The notes under the pieces were generated by a model. The model had not been told where the DNA came from and made no database searches. It saw nothing but the letters and a program-made list of their open reading frames with translations. Below, piece after piece: positions 1 through 64,000 of a stretch of 64,000 bases of DNA. The stretch lies in NCBI RefSeq assembly GCF_009906835.1, contig NZ_CP047652.1, forward strand, positions 505,001 to 569,000. The letters are read 5' to 3'. The position numbers and the translations under genes were made by a program. The stretch's first letter is position 1. Every line of letters begins with the position of its first letter. This DNA comes from Aristophania vespae (GTDB lineage: Bacteria; Pseudomonadota; Alphaproteobacteria; Acetobacterales; Acetobacteraceae).

Positions 1-331
1 TTCTGAAGTAGGGTTGGTTGTTGCGGCTTATGAGCGCCTCAGAGCAGAAGGCGTTAAAGCGCGTGTCGTCTCTATGCCAAGTCTCGATCTTTTTGAAGAG
101 CAGGATCAGGCTTATCGTGACAGCGTCCTTCCTCCTTCGGTTAAGGCAAGAGTTGGCGTTGAAATGGCATCGCCTATCGGTTGGGACCGTTATGTAGGTC
201 CAGAAGGCAAAATGATTGCTATGCCAGGCTTTGGTGCCTCCGCACCAGCAGGTCAACTTATGAAGAAATTCGGCTTTACTGTTGATGACGTTTATGAGGC
301 CGCCAAGGCTTTATTGGCAGCTCGTCACTAA
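1..331 (+). CDS. tkt: transketolase, C-terminal end (partial, cut by window start)
   Basis: Only the last ~109 residues are present; the frame is open from base 2 and reads SEVGLVVAAYERL onward. This matches the C-terminal domain of transketolase: the G-S-E-V strand, the stretch SMPSLDLFEEQD and the terminal glycine-rich GFGASAPAG segment. Transketolase moves two-carbon ketol units between sugar phosphates using thiamine diphosphate in the cytoplasm. The catalytic ThDP and pyrimidine domains lie outside the window. It sits 21 bp upstream of tal-pgi and is the first visible gene of the pentose-phosphate operon. The family call is firm; which paralogue it is cannot be judged. Confidence 0.93.
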   Translation, partial: SEVGLVVAAYERLRAEGVKARVVSMPSLDLFEEQDQAYRDSVLPPSVKARVGVEMASPIGWDRYVGPEGKMIAMPGFGASAPAGQLMKKFGFTVDDVYEAAKALLAARH

Positions 332-352
332 AGTAAGATTTAAGGAAAAGAA

Positions 353-3205
353 ATGACCAAAAACAATGAGGGTAATTCCCTAAAAAGACTGGCCGAACAC
401 GGCCAGTCACCATGGTTCGATTTCATCCGTCGTGATTTTACAGCCAATGGTTCGCTGAAAAAAATGGTAGAAGAAGATGGGTTAATGGGGGTCACGTCTA
501 ACCCCGCCATTTTCGAAAAAGCTATTGGTCATGGCGCAGAATATGAGTCAGAAGTTCGTAGTCTTCTGGCAAAACATAATCTTTCAGCTGGTGAGCTATA
601 TGAGCATATCGCCATTGAAGATATTCGTGATGCCTGTGCTGTTTTAAAGCCAGTATTTGACAAAACAAAAAAGCGCGATGGTTATGTTAGCCTAGAAGTT
701 TCGCCTTATATTGCCTATGACCAGGCAGCAACAATTGCTGATGCCCGTCGGCTCTGGAAAGAAGTTAATCGTGAAAACCTCATGATTAAAATTCCAGCCA
801 CAGCAGAAGGCACACGCGCTGTTAAAGATGCTATTGCCGATGGCATCAATGTTAACGTTACGCTTTTATTTTCGCTCAATGCTTATAAGGCTGTTCTAGA
901 ATCTTATATTCAGGGCCTGGAAGCGCGCGTTCAAAAAGGCCAGAGCATTGATCATCTGGCAAGTGTGGCGTCTTTCTTTGTGAGCCGTATCGATTCAAAA
1001 ATTGATGCTGAGATTGATCGCCGCATTGCTGAAAATGCTCCAGAAGCGGCAGAGCTGAAAAAACTGCGTGGTAAAGTTGCTATTGCAAACGCCAAATTAG
1101 CTTACCAACATTATTTGGAAGTAAGCAAAAGCGCACGTTGGAAAGCACTTGAAGCAAAAGGCGCACAGCCTCAACGTCTGCTCTGGGCCAGCACGGGAAC
1201 AAAAGATAAAGCCTATAGCGATGTTCTTTATGTTGAAGAGCTTATTGGGGCAGATACAGTCAACACAATCCCACCCGCAACCTTCGATGCTTTTCGTGAT
1301 CACGGAAAACTTAGAGGAAGCTTGCTTGAGGATATTGAAGGTGCCCGTAAGGTCCTGGCTGAAGCTGAGCGTCTGAATCTTAACCTTCAAAAAGTGACTG
1401 AAACACTCGTTATTGAAGGTTGTGCTTCTTTCTGTGTTGCCTTTGATGCTCTTTTAGGGGCTGTGGAGGCACGTCGTGAGGCTGTTCTTTCTGATCGTCT
1501 TGCTGAACTGAGCCTATCTTTACCCGATGAATTATCACCAGCTGTTGTTGCTGCTGAGAAAAAATGGTCAGAAGGTGGTGGGGTCCGTCGTATTTGGGCA
1601 CATGATGCATCTGTCTGGACAAATGGCCCTGAAAGCAAATGGCTCGGCTGGCTTAATGCACCACAAGATGGTCTTGCTCAATGCGACGCTTATGAGAAAT
1701 TTGCCAAAGAAGTTAAGTCACGCGGTTATAGCGACATCCTTCTTTTAGGAATGGGTGGCTCCAGCCTTGGCCCAGAAGTGCTTGAAAAAACTTTTGGTCG
1801 TGTAAGCGGGGCTGCTCAGCTTCATGTACTTGACAGTACAGACCCACAGCAAATTGCGCATTTTGCCAAACAGGTTGACCTTAAAAAGACTCTTTTTATT
1901 GTCTCCAGTAAGTCAGGTAGCACTTTAGAGCCGAATATTTTATTCGCTTATTTCTGGGAACAGGCAAAAGCAGCACTAGGACAGGATCCTGGTGAACATT
2001 TTGTTGCTGTGACTGACCCTGGTTCAGCTTTTGAGAAAAAAGCAAAAGACCATAAATTTGGTCATATTTTCCATGGTAATCCCGAAATTGGTGGACGTTA
2101 CTCAGTTCTTTCAGCTTTTGGATTAGTGCCCGCTGCTGCGGCTGGATATGATGTGCGCGCTTTCTTGGAAAGTGTCATGCTCATGGTCAGTTCATGTGAT
2201 GGCAGTGTTCCACCAGCCATGAATCCTGGAGCCCGCCTAGGACTTGCCTTAGGTGTTGCTGCAAAAACTTTCGGACGTGACAAAGTTACTCTTTGCGCCT
2301 CGGAAGGGGTCAAAGCTCTGGGTGCATGGGCTGAACAGCTTATTGCAGAGAGTACCGGCAAAATAGGTACGGGCCTTATCCCCATTGATGGCGAAACACT
2401 TGGTGAGCCTTCCGTATATGGCAATGACCGTGTGTTTGTGGAAGTTCGTCTTGGTAATGAACCATCAAATAGCCGCTTAAAAGCCCTACGTGATGCCGGA
2501 CATCCGGTTCTTTCTTTACAGCTTCATACAAAAGAGCAAATTGGTCAGGCATTCTTTGTGCTTGAATTTGCGATTGCTGTAGCAGGCTCAGTTTTGGGTA
2601 TTGATCCTTTTGATCAACCTGATGTTGAGTTCAGTAAAGTAGAAACACGTAAACTGACAGAAGCTTACGAAAAAACAGGACATCTTCCTCAAGAGGCTCC
2701 TTTTGCAACTGACGGCACTTTAGAATTCTATGCAGATGATAAAAATGCCCAGGCCCTCGGAAAAGGTGATGCTGTTTCAATCCTGAAAGCGCATTTCGGA
2801 AGAGTTAAAAAAAGCGACTATATCGGGCTTCTGGCCTATATTGAGCAAAATGCATCTCACATTGGTTGGGAGCAAGATCTTCGTCTAGCCCTCAGAGATG
2901 CATTGCATGTAGCCACTGCTGCACAGTTTGGACCTCGCTTCCTCCATTCAACTGGACAAGCCTATAAGGGTGGTCCAGATAGTGGTGTGTTCTTGCAAAT
3001 TACTGCCGATGACGCAGCAGACCTTAAGGTCCCTGGCGCTAGCTATTCATTTGGTGTGGTAAAAGCAGCTCAGGCACGTGGAGATTTCGATGTTCTCGCC
3101 TCTCGTGGACGTCGTGCTTTGCGTGTTCATGTAAAAGGATCGTTGGAAGACGGATTGAAGCGTTTAACCGCTGCTGTAAAAGATGCTCTTAAAGGAATAA
3201 AATAA
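353..3205 (+). CDS. tal-pgi: bifunctional transaldolase / glucose-6-phosphate isomerase (fusion)
   Basis: This 950-residue fusion joins two cytoplasmic sugar-phosphate enzymes. Residues ~1–370 are transaldolase: the [13 protein letters not shown] signature lies near 42–54, and the Schiff-base lysine is in MIKIPAT (K146). Residues ~390–950 are phosphoglucose isomerase: [13 protein letters not shown], the [11 protein letters not shown] sugar-phosphate motif and the second PGI signature beginning [16 protein letters not shown] near 743. Both halves look intact. The start ATG follows an AAGGAAAAG ribosome site. Its stop overlaps the gnd start (TAATG), so the two are translationally coupled. Such fusions are known from Gluconobacter and relatives. 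Joining these activities may help return pentose-cycle fructose-6-phosphate to glucose-6-phosphate, but that is inference. Confidence 0.96.
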
Positions 3206-4206
3206 TGTATATCGGAATTATTGGTTTAGGCCGCATGGGCGGCAATATTGCAGCAAGACTAACACGTCATGGGCATGATGTCGTTCTTCTCGATCGTACG
3301 CCTGAAACCTTTAACAGAACTGTTGAAAAATGCGTTGATGGCAAGGCTCACGGCGTTGAGACACTTGAAGAAATGGTTAAGGCCCTTTCTGCCGAAAAAC
3401 GTCGTGTTATCTGGATTATGCTTCCTGCTGGCGATGTCACAGAAGGTATGGTTAAAAAGGTAGCAGCCCTTTTGGGTGAAGGTGATATCATCATTGATGG
3501 TGGTAACACTTATTATAAAGATGATATCAGACGCTCTCAGGAATTAGCTAAAAAAGGCATTTCCTATATAGATGTTGGTACTTCAGGTGGCGTTTGGGGA
3601 TTAGAACGCGGCTATTGCCTCATGTATGGTGGTGAGAAATCAGCTGCTGACTTTATCGATCCTTTCCTTGAGGCTCTTGCTCCTGGTGTTGGTGATGTTG
3701 TTCCTTCACCAAACCGTCAGGAAGGCAAGCATAACCCACGTGCAGAAAAAGGTTATCTCTATTGCGGACCTGCGGGTTCAGGCCACTTTGTGAAAATGGT
3801 TCATAATGGCATTGAATACGGCATGATGCAGGCTTTTGCAGAAGGGTTTGATGTTCTAAAATCAAAGAACTCTCCGCTGGTAGCTGAAGATCAACGCTTT
3901 GATCTCAATGTGGCTGATATTGCTGAGTTATGGCGCCGCGGTAGTGTTGTTTCTTCATGGCTGCTTGATCTAACAGCACAGGCCTTAGCAAATTCTGGTG
4001 ATCTTTCCGAATTCTCGGGTCAGGTCCAGGATTCAGGTGAAGGCCGCTGGACAATTGAAGCTGCTATTGAGGAAGATGTTCCTGCACCTGTGATGACGGC
4101 TGCGCTCTTCACACGTTTCCGGTCACGCACGGGCAATAACTTTGCTGAGAAAGTTCTTTCAGCAATGCGCTTTGGCTTTGGTGGTCACGTCGAGCCTAAA
4201 AAGTAA
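3205..4206 (+). CDS. gnd: 6-phosphogluconate dehydrogenase, decarboxylating, short form
   Basis: Oxidises and decarboxylates 6-phosphogluconate to ribulose-5-phosphate. The N-terminal Rossmann motif [13 protein letters not shown] is at residues 4–16; substrate and catalytic residues lie in the segment [22 protein letters not shown]. At 333 residues it belongs to the short class rather than the ~470-residue enterobacterial class. The residues after the second strand read LLDRTPE; an acidic residue there usually favours NAD over NADP, so an NAD-preferring enzyme is possible but unproven. It overlaps tal-pgi by one base. A GC-rich hairpin follows the stop, so expression of the downstream genes may be partly uncoupled. 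Confidence 0.95.
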
Positions 4207-4222
4207 GCTTAAAATAGAGGTG

Positions 4223-4244
4223 AGGTCGGGTTCAACCCCGACCT
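4223..4244 (+). terminator. hairpin after gnd, weak terminator or attenuator
   Basis: AGGTCGGG (4223–4230) pairs perfectly with CCCGACCT (4237–4244) around a 6-nt loop. The following bases are TATTTCTATAAA, without a clean T-run, so it may only lower read-through into the HAD gene or stabilise the gnd 3' end. Confidence 0.5.
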
Positions 4245-4267
4245 TATTTCTATAAAGAGGGGTCAAA

Positions 4268-5086
4268 ATGCGCGATAAAGATTTGCCGTTTAAAATTATT
4301 ATGTCCGATATGGACGGAACGCTTTTGCCACCTGATAAAATAATTACTCCCAAATCACTAGAAATGATTGAGCGGCTTCAGGCTGCTGACATAAAATTAT
4401 GCCTAGCAAGTGCACGCCCCCCTAAGGGCATGATGCGCTATATTAAACAATTAGATTTAAACAATATTTGTGCCGGTTTTAACGGCAGTGTTATTTTCGG
4501 CCCTCACGGCCATTTATATCGTGATATCACTCTTCCTTTGCCCTTAGTCCAGGAACTGATAAGCGCTCTTCTGCCACATCCTATTGAAATTTGGCTTCAG
4601 GATTATGAGACATGGCTTGTTGAAGATGCTAGCACTGAGCTCGTCATCTATGAGCAGGGTGTGACAGATGTTGCCCCTCGCGAAGTTGATAATTTGCTGG
4701 AACATGCCATGCCTGTTAGTCGGATTGTGGCTACAGGGCCTGATATCAATCTTATTGCCAGTTTAGAGCACAGTTTTAACAATAGTTATAAAGATCAAGC
4801 AGCAATTACGAGATCTAGCCCCTATATGCTTGATATTACGGCTCCGGTTGCGACAAAAGGTGCAGCGCTGCGCGCTATTGCTGAGCTTTATAAAATTCAA
4901 CCACAGCAAATTATTGCCATTGGTGATGCTGAAAATGATATCTCTTTGTTAGAGGAGTCGGGATTGGGCATTGCTATGGGACATGCACCTCAGGCGCTCA
5001 AAAATGTGGCGTCTTTTGTTACAGATGATAACGAAAATGAGGGCTGGGCTAATGCTGTTGAAAAAATCATTTTACCCCGGCTCTAA
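4268..5086 (+). CDS. HAD-superfamily phosphatase, Cof/type IIB
   Basis: A 272-residue haloacid-dehalogenase-type hydrolase. Motif I is SDMDGTLLPP (residues ~13–22, nucleophile and general acid aspartates). The conserved C-terminal motif IV is GDAENDISLLEESGLGIAMGHA. The central insert fits a type IIB cap as in Cof/YbiV sugar-phosphate phosphatases. The substrate cannot be read from sequence. Its place between gnd and pgl suggests removal of a sugar-phosphate side product of the pentose-phosphate route, which is inference. ATG is preceded by AAAGAGG. Confidence 0.85.
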   Translation: MRDKDLPFKIIMSDMDGTLLPPDKIITPKSLEMIERLQAADIKLCLASARPPKGMMRYIKQLDLNNICAGFNGSVIFGPHGHLYRDITLPLPLVQELISALLPHPIEIWLQDYETWLVEDASTELVIYEQGVTDVAPREVDNLLEHAMPVSRIVATGPDINLIASLEHSFNNSYKDQAAITRSSPYMLDITAPVATKGAALRAIAELYKIQPQQIIAIGDAENDISLLEESGLGIAMGHAPQALKNVASFVTDDNENEGWANAVEKIILPRL

Positions 5087-5126
5087 TTGGTCTTAGGTTA
5101 AGTCATTATTATTAAGGAACGTAATT

Positions 5127-5864
5127 ATGACCACTGATATGAAAAAAGCGTCATCAGAGGTTTTAGCAAATGCCGACGCCGTCGCTATGCGTATGGCCGA
5201 ATTGCTTATTGATGCTATCGAGACCTGTCCGGAACAAAAAGCCCGCATTGCTCTTTCAGGAGGGTCGACCCCCAAGCGCCTTTTTGAGATTTTAGCTCAG
5301 CCCGATATGGCTAAAAAAATTGATTGGTCCCGCGTAGAAATTTTTTATGGCGATGAGCGTCATGTGCCTGTGACACATGATGATAGTAACCATAAAATGG
5401 CACAAAGCTTACTTCTTTCCAAAGTGTCTCTTCCGGCATCCCAAATTCACCCTATGCCGACTTCGAGCAGTGCGAAAGAAGATGCTGCGACTTATCAGTC
5501 TATTTTACAAAAATCATATGGTAGCGATACATTAGAGCCAGGTCGGCCTTTATTTGACGTTGTTATGCTTGGTCTCGGGACAGATGGCCACACAGCGTCA
5601 CTCTTTCCAGGTGAAGAGGTGCTTGATAATGATCGTGATTGGGTTTCGATTTCAGCGCCTAAAACGGCACCTCATGATCGTCTGACTTTGACCTACAAGG
5701 CTATCCAGTCTAGCCGACTGGTTGTTTTCCTTATTACCGGGGAAAATAAAGTACCGATGCTTAAAAGATTAAAACAAGCAGATGACACGATCCCATCGGG
5801 TCGTATTAAATCTGACGGAAAAATACTCATTTTATCTGATCGTGCTGCTGCCGGAGAAGGCTAA
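5127..5864 (+). CDS. pgl: 6-phosphogluconolactonase
   Basis: Hydrolyses 6-phosphogluconolactone to 6-phosphogluconate, the step before gnd. Family motifs are clear in order: ALSGGSTPKRLFE near residues 44–56, the YGDERHVP motif, and GLGTDGHTASLFPGEE. At 245 residues it has the usual length of the DevB/Pgl family. The TAA stop directly abuts the ATG of rpiA, indicating a tightly coupled operon. Glucose-6-phosphate dehydrogenase (zwf), its usual partner, is not in this window. Confidence 0.94.
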   Translation: MTTDMKKASSEVLANADAVAMRMAELLIDAIETCPEQKARIALSGGSTPKRLFEILAQPDMAKKIDWSRVEIFYGDERHVPVTHDDSNHKMAQSLLLSKVSLPASQIHPMPTSSSAKEDAATYQSILQKSYGSDTLEPGRPLFDVVMLGLGTDGHTASLFPGEEVLDNDRDWVSISAPKTAPHDRLTLTYKAIQSSRLVVFLITGENKVPMLKRLKQADDTIPSGRIKSDGKILILSDRAAAGEG

Positions 5865-6551
5865 ATGACTGTTGCTGAATGCAAAGCAGCAGCGGGAAAA
5901 AGAGCTGCCTCCTTTGTTGAATCAGGCATGATCGTAGGACTCGGAACAGGGAGCACAGCTGCTTACTTTGTTCAGAGCCTTGGTGAACGCGTTGCTCAGG
6001 GCTTGAAGATTATAGGTGTGCCTACGTCAGAGGCAACGCGAGCATTAGCTTCATCATTATCTATTCCCTTAGGGAGTTTAGATGATTATCCCCAACTAGA
6101 TATTGTAATTGATGGGGCAGATGAAGTTGAACGCGGAACACTAAATCTAATAAAAGGACTTGGTGGCGCTTTACTGCGTGAGAAGTTAGTTGCACAGGCG
6201 GCAAAGCGTTTTGTTGTAATTGTAGATGCGACAAAGCCAGTTGAATGTCTGGGCGAGCGTGTTCCGGTTCCGGTAGAAGTTGTGCCTTTTGGCAGTAAAA
6301 GTACAGTATTGCGTTTAAGAGACGCAGGGGCTTTTGATATTACGCCGCGTCTCACATCAAGTGGTGACCATTTTATTACAGATAATGGTAACTTTATATT
6401 TGATTGTAATTTTGGGCTTATTAGAGATGTAAAAACATTATCTTCATGCTTGGATGCTATTGTTGGTGTCGTTGAACATGGAATATTTGCCCACATGACA
6501 AGTGATGTTATCATCGCTACAGAAAAGGAAATTGTGCAATGGTCGGAATGA
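5865..6551 (+). CDS. rpiA: ribose-5-phosphate isomerase A
   Basis: Interconverts ribose-5-phosphate and ribulose-5-phosphate. RpiA signatures are present: GLGTGSTAAYFV (phosphate loop), IDGADEVERG (catalytic aspartates) and LIKGLGGALLREKLVA (catalytic Glu and Lys). At 228 residues it is full length for the family. It starts immediately after the pgl stop and its 3' end overlaps gntK by 13 bp, so it lies in the middle of a compact co-translated run. Confidence 0.95.
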   Translation: MTVAECKAAAGKRAASFVESGMIVGLGTGSTAAYFVQSLGERVAQGLKIIGVPTSEATRALASSLSIPLGSLDDYPQLDIVIDGADEVERGTLNLIKGLGGALLREKLVAQAAKRFVVIVDATKPVECLGERVPVPVEVVPFGSKSTVLRLRDAGAFDITPRLTSSGDHFITDNGNFIFDCNFGLIRDVKTLSSCLDAIVGVVEHGIFAHMTSDVIIATEKEIVQWSE

Positions 6552-7120
6552 CAAACACAATGCAAAAAGAAAATGTTTCTTATTCCCAAGAGGTGGAAAT
6601 TGCTCCACATTATCTTGTCGTCATGGGCGTTTCTGGAACAGGTAAAACGACTTTAGCAAAAGGCTTAGCTGAAAGACTAAACTGGCCATTTCAGGAAGGG
6701 GATGCACTTCATCCTTTGGCCAATGTTGAAAAGATGAAAGCCGGTCAGCCTTTAAATGATGAAGACCGTGCTCCCTGGCTAAAATTATGTCATGACTGGT
6801 TAGCGAAAGAAGTTACATTAGGTCGTGGGGCTGTTCTAACCTGTTCTGCTCTTAAAAGAAAATATCGTGATGTACTGGCTCAGGGCCTGCCTGTGCAGTT
6901 TCTTTATTTGAGTCCAGAACCTGAAATTGTAAAAGATCGTTTAGTAAACCGGGTGGGGCATTATATGCCACCTTCATTATTACCAAGCCAATATGCCACT
7001 TTGGAAGAACCAACAGATGATGAGCCAGTAATCAAAGTTACGAGCTTACTTGGTCCGGCGGAACTTCTGGACAATGTGGTGGGGCTTTTAAAAACTGTTC
7101 CAGCCCCTGAAGAGTCTTAA
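6539..7120 (+). CDS. gntK: gluconokinase
   Basis: Phosphorylates gluconate to 6-phosphogluconate, feeding gluconate (a major sugar-oxidation product of acetic acid bacteria) into the pentose-phosphate route. The P-loop GVSGTGKTT is at about residues 31–39, followed by LNWPFQEGDALHP and the CSALKRKYRD segment typical of bacterial GntK. The first ATG has an AAAGGAAA ribosome site about 8 bp upstream, giving a ~25-residue N-terminal extension before the core; ATG codons at 6548 and 6560 are alternatives. It is the last gene of the operon and is followed by a bidirectional terminator. Confidence 0.93.
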   Translation: MVGMTNTMQKENVSYSQEVEIAPHYLVVMGVSGTGKTTLAKGLAERLNWPFQEGDALHPLANVEKMKAGQPLNDEDRAPWLKLCHDWLAKEVTLGRGAVLTCSALKRKYRDVLAQGLPVQFLYLSPEPEIVKDRLVNRVGHYMPPSLLPSQYATLEEPTDDEPVIKVTSLLGPAELLDNVVGLLKTVPAPEES

Positions 7121-7151
7121 TATCGAAAATTTTGATAGTTTTTAAAATAAT

Positions 7152-7171
7152 GGCTCCTTTTTAAAGGGGCC
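7152..7171. terminator. bidirectional terminator between gntK and the HerA-like gene
   Basis: GGCTCCTTT (7152–7160) pairs with AAAGGGGCC (7163–7171) with one wobble. It is flanked by A-rich sequence on the left and TTTATTTTA on the right, and can serve both convergent transcripts. Confidence 0.75.
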
Positions 7172-7177
7172 TTTATT

Positions 7178-8652
7178 TTAACTGAGTAAAGTTTGCCATG
7201 CCGGTCCTACAATCGCTACAGCTCTTTTAGATCCTTCTTCTCGCAAAATAATCATTTCGCGTTCTTCTAAATAATGAAGCTGCCGTCTTGCTCTGCTGAG
7301 CGAGTGTGTGCCGTAGAAACGGGCAAGAATTTCATCATCTGGGCATGGCTTGTTTATACGGGCTGTATTAGCTAGCAAAAGATAAAGTCCTTGAAGATCT
7401 TCAGGTAGTTGATTGGCACGTTGTAAAATATCGTGCCACTCTTCCAATTCAGCATCTTCCTGACTTATGCCAGACCGTATTGTGCCTAAAAGGCGCCTAA
7501 ATTCATCAATATCGATAACTGAGCGTGGTAGCCCTTTTAAACGAGCCCTCATCTGGAAGTCTTGGTACAAAGTGGCAAGAGAATGGTAGTAACTTTTTTC
7601 CGACTCTGTTGTTTCGCTGATGAGCTGCCAAATAAGAGCGGGATCGCTTTCTTGGAGCTGAGGTCTATTGGCTGCGTTTTTCTCTTCATCATCAGCGCGT
7701 TTTTCTGCATAAGCATCAAGCTGGGCTAATAAATCAGGGGCAGGAGGGGCAGCTTCTTTTCTTTGTCGAGGAGGGAGGTCGGGCTCAGCTTGCAAAATCA
7801 GCTCTCGCAAAGCTTCAGCTGGCACAGAGGGTTGCTCAAGCGGCATAAGGAATGGGCCAGAAGCACGGCTGGACGTCTCAACCGGACCAATCGTAATATG
7901 TTTTGGTCTTCGGGATAAAGCTGGTCCCAAAGCCATAAACTGCCCCGATTTAAATCACGAAAAGATTCAGCACTGCGCCTTTCCATGCCCAATAAATCGG
8001 CAGCTCTTGTCATATCAATATCTAAAAAGGTACGCCCCATTAGGAAATTAGAGGCTTCTGCTGCAACATTCTTGGCCAGTTTAGCCAAACGCTGTGTCGC
8101 AATAATTCCGGCCAAACCTCTTTTGCGGCCTCTGCACATTAAATTTGTCATGGCCCCAAGAGATAGTCGTCTTGCCTCATCAGAGGTATCTCCTCCGGCG
8201 GAGGGAGCAAAAAGTTGGGCTTCATCCACAACAACCAAAACGGGGTACCAATAAGCACGGGGTGCTTCAAAAAGCCCGGATAAGAAAGAGCCTACAGCTC
8301 TTAATTGTCCTTCTGTCTCCAAATTTTCCAGGTTAAGTATGACAGAGGCTCTGTGAATCCGTACTTTCTCGCCCGCTGCCTGTAATGCATTTTCACTTTG
8401 TGTATCAACATCAATGATGAGATGTCCGTATTTATCTGCAAGGGTAACAAAATCACCTTCAGGATCAATTATAACCTGCTGTACAAGGCGGGCTGTCTGT
8501 TCTAAAAGGCGCCTTAACAGGTGAGACTTCCCAGAACCAGAATTGCCCTGCACCAAAAGGCGCGTAGCCAAAAGTTCAGGCAAATCTAATGTCGCGTCAG
8601 AACCAGTGCGATCAGTTCCCAGACTAATTGGAGAGGGTTTAGAAGACGTCAT
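7178..8652 (-). pseudogene. HerA-like ATP-binding protein (DUF87 type), interrupted by one frameshift
   Basis: Two overlapping minus-strand frames, 8652 down to 7798 and 7936 down to 7178, form one gene. The first carries a Walker A motif GNSGSGKS (residues 36–43), a Walker B segment VLVVVDEAQLFAP and the IIATQR sensor region of HerA/FtsK-type P-loop ATPases. The second continues with ALGPALSRRPKHI and ends in a probable winged-helix region (SRARRQLHYLEEREMI). The first frame goes wrong after FRDLNRG. Adding one G to the G4 run (CCCC on the plus strand, 7943–7946) restores R-G-Q-F-M-A-L-G and a ~491-residue protein. Proteins of this type are DNA-translocase-like ATPases of unclear role. The break may be an assembly error (see findings). 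Confidence 0.8.
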
Positions 8653-8730
8653 GACTCTAATTTAGGGCCTTATTATTGTGAAAGCGACGATTATAAAAAC
8701 AATTATATAGGTTGAAGATTGTAAAACTGG

Positions 8731-9963
8731 TTATTGTGAAAGCCAGCGATCCAGATGGTGGCTACAGGCAAAAGCCGTAGAAAAACAGGCTTGTAATAAA
8801 TAGCCGCCTGTAGGAGCCTCCCAATCTAGCATCTCTCCACAGACAAAAATACCAGCTTGAGATTTCAGCATAAAATGCTCATCAAAAGCCTCAGATTTAA
8901 TGCCACCAGCTGTGGAAATGGCACGATCTAATGCAGCCGGTGCAACAAGCTTGAGCGGAAAGCTGGTGATCATGGAAGCAAGACTTTCATTGTCCTGGGT
9001 TTTATCACCATAATGATTGATAAGGGCTGTAGAAAAGCGATCAAATTTTAACGATTTTCGAAGGCGATTGGCACGGCTTTCACGTGGCCTCTGCTGGGAA
9101 AGGCGCTGCACAATCACTTCATGCGATAATAATGGCCTAAAATTAAGCTTAACAATAACTTCACCATTTTGCTTAATAGCGTCTCTTAGGTGAGGGGAGA
9201 GCGTATAGAGAGGTCCGCCTTCTAGTCCTCTACGGGTTAATGTGAGGTCGCCTCTAATCTGGTGTTTATCATAAGTAAGGGTAATGGCTTTAAGAATAGC
9301 ACCTTCATGTGTCTGACAAAATTCTTCAGACCAATCAGGATAAAAACCACAATTAGAAGGCTCCAGAGGGGCGCAGTTATGGGGAAACATTTGGACCCAT
9401 TGACCATCACTTCCCAGCCGAGACCAGCTAGCGCCTCCCAAGGCTAAAACACAGCCATCAAATTTATAATTAACTAACCCGGTAGCGGTCTGAAACTGTG
9501 CTTTTTGTGTTTCCAGAGAGACCAGCTTATGGCGGGCATGAAATGTCACCCCTAAATCCCGCAGCCTTTCTAGCCACGCGCGTAACAAGGGGGAGGCTTT
9601 AAATGATTTTAGAAAAACGCGGCCAGAACTTCCTGTAAAGCATGGCTGGTCAAGTCCCTCAGCCCATTCTATGAGCTGAGTGGGCGTAAAAGCACGCAAA
9701 GCAGGTTCGAGCCATGACTGTGCTTTTCCATAGCGGGAGAGCAATATTTCAAAAGGTTCACTGTGAGTGAGGTTAAGCCCCGTCCGTCCAGCAAGAAGGA
9801 ATTTAAGGCCAGCGCGCTTCATATGGTCAAAAAGATGGACAGAATAACCTTTTCGCGCCAAACATTCAGCGGCAAATAAACCAGCTGGTCCGGCGCCAAT
9901 AATGGCAATTACTTTTTTTTCAGATAATGAGGTAGCAGAATCAGGAGAGTGTTGGTTAATCAT
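8731..9963 (-). CDS. NAD(P)/FAD-dependent oxidoreductase, TIGR03862/HI0933-like flavoprotein
   Basis: A 410-residue cytoplasmic flavoprotein. The N-terminal dinucleotide-binding motif IIGAGPAGLFAAECLARKG is followed by GLKFLLAGRTGLNLTHSEP, a signature of the HI0933/BaiN family. The C-terminal segment CGEMLDWEAPTGGYLLQACF closes the FAD site. The ending around APTGGY is characteristic of the TIGR03862 branch. The substrate is unknown for this branch. It lies 78 bp upstream of the HerA-like gene on the same strand and diverges from panC. Confidence 0.85.
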   Translation of the reverse strand: MINQHSPDSATSLSEKKVIAIIGAGPAGLFAAECLARKGYSVHLFDHMKRAGLKFLLAGRTGLNLTHSEPFEILLSRYGKAQSWLEPALRAFTPTQLIEWAEGLDQPCFTGSSGRVFLKSFKASPLLRAWLERLRDLGVTFHARHKLVSLETQKAQFQTATGLVNYKFDGCVLALGGASWSRLGSDGQWVQMFPHNCAPLEPSNCGFYPDWSEEFCQTHEGAILKAITLTYDKHQIRGDLTLTRRGLEGGPLYTLSPHLRDAIKQNGEVIVKLNFRPLLSHEVIVQRLSQQRPRESRANRLRKSLKFDRFSTALINHYGDKTQDNESLASMITSFPLKLVAPAALDRAISTAGGIKSEAFDEHFMLKSQAGIFVCGEMLDWEAPTGGYLLQACFSTAFACSHHLDRWLSQ

Positions 9964-10063
9964 GAAGGTTCATTGCCATTTGTGGAAGAGTTTGTCAGGG
10001 GGGCTAGTTTATTTTTATTAAAGGCGGCCCGTAAGAAATTTTATAGGGAAAGAAAGAGATAAA

Positions 10064-10900
10064 ATGGAACAATGCATAACTATAGAGTCTCTACGTCATG
10101 CACGTAACACGTTAGGGAATGTTGGTTTTGTACCTACTATGGGTTTTTTGCATGAAGGTCATCTTTCTCTCGTGCGCCGGGCAAAAGCTGAAAATGACGC
10201 CGTTATTGTTAGTATTTTTGTTAATCCAGCCCAGTTTGGACCAGGTGAAGATTTTGAAACATATCCCCGCTCTTTAGAGCAGGATATGGCGCTTTTAGCT
10301 AAAGAAGGTGTTGATATCGTTTTCACCCCCAAAGCTGGCGATATTTACCCTCAGAATTACGTTACTGAAGTCAGTGTAAAAGGTGTTGCTACTCAACTAG
10401 AAGGTGCATCTCGTCCGGGGCACTTTACAGGTGTGGCAACTATAGTAACAAAACTCTTTAATATAGTTCAGCCGCAAAAGGCATATTTTGGGCAAAAAGA
10501 TGCCCAGCAATGTGCTGTAATCAAGCGTTTTGTGGCTGACTTAAATATTCCGGTTACAATCATTACAGTGCCTACCTGGCGTGAAAAAGATGGATTAGCA
10601 TCTTCAAGTCGGAATGTGCGTTTAAATCCAGAAGAACGTGAGAAAGCACCTGCGCTTTATAAAGCATTGCAAAGGGCACAATCTTTATTTCAAAAAGGAG
10701 AGCGTGATCGTAATGTTTTGGAAAAAGCTATAAGAGACACGTTAAAACAAAATAATATTGAAAAAATTGATTACGCTAAAATCGTTGATCCGCTTACATT
10801 TCAGGAGGTTAACCCGGTAAGTGAAAGCGGCATTGCTCTGCTTGCTGTGCCCTTTAGTCAGGCAAGACTTATTGACAATTTGCCCCTAGCGTTAGAGTAA
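10064..10900 (+). CDS. panC: pantoate–beta-alanine ligase (pantothenate synthetase)
   Basis: Condenses pantoate with beta-alanine using ATP to make pantothenate, the coenzyme A precursor. Motifs are VPTMGFLHEGHLSLVRRAK (HIGH-like ATP site, residues ~23–41), FVNPAQFGPGEDFETYPR, FGQKDAQQ and the KMSKS-like SSRN. It is 278 residues, full length. ATG follows AGGGAAAGAAAGAG. A short A/T-rich hairpin (10912–10935) lies downstream. No other pan genes are adjacent. Confidence 0.95.
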   Translation: MEQCITIESLRHARNTLGNVGFVPTMGFLHEGHLSLVRRAKAENDAVIVSIFVNPAQFGPGEDFETYPRSLEQDMALLAKEGVDIVFTPKAGDIYPQNYVTEVSVKGVATQLEGASRPGHFTGVATIVTKLFNIVQPQKAYFGQKDAQQCAVIKRFVADLNIPVTIITVPTWREKDGLASSSRNVRLNPEEREKAPALYKALQRAQSLFQKGERDRNVLEKAIRDTLKQNNIEKIDYAKIVDPLTFQEVNPVSESGIALLAVPFSQARLIDNLPLALE

Positions 10901-10973
10901 GGAAAATCTTCGAAAGACGGAGTGGATTCGTCTTTTCAATCTTCCTCTACAAGAAATAGGCGCGTAAGAGACC

Positions 10974-11912
10974 ATGAGGCTCAGTCAAGCAACTATTGGT
11001 CTGCTTTTGGCATTGGCAGGCTTTGCAGCTTTAGCCATTAGCGATATGTTTTCCAAATTGCTCGCAGGACAAATAAACCCCTTTGAGGTGGCATTTTCTG
11101 GCGGTGCATTTGGGCTTTTGCTGCTTCCTCTCGTAAAGAAAAAACATGAGAGCTATGCAGATACGATTCCTTATAAAAAGGAAATACCCCTCTGGCTTTT
11201 GAGAGCTGTGGCGGTTTTCACAGCAACAGCTGTGAGCGTAGAAGCCTTTATGCTGCTTTCAATGCCAGAAGCATTGTCGCTTATGTTTTTAATGCCCTTT
11301 ATGGCCAATATTTTATCTGCTGTTTTCTTGAAAGAGCGTATTTCTCTGGCATCCTGGCTATCGGTTTTTGTTGGGTTTATTGGTGTTCTGATTGTATTGC
11401 GGCCAGGCGTAAAGCCTTTTAATCTGGGTTATGTTTGTGCGCTTATTTCTGCCTTGGCTAATGCTATTAGTGTAATTGCTTATAAAGTTGCAGCTGGTAA
11501 AACAAATAAGTTAGAGCTTCTAAGCTCAAGCCTTTGTGGACCTTTGATAGGCAATGGCCTTTTAATGATGGGGCATTTTACGTGGCCGCGTGATATTACA
11601 GCATGGATTAATCTTTTTGGTTACGGCTTTTTGGCTGCTTTAGGGCAGCTTCTTTTAATGCTCGCAGCACAAAAAACACCTGCAAGCCGCGTATCACTCT
11701 CTCAATATAGTCAAATGATCTGGGCTGTCTTATTTAGTCAGATTATCTTTCATGATCATTTAGACCGTTGGACTGTTCTTGGTGTTCTTATCGTGACATT
11801 TTCTGGCACAATCAACTGGATATGTCGCTATATGTTGCTGATCTGGACAGGAAAGCTAGAGATTACTGAAGAGGATGAAAAGCGTAACCGCTTAGCCTCT
11901 CATTCTTCTTAG
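10974..11912 (+). CDS. DMT-superfamily permease (EamA family)
   Basis: A 312-residue inner-membrane protein with about ten hydrophobic segments arranged as two EamA repeats. The first begins ATIGLLLALAGFAALAISDMFSKLL; the second starts near 148 (LGYVCALISALANAISVIAYK). Segments such as LSLMFLMPFMANILSAVFLKERISL, with a charged turn before the last helix of each repeat, are typical. It probably exports or imports a small metabolite; the substrate cannot be assigned. The C-terminal ~30 residues are charged and cytoplasmic. Confidence 0.85.
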   Translation: MRLSQATIGLLLALAGFAALAISDMFSKLLAGQINPFEVAFSGGAFGLLLLPLVKKKHESYADTIPYKKEIPLWLLRAVAVFTATAVSVEAFMLLSMPEALSLMFLMPFMANILSAVFLKERISLASWLSVFVGFIGVLIVLRPGVKPFNLGYVCALISALANAISVIAYKVAAGKTNKLELLSSSLCGPLIGNGLLMMGHFTWPRDITAWINLFGYGFLAALGQLLLMLAAQKTPASRVSLSQYSQMIWAVLFSQIIFHDHLDRWTVLGVLIVTFSGTINWICRYMLLIWTGKLEITEEDEKRNRLASHSS

Positions 11913-12031
11913 CGTAGTGTATTAAAGTACATAAACGCAGTTTAACGCCGTTATTGTCTCACAAAGTGCCTGATCTGGAATAGTTGAGAGAATTCGTTGA
12001 GCCTGGTTTAAAATTATTTTCACAATCTTAG

Positions 12032-12067
12032 CTTTCTCCCTGATTTCACTAGAATGAAGGGGGAAAG
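12032..12067. other. hairpin upstream of gldA
   Basis: CTTTCTCCCT (12032–12041) pairs with AGGGGGAAAG (12058–12067) over 10 bp with one wobble and a 16-nt loop, 52 bp before the gldA start. A TATAAT-like box lies at about 12089–12094. It could be a regulatory element or part of the leader; nothing decides this. Confidence 0.3.
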
Positions 12068-12119
12068 AGGTATAGGCTGAAAGGTGTATATAATAAACAT
12101 AAATTTAAGGTAATCGAAT

Positions 12120-13229
12120 ATGACTCATAAAGTACCCCGTACAGTAACATCACCAAAAAAATTCATTATTGGCTCAGGTTTACTTGCGCAATTGCCTGAT
12201 TTTGTTAAAGATTTTGGTGATAATGCTCTTATTATCAGTGATGTCTTTATTGTAGATCGTGTTAAAAAAGAAAGTATTGCGGCCTTAGAAAAAGCAAATC
12301 TTAAGGGGTATGCTGAACAATTTGCCTTTGAATGTACAGATAAAGAAATTAAACGCCTGGGTGAGTTAGCCAAAACTCAGGGTTCAAATGTTATTGTTGG
12401 TGTTGGCGGCGGTAAAACGCTCGATACAGCTAAGGCAGTAGCTTATTATTACAAGCTTCCTGTCATTTTATACCCTACTATTGCCTCTACTGATGCACCT
12501 TGCACAGCATTAGCCGTGGTCTATAAAGAAGATCATTCTTTTGACCGCTACCTCTATCTTCCCCAAAATCCTGATGCCGTTGTTGCTGATACAAGCATCT
12601 TGGCTGCGGCCCCCGCACGGTTTTTTGCTGCCGGTATTGGTGATGCGCTTGCAACATATTTTGAAGCACGTGCCTGCTACCACTCAGACGGACTCAATCT
12701 TGTTTTAAAAAGGCCATCTCATACGGGGCTCGGCTTGGCAGAAATGTGCTATGACTTCTTATGTGAGAATGTCGAACAAGCTATGTTTGCCGTGCATAAT
12801 AAAATCTCTACACCTGCTTTAGAGCAAGTGATTGAAGCTACAATATATTTGAGCGGTGTTGGTGCTGAATCTGGGGGCCTTGCAGCAGCACATGCTGTTA
12901 ATAACGGCATGAGCGTAGTGCCTGATTTGCATCAGGCGCAGCATGGTGAGAAAGTTGTATTCGGGCTCTTAACACAATTAGTGCTTGAAAATGCTCCTAA
13001 AGAAGAAATTGAAGACGTTATTGATGTGATCAAAGCTGCTGGTCTACCAATGACGCTTGCGGAATTGGGCCTGAAAAGCTTTAAAGAAGAAGAATGGCGC
13101 AAAGTAGCTCAGCTTGCTTGTGATAAAGGTGATACAATGGGCAATATGCCTTTTGAGGTCACTGAAAATGAAGTTTACGATGCTATGATTGCTGCTAATG
13201 CTATGGCTGAATATTACCGTAAACAATAG
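12120..13229 (+). CDS. gldA: glycerol dehydrogenase (iron-/zinc-type alcohol dehydrogenase family)
   Basis: NAD-dependent oxidation of glycerol to dihydroxyacetone. It is 369 residues, matching GldA length. The dinucleotide site GVGGGKTLDTAKA is at about residues 95–107. Metal ligands are visible in GIGDALATYFEA (Asp), AAHAVNNG (His) and the QHGEKVVFG segment (His). The start ATG follows TTTAAGG. It stands alone with its own terminator. A fused dihydroxyacetone kinase lies about 10 kb away at 23012, giving the window both steps of glycerol to DHAP. A related sn-glycerol-1-phosphate dehydrogenase is less likely given the motifs. Confidence 0.9.
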   Translation: MTHKVPRTVTSPKKFIIGSGLLAQLPDFVKDFGDNALIISDVFIVDRVKKESIAALEKANLKGYAEQFAFECTDKEIKRLGELAKTQGSNVIVGVGGGKTLDTAKAVAYYYKLPVILYPTIASTDAPCTALAVVYKEDHSFDRYLYLPQNPDAVVADTSILAAAPARFFAAGIGDALATYFEARACYHSDGLNLVLKRPSHTGLGLAEMCYDFLCENVEQAMFAVHNKISTPALEQVIEATIYLSGVGAESGGLAAAHAVNNGMSVVPDLHQAQHGEKVVFGLLTQLVLENAPKEEIEDVIDVIKAAGLPMTLAELGLKSFKEEEWRKVAQLACDKGDTMGNMPFEVTENEVYDAMIAANAMAEYYRKQ

Positions 13230-13240
13230 ATTATAATGAT

Positions 13241-13270
13241 AAAGCCCCTCTTTATTATGAGAGGGGCTTT
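13241..13270 (+). terminator. rho-independent terminator after gldA
   Basis: AAAGCCCCTCT (13241–13251) pairs perfectly with AGAGGGGCTTT (13260–13270) around an 8-nt loop, followed by a short T tail. Confidence 0.9.
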
Positions 13271-13439
13271 TGACGTGCGTTATATATATATGTTTTAAAA
13301 AGACAGCCTGACGAAATTACCGGCTAAGTCAAGTCTGGGTGGCAAGGTCTGGTTATAATAATAGACAGCCTATATAAATTTTTTAACGGCTAGAGCAGAA
13401 ATTAAGTAACGATATTATCTATGAATAAAGGTCTAATTG

Positions 13440-14048
13440 GTGATTAAGGCGATTGATGTAACATCCTATAAATTTTCAGCAATCATATTTGATTGTGATA
13501 ATACTTTAGCCAAGACAGCACCTGTTCACTATATCGCTTTCAGTACGGCCGTAAAAAATTGCGGTTATAGCATGGAAGAGGCATGGTATTATGAGCGTGT
13601 AGGAATCTCTGGTATTGATTTATTAAAAGATTTCCAAAAAACTTATAACGCTGCATTTGATATTGATAAAGCCTCACTTGAAAGTGGCATCCTGTTTAAG
13701 AAAAATATTAAATTGGTTCGTGCCGTTGAACCAGTTGCACAGGTAGCACATGATTATTATAAAAAACTTCCTATGGCTGTGGCCTCTGGTGGAAATCGTC
13801 CCACTGTTGAGGCTACTTTAGAAGCTATAAATATTGCGCCACTTTTTAAAACGGTGGTGACTGTTGAGGATGTAACAAAGGGCAAGCCTGCTCCTGATTT
13901 ATTTTTATTAGCTGCGCAAAAGCTTTCTATAGCACCGCAAGACTGCCTCGTTTTTGAAGATAGTGATGAGGGGATTGAGGCGGCTCAAGCAGCTTCTATG
14001 CAGGTTATAGATGTCCGCAAAGTTCTTGGCCCTGACTATTTAAAATAA
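13440..14048 (+). CDS. HAD-superfamily phosphatase, beta-phosphoglucomutase-like
   Basis: A ~202-residue HAD hydrolase. Motif I is IIFDCDNTLAKTAPVH near the N-terminus; motif II lies in PMAVASGGNRPTVE; motifs III/IV are KGKPAPDLFLLAA and LVFEDSDEGIEAA. This pattern fits subfamily IA enzymes such as YqaB (fructose-1-phosphate or 6-phosphogluconate phosphatase) or beta-phosphoglucomutase; the substrate is open. There is no ATG: GTG at 13440 lies 8 bp after AAAGG and is preferred, with TTG at 13437 as an alternative. Confidence 0.82.
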   Translation: MIKAIDVTSYKFSAIIFDCDNTLAKTAPVHYIAFSTAVKNCGYSMEEAWYYERVGISGIDLLKDFQKTYNAAFDIDKASLESGILFKKNIKLVRAVEPVAQVAHDYYKKLPMAVASGGNRPTVEATLEAINIAPLFKTVVTVEDVTKGKPAPDLFLLAAQKLSIAPQDCLVFEDSDEGIEAAQAASMQVIDVRKVLGPDYLK

Positions 14049-14090
14049 AGTCTATTTTTAGCCACCTATAGTTTTATATAGAGAGTATCA

Positions 14091-15272
14091 GTGAATATAG
14101 CATCAATTAGGCGCTTTTTTAAGCAACCTGCTGGAGGGGCTATTATCCTTCTAGTAGCGTCCATATTAGGCTTTTGGGCGGCTAATTCTTCTTTATCGGG
14201 GGCGTATTTTAGTCTTATTGAGGCAAAAATACCTCTTCCAGGCTTAAGCGCAAACTTAACTTTTGAAGAATTTGTGGCCACAGGACCAATGGCGCTGTTT
14301 TTTTTGATAATAATGATTGATATTAAAAAAGAACTGGTCTCTGGTCATCTTTCTTCTATCAAAAGCGCAGCTCTCCCTTTGATTTCGGCTTTGGGCGGTA
14401 TGATTGTGCCGGCTTTAATCTATATCTTAATGACATTAACTCACCCCGATGTTTTTCGGGGATGGGCTGTGCCAATTGCGACTGATGCTGCTTTTACTTT
14501 GCCTATTATTTTGGCTTTAAGCCATTATGTTTCTGATGGCGCGCGTGTTTGGCTTGTTGCATTGGCGATTTTTGATGATGTACTAGGGATTGTCGTTATC
14601 GCACTTTTTTACGGTTCAGCCTTTAATTATATTGCCCTTCTGGCGGCTCTTATAATCACTCTGGGCCTTGTGGTACTTAATAGAGTTTATATTCAGTCTT
14701 TATGGGCCTATGGGATTGGGGGCTGTTTGTTATGGGTGGCGCTGTTGGTGTCTGGCGTGCATCCGACAATCGCAGGGGTGATTACGGGGCTAAGCCTGCC
14801 AAGCTATAGCAAATTAGGTGAAATCGCTCCGTTACAAAAAGCAGAAGAAGTTTTTTATCCCTGGGTAAATTGGTTGATTCTGCCCGTTTTTGGTTTTGTA
14901 AGTGTGGGCGTTTCACTCTCAAATATGACTACTGAGATGATTTTTGCGCCTGTTACATTGGGCATAATGCTTGGTTTGCTCGTGGGCAAACCCATTGGGG
15001 TATTTGGCGCAACTTATTTAGCGCAAAAACTCAAAATAGCATCGCTACCTTATAATACTTCGTGGGAAATGATTTTTGGTCTCTCCATATTATGCGGCAT
15101 AGGCTTTACAATTAGTCTCTTTATAACGGGCTTAGCCTTTTTTAATACGCCTTATCTTATTCAAGCAAAATTAGGCATTTTTGTTGGCTCAATTCTTGCA
15201 GCGCTTATTGGGTGGGCGTGGCTAAGATTTTACTGCTCACCAATTATGCAGCTTCATAAATATAAGCATTAA
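14091..15272 (+). CDS. nhaA: Na+/H+ antiporter NhaA
   Basis: Inner-membrane sodium/proton antiporter for pH and sodium homeostasis, 393 residues against 388 in E. coli. The functional acidic residues are conserved: D132 in IATDAAF and D162–D163 in ALAIFDDVLGIVVIALFY, equivalent to E. coli D133, D163 and D164. Matching regions include ALGGMIVPALIY and SGVHPTIAGVITG. The start is GTG after GAGAGTATCA. It ends the coding run; a long AT-rich gap follows with no recognisable terminator hairpin. Confidence 0.94.
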   Translation: MNIASIRRFFKQPAGGAIILLVASILGFWAANSSLSGAYFSLIEAKIPLPGLSANLTFEEFVATGPMALFFLIIMIDIKKELVSGHLSSIKSAALPLISALGGMIVPALIYILMTLTHPDVFRGWAVPIATDAAFTLPIILALSHYVSDGARVWLVALAIFDDVLGIVVIALFYGSAFNYIALLAALIITLGLVVLNRVYIQSLWAYGIGGCLLWVALLVSGVHPTIAGVITGLSLPSYSKLGEIAPLQKAEEVFYPWVNWLILPVFGFVSVGVSLSNMTTEMIFAPVTLGIMLGLLVGKPIGVFGATYLAQKLKIASLPYNTSWEMIFGLSILCGIGFTISLFITGLAFFNTPYLIQAKLGIFVGSILAALIGWAWLRFYCSPIMQLHKYKH

Positions 15273-17000
15273 TTATGCTCTAAGAGCTGTTAGGTGAGCG
15301 AGAAAAAACTGAGCCTACGATCTGCAAAAAATTGTAGCAAAGTTACAAATTATTCGTTCTCCGCGTCAGGGTGGAGGAGAGGGTGAAATATATATATCTG
15401 TTAGTTACGTGATTGGCATATTGATACTGTTTTTAAGTGTGTTCACGTTATTATTTAGAGTAGGAAATTGTTATCATAGTTCTCTGTATTTAAATTTACT
15501 AAAAATATACAAAAATAATGAAACTATAGGCCATAAAGCCTATATATAATGATCGCATTAAATCAAAAAAGTTCCTGCATATAAAACATGTTTATCGGGT
15601 TCTAAGCTCTAAAAAACATTGCGTTACTTTGCAGCAAAATATGTAGGCGCTTATATTTCTGCTCTAAAATATAATATCTTGAAATATGGTCACTTACAGC
15701 TAATTCTCATGCACTAAAAGACTGTTAAATTGCCACCCAAAAGCGCTACCAACATAAAAAGTCATTAATACTGCTTTTAGGACTAAAGCCTAATGTAGAG
15801 AGCTTTATCTCTTTTCACTATGGCTTTACCCATAAAAGTGATAGTTCTTTTACACTAAGTTACGTCAAAAGTAATATTTAATATAGAGTTGCATAATAAT
15901 ATATTATAATAATATTTAATTAAAAATCTAATATTTTTTAAATTACTTTAAATTTGTAAAAAATTATTACTCTATAAATAAACTAATACATTATAACGTT
16001 AATTATAACAAAGCCTTATGTAATTTAATGAAAAGTTTTTTATAAAATAATAGTACTTATATTGTTTTTTTAATTCTAGCTAAATTATTACAAAATAAGG
16101 TAATATAACTAAAAGCTATCTAATCAATTTCTCGATTTTGTAAATTAATAAATGTGATGAAAAACTCGCGATTAGTATAGCATTGTTATAAATTGAAACA
16201 TGTTTTTCATGATCTGAAATCTATTAACTCTTTAAAAGGCTTTGTCATAAAAAAAAACTTTTACTGTGTGTAAGAAGAAATTCGAAGCTTTTTAGAAAAA
16301 AGAAAGCAGGTGTTTTTCTGGGCTATGAACAGTAGAAACCATTTTTTACCGTTTAATAGCACTTAATTATAGGTTTATAATTACCGTAAAATGCTCATAA
16401 TATATGTGTCAAAAGTAATTATGTAACTTATAGTTGAATGTTGTTTTGGCTTAATTTTAATATATGTTGTAAAGTATCTTATTAATCAAATTAAGAAAAA
16501 ACCTTAAAGTAAGTTTGATATGATTATTTTATTCTTTCTAAGTAGTGTAAATTTCTGTGTTTTTCTTTAATTATGAAAATATATAATTATATATTGTATA
16601 AATTTATTTATGTGCTATAAATATCTTATCTTATCTTATCTTATCTTATCTTATCTTATCTTATCTTATCTTATCTTATCTTATCGCAGGAATTTTATTC
16701 TTTGTGTTTGTTGAGTTTAAGCTTTTTATTTCATGTAAAAATTTATATAGGTTACCAGATCCCAAAAGATGTCGTTTTATTAATCACTTTGGGAAATGTT
16801 AAAAATGTCTGATTTTATAAATCTTTAAGTATATTTCAATATTATCAGTTGTTGTAAAAAATATTTACTTATAAACATATTTAATTTATATTAATACTAT
16901 AAATTATTTGAGATCTCTAAAAAATAACTTTAATGCTGGCATATTATGAAGGATAATATTAATAAATTTGTAATTCCAAAGCTAATTGTCAAAAACTTTT
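15273..17000. other. 1.7-kb AT-rich intergenic stretch without a recognisable gene
   Basis: Both strands are dense with stop codons and very AT-rich compared with neighbouring genes. I find no tRNA, no protein family and no transposase remnant. The only ordered elements are a TTATC microsatellite (16626–16685) and short hairpins such as AGGC…GCCT near 15528–15543. It may be decayed coding DNA or a regulatory/structural region; I cannot tell which. Confidence 0.7.
16626..16685. repeat. pentanucleotide microsatellite (TTATC)12
   Basis: Twelve perfect tandem copies of TTATC, with a further partial copy (TATC) just upstream at 16622–16625. Read on the plus strand the repeat has no stop codon and would encode L-S-Y-L-I repeats. 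A short frame starting ATG at 16610 runs through it for about 34 codons to a TGA just after the repeat, but it has no clear ribosome site and is probably fortuitous. The repeat is ~315 bp beyond the 3' end of the lipid-kinase gene. Confidence 0.98.
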
Positions 17001-17909
17001 CTAAAAGTTGTTACTATTATTTTTTGGTACTAATAGTCTCAAAGGGTGTGGAGATATAGATATTTTTATTTCTTTTGCCGAAAAAACATCACCATCAATT
17101 TGCATAAAAATATTATCAGATGCGGGAACGATAATTTCTTTGGCTGTTATGATTTCTAGGTGGTCTGTATTTTTTTTGCAAAATAATAGCTTTAAAAAAG
17201 CTAAGCCAAATTTGTAAAAATTATTACAACGAAAAAGTATAGCGTCACAATTTTTACTGCTTTGTTTACTTGCTGCCGTTATTTGAAAATTACCGCCATA
17301 AAAGCAGCCTTTAGATATTATCGCTGCGTTAATTTTGTAGCTGTGACCATCTATAAAAATACTAAATTCAGGAAATTTATAGCGCAATATCATCAAAAAT
17401 GTTGACAGAACATAAGCGGCTCTACCAAAAATTTTTTTTATTTTAGTGGAAACATTATGTACAACCCAACCATCGGGACCCATGCCGAGCATTTGGATAA
17501 AAATTGTTTTTGATTGATCAGAACTTACAATAGCGGGCCATATTTCCTTTTGGCAATAATGAGAAATCATAATAGCGTTTCTGCGGTCATTAAAGTCTAT
17601 ATTCAGCTCGCGGGCGAATACGTTAGCTGAGCCAATAGGAAACAGAGCCAAAGGGATCGTCTGGCCTAGTAAAATTTGAGCAATTTCGGAAATTGTACCA
17701 TCACCACCACCTATAATAATGAGATCAAGTTGAGTCCCAGAGTTGATATAATTTTGTGCGAGCTGAGCACCATGTCCCTTAAAATGCGTTGGCTCAACAA
17801 AAACATGCCAATTTAATTGCTGCAAATAATGCACAAATTTGTGGAGCCGTCTTTTAGAATAATGGCCTGCAATAGGATTAACGATTAATAATGCATATCT
17901 AGTAAGCAT
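17001..17909 (-). CDS. diacylglycerol/lipid kinase family protein (DAGKc domain)
   Basis: A 302-residue protein of the YegS/DgkB-type lipid kinase family. The N-terminus ALLIVNPIAGHYSK and the nucleotide motif IIIGGGDGTISEIAQIL (near 66–82) are followed by LALFPIGSANVFARELNI, all hallmarks of the catalytic DAGK domain. The C-terminal half (NAAIISKGCFYGGNFQITA, then DGDVFSA) fits the beta-sandwich domain. It would phosphorylate a lipid such as diacylglycerol or a sphingoid base at the membrane. It lies isolated between two gene-free AT-rich stretches and is itself AT-rich (many Ile, Asn and Lys), possibly acquired; that is inference. Confidence 0.85.
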   Translation of the reverse strand: MLTRYALLIVNPIAGHYSKRRLHKFVHYLQQLNWHVFVEPTHFKGHGAQLAQNYINSGTQLDLIIIGGGDGTISEIAQILLGQTIPLALFPIGSANVFARELNIDFNDRRNAIMISHYCQKEIWPAIVSSDQSKTIFIQMLGMGPDGWVVHNVSTKIKKIFGRAAYVLSTFLMILRYKFPEFSIFIDGHSYKINAAIISKGCFYGGNFQITAASKQSSKNCDAILFRCNNFYKFGLAFLKLLFCKKNTDHLEIITAKEIIVPASDNIFMQIDGDVFSAKEIKISISPHPLRLLVPKNNSNNF

Positions 17910-18844
17910 AAATCAGGCCTTATTCGAAACTCTGTTTTAAGGTCAAGTTCAATGTAAAAAGATAATTAGACAAAGGAATTAGCCAGGAAAATTAGGTGTT
18001 ATATGCGTACAGAATATCATAAAAATTATGATACCGTAATAAATAATTAAATTATTTTAAAAGATTTTACGTCTGAGTGAAGGGCTTTATAGTGGACCAA
18101 AACCAAATTTTATATTTTGTAGTCGTAATGTATTATTAATTTTTTTAACTCTAAGATTAGATAATTCTAGTATAAAATAAATTGACTTTTTTCTTTCCCC
18201 TTTTTTTAAAAAGCTGATTTTGGTTATTTTATCGTCGTACTTACCCTTAGCTGGTTAAATAAATATGCCGGCACATTAAGCTGTATCTGATTGATGTAGG
18301 TTATCAGTAACTGCGGTTATTGTGGCGCTGCAAGGTAGTTTTGCTCCAAAAATTAAGAAGCTTAAAGAGTTTTTTTAGAGCGATATTTGCGTAGAATTCA
18401 ACTTTACTTTTGCCGCTACATAAAAGAAATTGGGCAAAATGCTGTTATCTTTATTAAATAAGCTCGGTTTACCTAATTAATATTAAAATTGTTTTTGGCA
18501 AGTATGAGAATTTGTCTAAAATATTTTAATTATTAGTCTAAGCTGGCTGTCATATAAGCTAAGGCTCTTTATTAAGTGAGTAAATAAATAATGTCATTAG
18601 GTCTTTAGATATAAAAATCTTTGCAATAAAAATATTCATCACATTGCCGAGTTTTTTGAGATGATAGCGCAGATTTGAGCTATTTTCATTATAAATTAAT
18701 CTGAAAGAGTCATGCTCTCTTAGAGTGTCTTTATACTCAAAAGACCATCTTTACCCCAGCTAATCGAATGCGCAGTGCTAAGGGTTATTCATAATTTTAG
18801 ACATAAAATCCTAGCCATAGTCGCATGATTAAGGAGAGACGTTT
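17910..18844. other. 0.9-kb AT-rich gap without recognisable genes
   Basis: No frame of convincing length or family, no RNA gene seen. It includes the promoter region of the lipid-kinase gene (left, minus strand) and the leader of the SDR gene (right), whose ribosome site is AAGGAGAG just before 18845. Confidence 0.6.
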
Positions 18845-19915
18845 ATGGCACGCAAATCAGAAACTGATGCACAGAAAAAGACTTCCTCTTTGACAGGCCA
18901 GAATAAAAAAGACCGCCCTTCTGTAGGACGGCGCACGGTCCTCTCTAGCGCTGTAGCATTGGGGTCTTTGTCTGTTATTCCATCTGCTCATGCAGCTGAA
19001 GGGGCTTCTTCTACAATGGGAGCGGGAATGCAAAGCCAGGCTGACCCAGTTGGGCATTATCCTAAACCCCCATTTCCAAAACAGCCTCAGCAATGGCCAG
19101 GTTTACAAAGCAAAATGGATCCACGTCCTGATTGTGGAGAAACCAGTTATAAGGGCTCAGGACGCCTAGCTGGTCGCAAGGCACTTATTACAGGTGGTGA
19201 TTCTGGTATAGGAAGAGCTGTCGCGATTGCCTATGCGCGTGAAGGTGCTGATGTTGCGATTAGCTATCTTCCTCAAGAGGAAAGTGATGCACGCGAAGTC
19301 ATTGAGCTGATTCAGAAAGAAGGGCGCAAGGCTGTGGCTCTTCCAGGAGATTTGCGCAAAGAGGAAGTGTGTCAAAATGTTGTTAAAACTGCTGTAGAAA
19401 AATTGGGTGGGCTTGATATTCTCGTCAATAATGCAGGCCGGCAGCAATATTGCGAAGATATTTTGGAGCTGACAACCGAGGCGTTTGACTGGACGCTTAA
19501 AACAAATATTTATGCGTTATTTTGGCTGGTAAAAGCTGCTGTACCACATTTGCCCAAAGGAAGCGCAATTATCAATACAACCTCAAGTAATGCATATTCT
19601 CCAAGCCCTATTTTGGTCGATTATTCTCTGACCAAGGCCGCGATTGCTAATATGACTCATACTCTCGGCCAGCAGCTCCTCAAAAGAGGAATACGCGTCA
19701 ATGCCGTGGCGCCTGGTCCTTTCTGGAGTGCTTTGCAGGTCTGTGGAGGTCAGCCACAATCAGCAGTCGAGAAATTTGGCTCAGAAACAGCCTATCAACG
19801 CCCTGGTCAGCCCGTAGAAATTGCCCCTGTTTATGTCACGCTCGCTTCTCATGAGAGTAGTTATGTAACAGCACAAGTGTGGGGTATTACCGGTGGCAAT
19901 GGTATGCCAGGGTAG
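18845..19915 (+). CDS. SDR-family oxidoreductase with twin-arginine signal peptide
   Basis: A 356-residue short-chain dehydrogenase. The N-terminus holds a Tat-like signal: GRR (R29–R30) TVLSSAVALGSLSV, ending in SAHA|AE near residue 50. After a proline-rich linker the Rossmann domain starts with ALITGGDSGIGRAVAIAYAREGADVAI (TGxxxGxG). The NNAG strand motif, the catalytic serine in TTSSNAYS and the YxxxK pair in DYSLTKAAI follow. It resembles the YghA/glucose-dehydrogenase-like branch. SDRs need NAD(P), scarce in the periplasm, so cofactor would have to be loaded before folded export by Tat, which fits a Tat signal. Start ATG has AAGGAGAG. Confidence 0.87.
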   Translation: MARKSETDAQKKTSSLTGQNKKDRPSVGRRTVLSSAVALGSLSVIPSAHAAEGASSTMGAGMQSQADPVGHYPKPPFPKQPQQWPGLQSKMDPRPDCGETSYKGSGRLAGRKALITGGDSGIGRAVAIAYAREGADVAISYLPQEESDAREVIELIQKEGRKAVALPGDLRKEEVCQNVVKTAVEKLGGLDILVNNAGRQQYCEDILELTTEAFDWTLKTNIYALFWLVKAAVPHLPKGSAIINTTSSNAYSPSPILVDYSLTKAAIANMTHTLGQQLLKRGIRVNAVAPGPFWSALQVCGGQPQSAVEKFGSETAYQRPGQPVEIAPVYVTLASHESSYVTAQVWGITGGNGMPG

Positions 19916-19937
19916 ATGACCTAAAAATAAGGACAGA

Positions 19938-20861
19938 TTAGCTGAGCGTTTGAGTCATGTAATGGGCGATCATTGTGTCTAAATGGGCGCCCCCGCCATT
20001 TTTGAAAATGGTAATATCATCATGACTCGAACGTCCAGCCCTGCCTTTAACCAGATCATAAAGGTCTCCCAAAATTGAGCTCTCTGTAATAATGCCTGAG
20101 CGTAAAGGTTCTATGAGTTCACCAATATGATGTATGGTCGTGTCACGGGAATCGACAAATAAGCGTCCTATACTTATCAAGTCATCATCTGCCTCTCTCA
20201 TATCAGCCTTATAAGCACCAATAAGATCGATATGGGTGCCGGGTTTTATCCAGGCCCCACAAATAATGGGCTCTCGTGCCATGGTCACGGTAGAAATTAT
20301 GTCAGCCTGGGCGCAAGACTGAGCCAGATCAGGCACAGCTTTGACCGAAGGGCGTAGATCATGGAGAGACTGAGCAAGTTTTTCTGCCTGTTCGGGACGA
20401 CGGCTCCATATCATAATATTTTTTAGCGAGGGGAAGAGAGCACTGTAAGCATGTGCTATGCTTTGAGCCATATTACCAGCCCCCACAATTAATAATGTGT
20501 GGCTATTTTCACGGGCCAAAAAGCTTGCTCCGCAAACTGAATCGGCTGCAGTTTTAATGTCCGTTACCAAACGGCTTTCTAAAATAGCCCGGAGTGACCC
20601 TGTTTCATGGTCAAAAAAGAACATACCGCCTTGTACTGTTGGTAAATGACGATGCCTGTTTTCATCCATTACCGTAACGGCTTTAACACCATATCCCAGG
20701 CCCTTAATAAAAGCTGCACGATTAAGTAGGGTCGCTTTATCAGGTCCTAAAAATAAATCACCTATTTCAGCTTTTGGATAATGATGTCCTTCTTTGAGAG
20801 CATTTACAGCTTCATTCCAATTAAGATGGGGAATAAAATCGTTATAGTTGATTATGCGCAT
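19938..20861 (-). CDS. ornithine cyclodeaminase / mu-crystallin family protein
   Basis: A 307-residue cytoplasmic protein of the OCD/mu-crystallin fold. Visible are the substrate-side segment SRLVTDIKTAADSVCGA, the NAD motif LLIVGAGNMAQSIAHAYSA (near 124–142) and IDLIGAYKADMREAD carrying the conserved aspartate. The family includes ornithine cyclodeaminase, alanine dehydrogenase and ketimine reductases; the exact reaction cannot be assigned. It converges on the SDR gene with only 22 bp between the stops and no visible terminator hairpin. Confidence 0.85.
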   Translation of the reverse strand: MRIINYNDFIPHLNWNEAVNALKEGHHYPKAEIGDLFLGPDKATLLNRAAFIKGLGYGVKAVTVMDENRHRHLPTVQGGMFFFDHETGSLRAILESRLVTDIKTAADSVCGASFLARENSHTLLIVGAGNMAQSIAHAYSALFPSLKNIMIWSRRPEQAEKLAQSLHDLRPSVKAVPDLAQSCAQADIISTVTMAREPIICGAWIKPGTHIDLIGAYKADMREADDDLISIGRLFVDSRDTTIHHIGELIEPLRSGIITESSILGDLYDLVKGRAGRSSHDDITIFKNGGGAHLDTMIAHYMTQTLS

Positions 20862-21218
20862 GATAAGGCCTGCTATTGCTGGTTTTAGGTAATATTATAA
20901 AATAATGTCTGAAATAGTCTGAAAGTATGTCTAGCCTGATATAATTTTATTTAGTGTTCTCATGCATGTTACTTTTTTTTTAAAAATATAACATAGCGTA
21001 ATGTGTCTGGCGTATTTTATGCAAGCCTGCAAAATAATGAAGATTAAAAGAGGCACGGAAAGTTAAATATATCGTATTTTTTGGGATGAAAGCGTTTTTG
21101 TAATTATAGCAATAGATAAATGCCAGCTTCTGAAATTAAGTCGTAGCAAACCATTACTAAGCTCAAAAAAACCGCCTTAAGGTGGTTTTTCTTTGAAGCC
21201 CGTGGAAGGGAAAGATTA
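20862..21218. other. 357-bp gap, promoter region of the OCD-like gene and terminator of the next
   Basis: AT-rich, with no gene seen. It contains the presumed minus-strand promoter of the OCD-like gene and, at its right end, the terminator hairpin of the hypothetical gene beginning at 22409. Confidence 0.5.
21167..21190 (-). terminator. terminator of the minus-strand hypothetical gene
   Basis: A 10-bp stem with a TTAA loop (CCGCC with GGTGG, extended by A:T pairs) is flanked on the minus-strand downstream side by a T-run (seven A on the plus strand, 21165–21171). Confidence 0.75.
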
Positions 21219-22409
21219 TTAGAGTGCCTTTAGGGCAAAATATGCTACGTGGGCTTGAAAGCCTTTATCTCCAAAGAGTGTCAGTTCTACTTTATAGGTA
21301 TCTTCTGAGATGGTAAGCGGTACCCGTATTAAACCATCTGCGCTGACAATATCTTGAGTCACGACACATTCACCAAGAATTTTATTGCCTGAATCTGCTT
21401 TGATCTTAAAAATTCCACTATGCTTGATATGCGCTTTGGTGACGTTATGTTTCCAAATTAAAATTTTAGACCACTTTGTGGGAGGAAAAGGCAAAAACTC
21501 GATCACGGCCTCATATTTCCCCGGGCTGAGACGAATATAAGGTCCCCAAATAATATCACCTCCCTCATCACAAGAGATTAAAAAGTGACCATCTTTCCGG
21601 TTAACTTGAGTAGAATGGCTTTGCATGGCAGGGTTATAAGCATCTAAACGCCGCACGTGAGGATTTCGGGTGGCAAGATATTGGGCATTCCGTGAGAAGT
21701 TGACACTTTCGTTGCTTGTAGATGAAGGAAGGGTGTCAAAAACATTTTCCCAACCAGCATTTTCACCGTGCCAATCGTCAGCATCATCAAGGACGTAAAT
21801 GTAACAGCAATCCAGCCCGCTAATAACATTGCGCCGATTGGTAACAAATATGAGAACATTCTCACCAGTCGGAAAGGCACGGTTTATCGCCTTACAAGTA
21901 TCTTCGACGTTTTGTTTAGTAAATCTCCATATAATTCGGCCTTCCGTGTACCTTTTCCACAACATGACGTCTATATCTGCATTGCCAAAAATAAAATATC
22001 TTTTGGGGATAGTGGCAAGATTTTTCATCTTCTTAAGAAGATAGTTATATTTTTCTTGTACATTTATGAGTCTTTGCTCATCTGTACGAATAATCCCTGT
22101 TTCTCTAATCTCATTGAAGGGTTCGTGGTGTACAAACCATGAGCCAGTAGGGGCAAGATAAGGGCATTTTGAATAATGATCTTCAATTTTAATATCTTCT
22201 ACAAGGATTTCTTGGTTTTGCCTGACATATTTGTCGAAAATAATGGGTAAACCCCAAGGTTCTTGGTAGATAAACTTAAAAAATGAAGATTCTGATTTAA
22301 AATTTGTATTTAGCTTTTTTCCAAAAATAGTTGCCGCGTTTTCTATTTGTCTGCCCTGCATGCAAGATGTGCCCGTGGGGATAATAGCTGTTTTTCTAGA
22401 AATAAGCAT
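21219..22409 (-). CDS. two-domain hypothetical protein, N-terminal DUF1796-like, C-terminal beta-rich
   Basis: A 396-residue protein I do not recognise with confidence. The N-terminus IIPTGTSCMQGRQIE has a conserved-looking Cys followed by an aromatic-rich stretch, then FVHHEPFNEIRETG, YNYLLKKMKNL and RYFIFGNADID. This layout recalls DUF1796, a putative papain-like cysteine peptidase family often found near glycan genes. From about residue 290 (GGDIIWGPYIRLSPGKYEAVIEFLPF) a beta-strand-rich region resembles carbohydrate-binding jelly-roll domains. There is no signal peptide or membrane segment. It is a single-gene unit with its own terminator, next to a tRNA. A role in surface-glycan handling is speculation. 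Confidence 0.55.
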   Translation of the reverse strand: MLISRKTAIIPTGTSCMQGRQIENAATIFGKKLNTNFKSESSFFKFIYQEPWGLPIIFDKYVRQNQEILVEDIKIEDHYSKCPYLAPTGSWFVHHEPFNEIRETGIIRTDEQRLINVQEKYNYLLKKMKNLATIPKRYFIFGNADIDVMLWKRYTEGRIIWRFTKQNVEDTCKAINRAFPTGENVLIFVTNRRNVISGLDCCYIYVLDDADDWHGENAGWENVFDTLPSSTSNESVNFSRNAQYLATRNPHVRRLDAYNPAMQSHSTQVNRKDGHFLISCDEGGDIIWGPYIRLSPGKYEAVIEFLPFPPTKWSKILIWKHNVTKAHIKHSGIFKIKADSGNKILGECVVTQDIVSADGLIRVPLTISEDTYKVELTLFGDKGFQAHVAYFALKAL

Positions 22410-22691
22410 AGTGACTCCATATATTATAATAATTAGATAAATAATAATTTTTAGAATAGTTTTTTTATTTCTATATTTTATAGGGCTAATAAAAAATATT
22501 TTTGTTGCAAATGTGTTATGAAATGAGTGTCGGGGCCATTCTTAAATAAAAGAAGCAGGGTTACATATACCGTTCAGTTAATTAGGAATGGTTTCCCATA
22601 AATGTAGTAGGCAAAGTTCTGACAGTCAGGCAATTTAAAAAAGCAAACTTACTTTTAGAAATAGCGGCTTTCTCATGTTGTTAAGAGAGTA

Positions 22692-22768
22692 TGGTGGACC
22701 CGGCGCGATTCGAACGCGCGGCCTTTGCCTTCGGAGGGCAACGCTCTATCCAGCTGAGCTACGGGTCC
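22692..22768 (-). tRNA. tRNA-Arg (anticodon CCG)
   Basis: The reverse complement starts GGACCCGTAGCTCAGCTGG, has the anticodon loop CTCCGAA (anticodon CCG) within a TTGCC/GGCAA stem, the T-loop GTTCGAATC and an acceptor stem pairing GGACCCG with CGGGTCC. The 3' CCA is encoded (plus-strand TGG at 22692–22694). All arms fold; length is 77 nt. It reads the CGG arginine codon. Confidence 0.97.
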
Positions 22769-23011
22769 TACGTAAGTACCCGCTTTATTAAAGAATTAGA
22801 CTTCGTTTGGCTAGTCCTTAAATTAAGCTTTGCTGCCAAGGTCCGATTTTATTACACGGTAAAAGCAATAAAGCTGTTTTTTCAATTTTTTTATGAAAAT
22901 TTGTTAAAAACTTATCACTTGCCTCACATTATCGTGATAAGCCAAAAGTACGGAAAAGGCCTATCTTCCATCACAGCAAAAATCACATAATTATAAAGTG
23001 TGAGGTACAGT

Positions 23012-24637
23012 ATGAAACGGTTCTGCAATCACCGAAATGCCATTGTCAACGAGGCTCTCAATGGCCTTGTTCGCTCATCTTATGGCGCACAATTGCAAAA
23101 ATTGAGTGGCGCTGATGGCATTCAAGTCATTGTTAGAAAAGACTGGGATAAAAGCAGAGTTGCCGTTATTTCTGGTGGGGGGTCTGGCCATGAGCCGGCT
23201 CACGCTGGTTTTGTTGGCGAGGGCATGCTGACAGCTGCTGTCTGCGGTGCCCTCTTTGCCTCTCCTAGTGTAGATGCAATTTTAGCAGCCATTTTAGCTG
23301 TTACGGGTGACGCAGGCTGTATCGTACTGGTCAAAAACTATACTGGTGACCGTTTGAATTTTGGTATTGCGGCTGAACAGGCACGTGCCATGGGCTATAA
23401 AGTAGAAGTTGTCATGATTCATGATGACATTGCTTTAGGTCAGACGAAAAAAGCCCGCGCTATTGCGGGCACTGTTATGGTGCAAAAAATTGTTGGCCAT
23501 AAAGCAGCACAGGGAGCCTCTTTAGAAGAGGTTACAAAAATAGCCAAAGAGGCTGTAGACTCTGTTAAGTCTCTTGGATTAGCACTCACAGATTGCGACG
23601 TTTTTGAGCCTGGCCATCATTGTCGCCTTGGTGATGATGAGATTGAACTTGGTTTAGGAATTCACGGTGAGCCAGGTGCAGAGCGTCTTCCTATGGCGCC
23701 TCTTGATGAGCTTACAAAGCGCGTTATTGCTAAATTAGCCCCGGCTCTTGAAGATAAAGAGCTTGTATTGATGGTCAATATGTTGGGTGCTGTCCCAGTT
23801 ATTGAATCTCAGGCAATTATGGATTCTGTAGCGCGCAATCCTTTTTGCTCACGTGTTAAATGGGTTATTGGCCCGGCGCCTTTAATGACAGCGCTGGATA
23901 TGGTCGGTTTTTCACTTACAATTATGCCAGCTAAGGCAGAGTTTGTAGAAGCTTTGCAAGCGAAGGTTGCTCCTCCTGCATGGCCTGTAATGGTGCCATT
24001 CCAGAGTGAAATTCCCACCTTAAAGGCGCCCAAACTTCCAGAGACTTTCAAGCATGCTTCTTCTCACAATGAGTATTTGGAGCGTTTGATAAAAGAGGGG
24101 GCACGTATTCTTGATGAAAATGAGCAGCCCCTCAATGCTCTGGATGAAAAAATCGGCGATGGGGATGCAGGCTCTACTTTTGCTGAATCTGGTCGTCAGA
24201 TTTTTAGGGCTTTAGATAAGCTGCCTTTAAATTCGCCAAAAGAATTATGTGAGACAATTAGTAACCTTCTGGCGCGTTACTCCGGTGGTTCAAGCGGTGT
24301 GTTGCTGTCGATTTTATTTTCAGCAGCTGGGCAGAATGAAGATTGGAAAGAGGGTCTGTTGCAGGGTGTGAAGCTTATGCAGCATTATGGCGGGGCTTCT
24401 TTGGGAGACCGCACCATGATTGATGCCCTGGTTCCTGCCTTAGAGGCGCTTAAACAAACTGGCAAGCTTGAAGACGCTGCTCAAGCCGCACGTGCCGGTG
24501 CTGAGCGGACTAAATTAATGAAAGCAAGAGCTGGTCGTGCAGCTTACGTACCAGAAGAGCAATTACGTTCTATCCCTGACCCAGGGGCAGAAGCGATTGC
24601 ACGCTTGTTAGAAGGGCTAAGTAAAGCTCTTTCTTAA
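23012..24637 (+). CDS. dhaK: dihydroxyacetone kinase, ATP-dependent, fused DhaK-DhaL
   Basis: Phosphorylates dihydroxyacetone to DHAP. The DhaK domain (about 1–330) shows VISGGGSGHEPAHAGFVGEGML and the substrate-binding histidine in GLGIHGEPG (near 218). The DhaL domain (about 350–541) shows LDEKIGDGDAGSTFAESG, whose aspartates bind Mg-ATP, and YSGGSSGVLLSI. This single-chain form matches the Citrobacter-type ATP-using kinase rather than the PTS form. I chose ATG 23012 over an in-frame GTG at 23000 because GAGG sits 6–7 bp before it. Together with gldA (12120) it would complete glycerol to DHAP. Confidence 0.94.
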   Translation: MKRFCNHRNAIVNEALNGLVRSSYGAQLQKLSGADGIQVIVRKDWDKSRVAVISGGGSGHEPAHAGFVGEGMLTAAVCGALFASPSVDAILAAILAVTGDAGCIVLVKNYTGDRLNFGIAAEQARAMGYKVEVVMIHDDIALGQTKKARAIAGTVMVQKIVGHKAAQGASLEEVTKIAKEAVDSVKSLGLALTDCDVFEPGHHCRLGDDEIELGLGIHGEPGAERLPMAPLDELTKRVIAKLAPALEDKELVLMVNMLGAVPVIESQAIMDSVARNPFCSRVKWVIGPAPLMTALDMVGFSLTIMPAKAEFVEALQAKVAPPAWPVMVPFQSEIPTLKAPKLPETFKHASSHNEYLERLIKEGARILDENEQPLNALDEKIGDGDAGSTFAESGRQIFRALDKLPLNSPKELCETISNLLARYSGGSSGVLLSILFSAAGQNEDWKEGLLQGVKLMQHYGGASLGDRTMIDALVPALEALKQTGKLEDAAQAARAGAERTKLMKARAGRAAYVPEEQLRSIPDPGAEAIARLLEGLSKALS

Positions 24638-24640
24638 ATA

Positions 24641-25651
24641 TTAAGGTATATTTTGCCAGGAGGCGGCTGCAAAGTCTCCTCCAGAAGGCAAGAATTTTTG
24701 TGGGGTGAATAGCCAGGAAATTATGTCTTGGCTCACCCCATTTTTGTCTCTGCTTAAAAGATGATAGCTGTAATCAAGCTCGTCGATGCGTGCATTTTTC
24801 GGCAAATTTTGCAAAAGAGTAACGTAAGCGTGGCGAGGGACGAATTGATCACGTGACCCAAATATGACCAAAAGTGGCATTGGAGCTTTTGAGGTTTGGC
24901 TGGTTGCTTTTGCCATAAGCTTTGTCAGACCATAAAGTGCATGAATGGTTGTGTCATGGCGCGTGAGAGGGTCGAAATATAAACGACGTAGGGCAGGGTA
25001 ATTATCTGTCGCAATATGATGTCCCGGGACATCAGATTCAGTCATGAGTAGATCGGGGGTAATGCCATCCCATAAGGTTAAGGCCATATCTAAAATTGGA
25101 TTGAGCTCCATAATAGCGGGAGCGAGAAGAATTGTTCCTGAAAGATATGGATTATGTTGGGCGCTTAATAGGGCCAAAGCACCTCCCATACTTTCTCCCA
25201 TAAGATAAAGAGGGATTGTAGGGTAATGGTTATGGAGCCATTCAGTCTCTTCCCTTACATCTTGGGTCAAGCGTTTGGCTGAAGACCATCTGATAGAAGG
25301 CTGGGTTCCGCCAAACCCTCTAATATCAGGTGCAATAAGAGCAATATTTTTTTGTGTTAGGGCTGGCGCCAAAAACTCCCAACCATCGCGGCTATCGTTA
25401 AAGCCATGAAGAGCTAAAATATAAATACGTATTTTCTGCCCTGGGGGAGGGAGGTAAAAACGCATGGGAATTAAAGCGCCGTCGCTCATTTTGAGAGTAA
25501 GATCGGGCTTGATAAGAGCGCTTTCCTGAGCATTATGTGGCAAATGAGAGGGGGTTGGTGGGGTAGTGCAGCCTGCAAGGCACATAAAAAAGAGTGTCAG
25601 AACGATAAAGAGTCGTTTTGAGTTGGGGGAGAATGCGCTTATCATAGGCAA
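24641..25651 (-). CDS. alpha/beta-hydrolase lipoprotein (monoacylglycerol-lipase-like)
   Basis: A 336-residue serine hydrolase. The N-terminus has a lipoprotein signal with lipobox LAGC (Cys near 28), so it is likely anchored to a membrane facing the periplasm. The fold markers are ALHGFNDSRDGWEFLAPAL (oxyanion region), the nucleophile elbow GESMGGALALLSA, and a late Asp/His region (VIFGSRDQFVPRHA, then YSYHLL). This resembles the lysophospholipase/monoglyceride lipase group. Its stop lies 3 bp from the dhaK stop on the other strand, with no room for a terminator. Confidence 0.86.
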   Translation of the reverse strand: MPMISAFSPNSKRLFIVLTLFFMCLAGCTTPPTPSHLPHNAQESALIKPDLTLKMSDGALIPMRFYLPPPGQKIRIYILALHGFNDSRDGWEFLAPALTQKNIALIAPDIRGFGGTQPSIRWSSAKRLTQDVREETEWLHNHYPTIPLYLMGESMGGALALLSAQHNPYLSGTILLAPAIMELNPILDMALTLWDGITPDLLMTESDVPGHHIATDNYPALRRLYFDPLTRHDTTIHALYGLTKLMAKATSQTSKAPMPLLVIFGSRDQFVPRHAYVTLLQNLPKNARIDELDYSYHLLSRDKNGVSQDIISWLFTPQKFLPSGGDFAAASWQNIP

Positions 25652-25690
25652 TAGTTTATATCTGATATTATCTTAAGGGCGAGCAGGAGA

Positions 25691-28455
25691 ATGAATATGA
25701 CGTCAGAAAAAGATCATGTCGTCTTGGTAGATGGATCTGGCTTTATATTCAGAGCTTTCCATGCTTTGCCTCCTATGAGCAGTCCTGACGGCACGCCTGT
25801 TAATGCTGTTTATGGTTTTACCAATATGCTGTCGCGTTTGCTGAAAGAGCATAAAGGCCATTCAGTTGCCGTTATTTTTGATGCATCTCGCCAAACATTT
25901 CGAAATGAAATCTATCCCGATTACAAAGCACATCGTCCCCTCCGCCAGAAGATCTCGTGCCGCAATTTTCTCTTATTCGAGAGGCGACAGAAGCTTTTAA
26001 TATTTTAGCTATTGAGTTGCCTGGATGGGAAGCTGATGATCTTTTAGCAACTTATGCCCGTCATGCTGTTGCAGAGGGCAAGCACTGTACTATTATTTCT
26101 TCTGATAAGGATTTAATGCAGCTTGTGCGCCCTGGCGTTGAGCTGATGGACCCGATTAAGCAAAAACCGATCCGTGAAGCAGAGGTAGAAGCCAAATTTG
26201 GCGTCCATCCTTCCCAGGTGGTTGAAGTGCAAGCCTTAATGGGCGATCCGACCGATAATGTACCGGGGGTTCCTGGTATAGGCCCCAAAGGGGCGGCGCA
26301 GCTTATTTCGGAATATGGAAATTTAGAGGCTGTATTAGAGGCTGCGCCTTCAATGAAACAGTCTAAAAGGCGGCAAAATCTTATAGATCATGCTGAGGCT
26401 GCCCGTATTTCACGTAAGCTGGTCTTATTAGCTGATGATGTGCCGGTGCCTTATAATCTCGATGAGATGCGTTATCAGGAGCCCAATTCTGAGACCTTGC
26501 GCCCATGGCTAGAGAAAATGGGTTTTGGTTCTATTTTGCAGCGTCTGGGCTTAAAGAATGGGGCATCTGCGGTTTCTTCATTACATTCGGCAGCTAAGGC
26601 ACCTTTTCAAAAAGAAGCTGGCAAAGAAGCTGCTGCTTTTGGACCTTATGAGACTGTTACAACGCTTGATGCTCTCAAAAATTGGGTGAAGGCAGCACAG
26701 GAAAAGGGGGTGGTTGCTGTTGATACAGAAACAGATAGCCTCAACGCACGTGCAGCGCAGTTAGTGGGTGTATCTCTGGCTATAGAAGCCGGGAAAGCAT
26801 GTTACATTCCTTTACGCCATGAAGGAACGTTGGAAGCCCCAGCAGGTCAGCAATTAGAGGTGGAAGATGTTATCAAGACATTAACGCCCCTCATGGCTGA
26901 TGACACGGTATTAAAGCTTTTTCAGAACGCCAAATATGACCTGACAGTCTTTAATAATGTAGGTCTGACGCAAATCTCGCCTATAGATGACACAATGCTC
27001 CTTTCTTATGTGCAGTCAGCTGGTGAGCATGGTCAGGGGATGGATGAGCTATCACGCCTTCATCTTGATCATAGCCCTATTGCTTATGATGATGTTACGG
27101 GCAAGGGCCGTCAGCGTATTCCTTTTGCACAAGTGCCTATTGATCGCGCAACAGCCTATGCCGCCGAAGATGCCGACGTCACTTTCAGATTATGGGAAGT
27201 TCTTCGTCCGTCATTATTGGCATATAAAGCTGTGGCTTTATATGAAATGACTGAGCGGCCCCTCATTAATGTGCTTACAAGAATGGAGACTGAGGGTGTC
27301 AGGGTTGATGCCCAGGATCTGCGGGATATGTCCGCAGAGTTTAGTAGGCGGATGGCGCAGATGGAGCAGGAGCTTCATCAACTGGCCGGGCGTGAATTTA
27401 ATGTAGGTTCGCCTAAACAATTAGGTGAAATCCTTTTTGATGAAATGCAACTTGCGGGCGGTAAAAGAACAAAAAATGGTAGTTGGGGTACAGATTCCTC
27501 TGCCTTAGAAGCGCTTGCTGAGCAGGGGCATGAAATTCCTGCAAAAATTCTTGCATGGCGGCAATTGGCCAAACTCAAATCGACCTATGCAGATGCTCTT
27601 GTAAAATTAATGGATCCGCAAACGCAGCGTGTTCATACAACGTTTCAAATGGCAATTACGACCACAGGGCGTCTTTCTTCTAACGAGCCAAACTTACAGA
27701 ATATTCCTATTCGGACAGAGGAAGGAGGCCGTATCCGCAAGGCCTTTATTGCCTCACCAGGTCATGTGCTGGTTTCTGCAGATTATAGCCAGATCGAACT
27801 GCGTTTATTAGCTCATGTTGCTAAAATCGAACCTTTGATTGAAGCATTCCAGCTAGGGCAGGATATTCACGCTCGTACAGCCTCTGAGGTATTTGGTGTA
27901 CCGCTTGAATCGATGGACTCTGTAACGCGGCGGCGGGCCAAAGCGATTAATTTTGGTATTATTTATGGCATTTCAGCCTTTGGCCTTGCCAGACAGTTAC
28001 AGATCTCACCTGGAGAGGCTAAAAGCTATATAGATACTTATTTCAAGCGTTATCCCGGTATTCGCGCTTATATGGAAAGAGTAAAAGAAGAAGCGCGTGA
28101 AAATGGCTTTGTTACGTCACCTTTCGGGAGGCGTTGCTATGTTCCAGGGATTAAGGAACGTAATGCGGCAAAACGTGCCTATGCAGAGCGTCAGGCGATT
28201 AATGCCCCATTACAGGGTGGGGCAGCTGACATTATCAAGCGTGCTATGATTCGTGTTGATAGGCTCATTTCTGAAAAACATTTGCCAGCGCAAATGGTGC
28301 TACAAGTTCATGATGAGTTGCTGTTTGAAGTCAAACAGGAAAATGCTCAAGAATTTGCAAAACTTGTTCAAAAAGAAATGGAGAGTGTTGTTCAACTTGA
28401 TGTTGCCTTGGCTGTAGAAACAGGCATAGGCCCTAATTGGGCAGAAGCTCATTAA
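25691..28455 (+). pseudogene. polA: DNA polymerase I, reading frame broken by a single-base deletion in a C-run
   Basis: Frames 25691–26008 and 25957–28455 are one gene. The first holds the start of the 5'-3' exonuclease domain (VLVDGSGFIFRAFHALPPM) up to YKAHRP; the second continues at PEDLVPQFSLIREATEAF. Adding one C to CCCC at 25937–25940 restores Y-K-A-H-R-P-P-P-P-E-D and a ~921-residue protein. The proofreading domain keeps VDTETDSL, NAKYD and the YAAEDADVT motif. The polymerase domain keeps SADYSQIELR (motif A), RRRAKAINFGIIYG (B) and LQVHDELLFEV (C). Everything downstream of the break is intact, which argues for a sequencing error or a very recent mutation. Pol I fills repair gaps and removes Okazaki primers. 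Confidence 0.93.
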
Positions 28456-28474
28456 AAAGGATGAAAATAAAATT

Positions 28475-29089
28475 ATGAGCGACTCTAATAAAATAATTAA
28501 GCGTATTACACTCATCATTAGTGCTTTAGTTGTTGTTGCTGCGTTATTAGGGTTTGGTGCCTTTCGTCTGGCATCCTCGGTAGGGCAAAAACATTTGGTT
28601 CAGTCTAATGGAAACCCTGTTGGAGGGAGCTTCAGGGTTGTTTCCATGGCGGGTAGCACCGCAACAGAGGGCGATTTTTACGGAAAATGGCTGCTTGTCT
28701 GGTTTGTTGATCCACGTTGTCCTAAAGATTTATGTCAGCCTACTTTAAAGAAACTCGCTACAACTTTAGAGACTCTCAAAAAAGAACGTCATCTTATTGT
28801 GCCTTTAGTCGTTTCACTTGATTATACAGCACCTGACACAGATGATTTGGAAGATTACGTTCAGGCTGTTGCCCCAAATATTTGGCCATTTTATGCCACT
28901 GAAAACATGATCAGGGCCATGACGGCGCTTTATCATGCTCCTTTAACGATGGAGCAAGGCGGTTATTATGCGCCTGCACCTCATTTTGTGTTAATGAATC
29001 CTCAAAGTCGCTATGTTGCTTCCATTCCTTCATCCTTATCGGAGGAAGAACTTCATAAACGTCTCACAACCTACGTTGTTCACAACTGA
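28475..29089 (+). CDS. SCO1/SenC-family thioredoxin-fold protein with atypical cysteine spacing
   Basis: A 204-residue membrane-anchored protein: a transmembrane segment at about 11–30 (ITLIISALVVVAALLGFGAF), then a periplasmic thioredoxin-like domain with GDFYGKWLLVWFVDPRCP. Sco proteins deliver copper to cytochrome oxidase using a CxxxC motif plus a distal histidine. Here the two cysteines are C82 and C87 (C-P-K-D-L-C, CxxxxC), and a candidate histidine lies in APAPHFVLMNP. The family call rests on overall layout; the odd spacing could alter copper binding or point to a redox role. It starts 19 bp after polA and is followed by the HAD gene after 11 bp. Confidence 0.75.
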   Translation: MSDSNKIIKRITLIISALVVVAALLGFGAFRLASSVGQKHLVQSNGNPVGGSFRVVSMAGSTATEGDFYGKWLLVWFVDPRCPKDLCQPTLKKLATTLETLKKERHLIVPLVVSLDYTAPDTDDLEDYVQAVAPNIWPFYATENMIRAMTALYHAPLTMEQGGYYAPAPHFVLMNPQSRYVASIPSSLSEEELHKRLTTYVVHN

Positions 29090-29100
29090 AAGAAGGTGGA

Positions 29101-29766
29101 ATGCCGCATTACCCGTTTTTACTAATCGATTATGATGGTACACTTGCCGAAACGCGACCAGCAATTTTAAAAAGCATAACACAGGCCATTAAAGAAATCG
29201 GACATAAGCCGCCAGCTGCTAATATTTTGGAAACTCATATTGGCCAGGGGGGTACTCTTCGGGAATTTTTTCGTCTTTCTGTTCCCGGTGGTACAGCAGA
29301 AGAAGCCGATGAATTTGCCCGTCTTTATAGAAAATATTATGTCAAAGCTGATTTGGAAGATACAGTTCTTTTTGACAATGTCGTTAGCACGTTAGAAGAG
29401 TTGAAAAAGCAAAATCATCAGCTTGTTGTAATCAGTAACAAACATGCTCAAACTTTAAAAAAAGGTCTTGAGCATTTTGGCATCACATCTTTTTTTGATG
29501 TTGTTATAGGGGCAGAGGAAGATAAACCTCGTAAGCCTGATCCAACCGTTTATACACAACGCCTAGAGCCGCTATTTCCGCATGTTCCTCTTTCAGATAT
29601 GCTTATAGTTGGTGATACATTGGCAGATCTAAAATTTGCTCAAGAAATCAATATTGCTTCATGCTGGGCGGCCTATGGCCATGGCGTTACAGAGGCATGT
29701 CTGGCTTTAAGACCGAATTTTCAGATCAATAAATTTTCAGATTTACCTAAGTTGCTGAGATCTTAA
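29101..29766 (+). CDS. HAD-superfamily phosphatase, phosphoglycolate-phosphatase-like
   Basis: A 221-residue HAD hydrolase. Motif I is FLLIDYDGTLAETRPAI (D9 nucleophile region); VISNKHAQTLKKGLEHFG holds motif II; KPRKPDPTVYTQ carries the motif III lysine; LIVGDTLADLKFA is motif IV. The helical cap between motifs I and II places it in subfamily IA, near Gph. Phosphoglycolate is the likely but unproven substrate; removing 2-phosphoglycolate from DNA-end repair would fit the polA neighbourhood. Start ATG has AGAAGGTGG just upstream. Confidence 0.83.
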   Translation: MPHYPFLLIDYDGTLAETRPAILKSITQAIKEIGHKPPAANILETHIGQGGTLREFFRLSVPGGTAEEADEFARLYRKYYVKADLEDTVLFDNVVSTLEELKKQNHQLVVISNKHAQTLKKGLEHFGITSFFDVVIGAEEDKPRKPDPTVYTQRLEPLFPHVPLSDMLIVGDTLADLKFAQEINIASCWAAYGHGVTEACLALRPNFQINKFSDLPKLLRS

Positions 29767-29791
29767 ATTTAAAATTCCAAGCCTAGAGAAA

Positions 29792-29824
29792 AGGGAGAAA
29801 TCGCTCTTTGAGCATTTTCTCCCT
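29792..29824. terminator. hairpin between convergent HAD gene and purD
   Basis: AGGGAGAAA (29792–29800) pairs with TTTCTCCCT (29816–29824), capped by an inner GCTC-TTT-GAGC hairpin. The minus-strand side is followed by T-rich sequence, so it mainly fits as the purD terminator. Confidence 0.65.
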
Positions 29825-29865
29825 TCTAAAGATGCTGTCTTTATATTGTGTGTTTTAAAAGCGGA

Positions 29866-31098
29866 TTATAATCCGATATCGCTCCTAAGCATTTTATCTT
29901 CCCATTGAATAGCGGCAGCAGCTTCGTAAACGCGGCTGCGTGCTTTTTCAGGGGTTGAAGCTGTAGCGCAAATCGTAAGAACACGCCCTCCTGAGGCAAT
30001 AAGCTGGCCATCTTTAATGGCTGTACCTGCATGAAAAACACTGACCCCAGGCTGTGCAGCGGCGTGGTCTATTCCTGTGATAACGCCACCCTTTTTAGGA
30101 GAGTCTGGATATCCTTCTGCGGCTAAAACCAGAGAGATAGAAGGATCATTCGAGAATGTAACCTCAGATCCTGCCAGCTCACCTTTGGCCAAAGATTTAA
30201 GAACGGGCAGTAAATCACTTTCCAGGCGGATTAAAAGAGCCTGAGCCTCTGGATCACCAAAGCGGACATTATATTCTATAAGCTTAGGCCCTTCATCTGT
30301 GAGCATAAGGCCGGCAAAAATTACGCCTTTAAATGGTGTTCCTCGTTTGACCATTTCAGCAAGCATAGGGCGCACAGTCAGATCAAGTGCATTTTCCTGG
30401 GCTGAGCGGTCAAAATCAGGTGGGGGACAAATCGCTCCCATACCGCCTGTATTGGGACCAGTATCACCATTCCCAACACGTTTATGATCACGCGCTGCTC
30501 CAATCAAAACGGCCTCTTTGCCAGAGCAGAAAGCAAAAAGGGAGACTTCTTTGCCAAAAAGACATTCTTCGATAACAAGAGGAAGGCCGAGTGTTTCGAC
30601 GGCTTTTTCTGCTTCTTCGACTGTCTGAGCGACAATAACGCCCTTACCCGCGGCCAAGCCATCAGCCTTAATGACGATTGGAGCACCTTGCTGACGTATA
30701 TAGGCTATAGCGTCTTCTTTATTATTTTCAAAACGCTGCCACCGTGCAGTTGGAATAGAGGCCGCATCAGCTATTTCCTTAGTAAAAGCTTTGCTTCCTT
30801 CAAGTTGTGCCGCAGCTTTAGAGGGGCCAGCACAGGCTATGTCGGCTTTTTCGCAGGCATCAGCTAAACCGGCAACAAGTGATATTTCGGGACCGGGAAC
30901 GACGAGGTCAATTTTCTCTGCTTTAGCAAAATTTACCAAGCCCTCAATATCATCGGCTGCAATAGAAACACAATGTGCAATTTTGCTTATTCCCGGGTTT
31001 CCAGGGGCAGCATAAAGAGTGCTAATATCTGCTGATCGGGCAATAGCCTCAGCTAAAGCATGCTCCCTCCCACCAGAACCAACAAGAAGAACACGCAT
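29866..31098 (-). CDS. purD: phosphoribosylamine–glycine ligase (GARS)
   Basis: Second step of purine synthesis: joins glycine to phosphoribosylamine using ATP. N-terminal MRVLLVGSGGREHALAEAIA and YAAPGNPGI are characteristic, followed by the ATP-grasp core (PIVIKADGLAAGKGVIVA), RVGNGDTGPNTGGMGAICPPP and LIEYNVRFGDPEAQ. It is 410 residues, slightly shorter than the usual ~425 but with all blocks present. It diverges from xseA with 63 bp between the starts, so the two promoters must lie in that short gap. Confidence 0.95.
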   Translation of the reverse strand: MRVLLVGSGGREHALAEAIARSADISTLYAAPGNPGISKIAHCVSIAADDIEGLVNFAKAEKIDLVVPGPEISLVAGLADACEKADIACAGPSKAAAQLEGSKAFTKEIADAASIPTARWQRFENNKEDAIAYIRQQGAPIVIKADGLAAGKGVIVAQTVEEAEKAVETLGLPLVIEECLFGKEVSLFAFCSGKEAVLIGAARDHKRVGNGDTGPNTGGMGAICPPPDFDRSAQENALDLTVRPMLAEMVKRGTPFKGVIFAGLMLTDEGPKLIEYNVRFGDPEAQALLIRLESDLLPVLKSLAKGELAGSEVTFSNDPSISLVLAAEGYPDSPKKGGVITGIDHAAAQPGVSVFHAGTAIKDGQLIASGGRVLTICATASTPEKARSRVYEAAAAIQWEDKMLRSDIGL

Positions 31099-31161
31099 AA
31101 GACTATCCTTTATGACAATTTCAGGCTTCGTTTCCCAGAATGTTTAGCATAGACTAGCCCC

Positions 31162-32703
31162 ATGATGGAAAGCCTGTTCACGCGCAATGCAGAAGATTCT
31201 GCTCTACCCCTTTCAAATATTCCCCAATATTCAGTCTCTGATATTTCGGGCGCTATTAAACGCACCTTAGAAGGTGCTTTTGGCCGTGTCCGGGTGAGAG
31301 GTGAAATTACCGAACTAAAGCGTTATCCCTCTGGGCATATTTATTTATCTCTTAAAGATGAAAATGCGAAAATTTCCGGGGTGATATGGCGTGGCTCTGT
31401 ATCACGTCTCGGTTTAAAACCGGAAAATGGTACGGAGGTTATCGCGACTGGACGCATTTCTTCTTATGGGGAGCGGTCCAGTTATCAGCTCATTATAGAT
31501 AAATTAGAATTTGCTGGAGAAGGCGCTCTTCTTGCACGGATTGAACAATTAAAAAGACGTTTGCAAGAAGAAGGTTTATTTGATCAGAATCGTAAAAAGG
31601 CCTTGCCGTTTTTGCCTCGTCGTATCGGGGTCATTACCTCTCGATCCGGGGCCGTACTGCATGATATTTGCACAACATTATCAAGACGTTTCCCTTGCGA
31701 AATTATTTTATGGCCTGTTGCTGTTCAGGGTGAGGGAGCGGTCCTTCAGATTAAGACAGCCATTGAGTCTATAGCACGTAGTCCTATCCCACCTGATGTT
31801 GTTATTGTGGCGCGGGGAGGTGGCTCGTTAGAAGATCTTATGGCTTTTAATGATGAGCAGGTTGTCAGGGCTGCGGCTTCCTGTCCTTTACCGTTAATTT
31901 CGGCTGTAGGGCATGAAACTGATACGACATTAATAGATTATGTTTCGGATAGACGTGCACCAACCCCAACGGCTGCGGCAGAAATGGCTATGCCTCTGCG
32001 TTCTGAACTAGTTGCAGATTTAGCCCATCGTGCAGCGCGTTTGGCTGGTGGATTTGCGTCTATAAAACAGCGCTTTCAGATGGCATTGCAGCAAAATGTT
32101 GCGGCTTTACCTGATTTGCCTGCTTTACTTGATACAGCAAGAATGCGCCTTGATGATCGAAGTCATAGGCTTGATTTGGCTTTGCCAAGATGTGTTACAA
32201 AATCTCGCGCCTTGTTAGACCATAAAGCTTATTATCTCCCTCAGCCAGAACGCTTTATCGAAAATAAAACATCTGCTTTGCAAAATGGGGTAGAGGGGTT
32301 AAATCTCAGATGGAAAGATTTCATTCAGGCACAGCAGATCAAGCTTTTACGTGCACCTTTAAGGGTGGATATGCTGCGCTCGCTTTTAGGCCTTTACCAC
32401 ACGCGGTTAAAAGGTATTGAGGGCCATCTTGCTGCTGTATCACCTAAAGCGATCTTGGAGAGAGGTTATGTTCTTGTTCAGGATCATCAGGGGCGAGCTA
32501 TTACAAATTCTGCCGCGTTAGAAAAAAGAGCAGTTGTTTCTCTTAATTTTGCTGATGGTAAGCGACACGCGCAGCTTGATCCCTTTATTGATGATTTAGA
32601 AACAGGAGCAACGGGTAAGACATTAAGCCGTGCTCAAAAAACATTTAAATCATCAGCTAAAAAATCTCTAAAAAAACCTGGTCAAGGAGAGTTAGGGTTA
32701 TGA
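31162..32703 (+). CDS. xseA: exodeoxyribonuclease VII large subunit
   Basis: Catalytic subunit of exonuclease VII, which degrades single-stranded DNA to oligonucleotides. The N-terminal OB-fold (VRVRGEITELKRYPSGHIYLSLKDENAKISGVIW) is followed by the catalytic region RRIGVITSRSGAVLHDI, VIVARGGGSLEDLMAFNDEQVVRA and GHETDTTLIDYVSDRRAPTPTAAAE. The C-terminal part is a long helical region with a final segment GYVLVQDHQGRAITN. It is 513 residues, full length. It overlaps the small lipoprotein gene by 4 bp (ATGA). The small subunit xseB is not in the window. Confidence 0.95.
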   Translation: MMESLFTRNAEDSALPLSNIPQYSVSDISGAIKRTLEGAFGRVRVRGEITELKRYPSGHIYLSLKDENAKISGVIWRGSVSRLGLKPENGTEVIATGRISSYGERSSYQLIIDKLEFAGEGALLARIEQLKRRLQEEGLFDQNRKKALPFLPRRIGVITSRSGAVLHDICTTLSRRFPCEIILWPVAVQGEGAVLQIKTAIESIARSPIPPDVVIVARGGGSLEDLMAFNDEQVVRAAASCPLPLISAVGHETDTTLIDYVSDRRAPTPTAAAEMAMPLRSELVADLAHRAARLAGGFASIKQRFQMALQQNVAALPDLPALLDTARMRLDDRSHRLDLALPRCVTKSRALLDHKAYYLPQPERFIENKTSALQNGVEGLNLRWKDFIQAQQIKLLRAPLRVDMLRSLLGLYHTRLKGIEGHLAAVSPKAILERGYVLVQDHQGRAITNSAALEKRAVVSLNFADGKRHAQLDPFIDDLETGATGKTLSRAQKTFKSSAKKSLKKPGQGELGL

Positions 32704-33047
32704 GACTATCGCCGAAACATATTTTATGGTCACTCTGCCTAGCCAGTATTTTAGCAGGCTGTTCTCATACACAACCGCAAAATCGGCGCGTAACACAACA
32801 GAGTTTTGCTCCCGATATGGTTGCTAGTTCTGGGATATCGTCTACTAATCGCACAAAATATAATTTGCCTTCTGCCCCCGTGACAACACCATTATGTGGC
32901 AATGCTTTGCATGAGCAGGCCCAAACAGGTGAAAAAATTTATGGCCAGAGCCTTATGAGCGGTAATAATTGCGCTCTTAATGCCTGTTTTCAACCTTTAA
33001 CGGGTACTTATATTTCTGAAAGTGGAAATCCAACAGTCTGTCGTTAG
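32700..33047 (+). CDS. small hypothetical lipoprotein
   Basis: A 115-residue protein with a lipoprotein signal ending in lipobox LAGC (Cys near 21), followed by a low-complexity Ser/Asn/Gln/Pro stretch. The C-terminal half carries four cysteines (in PLCGNALHE, NNCALNAC and the final TVCR), which suggests disulfides in the periplasm. I recognise no known domain. It is translationally coupled to xseA through ATGA and closed by a strong terminator. A similar small lipoprotein position after xseA is plausible across acetic acid bacteria, but I cannot check that here. Confidence 0.7.
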   Translation: MRLSPKHILWSLCLASILAGCSHTQPQNRRVTQQSFAPDMVASSGISSTNRTKYNLPSAPVTTPLCGNALHEQAQTGEKIYGQSLMSGNNCALNACFQPLTGTYISESGNPTVCR

Positions 33048-33073
33048 ATTTTTTAGTAAAATAGTTTTTATAT

Positions 33074-33102
33074 AAATGGCCGGATATTAAATCCGGCCAT
33101 TT
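33074..33102. terminator. strong bidirectional terminator between the lipoprotein gene and rne
   Basis: AAATGGCCGGAT (33074–33085) pairs perfectly with ATCCGGCCATTT (33091–33102) around ATTAA, with T-rich flanks on both strands. Confidence 0.92.
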
Positions 33103-33108
33103 TGTATT

Positions 33109-35844
33109 TTAGCGTTTCCACCAACCTACACGTCTTTTGCTGATTTTAGCATCATCAACATTAATAGGCTGAGGTGCGGCGCTGTTTTCACCTGCAGGTG
33201 AGTCACCATTGGCAGTCTCATCTTTAGGCTCAGCTTTTTTGCGACGCGTTGTTGTGCGGCGCTTACGAGTAGTGGAGCTCTTTTTCTTCTCTTCAGAAGG
33301 AGCTGGCTCTTCAACCGCTACGTCGACCTCATTTGCTGTTTCTGCAATTTCGGTGCTTTGGGTTGCTTTGCGTTTATTACTCCGCCAATAACCTTGTATT
33401 GGTTGAGCTGTTTCTTTTTCGGCTGCTGGTTGAATTTCAACAGCTATTTCTGTGTCTATGGCAGAAACTTCCGTGGTTTCAACTTTTTTAGCACGTGTAG
33501 AGCGAGTGCGTCTGCGTCGTGGCGCTTTTTCCTCGCTTTGAGGTGCTTTTTCTTCTTTAACCGATTCAGAGGCAGGGTCAGTGCTTTTAGAGGAAGATTT
33601 TGCAGCCTCCAAAGCAAGATCGTCATGACGGTTAATCACCTCGAAGATATCAAATCCTCCAAAGGGATCAGCCGGTGTTGGGCCCTGATAAATAGGAAGA
33701 ACGGGCTCGTTTTTCTTTTCGTAACGTTTCTGTCGAGATAAATCTTGCTCGCGACCCTGCTCAGTAGCGGCTTCTTTTGTGCCTCTACGAGGAGGGTTAT
33801 TGAGGCGATGAGTACGCGTGCGACGGCGGCCTGGTGCCAGACCTTCAGTCTCAGTAGGAATATTTTTTGCATTACGTACTGGCTCTTCTTCAATAGGAGC
33901 CTGCTCTTCAGATGGCAGAACCGTTTGTTCGTTAACTTCGCGGTGCTGGTTGTGACGGCGTGTTCCTCTGCGACGACGGCGTCTTGTCTGGTCTTGAGCC
34001 GGCTCTTCTTGAGGTTGTGCGTCTGATCCCGCCTCAATAACGGCAGGGGCTTCACCTTCGACAATAGCAATTGTACGAACTTTTTCTGAAGCTGCTGGCA
34101 GTGCGGGAGGTTGAGGTCTGTTTTCGTAGCGTCGTCCTGAATGTTCAATACGCACATTTTCTTCACCAAGATTTTCATCCGTGCGGAAGAAAATGCTTAC
34201 GTAATGTTGTGCTTCAATCTCTGCTAGTTTGGTACGTTTTGCGTTGAGAATGAAAAGGGCAATGTCAGGAAGTGTGAAAACACAAATTTCATTACTTAAA
34301 CGACGTGATGCTTCATCTTCAATAGAGCGCAAAACATGCAGGGCAATATTTTCCGTCCCTCTAACAGAGCCAGTGCCATGACAATGTGGACAAGGCGTAA
34401 GCATTGTTTCAGCTAATGAAGGATGTAAACGTTGGCGTGACATTTCCAGCAAGCCGAAATGTGAGATGCGGCCAATTTGGATACGAGCCCGATCCTGCTT
34501 AAGGTTTTCCTTTAAGCGGCGCTCTACCTGGATATTGTGACGACGGCTTTCCATATCGATAAAATCGATCACAATCAGGCCGGCTAAATCACGCAATCTT
34601 AACTGACGGGCAATTTCTTCAGCAGCTTCAAGATTTGTACGGATAGCTGTTTCTTCAATATCGCGCTGAGAGGTGGATTTCCCAGAGTTAACATCGATAG
34701 AAACCAAAGCTTCAGTCTGATTAATAACGAGATAACCGCCTGATTCTAAGCGCACTGTTGGTGAATACATTGCATCGAGAGCGGCTTCGACATTGTAATA
34801 TGAAAAAAGTGTCTGACCTCTATTTTGCCAAAGCTTAATTTTGCGTGCGCTATGGGGCATAAGTAAGCGCGCAAATTCGCGAGCACTTTTCCAGGCTGTT
34901 TCGCCATCAATATAGATATCTTCAATATCACGTGAGAAAAGATCTCTTATGGCTCTTTTGATCAGGCTTGCTTCTTCATAGACCAAAACTGGTGCCATGG
35001 AAGCAAGAACATGGTTGCGTATATCATCCCATAGTTGCAGAAGATAATCGCAGTCTCTGATAATTTCTTGTTCTGGACGACCAGCCCCAGCCGTACGAAT
35101 AATCATGGCCATAGAACGGGGGAGACCAAGCTGGCTAACAATGTCTTTTAAACGCTTACGGTCAGTTTCAGAGGTGATTTTACGAGAAACCCCACCGCCC
35201 CGTAAGGCGTTTGGCATTAACACACAATAACGTCCCGCCAGAGAGATATAGGTCGTCAAAGCAGCACCTTTATTGCCACGTTCTTCTTTAACGACCTGTA
35301 CCAAAAGAATCTGGCGGCGTCTTATAACTTCCTGAATGCGGTAATTTTTTAAAAACCGGTCTGTTCTGCGGGCAGCAAGATGCTCATCGCCCGTGTCATG
35401 CTCGCCACTGACCATTTCAGGAGAGTAATCCTGGTCATCACCATCATCAGAGTCAGGTGACTCCAAATTGTGATCATCAGCAAAATCATCTGGCTCTAAA
35501 TAGGATTTTTTCTCAGACTCATCATAGGATGAATGAGAGCGACGATCATAGCGGGTTTCTTCATCTTGTAAGGCAAGAAGTTTTTCACGATCGGCTACAG
35601 GTATTTGAAAAAAATCTGGGTGAATTTCGCTAAAAGCTAAAAAGCCGTGTCGGTTTCCACCATAATCAACGAAAGCAGCCTGAAGGCTGGGCTCAACGCG
35701 GATGACTTTGGCAAGATAGATATTGCCTTTCAGCTGTCGACGAGCTGAGGTCTCAACATCGTAATCATCAATGCGTCTGCCGTTCATGACCACAACACGT
35801 GTTTCTTCAGCGTGAGTGGCGTCAATGAGCATATGCTTTGTCAT
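33109..35844 (-). CDS. rne: ribonuclease E/G family endoribonuclease
   Basis: Main mRNA-decay and rRNA-processing endonuclease, 911 residues. The N-terminus MLIDATHAEETRVVV leads into an S1 domain (NIYLAKVIRVEPSLQAAFVDYG…HGFL) split by a long acidic insert (about residues 90–150, rich in Asp, Glu and Ser), as in other alphaproteobacteria. The DNase-I-like catalytic region contains SIDVNSGKSTSQRDIEETA and LIVIDFIDMESRRH; the zinc link is CPHCHGTG. From about residue 560 the tail is disordered, Arg-, Glu- and Pro-rich with RRRRR clusters, a likely RNA and degradosome scaffold. It has a long 5' region, where RNase E autoregulation could act; no known element is recognised. Confidence 0.94.
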   Translation of the reverse strand: MTKHMLIDATHAEETRVVVMNGRRIDDYDVETSARRQLKGNIYLAKVIRVEPSLQAAFVDYGGNRHGFLAFSEIHPDFFQIPVADREKLLALQDEETRYDRRSHSSYDESEKKSYLEPDDFADDHNLESPDSDDGDDQDYSPEMVSGEHDTGDEHLAARRTDRFLKNYRIQEVIRRRQILLVQVVKEERGNKGAALTTYISLAGRYCVLMPNALRGGGVSRKITSETDRKRLKDIVSQLGLPRSMAMIIRTAGAGRPEQEIIRDCDYLLQLWDDIRNHVLASMAPVLVYEEASLIKRAIRDLFSRDIEDIYIDGETAWKSAREFARLLMPHSARKIKLWQNRGQTLFSYYNVEAALDAMYSPTVRLESGGYLVINQTEALVSIDVNSGKSTSQRDIEETAIRTNLEAAEEIARQLRLRDLAGLIVIDFIDMESRRHNIQVERRLKENLKQDRARIQIGRISHFGLLEMSRQRLHPSLAETMLTPCPHCHGTGSVRGTENIALHVLRSIEDEASRRLSNEICVFTLPDIALFILNAKRTKLAEIEAQHYVSIFFRTDENLGEENVRIEHSGRRYENRPQPPALPAASEKVRTIAIVEGEAPAVIEAGSDAQPQEEPAQDQTRRRRRRGTRRHNQHREVNEQTVLPSEEQAPIEEEPVRNAKNIPTETEGLAPGRRRTRTHRLNNPPRRGTKEAATEQGREQDLSRQKRYEKKNEPVLPIYQGPTPADPFGGFDIFEVINRHDDLALEAAKSSSKSTDPASESVKEEKAPQSEEKAPRRRRTRSTRAKKVETTEVSAIDTEIAVEIQPAAEKETAQPIQGYWRSNKRKATQSTEIAETANEVDVAVEEPAPSEEKKKSSTTRKRRTTTRRKKAEPKDETANGDSPAGENSAAPQPINVDDAKISKRRVGWWKR

Positions 35845-36414
35845 GAAAGACTAAACTCCGGGGCGCCATGCTTTTTAAAAGCAATTATAAATGAGCGCTT
35901 GTAATCAAAGAGGAGAAAAGGGCAGATCTCAGGCGTTAAACGGGCAAAAATTGTACTGATGCCTCTGTTTATATACGCTCCAAACAATATCGACCCCTGC
36001 AATAAACGGTCCGGCCTTAAAAGCGCCGGAGAAAACGAAATCTGAATATGTTATTTTAACATACCCAAATTATATTAAGCATTCTGGAACGTATCGAATC
36101 ATAGTGAATGAAGAGACTATTAAATAATCAGCCTCTATCCTTTCAGATCCAATATGCTACCTTTTAAGGTCAGTGATGCAGGGTTCTTAGCCACATCGGA
36201 GCGCAATTTTGTCCGGGGCTTTAAGGATCATCTGCATAGACCAAACCTTCTTAACACGAAAATGGCCTAAAAGCAGAGCAATAGCAAGCGAGCAAACTAA
36301 AACTCTTATTCTTACTAATCGTTTAGTCGTTTGAAAGGCTAACTATCGCCTATTATCATCTTACTATTAAAGGAATCGTCTTTAGATTTTGGGCTTGGTG
36401 AGGAGAGAAGATTT
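35845..36414. other. 570-bp divergent intergenic region (rne leader / amidase promoter)
   Basis: It separates rne (minus) from the amidase gene (plus). No gene is seen. A GC-rich hairpin, TCCGGC (36010–36015) with GCCGGA (36025–36030), lies about 170 bp upstream of rne and could be part of a long rne 5' leader. The amidase ribosome site GAGGAGAG lies near the right end. Confidence 0.5.
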
Positions 36415-37296
36415 ATGCTGACGAGGCGCTTTTTAGTCAGCTTTTTAACAGGGGGGTTATTTCTACCCCAAACATTGTGGGCACGCGTACGAAAGGCGCG
36501 TCGAATAAAGCACCGTAAGGTCGTAAAATCTCATCATGTTGCCCACCCTGTAAAAGCAAAAAAAATACTTCATGCGCCGGCTGTACACCGCAATGCCCCT
36601 CCGCCCAAACCTGTTATCATGCTAGATCCTGGTCACGGTGGTAAGGATCCTGGCGCGATTGGCGTTTCTGGTGCTTATGAAAAGCATATTGCCCAGGCAG
36701 CAGCACATAGCCTTCATAATTTGCTCCAGGGTTCAGGGCGTTACAATGTTGTCATGACACGCTCTGAAGATAAATTTATCCCTCTTCAGGGCCGGGTTGA
36801 GCTTGCACATAAACACCGTGCCAAGCTTTTTATTTCTATGCATGCTGATGCTTTGCTCAATCGTAATGTAAGAGGGGCAAGCGTTTATACTCTCTCTAGT
36901 GGAGCATCAGACCGACAAACGGCTTTCTTGGCTCAAAGAGAAAATAGCGCTGACCGCTTTGCTTCTGCTTCTTTTCATGGTTTGTCACCAGAGGTGCAAC
37001 AAATTTTAGCAAGCCTTGTGCATGAAGAAACAAGACGGGGCTCAGCCCACATGGCGGCAAGTGTTGTGAAATCATTTCGAAACCGAATAAATTTATTAAC
37101 GCATCCCGCTCGTCATGCAGGCTTTATGGTGCTGAAATCAGCCGATATTCCTTCTGTGCTGGTAGAGATGGGTTTTATGTCCAACAGGTTAGATGAAGCC
37201 GCTTTGAAGCAGGCTAAACACCGCCAACAAGTTGCCCTAGCAATGAAGCACGCAGTCGATGCTTATTTTGCTTCACAGAAGCATCCCTTAGGTTAA
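36415..37296 (+). CDS. N-acetylmuramoyl-L-alanine amidase (Amidase_3), twin-arginine signal
   Basis: Cleaves the amide bond between MurNAc and the stem peptide during cell separation and wall turnover. The N-terminus MLTRRFLVSFLTGGLFL fits a Tat signal (RR at 4–5, then F-L). A basic, His/Lys-rich linker follows (about 25–60). The zinc-amidase domain starts with VIMLDPGHGGKDPGAIG, with LFISMHADALLN and the final catalytic Glu in SVLVEMGFMSN. It is 293 residues and AmiA/AmiC-like. E. coli AmiA and AmiC are Tat substrates, which agrees with the signal. No LysM or AMIN domain is seen. Confidence 0.92.
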   Translation: MLTRRFLVSFLTGGLFLPQTLWARVRKARRIKHRKVVKSHHVAHPVKAKKILHAPAVHRNAPPPKPVIMLDPGHGGKDPGAIGVSGAYEKHIAQAAAHSLHNLLQGSGRYNVVMTRSEDKFIPLQGRVELAHKHRAKLFISMHADALLNRNVRGASVYTLSSGASDRQTAFLAQRENSADRFASASFHGLSPEVQQILASLVHEETRRGSAHMAASVVKSFRNRINLLTHPARHAGFMVLKSADIPSVLVEMGFMSNRLDEAALKQAKHRQQVALAMKHAVDAYFASQKHPLG

Positions 37297-37393
37297 AACA
37301 GACAAATAAAAATCTTTTCTTTGAAAATATCTTGGTAAAGTTAAAATGATCTGCTTGCGTTAAATAAAATCGTTGTCTATCAATGTCAGTGAT

Positions 37394-37438
37394 ATGAAAT
37401 TTTTTAACTGCCTTCTTCTTCGACTTATTAGCCCCTGA
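37394..37438 (+). CDS. putative leucine-rich leader peptide of leuA
   Basis: A 14-codon frame upstream of leuA encodes MKFFNCLLLRLISP. Four codons are Leu, all CTT, three of them consecutive (37412–37420) and a fourth at 37424. It ends in TGA inside the 5' arm of an 11-bp hairpin. This is the form expected of an amino-acid attenuation leader. Weakness: no good Shine-Dalgarno precedes its ATG (upstream bases are ATGTCAGTGAT). Confidence 0.55.
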   Translation: MKFFNCLLLRLISP

Positions 37439-37523
37439 ACGCTGAGCTGTGCAGGTAATGGCCGGCTGCGTTCAGGGGACGAGAAACAAAAATTTCCTCA
37501 ACGTAGTCTAGATAAGGCAGTTA
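37405..37523 (+). promoter_or_regulatory. leuA leader: peptide region complementary to the leuA ribosome-binding site
   Basis: TAACTGCCTT (37405–37414, within the leader-peptide codons) is the exact reverse complement of AAGGCAGTTA (37514–37523), which contains the only Shine-Dalgarno-like AAGG before leuA. Between the arms sits a perfect 11-bp hairpin, CCCCTGAACGC (37432–37442) with GCGTTCAGGGG (37468–37478). No T-run follows that hairpin, so transcription termination is not indicated. A ribosome stalled at the Leu codons would cover the 37405–37414 arm and free the leuA site. The mechanism is inference. Confidence 0.5.
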
Positions 37524-37530
37524 CCTGATA

Positions 37531-39105
37531 ATGACATTTCAACATCCTTCATTTGGTTTAATTTCTGACGATCGCGTTGTCATATTTGACACAACCTTGA
37601 GAGATGGTGAGCAATCTCCTGGCTTTTCTATGAATATAGATGAAAAGCTTCGTGTTGCTCATGCTCTGGCAGAGCTTGGGGTTGATGTGATTGAAGCAGG
37701 TTTTCCTGTTGCTTCAACGGGTGATTTTGAAAGTGTCCAGACAATTGCCGACAATGTGAGAGGGTCTGTTATTTGCGCTCTCGCACGTAGTGGTGGCAAA
37801 CGCGATATTGAAGCTGCTGGCGAAGCTTTAAAAAATGCAGAACGCAGCCGTATTCACAATTTTATTTCAACCTCTCCTCTCCATATGAAATATAAATTAC
37901 GTATGGAGCCTGAAACTGTTTTGGAGATCATTGCCAAAGGCAACCAGCAAGCCCGTCATTTTACAAATGATGTTGAATGGTCAGCCGAAGATGGTTGTCG
38001 TACTGAGCCTGATTTTTTATGCCGCTGTGTAGAAATGGCTATTAAAAATGGCGCAACGACAATCAATATACCTGACACTGTAGGTTTTTCTACTCCTGAA
38101 GAAATTCAGGCTATTTTTGCAATGTTGCGTGAACGTGTGCCAGGCGCAGATGAGGTGATTTTTTCAACTCATAATCATAATGATTTGGGGCTGGCCGTTG
38201 CCAACACGCTGGCGTCTATTGAGGGGGGCGCTCGTCAGATAGAATGTACCATTAATGGTATTGGTGAACGTGCTGGTAATGCTGCTTTAGAAGAAATAAT
38301 CATGGCGCTTCGTACGAGGCGTGACCGTTATGGCAAGAGCAATAACATCAAAACCGAAAAACTTTTGGGTTTGTCGCGCCTACTAGCCAGCATCACCGGC
38401 TTTGACGTTCAACCTAATAAAGCCATTGTGGGGCGCAATGCTTTTGCTCATGAAAGCGGCATTCACCAAGATGGTGTTTTAAAACATGCTGGCACTTACG
38501 AAATTATGACACCAGAAAGTGTCGGCTGGACAAGTTCCTCAATGGTAATGGGAAAACATTCAGGTAGGGCCGCATTTCGCGATAAACTTCAGTCAATGGG
38601 GTACAAGCCATTAGAAGAAGCGGCTTTTAATGAAGCGTTTCAGCGTTTTAAAGATCTGGCTGATCAGAAAAAAATAGTATTTGAAGATGATATCCGGGCT
38701 TTGATTGATGAAAATGAGCGTGGTCATAATCAGCTGCAATTAGTGGAGCTCGAAGTCCAGGCCGGCACAACTTCCCCATCGAAAATTACGCTTACACTAT
38801 CAGATAATGGCGAGATCAAAAAAGTGTCTACACAGGGTAATGGTCCTGTTGATGCTGTCTTTAAAGCCATTAATGAGGCGTTTCCACATCAGGCAACATT
38901 GGGGTTATTTTCTGTTGCCAACGTAACTCAGGGGACTGACGCTCAGGCGCGCACAACTGTACGCCTAGAAGAAAACGGCCGGTTGGTCGATGGTCAAGGC
39001 GCCGATGTAGATACGGTTGTTTCGGCAGCAAAAGCTTATTTGCATGCTTTAAACAAGCTTCTAGTCAAAAGGCAACGGACAGCGCCAGAAGAGATAATTT
39101 CCTAA
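37531..39105 (+). CDS. leuA: 2-isopropylmalate synthase
   Basis: First committed step of leucine synthesis: condenses acetyl-CoA with 2-ketoisovalerate. It is 524 residues, typical for the long form. The catalytic TIM-barrel begins VVIFDTTLRDGEQSPGFSM, with FSTHNHNDLGLAVANTLA (metal-binding His pair) and INGIGERAGNAALEE. A LeuA C-terminal regulatory domain (from about 395, with the segment VELEVQAGTTSPSKITLTL) is present and would bind leucine for feedback inhibition. ATG 37531 is 13 bp from AAGG, a long spacing; an in-frame CTG at 37525 is a less likely start. It is preceded by the leader described separately and followed by a terminator. Confidence 0.96.
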   Translation: MTFQHPSFGLISDDRVVIFDTTLRDGEQSPGFSMNIDEKLRVAHALAELGVDVIEAGFPVASTGDFESVQTIADNVRGSVICALARSGGKRDIEAAGEALKNAERSRIHNFISTSPLHMKYKLRMEPETVLEIIAKGNQQARHFTNDVEWSAEDGCRTEPDFLCRCVEMAIKNGATTINIPDTVGFSTPEEIQAIFAMLRERVPGADEVIFSTHNHNDLGLAVANTLASIEGGARQIECTINGIGERAGNAALEEIIMALRTRRDRYGKSNNIKTEKLLGLSRLLASITGFDVQPNKAIVGRNAFAHESGIHQDGVLKHAGTYEIMTPESVGWTSSSMVMGKHSGRAAFRDKLQSMGYKPLEEAAFNEAFQRFKDLADQKKIVFEDDIRALIDENERGHNQLQLVELEVQAGTTSPSKITLTLSDNGEIKKVSTQGNGPVDAVFKAINEAFPHQATLGLFSVANVTQGTDAQARTTVRLEENGRLVDGQGADVDTVVSAAKAYLHALNKLLVKRQRTAPEEIIS

Positions 39106-39116
39106 CTAGATAATTT

Positions 39117-39149
39117 AAAGGTGTCTTTTTACTATGAAGAGGCACCTTT
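39117..39149 (+). terminator. rho-independent terminator after leuA
   Basis: AAAGGTGTCTTTT (39117–39129) pairs with AAGAGGCACCTTT (39137–39149) over 13 positions including wobbles, with a 7-nt loop and a T-run after it. This rules against the upstream ATG at 39134 as start of the next gene. Confidence 0.85.
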
Positions 39150-39172
39150 TTTTATGCCCAGGAGATAGGAAA

Positions 39173-39940
39173 ATGGTTCATGGATGGGTCTATACAATCT
39201 TTGGGCTACTTGTCGGTTTTTTAGTAGGAATGACAGGGGTAGGGGGTGGGTCTCTAATGACGCCACTCCTTATTTTATTTTGTGGCATTAAGCCCCATAT
39301 GGCTGTTGGGACTGACCTTTTTTATGCTGCCATTACAAAGTTATCGGGCACAGCCCTTAATCGACATTTAGGCACAATTGATTGGAAAATTGTTCTATGG
39401 CTGATGTTGGGAAGTGTGCCAGCATCTATATTATGTTTGACGTTTATAGATAATATAGATGGTTCGGACTTTTTAACGCATATTATTCGTATTGTTCTTG
39501 GCTTTTCGCTGCTTTTAACAGCTCCTGCCGTTATTTTTCGTCCCCAGCTTCATGATTGGGCTCAACGCCATGCCTTAAATGGCATTGCAAGAGTAAGACT
39601 CCTAACTTGCTTGTTAGGGTTTGTTTTGGGTGTAATGGTGACTCTCTCTTCTGTGGGGGCCGGCGCCATTGGGATGGCGGTTTTGCTGATTTTATATCCT
39701 GCTTCTTCTTTCCGGGTCTTAGTTGCTACAGATATTGCCCATGCTGTGCCGCTTACCCTCATAGCGGGAGGTGGTCATTGGCTAACTGGAGCCGTGGATA
39801 TTGGAGTCTTATGGCGTTTACTAGCAGGATCTATTCCTGGTATCATGTTGGGAACAATTTGCGTGGGACGCTTAAATGAGACTTTTCAGCGCTGGTTTAT
39901 GGGAATTTTGCTTATAATCATAGGCTTACATATAATTTAA
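39173..39940 (+). CDS. sulfite exporter TauE/SafE family permease
   Basis: A ~255-residue inner-membrane protein with about eight hydrophobic segments. The first, FGLLVGFLVGMTGVGGGSLMTPLLILFCG, carries the TauE/SafE hallmark (GVGGG…TPLL), and the second half repeats it in degenerate form (VTLSSVGAGAIGMAVLLILY). Members export sulfite, sulfoacetate or other organic anions; the substrate is unassigned. I place the start at ATG 39173, which has AGGAGATAGGA just before it; the ATG at 39134 lies inside the leuA terminator. Confidence 0.86.
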   Translation: MVHGWVYTIFGLLVGFLVGMTGVGGGSLMTPLLILFCGIKPHMAVGTDLFYAAITKLSGTALNRHLGTIDWKIVLWLMLGSVPASILCLTFIDNIDGSDFLTHIIRIVLGFSLLLTAPAVIFRPQLHDWAQRHALNGIARVRLLTCLLGFVLGVMVTLSSVGAGAIGMAVLLILYPASSFRVLVATDIAHAVPLTLIAGGGHWLTGAVDIGVLWRLLAGSIPGIMLGTICVGRLNETFQRWFMGILLIIIGLHII

Positions 39941-40073
39941 CAAATTATTTTTCACTTTCTTACGTGAAAGACTTGATTAAGCAGGGGGCGTTGAGGCTAA
40001 TACTGTCTCAACTGGTTGCCAGTCCGACTTTAGCACAAGCATTATAAGTTATGGGTAGGTAATCGGCGCATAA

Positions 40074-41165
<1,092 letters not shown>

Positions 41166-41192
41166 GTGTCTGTGAGGTTTGTTCAATAGAGA

Positions 41193-42128
41193 ATGCTCTC
41201 AATTCACGCAAGACAGGTTCTGGCCGGTATATTATTACCTATTTTGATTGTATTAACGATCGGAATAGTATTTATCGGGCAAGTATGGCCATCGGGTTTT
41301 TCTTTCTTACGCTTAGGCGTGATGGAAAAAATGGCTCCTGTCTATGCGGTTTTGACTTATCCTCAAAAGCAAGTCGAGATGTGGCTTACCGATCTAAAAG
41401 GCGTTACTGATCTTGCCGCTGAAAATAGTCGCTTGCGGCAAAAAAACCATGATTTGCAGTTGCAAATTGAGCTGGCTCAAAAAGTTGCAACAGAAAATAA
41501 GCGTCTGAAATCCCTTTTACATTGGGGCACTAACCTTAAAATTACTTATGTTGCAGGCCAGGTTATTCGTGATGAAACAGGGCCTTATTTACGTGCCGTA
41601 TTACTTGATATAGGTCAGCAACATTCCCTGCGCTTGGGTAGTATAGCCGTTGATTCTTTAGGGCTTGTTGGTCGCGTTAGCGAGGTGGGACCACATGTTG
41701 TCAGAATTCTGCTTATTACGGATGCGGCAAGCCGTATTCCTGTGACTATGGCTTCGTCACAGGGAGATGCCATTATGGTGGGGGATAATTCGTCTTTGCC
41801 TCGTTTGCTTTATTACTCCTCTGACTATAGACCTCTGGAAGGTGAGCAGGTTGAAACACGCTCACAAAAAGGGATAATAGGTGGTGTCCTTATTGGTCAC
41901 GTTCATTACAGTAAATTAGGGCGGCCTGTTGTTGTACCTGTTGCTGATATGGCTCATCTTTCTTACATTCGTGTTTTTGACGAAGGTGAGGGGGTAGAAG
42001 CGCCCCCCGCAGAGGGTAGGGTCCGTGAGCGTGTGCCGATTCAGCCTGTATCACCAAGATATAGACCATCATCAGGGTGGCATGGATTAGATAAATTTTG
42101 GCCGTTTACGCACACAAGTAATGGTTAA
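41193..42128 (+). CDS. mreC: rod-shape-determining protein MreC
   Basis: Bitopic membrane protein that links MreB to the wall-synthesis enzymes and activates PBP2. A transmembrane helix at about 9–30 is followed by a periplasmic coiled coil (LAAENSRLRQKNHDLQLQIELAQKVATENKRLKSLL, about 74–109) and two beta domains (VIRDETGPYLRAVLLDIGQ, GLVGRVSEVGPHVVRILLITDAASRIPV). The tail is Pro/Arg-rich. It is 311 residues, normal length. It lies 28 bp after mreB. Confidence 0.94.
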   Translation: MLSIHARQVLAGILLPILIVLTIGIVFIGQVWPSGFSFLRLGVMEKMAPVYAVLTYPQKQVEMWLTDLKGVTDLAAENSRLRQKNHDLQLQIELAQKVATENKRLKSLLHWGTNLKITYVAGQVIRDETGPYLRAVLLDIGQQHSLRLGSIAVDSLGLVGRVSEVGPHVVRILLITDAASRIPVTMASSQGDAIMVGDNSSLPRLLYYSSDYRPLEGEQVETRSQKGIIGGVLIGHVHYSKLGRPVVVPVADMAHLSYIRVFDEGEGVEAPPAEGRVRERVPIQPVSPRYRPSSGWHGLDKFWPFTHTSNG

Positions 42129-42206
42129 ATACAGGTCGCATCAAAAATCTTAAAAAGAGGTAATACCGCCTTGTCTCCGCTTTTCCTCTTGAGGTTATAA
42201 AAGATT

Positions 42207-42707
42207 ATGAGAAGGTTTTTTAGGAATAGAACAGTTCCTTCCCTCGTTATAATCTTTACAGCTATTTTTTTCTCTGCGCCTTTTGCCCTTCCAGGGCAAA
42301 GTGAAATACAGACGGCCATTATATTAGGTACAGTTTGGTTTTGGTGTTTATATGCGCCATTATCACTACCTCTATTATTTTTGTTTTTTAGTGGCTTGAT
42401 AGCTGAGCTTTTTCGTTCTGGTCCGCCAGGTATATTGCTTTTATGGATGTTAGCGACATACGGGGTTGCGCATGGATGGCGCTTTAAGTTGGCCCAAGGG
42501 CGGTTTTTGGCTTCTTGGGGAGCATTTTCACTGACGATGATAGGCGGGGTTATCTTAGAATGGATGCTTATGTCCTTAAGAGCAGGGACATTGCTCTCGC
42601 CTTTGGTGGCTTTGTTCCAATTTGCACTAACGGTGGGTATCTATCCCTGTTTATACGTAATTTTTATATGGGAGCGTCGTATTTTTAACAGTGATAAAGA
42701 TCTATAA
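42207..42707 (+). CDS. mreD: rod-shape-determining protein MreD
   Basis: A 166-residue hydrophobic protein with about five membrane segments, placed between mreC and mrdA. The segment LLFLFFSGLIAELFRSGPPGILLLWMLATYGVAHGW fits MreD, which forms part of the elongasome with MreC. Sequence conservation in this family is low, so position carries much of the call. The gap to mreC is 78 bp. Confidence 0.85.
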   Translation: MRRFFRNRTVPSLVIIFTAIFFSAPFALPGQSEIQTAIILGTVWFWCLYAPLSLPLLFLFFSGLIAELFRSGPPGILLLWMLATYGVAHGWRFKLAQGRFLASWGAFSLTMIGGVILEWMLMSLRAGTLLSPLVALFQFALTVGIYPCLYVIFIWERRIFNSDKDL

Positions 42708-42784
42708 AAAAGTTTGCAGATTGACCTACGAGTCGTTAAATTAGCTAAGTGTTGAACCCCCCATTGATCAAGCATTTTGTCTGA

Positions 42785-44731
42785 ATGTTTTTTAAGCGCT
42801 CTCCAAAGCGTCCAAAAGCCTCAAAAAGGTCGGGACATTTTTCTCTCAGTCGTGAGGATGGCGCTTCACGGGCAGGGCGAAGTGTGTTTACAAGGCGTGC
42901 CCTGCTTTTAATAGGCGGGCAGATTGCTGTTGTAGGCACTCTTGCAGAACGCCTATATTCTCTTCAGGTCATTAAAGGCGACACCCTTAAGGAAAAAGCA
43001 CGCCGAAATAGAATTAGCAAACGCCTTCTCGCACCACCACGCGGTACGATTTATGACCGTAGTGGCATTTTGGTTGCCGGTAATCGTGTTAACTGGCGCG
43101 CTTTGCTTATGCCTGAAGAAACGACTGATATTGACGCTGTCGTTCACCATTTTTCCAAAATTATTCCTCTTGATGAAAATGATCGTGCTCGCATTGAGCG
43201 CGATAAAAAACATCTCAAGCGATATGTTCCCCTAACTTTAAAAGAGTTTTTAAGTTGGGATGATATGGCCCGTATCGGGCTTAATGCGCCCCGCTTGCCA
43301 GGGGTGCTGATCGATGTTGGCACAACGCGGGAATATCCGCATAAAGACTTGATGGCGCATATTGTTGGTTACGTGGCACCGCCAAATGAAAAGGATGTGC
43401 AGCGTGATAGTACACTTGCTTTGCCGGGTATGCGTGTGGGAAGGGCCGGACTTGAGCTGACACAGGAGCCTGATCTTAAAGGCGAACCTGGTTCGGTAGA
43501 AATGGAGGTTAATGCTTTAGGGCGTGTTATTGGCGAGATTGAACGTGTCGAAGGTGTGCCTGGTCATAAGGTAGGTTTGACAATTGATACTGTGCTACAG
43601 GCACAGGTTCTGTCTCGTTTGGGAGAGCGCATTGCAAGTGCTGTCGTTATGGATTGCCGTAATGGCGAAGTAATGTCTTTAGTTAGCACGCCCTCTTTTG
43701 ATCCTACTTTATTTGATTCAGGCGTAAGTCATAAGCAATGGAAAGAGTGGATTACTGATCCACGCACGCCACTTGTTGATAAAGCCGTTGCAGGTGTTTA
43801 TCCCCCTGGATCGACTTTTAAGCCAGCTGTAGCGTTGGCAGCACTTAGCTCAGGAAAAGTTTCACCAACAGAACGTTTTAATTGCCCTGGTCATTACGAT
43901 ATGGGTGGCGTGCGCTTTCATTGCTGGAATCGCTATGGCCATGGCCAACTTACCATGCATGAAGGGCTAAAATATTCGTGTGACGTCTATTTTTATCAAG
44001 TAGCACGCCGCTGCGGTATGGAAGAAATCAAAAAAGCAGCTGAAAGTTTAGGGTTAGGTACTAAATTATCTATTGAACTTCCGCATGTGCATGCCGGGCT
44101 TATACCTACGCCACAATGGCGTAGAAAACACGGTTTTCACTGGAATGGAGGTGATACTGTTAATGCAGGGATTGGGCAGGGTTTTGTTCAGGTCACGCCT
44201 TTAGCTTTAGCTACTTATGTTTCAAGTATTGCCTCAGGTAAACGTGTTCATCCTCATCTTATTCGCACATTAGATGATAGGGGTCTTACTAACAGAGACC
44301 ATTTGCTTCCCTCTGAATTACCATTTTCAAAAGAGCAGCTTGATGTAATTCGGCGTGGCATGTTTGCTGTTGTTAATGAACCACATGGAACAGCACCCGC
44401 TGCCCGACTTGGTTTGCCAGGAATATTAATGGCTGGGAAAACAGGCTCAGCTCAAGTCAGGCGTGTATCAAGAGCGATGCGGGAGAGTGGGCATTTTAAT
44501 TCTATGAATTTGCCCTGGCAGTATCGCCCGCATGCACTTTTTATATGTTTTGCGCCTTATGATAATCCCCGTTATGCTGTGTCAGTTGTTGTTGAACATG
44601 GCAATGCTGGCGCAAGAGAAGCCGCACCTTTAGCACGTCAGATTATGACCGATACTTTATTGAGAGATCCGGCAAGTCGTTCGACATTGTCGCGTGGCGT
44701 TGTTGCGAGTGCTGATCCGTTCGATGATTGA
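42785..44731 (+). CDS. mrdA: penicillin-binding protein 2
   Basis: Peptidoglycan transpeptidase of the elongation machinery, 648 residues. A transmembrane anchor lies near residues 39–60 (RRALLLIGGQIAVVGTLAERLY). The dimerisation domain follows (RISKRLLAPPRGTIYDRSGILVAGN). The catalytic motifs are STFK (S343, K346), S-C-D in KYSCDVYFYQ, and KTG at K552 in MAGKTGSAQV. The ribosome site before ATG is poor. It is followed 30 bp later by rodA, its glycosyltransferase partner. Confidence 0.95.
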   Translation: MFFKRSPKRPKASKRSGHFSLSREDGASRAGRSVFTRRALLLIGGQIAVVGTLAERLYSLQVIKGDTLKEKARRNRISKRLLAPPRGTIYDRSGILVAGNRVNWRALLMPEETTDIDAVVHHFSKIIPLDENDRARIERDKKHLKRYVPLTLKEFLSWDDMARIGLNAPRLPGVLIDVGTTREYPHKDLMAHIVGYVAPPNEKDVQRDSTLALPGMRVGRAGLELTQEPDLKGEPGSVEMEVNALGRVIGEIERVEGVPGHKVGLTIDTVLQAQVLSRLGERIASAVVMDCRNGEVMSLVSTPSFDPTLFDSGVSHKQWKEWITDPRTPLVDKAVAGVYPPGSTFKPAVALAALSSGKVSPTERFNCPGHYDMGGVRFHCWNRYGHGQLTMHEGLKYSCDVYFYQVARRCGMEEIKKAAESLGLGTKLSIELPHVHAGLIPTPQWRRKHGFHWNGGDTVNAGIGQGFVQVTPLALATYVSSIASGKRVHPHLIRTLDDRGLTNRDHLLPSELPFSKEQLDVIRRGMFAVVNEPHGTAPAARLGLPGILMAGKTGSAQVRRVSRAMRESGHFNSMNLPWQYRPHALFICFAPYDNPRYAVSVVVEHGNAGAREAAPLARQIMTDTLLRDPASRSTLSRGVVASADPFDD

Positions 44732-44761
44732 AGAAAAGGACGCTCTTTTAGGAGGATTACT

Positions 44762-45931
44762 GTGGTAAATACGACCATACCTAAAACGATGCGTCGCCTT
44801 TTACGCTCCGAGCCAGACTTACATATTTTGTCGCGATTATGGCGAATAAACTGGTTTTTTGTATTATTGGTGTGCCTTTTGGCAGGTGTTGGCTATGTAG
44901 CGCTATATTCTGCCGGAGGCGGTAATGCTAAACTTTTTGCAACACCGCAAATCATACGGTTTGGCTTTGGGTTAATTATGATGCTGTGCGTGGCATTTTT
45001 TCCTCCCAAAATGCTACGTATGCTTTCAGTCCCCATATATGGCTTTTCTATTATATTACTGACATTAGTGCTCAAAATGGGCCATGTGGGTAAGGGGGCA
45101 GAGCGCTGGATTAATTTGGCCGGGTTTCAGTTTCAGCCTTCTGAATTTGCTAAAATTGCACTCGTTTTAATGTTGGCGACGTGGTTCCAGAGAGTAAGCC
45201 GTAAGGAAATGGGCAACCCCTTAAGGCTTATTATTCCTGCTATCATAACGCTTTTACCTGTTATATTAGTGCTTAAAGAGCCTAATTTAGGGACAGGGGC
45301 TATTATAGGCACTATTGGGGCCTCTCTATTTTTTGCGGCGGGTATGAGGTGGTGGCAAATTTTTATTCTGGCAGCCCCAATACCTTTTTTAGGTAAATTT
45401 ATTTACGCGCATTTGCACGATTACCAAAAAGCACGGATCGACACATTTTTACATCCTGAGCATGACCCGCTCGGTGCAGGTTATAATATTATTCAATCCA
45501 AAATTGCCTTAGGTTCTGGCGGAATGTGGGGTGAAGGTTATCTGCATGGCAGCCAGGGACAACTTAATTTTTTACCAGAAAAACAAACTGATTTCATATT
45601 CACAATGATTGGTGAAGAGTGGGGTTATGTAGGCTGTATAGCCGTTATCGCTCTTTTATCGCTAATTGTCTTAAGTGGTATGTTTATGGCTTTGCGTTGT
45701 CGTAATCGCTTTGGGCGGTTAGTGGCACTGGGCATTTCAATGGATTTTTTCCTTTATTGTGCTGCCAACCTCTCAATGGTTATGGGGGCTATTCCAGTGG
45801 GAGGGGTGCCGTTACCACTTATTTCTTATGGTGGTTCGGCTATGCTCACAATGATGTTTGGCTTTGGACTTTTACTTTCAAGCTGGGTACATCGTGATGA
45901 ACCTGATCCAGAAAATACAAAGTTTTTCTAG
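44762..45931 (+). CDS. rodA: rod-shape-determining protein RodA (SEDS glycosyltransferase)
   Basis: Polymerises lipid II glycan strands together with PBP2. It is 389 residues with about ten membrane segments. SEDS-family markers are INLAGFQFQPSEFAKIALVLMLA, GYNIIQSKIALGSGGMWGEGYLHGSQGQLNFLPEKQTDFIFTMIGEEWG (containing the catalytic Asp region) and PVGGVPLPLISYGGSAMLTMMFGFGLLLS. The start is GTG with a strong AGGAGG 5–6 bp upstream. FtsW is excluded by context and by the RodA-like QTDFIFT segment. Confidence 0.95.
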   Translation: MVNTTIPKTMRRLLRSEPDLHILSRLWRINWFFVLLVCLLAGVGYVALYSAGGGNAKLFATPQIIRFGFGLIMMLCVAFFPPKMLRMLSVPIYGFSIILLTLVLKMGHVGKGAERWINLAGFQFQPSEFAKIALVLMLATWFQRVSRKEMGNPLRLIIPAIITLLPVILVLKEPNLGTGAIIGTIGASLFFAAGMRWWQIFILAAPIPFLGKFIYAHLHDYQKARIDTFLHPEHDPLGAGYNIIQSKIALGSGGMWGEGYLHGSQGQLNFLPEKQTDFIFTMIGEEWGYVGCIAVIALLSLIVLSGMFMALRCRNRFGRLVALGISMDFFLYCAANLSMVMGAIPVGGVPLPLISYGGSAMLTMMFGFGLLLSSWVHRDEPDPENTKFF

Positions 45932-45994
45932 TGCGTTTTATTTAAAAGGTGTATTGGAGCAATTTATTTTATAAAGCATTAGGGACTAGGACCG

Positions 45995-46651
45995 GTGCAT
46001 CAATATATCGTTCCACTTATAGCATTTTTAGCGACGTCTATCGTTTTTACTCTCACCCCAGGGCTAGATACTGTGATGATTCTCCGCACTGCTGCTGGAG
46101 ATGGGCGTAAAATGGGGATGGGTGCTGTATGCGGAATTGCTATAGGGCTTGGAATTTGGGGGTTGGCAGCTGCCTTAGGGTTAACAGCGCTTTTAGAAGC
46201 CTCCAAAACGGCTTTTTTTCTTTTAAAATGTGCTGGTGCTGTTTATTTAACGTGGCTCGGTCTGCACTCCTTAATCAGGCCAAGAACCAGCTTTGCTACA
46301 GAAATTAAAAAAGTTTCACCGCGAGTGTCAAAAATCAAAACTGGCCCGTTTGGTATAGGCATACGCAGAGGCCTTATGACGGATTTACTTAATCCAAAGG
46401 CTGGTATTTTTATTATGACGTTTTTTCCACAATTTATACCACCTCATACCAATGTTGCTCTTTTTACGCTTATTATGACAGCCATTCAGATGATTCTTGC
46501 GTTTCTGTGGCTGAGCTTGCTGGTTATTTTGACGGTGCCTCTAGGAGGAATTTTGAAAAAACCAGCTGTAGTGAAATGCTTGGACCGTCTGTCAGGAATT
46601 GTGTTCATTGGTTTTGGTATCAAAATTTTTATGACACGCAACCCTATCTAA
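45995..46651 (+). CDS. LysE/RhtB-family amino-acid exporter
   Basis: A 218-residue inner-membrane protein with about six hydrophobic segments. The family signature FTLTPGLDTVMILRTAAGDGRKMGMGAVCGIAIGLG is at about residues 18–53, and LLKCAGAVYLTWLGL and RRGLMTDLLNPKAGIFIMTFFPQFI are typical. The exported amino acid cannot be named. The start is GTG after AGGACC. It lies 63 bp behind rodA and is probably only transcriptionally linked to the shape operon. Confidence 0.88.
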   Translation: MHQYIVPLIAFLATSIVFTLTPGLDTVMILRTAAGDGRKMGMGAVCGIAIGLGIWGLAAALGLTALLEASKTAFFLLKCAGAVYLTWLGLHSLIRPRTSFATEIKKVSPRVSKIKTGPFGIGIRRGLMTDLLNPKAGIFIMTFFPQFIPPHTNVALFTLIMTAIQMILAFLWLSLLVILTVPLGGILKKPAVVKCLDRLSGIVFIGFGIKIFMTRNPI

Positions 46652-46660
46652 AAAGAATGA

Positions 46661-46686
46661 GCTAGGAGGCCTTAAAACCTCCTAGC
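46661..46686. terminator. bidirectional terminator between lysE-type gene and glyS
   Basis: GCTAGGAGG (46661–46669) pairs perfectly with CCTCCTAGC (46678–46686), followed by TTTTTA on the plus strand and T-rich sequence on the minus strand. Confidence 0.9.
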
Positions 46687-46693
46687 TTTTTAC

Positions 46694-48802
46694 CTAACCT
46701 TCGATTTTATTAAAATCAGCGATAGAGTGAGCCTCCTGGCAAAATGCTGCTAATAAAAGGAGTCTGTTCTTACGCTGTTCTGGCTCGTTTGCATTGACAG
46801 TTACATTTTCGAAAAAGCTGTCCATGACAGGGCGTAGGGTCGCTAAATGCCGCATTGCGCCCCTAAAGTCATCTGCTTTGAGGCATGCACTAATAGATGG
46901 CTCAACAGTTTGAATGGCTTTTTCCAGGTTTCGCTCCTCATCTAATGTAAAGAGAGTGGAATCAGCCTGACCTTTATGCGGTCCGTCTTTTTTATTCTCA
47001 ATACGCAAAATGTTAGCCCCACGACGGTAAGCTGCGAGAAGATTTTTGCCCTCTTCATGCTCAATCATTTCAGATAGAGCATCAACCCGGCTTAAAAGCC
47101 TGACGAGATCACCATCAAGGTGCTTTTCAAAGAGGGTTTCGCCTTTTTGAGCAGAGGTAACAGCTAAGGTTGCGTCAAGAATATCATGACGTTTCCCTTC
47201 TGTTTTGAGCTGTACTTTCAAACGTTCCGTAAAAAAGCCTTCGAGATCTTTTAAAGCATTATTTTCTGTAAGCTGCCGCTCAGAAAGATTCTGTGCTGCC
47301 TGGAAAAGAAGTGCTCCCAGATCAATACGCAAATTATTATCACGAATAATTCGTATCACGCCTAACGCTGAGCGCCGCAATGCATAGGGATCCCCAGAAC
47401 CTGAAGGGACTTCCCCAATACCAAAAAACCCTGCAAGCATATCCAGGCGGTCAGCCAGCGCAACGGCATTTGAAACGGAGGCTGTTGCAGGGGTGTCGTC
47501 TTGCCCGCGAGGCTTATAATGCTCTGCTATAGCTTGGGAAACGGCTATGTCTTCACCATCATGAGCAGCATAATAGCCCCCCATAATGCCCTGTAGCTCA
47601 GGAAACTCTCCGACCATACCTGTTGTCAGGTCAGTTTTGGCCAATAAGCCTGCTCTTTTAGCCTGGTTTATTTGGGTCTCAGAAAGTCCCATAGCCTTAG
47701 CAACAATACCAGCCAATGCGCTTATGCGCTGTGAGCGCTCTTCTTGCGTGCCTAATTTTGCATGAAAAGTGACAGCTTCAAGATCTTGAACACGATCAGC
47801 CAGAGGTGTTTTACGGTCTAGATCCCAAAAATGTCGTGCATCTGCAAAGCGTGCACGTAAAACACGTTCATTGCCGGCAATACACAAGCTGCCATGATCG
47901 TCAAATGTACGATTTGCGACAAATGCAAAATAAGGTGCAGCTTTGCCCTCTTGTGTTTTTAGCGCAAAATATCGCTGATTTACCCTCATGGAAACTTGCA
48001 TCACTTCAGCTGGTAAATCCATAAATTGAGACTCAATCGTCCCAAGTAGGGGGACCGGATATTCAACCAGGCCACTTATTTCTTCGGTAAGAGCATCATC
48101 TTCAACAAGCTTTAAAGATTTTTCCTGGGCTAAAGCAGCTACGCCTTTTTGGATAATGTCTCTGCGCTGAGAATCATCTGTAACGACAAAGCGTTTTTGT
48201 AGCTCTTCTCGCCAGTGTGATGCATTTTTAACAGTAAATGTTCCCGGTGCCAAAAAGCGGTGCCCCTCCGAAATATTACTCGAAGTAAGACCGTGCGCAT
48301 CGTCGTCTTCTCGCATTAAGGAGAAAGGTACAATCTCACCATCAAGAAGACAGGTGATATAATGCAGAGGGCGGACCCAGGAAAAGAGAGAGCCTTTTCC
48401 CCATCGCATGGCTTTGGGCCATGGGAAATTCCATAATAAATCAGGAAAAGTTTCAGCAATAAGGTTTGCAGCTGAGCGGGCAGGAAGCTCGCGCTCTAAA
48501 ACCCAAAATCCATTGTCCTTTTTAAGCTCATCCTGAGTAATATTATGTTTACGCATAAAACCGGCTAAAGCTTTTTCAGGAGCCGTTTCACGCGGACCGC
48601 GTTCACTATGAATGCGCGCAGGGATTTGTGTGTCAATAGTTAGGCTTAGAGCAAGACGTCGCGTGCCGTAGGTAGAAAAAACCTCTTTAGGATTAAGATC
48701 GGCAAGGGCCTTGTGAACGAGTTGAGATAAATCCCGCGCGGCACGGGCCTGCATTCCAGCAGGTATTTCTTCGCTCAAAAGCTCAAGAAATAATTCAGCC
48801 AT
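46694..48802 (-). CDS. glyS: glycine–tRNA ligase beta subunit
   Basis: Beta chain of the heterotetrameric bacterial glycyl-tRNA synthetase, 702 residues. Typical features are the N-terminal [18 protein letters not shown], the [21 protein letters not shown] segment, the HD-like region ([30 protein letters not shown]) and [20 protein letters not shown]. The C-terminal anticodon-binding domain is present. Its start overlaps the end of glyQ by 8 bp, which couples the two subunits. Confidence 0.96.
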
Positions 48803-49676
48803 GAGCGTCTTCTCCCTCTTCTATAGTGAGCCAGGCTTCACAGGCCGCCTTAGCAAGAACACGTACACGGCCAATATAAGATGCGCGTTCTGAAACAGAA
48901 ATTACACCACGTGCATCAAGTAAGTTGAAAAGATGAGAGGCTTTTAAACACTGGTCAAATGCGGGCTGAGCGACGCCGGCTTCAGAAAGACGAAGGGACT
49001 CTTTTTCGCAGTCATTAAAGTGGTTTAACAACATTTTTGTGTCAGCAAGCTCGAAATTATAGCGTGAATAATCTTTTTCAGCACGTAAAAAGACATCGCC
49101 ATAAGTTAGGCCCTGACCATTAAAATCAAGGTCATAAACATTTTCAACGCCCTGAACATACATAGCCAAGCGTTCAAGCCCATAAGTTAGTTCGGTCGAA
49201 GGCATAACAGTTGGAATGCCACCTACTTGCTGGAAATAGGTAAATTGTGTGACTTCCATCCCGTCGCACCAAACTTCCCACCCTAGACCCCAGGCACCAA
49301 TTGTGGGGTTTTCCCAGTCATCTTCAACAAAGCGAATATCATGTTTTTCGGGGTCGATACCGATAGCACGATAGCTTTCCAGTAAGAGATTTTGGCTTTC
49401 CTGCGGTGTGGGTTTAAGTAAAACCTGATATTGGTAATAATGCTGGAGACGGTTGGGGTTTTCTCCATAACGTCCGTCTGAGGGACGACGGCAAGGTTGC
49501 ACATATGCCGCAGCCCAGGGCTTACGACCTAATGCACGTAACGTTGTATAAGGAGAGAGAGTGCCCGCTCCAAGTTCTGTATCATAAGGCTGTAATATAG
49601 CGCAGCCTTTTTCTGCCCAGAATTGATGGAGGCGTAAGATAAGATCTTGGAAGCAAGGAGGCCGGATTAAAGACAA
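48795..49676 (-). CDS. glyQ: glycine–tRNA ligase alpha subunit
   Basis: Catalytic class II subunit of glycyl-tRNA synthetase, 293 residues. The sequence [30 protein letters not shown] and the active-site region [32 protein letters not shown] are nearly invariant in GlyQ. The segment [22 protein letters not shown] is also characteristic. It is transcribed before glyS on the minus strand and diverges from the DUF2076 gene across 267 bp. Confidence 0.97.
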
Positions 49677-49806
49677 TTCACTAGGCTCCGTTTAGAGATA
49701 TAATTCAGTCTATCTTAGCCTATGAAATATCATATCTCCAGAGTGTGAAATATGTTGATATTTAATTGCTGAGAATTAATAAATCATCGTGCAAATTAAC
49801 GTTAAG

Positions 49807-49836
49807 TTAACAAGCTTATTAAGCTTCACCTATAAA
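49807..49836 (+). promoter_or_regulatory. candidate sigma-70-type promoter upstream of the DUF2076 gene
   Basis: TTAACA (49807–49812) and TATAAA (49831–49836) are separated by 18 bp, within the glyQ/DUF2076 divergent gap. The spacer contains two AAGCTT copies. The match is modest and unproven. Confidence 0.3.
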
Positions 49837-49943
49837 TGGCCTTAGAGAAGTCCTGTTATCTTGCGGTCGAAGGTGATAAATATCATATCTAAGATCAGAA
49901 TAACTGCTTTTTGCTAAAGTGGTGAGAAAAGGATGGCATTCTT

Positions 49944-50756
49944 ATGAACTCTGAAGAACGGGATCTCATTAGTCGCTTTGTGGCACGCGTGGGGGCTGGT
50001 CATTCAGCTCCAGGTGCTCAGGGTGGACAGGTTGCCCTAGCCCCTATTGATCCGGAAGCTGATCGCTTTATTGCTGAAAATTTTGAAAAATATCCAGAGG
50101 CACGTTATCGTATTACGCAGCTTGCTGTTGTTCAGGAAGCGGCTTTGTCTCAGGCCCAGAACCGTATTCGTGACCTTGAGTTTCAGCTTCAGCAGGCTCG
50201 CTCACAGCTTATGCAAAATAATCAGCAGCAGCAGCAATCAGGTGGGTTTTTGGGTGGCCTTTTTGGGGGGCGCAAAACACCACAACAGGCTCCTAATGCT
50301 TACCCACCAGGATGGGGACCGCAGGCAAATATGGCACAAAGACCGCCAATGCCCCAGGGTGGTTATCAAAATGGATATGCGCCACCACCAGGGTACCAGC
50401 CTGGTATGTTTCAGCGTTCTGGCTCAGGATTTTTGGGCTCGGCCTTGTCAACTGCCGCAGGTGTTGCTGGTGGTATGATGGCGGCTAATGCGCTCGAAGG
50501 GCTTTTTAGCGGTCATCACGGTGCTGCCGCCGGTGGTGCAGATAACGCGGCCGGTTTTGGCGGAGATAATGCTGCTGGAGCGGCTGGTGGCTTCGGAGGA
50601 TCCGATCCTTTTGATGGTGCCGGGACAGAAGGGTCAGGCTTTAGTGATGGTGATTTTTCACAAAGTGGTTCTGACGATTTCTTTGGTAATGATAGCGGCG
50701 GCTTCGATGGTGATTTCGGTGGTGACTTCGATGGCGGCGGTTTTGACGATTTCTAA
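49944..50756 (+). CDS. DUF2076 domain-containing protein
   Basis: A 270-residue protein of unknown function. The N-terminal ~90 residues match the DUF2076 pattern: MNSEERDLISRFVARVG, then DPEADRFIAENFEKYPEARYRITQLAVVQEAAL and a Gln-rich helix. A Gly/Gln/Pro-rich middle holds a hydrophobic glycine segment (FLGSALSTAAGVAGGMMAANALEGLF), and the tail is highly acidic and Gly/Asp/Phe-rich, ending in repeated GGFDGDF-like units. No enzyme motif is seen. Family members are described as periplasmic ligand-binding-like or heat-induced proteins, but nothing here tests that. It precedes the Rieske oxidoreductase by 26 bp. Confidence 0.85.
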   Translation: MNSEERDLISRFVARVGAGHSAPGAQGGQVALAPIDPEADRFIAENFEKYPEARYRITQLAVVQEAALSQAQNRIRDLEFQLQQARSQLMQNNQQQQQSGGFLGGLFGGRKTPQQAPNAYPPGWGPQANMAQRPPMPQGGYQNGYAPPPGYQPGMFQRSGSGFLGSALSTAAGVAGGMMAANALEGLFSGHHGAAAGGADNAAGFGGDNAAGAAGGFGGSDPFDGAGTEGSGFSDGDFSQSGSDDFFGNDSGGFDGDFGGDFDGGGFDDF

Positions 50757-50782
50757 ACTATAAAAGAAAAAAGGAGGGCAGA

Positions 50783-52336
50783 ATGTCTGATAGCGTCGAA
50801 GGCCAAACATTTCATGATGTCGCAGCATTAAACAGTCTGGAAGAGGGGAAAATACACCCTCTTTCTGTGGCTGGTCACGCCATAGTTTTAGTGCGCCGAG
50901 GTGATGAGGTGCAGGCTCTCGGTGGTAGATGCCCTCATAAAGGGGCTCCCATTGATCAGGGAGCCCTATGTCACACAAAAGCAAATGGTGACGTGCTGGT
51001 TTGCCCATGGCATAAGGCTGTTTTTTCAGCAGCAACGGGTGAGCTTGTTGAGCCAATCGCTTTTGCGCCCTTACCGACTTATCCCGTCGAGGTCATTCAG
51101 GGACGTGTTTTGGTTGGAATCAGGCCGAAAGAATTACCCCAACCTGCTCCTATCAAGAAAGACGAGTCCGTATTAATTATCGGTGGTGGTGGGGCTGCGG
51201 CAAGCGCCATCTATACCCTTCGGCAAGGTGGTTATGCGGGTAAAATTACGATGATAAGCAGAGAAAAAATTCTCCCTTATAATCGTACAGCCTTAAGTAA
51301 AACGGTCATTTTGAGCGACCCTGAAAAGCTTAAATTACCGTTCTTGCTTGATGAGTCCTATTATCAACAGAATAATATAGAAGTTATTTACGATACTGTT
51401 GTTGCTTTTGACCCTGCCACGCACATAGCGACGTTGAAAGATGGTTCAACGAAGCGTGGAGACAATGTTATTTTAGCCATGGGTGCTAAACCTAATCAGC
51501 TTGACGTTCCTGGCGCCGATCTTGAAGGCGTTATGACACTACGCAACCTCAAAGAAGCCCAGCATATGGCAGAGGTTATCAAGCCCGAAGATGTCGTTGT
51601 GCTCGTTGGCGGTGGGTTTATCTGCCTAGAAGTAGCATCGGCATTAAGACAAAAAGGTGTGGGCGTTACAGTTATCTTAGCCGAATCTGTTCCTATGGAA
51701 TCGCAGTTCGGACGTGAATTGGGGCTTATGCTTTTGCATCTTCATGAAGAAAATAGTGTAGCCTTTATCCGTGACAGTAAATTGGTCAAGATTCATGGTG
51801 ATAGCAAAGTTAATGCCATAGAGCTTGATGACGGCACGGTTATACCCTGCTCGCATGTCTTATCAGCAGTGGGTGTCACACCTGATTCCGATTTTATTGA
51901 GGGCCTTCCCAAAGACAATGACGGCTCTTTGATTGTTAATGATGAGATGAAATTAACGGACAAAATATATGCCGTTGGTGATGTCTCTGCTATGCATCGT
52001 AATGGCAGAAATTGCCGCTTTGAGCATTGGCGTCATGCACAGATTCAGGGGCGTATTGCTGCTAAAAGCATTATGGGCGCTCCACTGGATGGCGTACCCA
52101 CTCCATGGTTCTGGACACAACAATTTGGTAAAAAGCTGGAATATTTGGGCTGGGGTGAGCCTTTTGACCGTGTTATCATTGAAGGCGATATGAGAAAATA
52201 TGATTTCATAGCGACCTTCAGAGCAAAAGAACGCATCGTAGGAATAGTCAGCTCTGGCCGGGCTGCCGCAATGGCAGAGGCCGCTGTAAATTACGACCAA
52301 TTCATAGAAGATGACTCAGATAATTCATCCATGTGA
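50783..52336 (+). CDS. FAD-dependent oxidoreductase with N-terminal Rieske domain (AIFL-like)
   Basis: A 517-residue protein. Residues ~1–110 are a Rieske [2Fe-2S] domain with ligands in RCPHKGAP and VCPWHKAVF (Cys-His pairs). The remainder is a pyridine-nucleotide-disulfide oxidoreductase: FAD motif VLIIGGGGAAASAIYTL, NAD motif VVVLVGGGFICLEVASAL, and the FAD-binding KIYAVGDVSAM. This arrangement matches apoptosis-inducing-factor-like/ferredoxin reductases (BenC/NirB group). It probably passes electrons from NADH to a ferredoxin or iron centre; the partner is unknown. RBS AGGAGGG precedes ATG. Confidence 0.9.
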   Translation: MSDSVEGQTFHDVAALNSLEEGKIHPLSVAGHAIVLVRRGDEVQALGGRCPHKGAPIDQGALCHTKANGDVLVCPWHKAVFSAATGELVEPIAFAPLPTYPVEVIQGRVLVGIRPKELPQPAPIKKDESVLIIGGGGAAASAIYTLRQGGYAGKITMISREKILPYNRTALSKTVILSDPEKLKLPFLLDESYYQQNNIEVIYDTVVAFDPATHIATLKDGSTKRGDNVILAMGAKPNQLDVPGADLEGVMTLRNLKEAQHMAEVIKPEDVVVLVGGGFICLEVASALRQKGVGVTVILAESVPMESQFGRELGLMLLHLHEENSVAFIRDSKLVKIHGDSKVNAIELDDGTVIPCSHVLSAVGVTPDSDFIEGLPKDNDGSLIVNDEMKLTDKIYAVGDVSAMHRNGRNCRFEHWRHAQIQGRIAAKSIMGAPLDGVPTPWFWTQQFGKKLEYLGWGEPFDRVIIEGDMRKYDFIATFRAKERIVGIVSSGRAAAMAEAAVNYDQFIEDDSDNSSM

Positions 52337-52443
52337 TATGATTTAAACGGACAGGGCTTGACATAAGGGGGTTGGCTCGGCTTCCTGCCCATCTTAAATC
52401 GTGGTTAATTTTATATAACAGCCGAGGAATAAGGGTAAGATCC

Positions 52444-54252
52444 ATGCACCAGTACCGTACACACACATGCAGCGCATTACGCGCAAATGATGCAGGGAAG
52501 ACCGTACGGCTCTCTGGATGGATCCATAGTAAGCGCGACCACGGGGGCTTACTTTTTATAGATCTGCGTGACCATTACGGTATGACGCAGATTGTTATCC
52601 CTGAAGAAGGGGAGCTTTTAAAGCAGGCTGAACGTTTACGGGTAGAAAGCGTTATTACTGTTACGGGCGAAGTTGTTGTGCGTGAAAATGGCCAGCGTAA
52701 CCCGCAACTACCCACGGGTGATATTGAGCTGCGTGCCAAGGATATTACTGTTCAGTCGGCTGCCGAAGTCCTACCTTTCCAGGTGGCAGGGCAAGAAAAT
52801 TATCCAGAAGATTTACGTCTTAAATATCGTTATCTCGATCTTCGTCGTGACAAAATGCAGCGTAATCTTTTATTACGCAGCCGCGTTATTGCAAGTATGC
52901 GTAGGCGCATGCAGGAGCAGGGCTTTGTAGAGTTTCAAACCCCTATTCTTACAGCATCTTCACCAGAGGGAGCACGTGACTTCTTGGTGCCAGCCCGTTT
53001 GCATCCTGGCAAATTTTATGCTCTTCCGCAGGCGCCTCAGCAATTTAAGCAGCTCGCTATGGTGGCAGGTTTAGAGCGCTATTTCCAAATAGCACCCTGT
53101 TTCCGTGATGAAGCTTCCAGAGCCGATCGTAGTCCTGGTGAATTTTACCAGCTCGATTTTGAAATGTCATTTGCCACTCAGGAAGATGTATTTGGCGTTT
53201 TAGAACCTGTCTTAGCTGGGCTTTTTGAAGAATTTACGCCAGAAGGCTGGAAAATCTCAGACGGAGCTTTTCCTCGTATACCTTTTGCTGATGCCATGCG
53301 CGATTATGGTTCTGATAAACCTGATTTACGTAACCCTCTTATTCTGAAAGACGTGACAAAAGTCTTTGACGGTTCTTCTTTTGGTTTATTTGCCAAAATT
53401 GCAGCTTCAGGTGGAAAAATTAAAGCAATTCCAGCTCCAAATGCTGGTGATAAGCCCCGTACATTCTTCGATAAATTAAATAACTGGGCACGTGAGCAGG
53501 GTGCTGGCGGCCTTGGTTATGTTATTTTTGAAGCAGAAGGCGGCAAAGGCCCGATTGCGAAAAATCTGGAAGCTGAACGTTTGCAGGAATTGCGTGATAT
53601 TTGTGGCCTAAAAGCTGGTGATGCTGTTTTCTTCGCTGCGGGCACAGATAAAGATTATGCTGTCTCAAAATTTGCGGGAACTGTTCGCACCAAAATTGCT
53701 ACAGAACTCGACCTTATTGAGAAAAATGCCTTCCGTTTCTGCTGGGTTGTTGATTTCCCAATGTATGAGCATAATGAAGAAACGGGGAGAATTGACTTCT
53801 CACATAATCCATTCTCAATGCCGCAAGGCGGCTTAGATGCTCTTAACAACCACGATCCTTTGACCATTAAGGCTTATCAATATGATATTGTCTGTAATGG
53901 TGTAGAGCTGTCTTCTGGTGCTATCAGAAACCACCGCCCGGATATAATGTTGCGTGCTTTTGAAATTGCAGGTTATGGCCCGGAAGTCGTTGAAGAGCGT
54001 TTTGGTGGTATGTTAAATGCGTTCCGTTATGGCGCTCCTCCTCATGGTGGTGCAGCTCCAGGTGTGGATCGTATTGTCATGTTATTGGCTGATGAACCAA
54101 ATATCAGAGAAGTTATTTTATTCCCACTCAATCAGGGTGGTGAAGACTTGATGATGGAAGCACCAGCTCCAATTGAGCCAGCACGTTTAAAAGAGCTTTC
54201 GCTCAAGCTCGACTTGCCTAAACCTAAAGTCACAGCGGCGCCTCAGAACTAG
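52444..54252 (+). CDS. aspS: aspartate–tRNA ligase
   Basis: Class II synthetase, 602 residues from ATG 52444 ([26 protein letters not shown]). An OB-fold anticodon-binding domain comes first ([24 protein letters not shown]), then the class II core with [45 protein letters not shown] (motif 2) and a GAD insertion domain. Motif 3 is [19 protein letters not shown]. In-frame sequence upstream to 52372 lacks a ribosome site and is not family-like, so it is left out. Whether the enzyme also charges tRNA-Asn cannot be decided here. Confidence 0.96.
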
Positions 54253-54274
54253 GATAGGGCGTTAAGATAGTTTC

Positions 54275-54303
54275 AAGTCCTCTCTTTGAAAAAGAGAGGA
54301 CTT
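54275..54303. terminator. bidirectional terminator between aspS and xth
   Basis: AAGTCCTCTCTTT (54275–54287) pairs perfectly with AAAGAGAGGACTT (54291–54303) around a 3-nt loop, between convergent genes. Confidence 0.88.
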
Positions 54304-54318
54304 TGTGGCCAGTCTTTA

Positions 54319-55089
54319 TTAACGGACTGTTACAATAAGAGGAACGTGGTCAGAAGGTTTTTCGCGAGCACGTTCTTCACGATCAACCACCACTTTTTCT
54401 AGCCTATCGGCTAATGTGGGTGATAATAAAGCGTGATCGATACGCAGGCCCGAGTTTCTTTGAAAAGCGGCAGCCTGATAGTCCCAAAAACTATAAATTC
54501 TTTCATCAGGGTGCAGGGCGCGCAAAGCATCGGTCAGACCTGCCCATAAAAGACGCCGAAATCCCTCGCGGCTTTTGGGGTGTGTTAAGGCGTCATCTGG
54601 TGATAGGGCTCCAGGTGCTAAATCTCTGTCGTGAGGGCAGACATTATAATCACCAATAAAAGCAAAAGGCTGACCAGCCTCTAAAAGGGTCTGAGTTCTT
54701 CTATATAAAGCATCGAAAAAAGAAATTTTGGTCTTAAAGCCTGCTTCTCCACCTGAATTTCCGTTAGGAAGATAAAGATTACCCAAAGTTAGTCCGTTTA
54801 TAGATGCCTCAATATAGCGAGCCGCTGGGTCATCAAAACCCGGGAGATGATCGGTCACTAAAGTTAAGGGAGTGCGGCTTATAAAAGCCACCCCATTATA
54901 AGATTTTTGCCCTTTAACGAGACAATGAAACCCTTCCTCTTCGAAAAGAGAAGGGAACTGCTCTGTCTCACATTTTATTTCCTGTAAGGCGAGGATCTGA
55001 CAATCAGGATGTTGTTTCAACCACTCTAAAACCAAATGGGCACGCATTCGGATAGAATTTATGTTCCAGGTGGCAAAACTAAATGACAT
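54319..55089 (-). CDS. xth: exodeoxyribonuclease III (AP endonuclease)
   Basis: Cuts abasic sites and removes 3' blocks in base-excision repair. It is 256 residues. Endonuclease/exonuclease/phosphatase-fold motifs are FATWNINSIRMR, ALQEIKCETEQFP (metal-binding Glu), GDYNVCPHDRDLAP (catalytic Asp-Asn pair) and LRIDHALLSPTLA, then PSDHVPLIV (final Asp-His). All key residues are present. It lies 22 bp downstream of the Fe-S carrier gene on the same strand. Confidence 0.94.
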   Translation of the reverse strand: MSFSFATWNINSIRMRAHLVLEWLKQHPDCQILALQEIKCETEQFPSLFEEEGFHCLVKGQKSYNGVAFISRTPLTLVTDHLPGFDDPAARYIEASINGLTLGNLYLPNGNSGGEAGFKTKISFFDALYRRTQTLLEAGQPFAFIGDYNVCPHDRDLAPGALSPDDALTHPKSREGFRRLLWAGLTDALRALHPDERIYSFWDYQAAAFQRNSGLRIDHALLSPTLADRLEKVVVDREERAREKPSDHVPLIVTVR

Positions 55090-55111
55090 TGTCAGAAACC
55101 TTTAAAGCGTT

Positions 55112-55450
55112 TTAGGCAAGGGAAAAGCTGCTACCGCATCCACAGGCAGAGGCAGCATTGGGATTATGCACAACAAAATGGGCTCCCATTAATTTATCAA
55201 TAAAATCTAGCTCAGCATCTTCTAGAAGGGGCAGACTAGCAGAATCAACTATAACGCGCGCCTGACCTTGTTCGAAAATCTGGTCATCCTCATTTTGCTG
55301 GCGGTCTAGCTTGAATTGATATTGAAAGCCGTTACAGCCTCCAGCATTTACGGCCACGCGTAAGGCTAAACCTTCTGTCTCATTTTGGGCTTCAATGATC
55401 TCAGCAATGCGTGCAGCCGCAGAAGCAGAAATTCGAAAATTATCAGACAT
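55112..55450 (-). CDS. A-type iron-sulfur cluster carrier (ErpA/IscA/HesB family)
   Basis: A 112-residue protein that carries and inserts Fe-S clusters into apo-enzymes. The three conserved cysteines are seen in NAGGCNGFQYQF and SACGCGSSF. The C-terminal Cys-Gly-Cys motif is exact. ErpA is the likeliest subtype in alphaproteobacteria, but the sequence alone does not separate it from IscA. It is divergent from dgt. Confidence 0.9.
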   Translation of the reverse strand: MSDNFRISASAAARIAEIIEAQNETEGLALRVAVNAGGCNGFQYQFKLDRQQNEDDQIFEQGQARVIVDSASLPLLEDAELDFIDKLMGAHFVVHNPNAASACGCGSSFSLA

Positions 55451-55614
55451 AAAATTTCTCTCAGAAAAACTCTGTGGCAGGTCGTTTTTAAAAAAGGAGC
55501 GATACGTCCCTTAACTTGACTATAGTTTATGAAAAGAGAAGAATCGATGCTTAACTGGAAAAGACCTTTCATTGATAAAGATGGGAAGTCTGTCAGGAAG
55601 AGAGAAGAGGACTT

Positions 55615-56793
55615 ATGACAGCACCTTATGCCGTTCAGCTCGAAGAAGCACGCGGGCGCTTTTATAGTGAGGTAGAAGCCTTGTCTCCTTTCCGTTCTCC
55701 CTGGCAACGAGACCGAGACAGAGTGCTTCATTCAACCGGTTTTAAGACACTGCAATATAAGACTCAGGTCTTTCTCAATCATGAGGGGGATTTTTTCCGA
55801 ACACGCCTGACTCATTCGCTGGAAGTTGCGCAAATAGCACGTTCTGTAGCGCGTAATCTTGGAGTCAATGAAGATCTGACTGAGGTGATCGCTCTAGCTC
55901 ATGATTTAGGGCATACGCCTTTTGGTCATGCAGGAGAAGATGCTTTGGCTCATGCCATGAAAGAGTGGGGAGGATTCGACCATAATCTGCAATCCCTAAG
56001 GCTCGTGACAGAAGTTGAATCTCGTTATCAGGCCTTTGATGGTCTTAATTTGACATGGGAGACATTAGAAGGTCTTGCCAAGCATAATGGCCCGGTAAAA
56101 AAACCATCTTCCTGGCTTGTGGATTTCGATCAGGCCTATCCTCTAAAATTGACTAGTTATGCTTCAATAGAAGCTCAAATTGCTTCTATTTGTGATGATA
56201 TTGCCTATCATGGTCACGATTTAGATGATGGGTTAAGAGCAGGTCTCTTAAAATTTGAAGATTTAGAAGAAGTGCCCCTTCTTAAAACATATCTTGATGA
56301 GGTGCGGGCTTTAGATTGGAAGAAGAGAGATCCGGTTGATCGTGATCAACGTATACGTCATGAATTAGTAAGGCGTGTTATTAATGCCCTGATCAGTGAT
56401 CTTACGGAAAATAGCCTTCTCACACTTAAAGACTTAGCTCCACAAAGTGCTGATGATGTCAGGTATGCAGGCAGGGCCATTATTGGTTTTTCTATGGATA
56501 TGGCAAAGAAGAACAAGGAAGTGAGAAAATTTCTTTACGCTAATATGTATCGTCACTGGAGAGTATTGCGTATGGCACGCAAGGCTCGCAAAGCCTTGAC
56601 AGAAATTTTTTCAATTTTGGGAGATGATCCAAGGTTATTACCAAGCTCATGGCGCGAAAAGGCGATAATGAAGCAGAAAACCGGAGATGAAACGGCCTGT
56701 AGGCGTGTTGTCGCTGATTATATTGCAAGTATGAGCGACCGTTATGCCATGGAAGAGCATGCTCGTTTGACAGATCTGTCAATTCTCGTTTGA
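55615..56793 (+). CDS. dgt: deoxyguanosinetriphosphate triphosphohydrolase-like protein (HD domain)
   Basis: A 392-residue HD-superfamily dNTPase that hydrolyses a dNTP to nucleoside and triphosphate. The N-terminal part has SPFRSPWQRDRDRVLHSTGFKTLQYKTQVF, then the metal site: H in RTRLTHSLEVAQIARSVAR, the HD pair in ALAHDLGHTPFGHAGEDAL and a late Asp in ICDDIAYHGHDLDDGL. This length and motif set match the type 2 dGTPase-like branch. It keeps dNTP pools in check. It precedes argS by about 130 bp. Confidence 0.92.
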   Translation: MTAPYAVQLEEARGRFYSEVEALSPFRSPWQRDRDRVLHSTGFKTLQYKTQVFLNHEGDFFRTRLTHSLEVAQIARSVARNLGVNEDLTEVIALAHDLGHTPFGHAGEDALAHAMKEWGGFDHNLQSLRLVTEVESRYQAFDGLNLTWETLEGLAKHNGPVKKPSSWLVDFDQAYPLKLTSYASIEAQIASICDDIAYHGHDLDDGLRAGLLKFEDLEEVPLLKTYLDEVRALDWKKRDPVDRDQRIRHELVRRVINALISDLTENSLLTLKDLAPQSADDVRYAGRAIIGFSMDMAKKNKEVRKFLYANMYRHWRVLRMARKARKALTEIFSILGDDPRLLPSSWREKAIMKQKTGDETACRRVVADYIASMSDRYAMEEHARLTDLSILV

Positions 56794-56922
56794 GTCTGAC
56801 ATGCTTCAGCACATATCATTCAGGCTGAAAGAGATGATTTAAAAAATATCATACTATCTCTATAAGCAGATTTATAATTTATTATTCTGTCATTATTCAG
56901 TTTAACGGCCCTACAGGAATCT

Positions 56923-58743
56923 ATGTCTATGCCAACTTCCTCTGAAATCTCTAAAGCCTCTGATTGTCTTTTTTCGCAGATGTTAGAGAAGGTGGTAAAC
57001 TGCCTGGAAAGCATTGAACCTACCCTGCCAAAAGAGATTTTAGGACGTATCGAAGTTACGCCAACGCGTGATCCTGCTCATGGTGATATGGCAACCAATG
57101 CAGCTTTATTGGTTGCTAAACCAGCTCGTTGTAAACCACGTGATATCGCTGAAAAGTTAGCTCATGCACTCAGAGATATTCCTGAAATTGAAAAAGCAGA
57201 AATTGCAGGGCCTGGCTTTGTTAATCTCACCCTCAAGGTATCTGTTTGGCAAAATGTCGTTTCGAACATTTTGTTAAAAGGGGATAAAGACTATGGCCGC
57301 TCCCGGTTAGGGCAGGGAAAACGGGCTAATGTTGAATATGTTTCGGCTAATCCGACTGGCCCTATGCATGTTGGACATTGCCGAGGTGCCGTCGTTGGTG
57401 ATGCTCTAGCAAATCTCCTGTCTAAAGCAGGTTATGAGGTTACAAAAGAATATTATATTAATGATGCTGGCACCCAAGTCATTGCTTTAACTTGGGCAAC
57501 TTATTGGCGTTACCTCCAGGCCATTAATATCGATATTCCTGCCGAGGATTTTGATAAATTAGCACCTAATGGGCTTCAATATCAGGGTGATTATTTAATC
57601 CCTGTCGGTAAATTTTTGGCAGATAAATTTGGGCGTTCTCTAGCTGGTGATAATAATGGGGTTGGCCCTGAATCATTGTGGTTTGAGACAGTGCGCCAGA
57701 CAGCACTTGATCACATGATGATGGCCATTAAAGAAGATTTGGCAGCCCTTGGTATTCATCATGATATTTTCTCAAGCGAAGCTTCGGTTCTGGCAGAGGG
57801 TGATGTGAATCAAGCCATCACAAAGCTTCAGGATAAAGGGCTTTTATATGAAGGTGTGTTAGAGCCGCCTAAAGGAAAGCTACCTGATGACTGGGAAGCT
57901 CGTCCTCAAACTTTGTTCCGGTCAACTGATTTTGGCGATGATACTGACCGTGCCCTGCGTAAGGCTGATGGGACCAATACATATTTTGCGAATGATATAG
58001 GATTTCATGCGCGCAAAGCACAACGTTCTGATTTGCTGATTGACGTTTTAGGGGCTGATCACGGGGGATATGTTTCTCGTATGAAGGCGGCCATCTCGGC
58101 CCTAACTGACGGTAAAACAGAGTTTGAAGCTGTATTATGTCAAATAGTGCGGGTGGTAAAAGACGGCGAACCAGTTCGTATGTCTAAAAGAGCAGGCACC
58201 TTTATAACATTGCGTGACCTTCTGGATGAAGTGGGACGTGATGCCGTGCGCTTTATTATGCTCACGCGTAAGGCCGATGCTCAAATGGAGTTCGATCTTA
58301 ACGCAGCCGTTGCGCAGACACGCGATAATCCTGTTTTTTATGTTAATTATGCTCATGCGCGGTGCTGCTCTGTCCTGCGGCATGGCATAGAAATCTATGG
58401 TCAGGAGCGTGTCAGTGAAAAAGCTCTTTCGCAAATAGATCTGTCGAGCTTAACAGCGCCAGAAGAAATAGCAGTGCTACGTCGTCTTGCCGCGTTACCG
58501 CGGCAGATAGAGGCGGCAGCTTCGGTGCGTGAACCACATCGTATTGCAACATATTCCATCGATCTGGCATCTGATTTCCATGCTCTGTGGAATCGGGGCC
58601 GTGAGAACGCAAGTCTCCGCTTTATTCAGGAAGATGCACCTGAGCAAACTTTTGCTCGCTTGGCACTTGTGGCTGCGATTGCCATAACCATAAGAGCAGG
58701 TTTGAATATTCTCGGAGTACAGGCTCTGGAGGAACTACGCTAA
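56923..58743 (+). CDS. argS: arginine–tRNA ligase
   Basis: Class I synthetase, 606 residues. The N-terminal Add-1 domain is followed by the HIGH site in SANPTGPMHVGHCRGAVVGDAL (near 143–164), AAISALTDGKTEFE, and the KMSKS equivalent RMSKRAGTFITL. The C-terminal DALR anticodon domain (NPVFYVNYAHARCCSVLRH) is intact. Two in-frame ATGs (56923 and 56929) are possible; AGGA lies just upstream and suits either. Its stop is one base from the ATG of the SPOR-protein gene. Confidence 0.96.
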   Translation: MSMPTSSEISKASDCLFSQMLEKVVNCLESIEPTLPKEILGRIEVTPTRDPAHGDMATNAALLVAKPARCKPRDIAEKLAHALRDIPEIEKAEIAGPGFVNLTLKVSVWQNVVSNILLKGDKDYGRSRLGQGKRANVEYVSANPTGPMHVGHCRGAVVGDALANLLSKAGYEVTKEYYINDAGTQVIALTWATYWRYLQAINIDIPAEDFDKLAPNGLQYQGDYLIPVGKFLADKFGRSLAGDNNGVGPESLWFETVRQTALDHMMMAIKEDLAALGIHHDIFSSEASVLAEGDVNQAITKLQDKGLLYEGVLEPPKGKLPDDWEARPQTLFRSTDFGDDTDRALRKADGTNTYFANDIGFHARKAQRSDLLIDVLGADHGGYVSRMKAAISALTDGKTEFEAVLCQIVRVVKDGEPVRMSKRAGTFITLRDLLDEVGRDAVRFIMLTRKADAQMEFDLNAAVAQTRDNPVFYVNYAHARCCSVLRHGIEIYGQERVSEKALSQIDLSSLTAPEEIAVLRRLAALPRQIEAAASVREPHRIATYSIDLASDFHALWNRGRENASLRFIQEDAPEQTFARLALVAAIAITIRAGLNILGVQALEELR

Positions 58744-58744
58744 A

Positions 58745-59663
58745 ATGTTCGACCGTGACGATGATAAGATGCCCAATATTACCCCCCTCAAGCAGATGAT
58801 CGCCTTCATGGCGCCAATTATGCTGATGGGCCCCGTCAGAGATTAGGGGGGAGAGGCTCCCCCCTGGTGAAAGACCAACTTATGGTCGGCAAAATGGGAT
58901 TCTTACAAGTTTATTGGGCCATGACCCTGCGACTAGAAAATTGATGGGGGGTGCGCTGATCATTGTCGTCCTTCTGCTTTTGGCTGTTGGAGGGTGGTCT
59001 CTTATCGGAAATCGTCACCACGGGGTGCCTGTGATTGCGCCACCGCCTTTAGCTGTGCGTGATCGTCCGGCTGACCCAGGTGGAATGCAGGTTATGAGTG
59101 ATGATACGGTTAAAAGTGATGTTACTGGTAAAGGGCAGGTGCATCTTGCTCCTCCTACTGAGCAACCAGATGAACGCGTTTTAGCTCGTAAAAGTGAGCA
59201 GCCCGTTCAGTCACAATTCCCTGTAGATAAAATATCAAAACCGTTACAAAGCGATATTCCGCCTGTTCAATCGGTGCCTGGTCCTTCTGCTCCGTCAGAG
59301 CCCGAATCGGCATCTGTATCCAAAATCCAAAAAAGCGCGCCAGTGGTTAAAAAAGCTGAGGTTAAAACCTCGCAAGAAGCGCGTCATTTACCGCCGCCTA
59401 AGGCAGTAACTCATACTGGCTCCTTCCAGGTTCAGCTTGTTGCGCTGGAGGGTAAAGAAAAAGCACGTCAAGCGTGGCAGCAGCTTCAACGGCGTGTTCC
59501 AAATATATTGGGCCATAAAACGCCCCTTTATAGTCAGGTTTTACATAATGGCCGCAGCTTTACACGTGTAAGGATCGGTGGTTTCGCTGATCTTAAAGCG
59601 TCAAAAGCTTTTTGTGCTCAATTAAAAGCTCATTCTGTTACCTGTGCCCCTGCGTCTTTTTAG
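58745..59663 (+). pseudogene. SPOR-domain membrane protein, frame broken twice in G/C homopolymers
   Basis: The gene appears to start at ATG 58745, one base after argS: MFDRDDDKMPNITP. At the C6 run (58782–58787) the frame is lost; one added C gives PPQADDRLHGANYADG. A second shift within 58846–58864 (a G6 run and a C6 run) leads into PPGERPTYGRQNG and LLGHDPATRKLMGG. The restored protein is ~306 residues: a hydrophilic cytoplasmic N-terminus, one transmembrane helix (GGALIIVVLLLLAVGGWSLI), a Pro/Ser-rich periplasmic linker and a C-terminal SPOR domain (GSFQVQLVALEGKEKARQAW to ASKAFCAQLK). SPOR domains bind denuded glycan at the division site. As printed, only the part from about 58914 is open. 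Confidence 0.8.
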
Positions 59664-59673
59664 GGAAAGCTAG

Positions 59674-60420
59674 GTGACAGAAAAGCTTCACCTTTCTTTA
59701 GATGGTTATGAAGGTCCGTTAGATCTTCTATTGGAGCTTGCGCGACAGCAGAAGGTCGATTTAGCTCAAATTTCGGTCCTGCAACTTGCAGAACAGTTTT
59801 TGGCTGTTGTGGAAGAGGCCAAACGTGAAGCGCAACTTTCACGTTTGGAGCTAACAGCTGATTGGCTTGTTATGGCAGCCTGGCTCACATGGCTTAAGTC
59901 TCGACTTCTTCTCCCTCATCTGGAAGCAGAAAGTGAAGAAGCTGCTGAAATGCTCCATGAGCGTTTGGCAGAACTTGAATATATGAAGGCGCTTATAAAA
60001 TGGCTAGAAAATCAGCCTCAATTGGGAGTTTCCGTTTTTGAGCGGCCTATTTCTGAAAATCATAACCATATAGATCGCTCGTGCCTTAAAGCAGAATTTT
60101 CGTCTCTTATTGCATCTTACTTAACATCTCGGAGAAGAACTCACAAAAAGCGCGTCTATAAGCCACGTGCTTTTAATTATTGGAGTGTTCAAAAAGCACG
60201 AGATATTTTGTCGCGCTTACTAGGGCAGCCTTATAGTGATAAATGGCAGTCATTGACCATGTTGCTACCTACTTTATCTGAGCTAAGCGCAATAGAAGCA
60301 AAAGCTGCCATTGCTGGAGCCTTTATGGCGGGGCTGGAAATGGCCAGGTCAGGAGTATTGGAACTAAGGCAGGAAACTAGCTTTGCTCTCATTGAGTGGC
60401 GGGGTTGCAATGACGTTTAG
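59674..60420 (+). CDS. scpA: segregation and condensation protein A (kleisin)
   Basis: Kleisin subunit of the SMC-ScpAB condensin, which compacts and separates chromosomes. The N-terminus is classic (LSLDGYEGPLDLLLELARQQKVDLAQISVLQLAEQFL), followed by LSRLELTADWLVMAAWLTWLKSRLLLP and a C-terminal winged-helix region. It is 248 residues. The start is GTG 59674. It overlaps scpB, so the two subunits are coupled. Confidence 0.94.
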   Translation: MTEKLHLSLDGYEGPLDLLLELARQQKVDLAQISVLQLAEQFLAVVEEAKREAQLSRLELTADWLVMAAWLTWLKSRLLLPHLEAESEEAAEMLHERLAELEYMKALIKWLENQPQLGVSVFERPISENHNHIDRSCLKAEFSSLIASYLTSRRRTHKKRVYKPRAFNYWSVQKARDILSRLLGQPYSDKWQSLTMLLPTLSELSAIEAKAAIAGAFMAGLEMARSGVLELRQETSFALIEWRGCNDV

Positions 60421-61021
60421 AGATGAAGACAAAAACCATATTATAAGTTTGGTCGAGGCTTATCTTTTTGCGAGTGCTGACCCTATTTCTAGTAAAACGC
60501 TGCTTTCTTATTTGGCAGCACAGAATTATCATTTAGAAAGTGAAGAGCTTTCTCTTATTCTTGAGGGGCTTGAGGAGCGTTTAAATGGTCATGCCTTTGA
60601 GCTTTGCGCTGTGGCACGTGGCTGGCAATTCCGTACCAAAAAAGAATTTGCTTCTGCTTTGACAAAAATAATAGAAAAACCGCGTCGTTTAACGCGCGGG
60701 GCTATGGAGACATTGGCCGTGGTCGCTTTTCATCAACCTTGCACAAGAGCCGAGATCGAGGCTATCAGGGGGGTAAGTCTTGGTCAGAATATTCTTGATA
60801 CTCTCATTGAAGAAGGATTGATGACGCCGAAAGGACGTAAAGAAGTACCAGGACGGCCTGTTTTATGGGGTACAACACCAAAATTTTTAAAATTATTTGG
60901 TCTTAATTCTTTAAGCGATCTTCCTAAAAAAGAAGAACTTGTTTTGGACCCGGCTACAGCCGAAAATAACGAGGTTATTATGCCTGTTATTGCTCAGGCC
61001 AGGAAAAACAAAGATGTTTGA
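60410..61021 (+). CDS. scpB: segregation and condensation protein B
   Basis: Partner of ScpA in the SMC complex, about 203 residues from ATG 60410. Two winged-helix domains are visible: the first around VEAYLFASADPISSKTLLSYL, the second around LTRGAMETLAVVAFHQPCTRAEIEAIRGV followed by KEVPGRPVLWGTTPKFLKLFGL, a hallmark of the family. The start chosen overlaps scpA by 11 bp; an upstream in-frame start (60383) is less likely. The 3' end overlaps tatB by 8 bp. Confidence 0.94.
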   Translation: MTFRDEDKNHIISLVEAYLFASADPISSKTLLSYLAAQNYHLESEELSLILEGLEERLNGHAFELCAVARGWQFRTKKEFASALTKIIEKPRRLTRGAMETLAVVAFHQPCTRAEIEAIRGVSLGQNILDTLIEEGLMTPKGRKEVPGRPVLWGTTPKFLKLFGLNSLSDLPKKEELVLDPATAENNEVIMPVIAQARKNKDV

Positions 61022-61472
61022 CTTTAGCTGGACTGAAATTGCGCTTTTCGCTGTCGTCGTTCTGATTTTTATCAAGCCCAAAGATTTGCCAATAGCGATG
61101 AGGACTTTATCCAAAGGAATCAAAGCTCTTAGACGGATGGCAGGCGAGTTTCAGCAGCATATTGATGATATGGTGCGAGAGGCTGATCTTTCAGAAGCGC
61201 GAGATCAACTCAAGGAACTGCGTCAATTTAATATTAAAGACCAGGTAACGCGCGCGATTGATCCTGATAAAAAAATGAGGCAATCGCTTGATTTAAATGA
61301 GTCCGAGCTAGATTATCATCACGTAGAGGCTTCGCCTCCTTTACCTAAAGTGCCAGAACCAGATAGCCATAAGCCTGGGGGAGAGCTTCCTTATAATGCC
61401 AGGCTTCAGGCTCAGGCGGAGGCTTTGGAAAAAGCACCTGCCATTATCCCCCAACCACGGCTGTCCGTTTGA
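61014..61472 (+). CDS. tatB: Sec-independent protein translocase TatB (C-terminal tail detached by a frameshift)
   Basis: Receptor-side subunit of the twin-arginine export complex. From ATG 61014 the protein reads MFDFSWTEIALFAVVVLIFIKPKDLP, the TatA/B transmembrane hinge, then an amphipathic helix (RTLSKGIKALRRMAGEFQQHIDDMVRE). As printed it has 152 residues and ends at TGA 61470–61472. One extra C in CCCCC (61448–61452) would extend it through TAVRLIEEADYWQTPAIIPPE to a TGA at 61619–61621, giving about 202 residues and an 8-bp overlap with tatC. The N-terminal functional part is unaffected. An upstream ATG at 60939 is rejected. Confidence 0.9.
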   Translation: MFDFSWTEIALFAVVVLIFIKPKDLPIAMRTLSKGIKALRRMAGEFQQHIDDMVREADLSEARDQLKELRQFNIKDQVTRAIDPDKKMRQSLDLNESELDYHHVEASPPLPKVPEPDSHKPGGELPYNARLQAQAEALEKAPAIIPQPRLSV

Positions 61473-61621
61473 TCGAAGAAGCAGATTACTGGCAGACACC
61501 TGCTATCATTCCGCCTGAAATAGCTTTACATCATGGCAAACGTATTCGGATTTTATCCGACCCATCATTTGACCTTAAAGAGTCTAATGGCGCGCTTGAG
61601 GGTGAGAAACGAAATGACTGA
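61473..61621 (+). other. open continuation of tatB in another frame
   Basis: These bases are not ordinary spacer. They read without stop as LIEEADYWQTPAII, then PPEIALHHGKRIRI and onward to a TGA overlapping the tatC ATG. The stretch TPAIIPPE echoes the APAIIPQP just before the printed TatB stop. It is most simply the missing TatB C-terminus. Confidence 0.65.
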
Positions 61622-62435
61622 CGATCAAAACCCGATTCATGATAAATCTATGCCGCTCATAGATCATATTATTGAACTAAGACGTCGGTTAATCTGGTCA
61701 CTGGCAACATTTATTATTGCCTTTGGTATTTGCTATCATTTTTCTGGCGATATTTATCGTTTTTTAGCGGCACCTTTGGCTGAAATAATGCGCCAAAAGG
61801 GCGAGCAGCCTCATCTTATTTATACAGCTTTATATGAAGCCTTTTTTACCTATGTTCGCGTAGGTGTTTTTGGCGCTTTATTTTTATCTTTTCCCATGAT
61901 TGCTATCCAGATCTGGATTTTTATTGCTCCAGGTCTTTATCGCAATGAGAAAAAAGCTTTTGCACCTTTTTTAGTGGCAACACCTGTCTTATTTTTACTG
62001 GGAGCAGCCTTAGCTTATTATTTAGTATTTCCCTTTGCATGGAAGTTTTTTCTCTCCTTCCAGCAATCAGGGGGGACAGATCAAATGGGCATTGAGTTAC
62101 AGGCTCGCGTTTCAGAATATTTAAATCTGGTGACAAAAATGATTCTGGCTTTTGGTGTCTGCTTCGAATTGCCAGTTGCCCTAACATTAATTGTCAAAGC
62201 TGGGTTGGTAAAAACGGCTTCATTAAAAAAGGTGCGCCGATATGCTTATGTTGCAGCCTTTGCTGTAGCGGCCGTTGTGGCTCCACCCGATGCAATTACA
62301 ATGTTGAGCCTCGCAATCCCGTTAGTCTGTTTATATGAATTTTCAATCCTTGCGGCCAAATTAGTTGAGCCGCGTCGTCTGGAGGACGAAGAAGAAACGT
62401 CCTCAGAAAGTAATATAAGTGGGGGAGTTCCTTAA
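61614..62435 (+). CDS. tatC: Sec-independent protein translocase TatC
   Basis: Core membrane subunit that recognises twin-arginine signals, 273 residues from ATG 61614, which has GAGGGTGAG upstream. Signature regions are SMPLIDHIIELRRRLIWSLATF, then a periplasmic loop, FPMIAIQIWIFIAPGLYRNEKK (with the conserved Glu), and later helices FGVCFELPVALTLIVKAG and AVAAVVAPPDAITML. About six membrane segments. A longer in-frame start at 61533 lies within the apparent tatB tail and is rejected. Followed closely by serS. Confidence 0.95.
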   Translation: MTDDQNPIHDKSMPLIDHIIELRRRLIWSLATFIIAFGICYHFSGDIYRFLAAPLAEIMRQKGEQPHLIYTALYEAFFTYVRVGVFGALFLSFPMIAIQIWIFIAPGLYRNEKKAFAPFLVATPVLFLLGAALAYYLVFPFAWKFFLSFQQSGGTDQMGIELQARVSEYLNLVTKMILAFGVCFELPVALTLIVKAGLVKTASLKKVRRYAYVAAFAVAAVVAPPDAITMLSLAIPLVCLYEFSILAAKLVEPRRLEDEEETSSESNISGGVP

Positions 62436-62438
62436 TTT

Positions 62439-63701
62439 ATGCATGACCTCAAAATCCTGCGGGCTGATCCAGACGCTTTTGATGCCGCTCTTAGTCGCCG
62501 AGGCATTGCTCCGGTTGCTCAAAGTTTGGTACAGGAAGATGAAATGCGCAGAGCGGCTTTGGCAGAGCTGCAAAAAGCGCAGTCTGAACGTAAAATTATT
62601 GCTCGTGATATCGGTCAGGCAAAAAGACAGGGCCAGGATAGCGCAGAGTTAGAAGCAAAGGCCATTGCCTTGCGCGACCATATTGCCACTCTTGAAGCAC
62701 GCGCTAATACGCTTCAGGAAGCTATAGATAATGTTTTAAAAACTCTACCTAATCGTTTAGATGACTCTGTTCCCGATGGGCGCGATGAAAGTGAAAATCT
62801 TGTCATTCATCAAAAGGGGGAAGTGCCCAAATTTACATTTACGCCTAAGCAGCATTTTGAATTAGGCGAAGCTCTGGGGATGATGGATTTTCCCACAGCA
62901 ACCAAGATCTCGGGTGCGCGCTTTGTCATGTTGCGCGGTGCATTGGCAAGGCTTGAGCGTGCGCTAGGCCAGTTTATGCTTGATACACACACGCAAGATT
63001 TTGGGTATGAAGAAACAACAGTGCCACTGCTCGTAAATGACGCGGCCATGTATGGCACTGATAAATTACCTAAATTTGCTGAGGATTCTTTCCATACAGA
63101 AGATGGAAGGTGGCTTATTCCAACGGGTGAGGTGCCTTTAACGGCAACCGTTATGGGAGAGATGCTTTCTGCTAATATGCTGCCCAAAAGGCTCACAACC
63201 TTATCGTCTTGTTTTCGGTCTGAGGCTGGTTCGGCAGGAAGAGATGTGCGCGGTATGTTGCGTCAGCATCAATTTACAAAATGTGAGTTAGTTTCAATAG
63301 TAAAGCCCGAAGAGAGCGAGGCAGAACATGAACGCATGACGCGTGCTGCCGAAACAGTGCTTGAGCGGCTCGGCCTACCTTTCAGACGTGTGTTATTATG
63401 CGCTGGAGATACAGGCTTTGGTGCTGCTAAAACATATGACCTTGAAGCATGGCTCCCTGGTCAAAATGCCTGGCGTGAAGTGTCTTCCTGTTCCAATACA
63501 AAAGACTTTCAAGCACGCCGGATGAATGCGCGTTATAGAGCTGAAACGGGTCCTGCTTTTGTTCATACACTTAATGGATCTGGATTAGCAGTAGGCAGGG
63601 TCATGATCGCCCTGATGGAAGTTTATCAAAATGAGGCAGGTCAAGTTACGATCCCTGAACCTTTGCGTCCTTATATGGGCGGATTAGAAATTATCGGTTG
63701 A
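62439..63701 (+). CDS. serS: serine–tRNA ligase
   Basis: Class II synthetase, 420 residues. The N-terminal long antiparallel coiled coil that grips tRNA-Ser is visible ([49 protein letters not shown]). The catalytic core has [46 protein letters not shown] (motif 2) and [20 protein letters not shown] (motif 3). It starts 3 bp after tatC and is the last full gene in the window. A hairpin follows. Confidence 0.96.
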
Positions 63702-63706
63702 GGTTT

Positions 63707-63744
63707 ATATGCTCAGTACGCTCCCATGAAGCGGCTGAGCATAT
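63707..63744 (+). terminator. hairpin after serS
   Basis: ATATGCTCAG (63707–63716) pairs perfectly with CTGAGCATAT (63735–63744) with an 18-nt loop. No T-run follows, so termination is uncertain. Confidence 0.4.
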
Positions 63745-63987
63745 CTAACATGCCAGACAATTTTTGTAAGTTATGGCGTTCATTACGATAAAAGAACGTT
63801 AACTTAATAAAATACTAACAGAAAAATATTTCATAATTTTGTGTTTATTATTGACCATATTATGAAACAATTAAGAAAAAATCAGCACAATAAATCAGAT
63901 TAATATTATTAATCCTCTTAATTACGGCGCTTTTTCTACAAAAAGAGAGACGTGCTTCAAATTGAAATGAATTTTACCAGACTCATG

Positions 63988-64000
63988 AAGGAGGGTTCAT
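63988..64000 (+). promoter_or_regulatory. strong ribosome-binding site of a gene starting at the window edge
   Basis: AAGGAGGG (63988–63995) is followed by TTC and then AT at the last two bases, so an ATG is probably split by the window end. The 240 bases before it are AT-rich and contain no gene. Confidence 0.45.

Follow-up and report, generated by a model that had tools for sequence, protein, structure and literature searches.

The question raised by this locus is whether a short word, repeated without error in the DNA between two genes of Aristophania, serves the cell in some way or has simply grown there. The window (the whole stretch of DNA that was analysed, 64 kb long) carries twelve perfect TTATC units at 16626–16685 in a gene-free stretch, just as the sequence-only reading had described, and the letters TATC at 16622–16625 prolong the period-5 run, which shows 100% matches from end to end, abrupt edges and pure units (Table 1). 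When perfect arrays with units of 1–12 bp were collected throughout the window at thresholds of at least 20 bp and at least 2.5 copies, this was the only one. Moreover, sequence simulated from the gap with an order-2 Markov model (200 × 20 kb, 4 Mb) had no perfect period-5 run longer than 20 bp, against the 64 bp observed. That is to say, with a period of five, which falls in the class of 5–11 bp, and a length beyond chance, the array is a long simple sequence repeat (LSSR). Sporadically distributed LSSRs with units of 5–11 bp have been described as a class in prokaryotes (Mrazek, Guo and Shah 2007, as cited in the available part of PMC4679880), and the TTATC array agrees with what is said of them there in being a perfect short-unit tandem array of that class, longer than chance and sporadic among taxa, whereas the present host, a wasp-associated acetic acid bacterium, sets it apart.

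Table 1. Coordinates of the TTATC array, its surroundings and related features in the window
Feature	Position	Strand	Remarks
(TTATC)n / (GATAA)n perfect microsatellite	16622..16685	.	12.8 copies, 64 bp
Gap between convergent genes	15273..17000	.	1728 bp, 24% GC
nhaA, Na+/H+ antiporter, left neighbour ending at the gap	14091..15272	+	Pfam Na_H_antiport_1, E=3e-117
YegS/DAGK-type lipid kinase, right neighbour ending at the gap	17001..17909	-	DAGK_cat, E=5.5e-21
34-codon open frame through the array	16610..16714	+	repeat by-product, no evidence of a gene
Terminator-like site in the gap	15525..15544	-	expected number 0.4
LysE-like relative of the open frame in the sister's gap	46016..46471		E=3e-11

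The gap in which the array lies ranks 7th in length among the 509 gaps of the sampled chromosome. The ends of its two neighbours had been placed correctly by the sequence-only reading (15272 for nhaA, and 17001 on the minus strand for the kinase), and since these convergent genes both end at the gap, the array is in the promoter of neither, which bears out the non-promoter position already proposed for it. The left part of the gap (15273–16625) has no further copies in the own genome, no plasmid relatives of the gap were found, and viral relatives of the kinase were not confirmed.

A search for TTATC arrays at other loci, which had also been suggested, found none besides the window's in the own genome (2.02 Mb in 2 contigs), where at least four copies in a row stand at one place only. 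Among 395 sampled genomes of the order, arrays of at least five copies occur in the own genome alone, the 394 others having none, and the reversed control word gave no match in the rows of this sample. The array had been called rare, and this holds for its word within the order (1 of the 395 sampled genomes), but it does not hold for long simple repeats as such, of which the same chromosome contains others. In a collection of 84,980 species, 28 stretches with at least eight copies of TTATC were found in varied bacteria and archaea, some of them sharing one genome, and 23 of these stretches lie outside genes called by a simple rule. The flanks of each of the 28 (up to 800 bases on either side) were compared with those of the window; no similarity reached E<=0.01, as would be expected of independent origins. 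Their record titles name no acetic acid bacterium, some titles being too broad to tell.

In order to place the array in its own chromosome, the window was combined with 38 stretches of 20 kb (819 kb, about 42%), and perfect repeats were kept if they reached at least 24 bp with units up to 8 bp, or at least 30 bp. Long repeats of this kind occur at 14 loci, with octamer units at 8, heptamers at 3, hexamers at 2 and a pentamer, TTATC, at one; runs of at least 60 bp are found at 11 of them, and no unit is shared between loci in any rotation or on either strand. By simple extrapolation, the whole chromosome would hold about 34 arrays. The predominance of octamers (8/14 loci) differs from the heptamers given as the most abundant LSSR units in most genomes, as far as the available part of PMC4679880 goes. 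Genes around the arrays were called by a greedy longest-ORF rule (at least 100 codons, no gene finder), and probabilities were based on about 15% of the sequence being non-coding. In the raw call, 12 of the 14 arrays lie at least partly outside called genes (p about 1e-8), the two enclosed ones being that of L094, whose frame is mostly repeat, and that of L095, which occupies the opening codons of an asparaginase frame. With the repeat-made frame of L094 set aside, the number becomes 13/14 (p about 3e-10), and in the strictest count, where both enclosed arrays are left out together with two that share 8 bp with the end of a called gene (L123:5016-5142 and L129:478-543), it is 10/14 (p about 4e-6). 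Six of the 14 arrays lie at 0.80–0.97 Mb (L086, L123 and L124), a lower-GC region next to which the GC skew switches, suggesting the replication terminus.

Several members of this set deserve description in their own right. The array at L094:13752-14289 (about 1.614 Mb) has more than 50 copies of the octamer TTTCGTAG in 538 bp, which is very long for a bacterium; a 44-base T run (T44) lies inside it at L094:14167-14210, and an (AATACC)28 array stands 1.5 kb from it. At L079:1533-1817 there is a two-block octamer array, in which one unit variant (about 17 copies) is followed by another (about 19). The variant blocks of L079, which point to expansion by blocks, and the T44 in the L094 array are marks of slippage. 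As to gene starts, the L123:5016-5142 octamer array precedes a TonB-dependent receptor gene by about 310 bp, the L124:5226-5380 octamer array precedes an MFS transporter gene by about 170 bp, and the hexamer array at L095:6237-6275 is at the start of the asparaginase frame. The last probably lies upstream of the true asparaginase start, with a stretch following that looks by eye like a signal peptide, and it is the strongest candidate among the arrays for influencing expression.

In the single other Aristophania genome compared (G001), the order of nhaA and kinase is kept, with protein identity of 54% and 46%, respectively, and the array is absent at the same place. Between the two genes there is instead a different open frame of 207 codons, LysE-like by eye; no tandem repeat occurs across 9 kb around the site, and a blastn comparison of the two gaps yielded no more than matches of 10–21 bp, not beyond chance. 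The idea that the window's gap is a remnant of that open frame was rejected, as tblastn of this and nine other sister frames gave a best E of 0.25; a LysE-like relative of it is found elsewhere in the window (Table 1). The notion that long repeats are absent from the sister genome-wide was dropped as well, a 169-kb sample having none and 480 kb having three. The sister also has long repeats, such as a perfect (ACGCCA)42 of 254 bp at L148:16219-16472.

With the same filter, G001 has 3 arrays in 0.480 Mb against 14 in 0.819 Mb of the own chromosome (p=0.13), and one array of at least 60 bp against 11 (p=0.07). Four further genomes from the family (G030, G014, G026 and G033) yielded a single array in 0.52 Mb between them (p=0.014 against the own genome). 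The length filter removed two shorter rows from this count, one of 26 bp in G014 and one of 20 bp in G026, and the G033 assembly is a draft in about 30 contigs, fragmented assemblies being able to lose long arrays. The own load is therefore high against the four family genomes but not significantly above that of the sister. A repair defect as its cause was rejected: a MutS-family gene, xseA and recJ, the three covered by this test, are present in the own genome, so that the loss of none of them explains the repeat load.

We consider it very likely that the TTATC array is a neutral pentanucleotide microsatellite, grown by slippage in a little-constrained gap and without a present function visible in its sequence. 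In this process, slippage of the DNA polymerase would give rise to the array and enlarge it; as the promoter of neither neighbour lies in the long AT-rich gap, little would select against it there; and slipped loops of five bases would be too large for efficient mismatch repair, so that the copy number should drift with no repair defect needed. It has been reported that loops of more than 3 bp are weakly repaired (PMC4060949, in the part available). The earlier view that an array of this type slips readily is supported to this extent. Against the microsatellite reading it must be said that slippage at the TTATC array is what we infer, as are its continuing instability and its lack of function; that the repair genes are present while the load does not significantly exceed the sister's; and that a gap of 1.7 kb in a genome of 2 Mb might hide an unrecognised RNA. 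The array is ordinary in kind; what makes it mildly notable is its membership in a set of long chromosomal repeats.

It is also conceivable, though unlikely, that the long repeats with units of 5–8 bp in the Aristophania chromosome (some 30–35, as extrapolated from 42% of it), some of which are near gene starts, are hypervariable and act jointly as contingency loci or as a reservoir of evolvability in an insect symbiont, the TTATC array being one member. Among the 11 arrays with called genes on both sides, the gaps are convergent in 4 cases, divergent in 3 and co-directional in 4, against 3.5, 2.6 and 4.8 expected by bases in gaps of at least 500 bp (p=0.88), and 2.5, 2.6 and 5.9 expected by bases in all gaps (p=0.44); the set has no preference for promoter-bearing gaps. 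In addition, 21 of 23 neighbouring frames of the arrays were scanned by Pfam. Matches were obtained to isochorismatase, flavin oxidoreductase, HxlR regulator, sulfatase, asparaginase, TonB receptor, SurE, amidase, S24 peptidase, MFS (two), acetyltransferase, ferritin, alanine racemase, adenosine deaminase and EamA; catalase and 4HB_MCP fell below the cut-off, and three frames had no match. By eye, these neighbours do not lean to surface genes.

Less probable again, and in our judgement very unlikely, is that the TTATC array is by itself a contingency (phase-variation) locus, in which the copy number alters the expression of a neighbouring or overlapping gene. The length and purity of the array suit slippage, and a few other arrays of the set, those ahead of the TonB-dependent receptor and MFS transporter genes and in the asparaginase leader, are near gene starts. 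Phase-variable simple sequence repeat loci, such as those of Haemophilus and Neisseria, act in reading frames or promoters, and the TTATC array has the slipping type in common with them but lies between convergent gene ends. It is found in neither the promoter nor the frame of a real gene, its neighbours being convergent and its own frame trivial, with no family match above the cut-off. The 34-codon frame from ATG 16610 does exist as the sequence-only reading stated, but from 8 to 16 copies it would shift only between 29 and 70 codons. The gap has 16 promoter-like sites, about as many as shuffled sequence gives (mean 14.7), and the set's lack of preference for promoter-bearing gaps also speaks against such a locus.

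Slightly less likely still, a binding or structural element might be supposed, with the array serving as a row of GATAA sites, as a stretch that unwinds easily or as a spacer separating the convergent transcripts. The very low GC of the surroundings (19.8% at 16500–16999) and the even spacing that GATAA sites would have suit such an element, but a dispersed protein-binding repeat would have one unit at several loci, and here there is neither a second TTATC array in the genome nor one in any of the other 394 genomes sampled from the order, while the sister lacks the array at the same place. The other arrays found have other units, and this possession of its own unit by each Aristophania array argues against a common binding factor. 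A comparison can be made with the marine Beggiatoaceae, in which, according to the available part of PMC4679880, the direct repeat TAACTGA is intergenic and recurs as one unit in many sets across the genome; the intergenic direct repetition of a short unit is alike, whereas one recurring unit there stands against an own unit per array here. Moreover, only the flanks are paired in the predicted folds of either strand, the array itself remaining unpaired and without predicted structure. The earlier suggestion of a protein-binding array is not supported: the TTATC locus is the only one of its unit in the genome, the 13 other long repeats differ from it in unit, and the promoter-like sites do not rise above the shuffled level.

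A further explanation, to which we give only a very small probability, is that the array lies within an unrecognised transcript or small protein gene of the gap. The 1728 bp of the gap leave room for one, and open frames do cross the array. However, all three plus frames are open through it, and the TTATC units read L-S-Y-L-I in each, so that an open frame is no evidence of a gene; the minus strand (GATAA) has one stop per five codons. No ribosome-binding site was seen by eye ahead of ATG 16610, whose frame has no Pfam match, and the two other plus frames through the array gave Pfam matches below the cut-off only (E=0.22 and 0.47). Since the unit letters themselves keep the frames open, and among the 14 longest stop-free segments of the gap none has a Pfam match above the cut-off, the coding idea of the sequence-only reading is not upheld. 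At the RNA level, Rfam at gathering score found in the window only one tRNA, outside the gap. Finally, bases 16560–17000 have no similar DNA in 38 of the 39 other genomes, with one 32-base match in G014. An assembly or base-calling artefact in the copy number is the least credible explanation of all and extremely improbable: the 44-base T run in another repeat is a kind of sequence easily misread, but an array of 64 bp is short enough for ordinary reads to span, and the genome is in 2 contigs.

Regarded as a neutral microsatellite, the TTATC array alone matters little, yet it is a ready marker for strain typing. It resembles VNTR/MLVA loci as a short-unit tandem array in non-coding DNA and a likely strain marker, with the difference that those loci are defined by copy-number variation, whereas the TTATC array is known here from one chromosome. 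Together with the other arrays, it belongs to a wasp-associated bacterium that has many long repeats despite a MutS-family gene, recJ and xseA, and Aristophania therefore offers a harmless system in which to study why microsatellites of 5–8 bp build up in some bacterial chromosomes. In the titles and abstract openings of the Aristophania papers listed by a literature search, tandem repeats of the genus are not a subject.

The plasmid contig of the own genome was compared with pDM15PD (Aristophania vespae, from a Polistes wasp), to which it is 99.4% identical over the first 20 kb and 98.8–99.4% identical in three blocks covering nearly the whole plasmid. Its single short array, 25 bp with a 10-bp unit, does not differ in length between the two plasmids. 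The 53-kb plasmid (NZ_CP092735.1; own contig C2, L067, L098 and L099) carries a large flagellar gene set, including flhA, fliF, fliG, flgK, motA, fliI and more, by which motility may be plasmid-borne in A. vespae.
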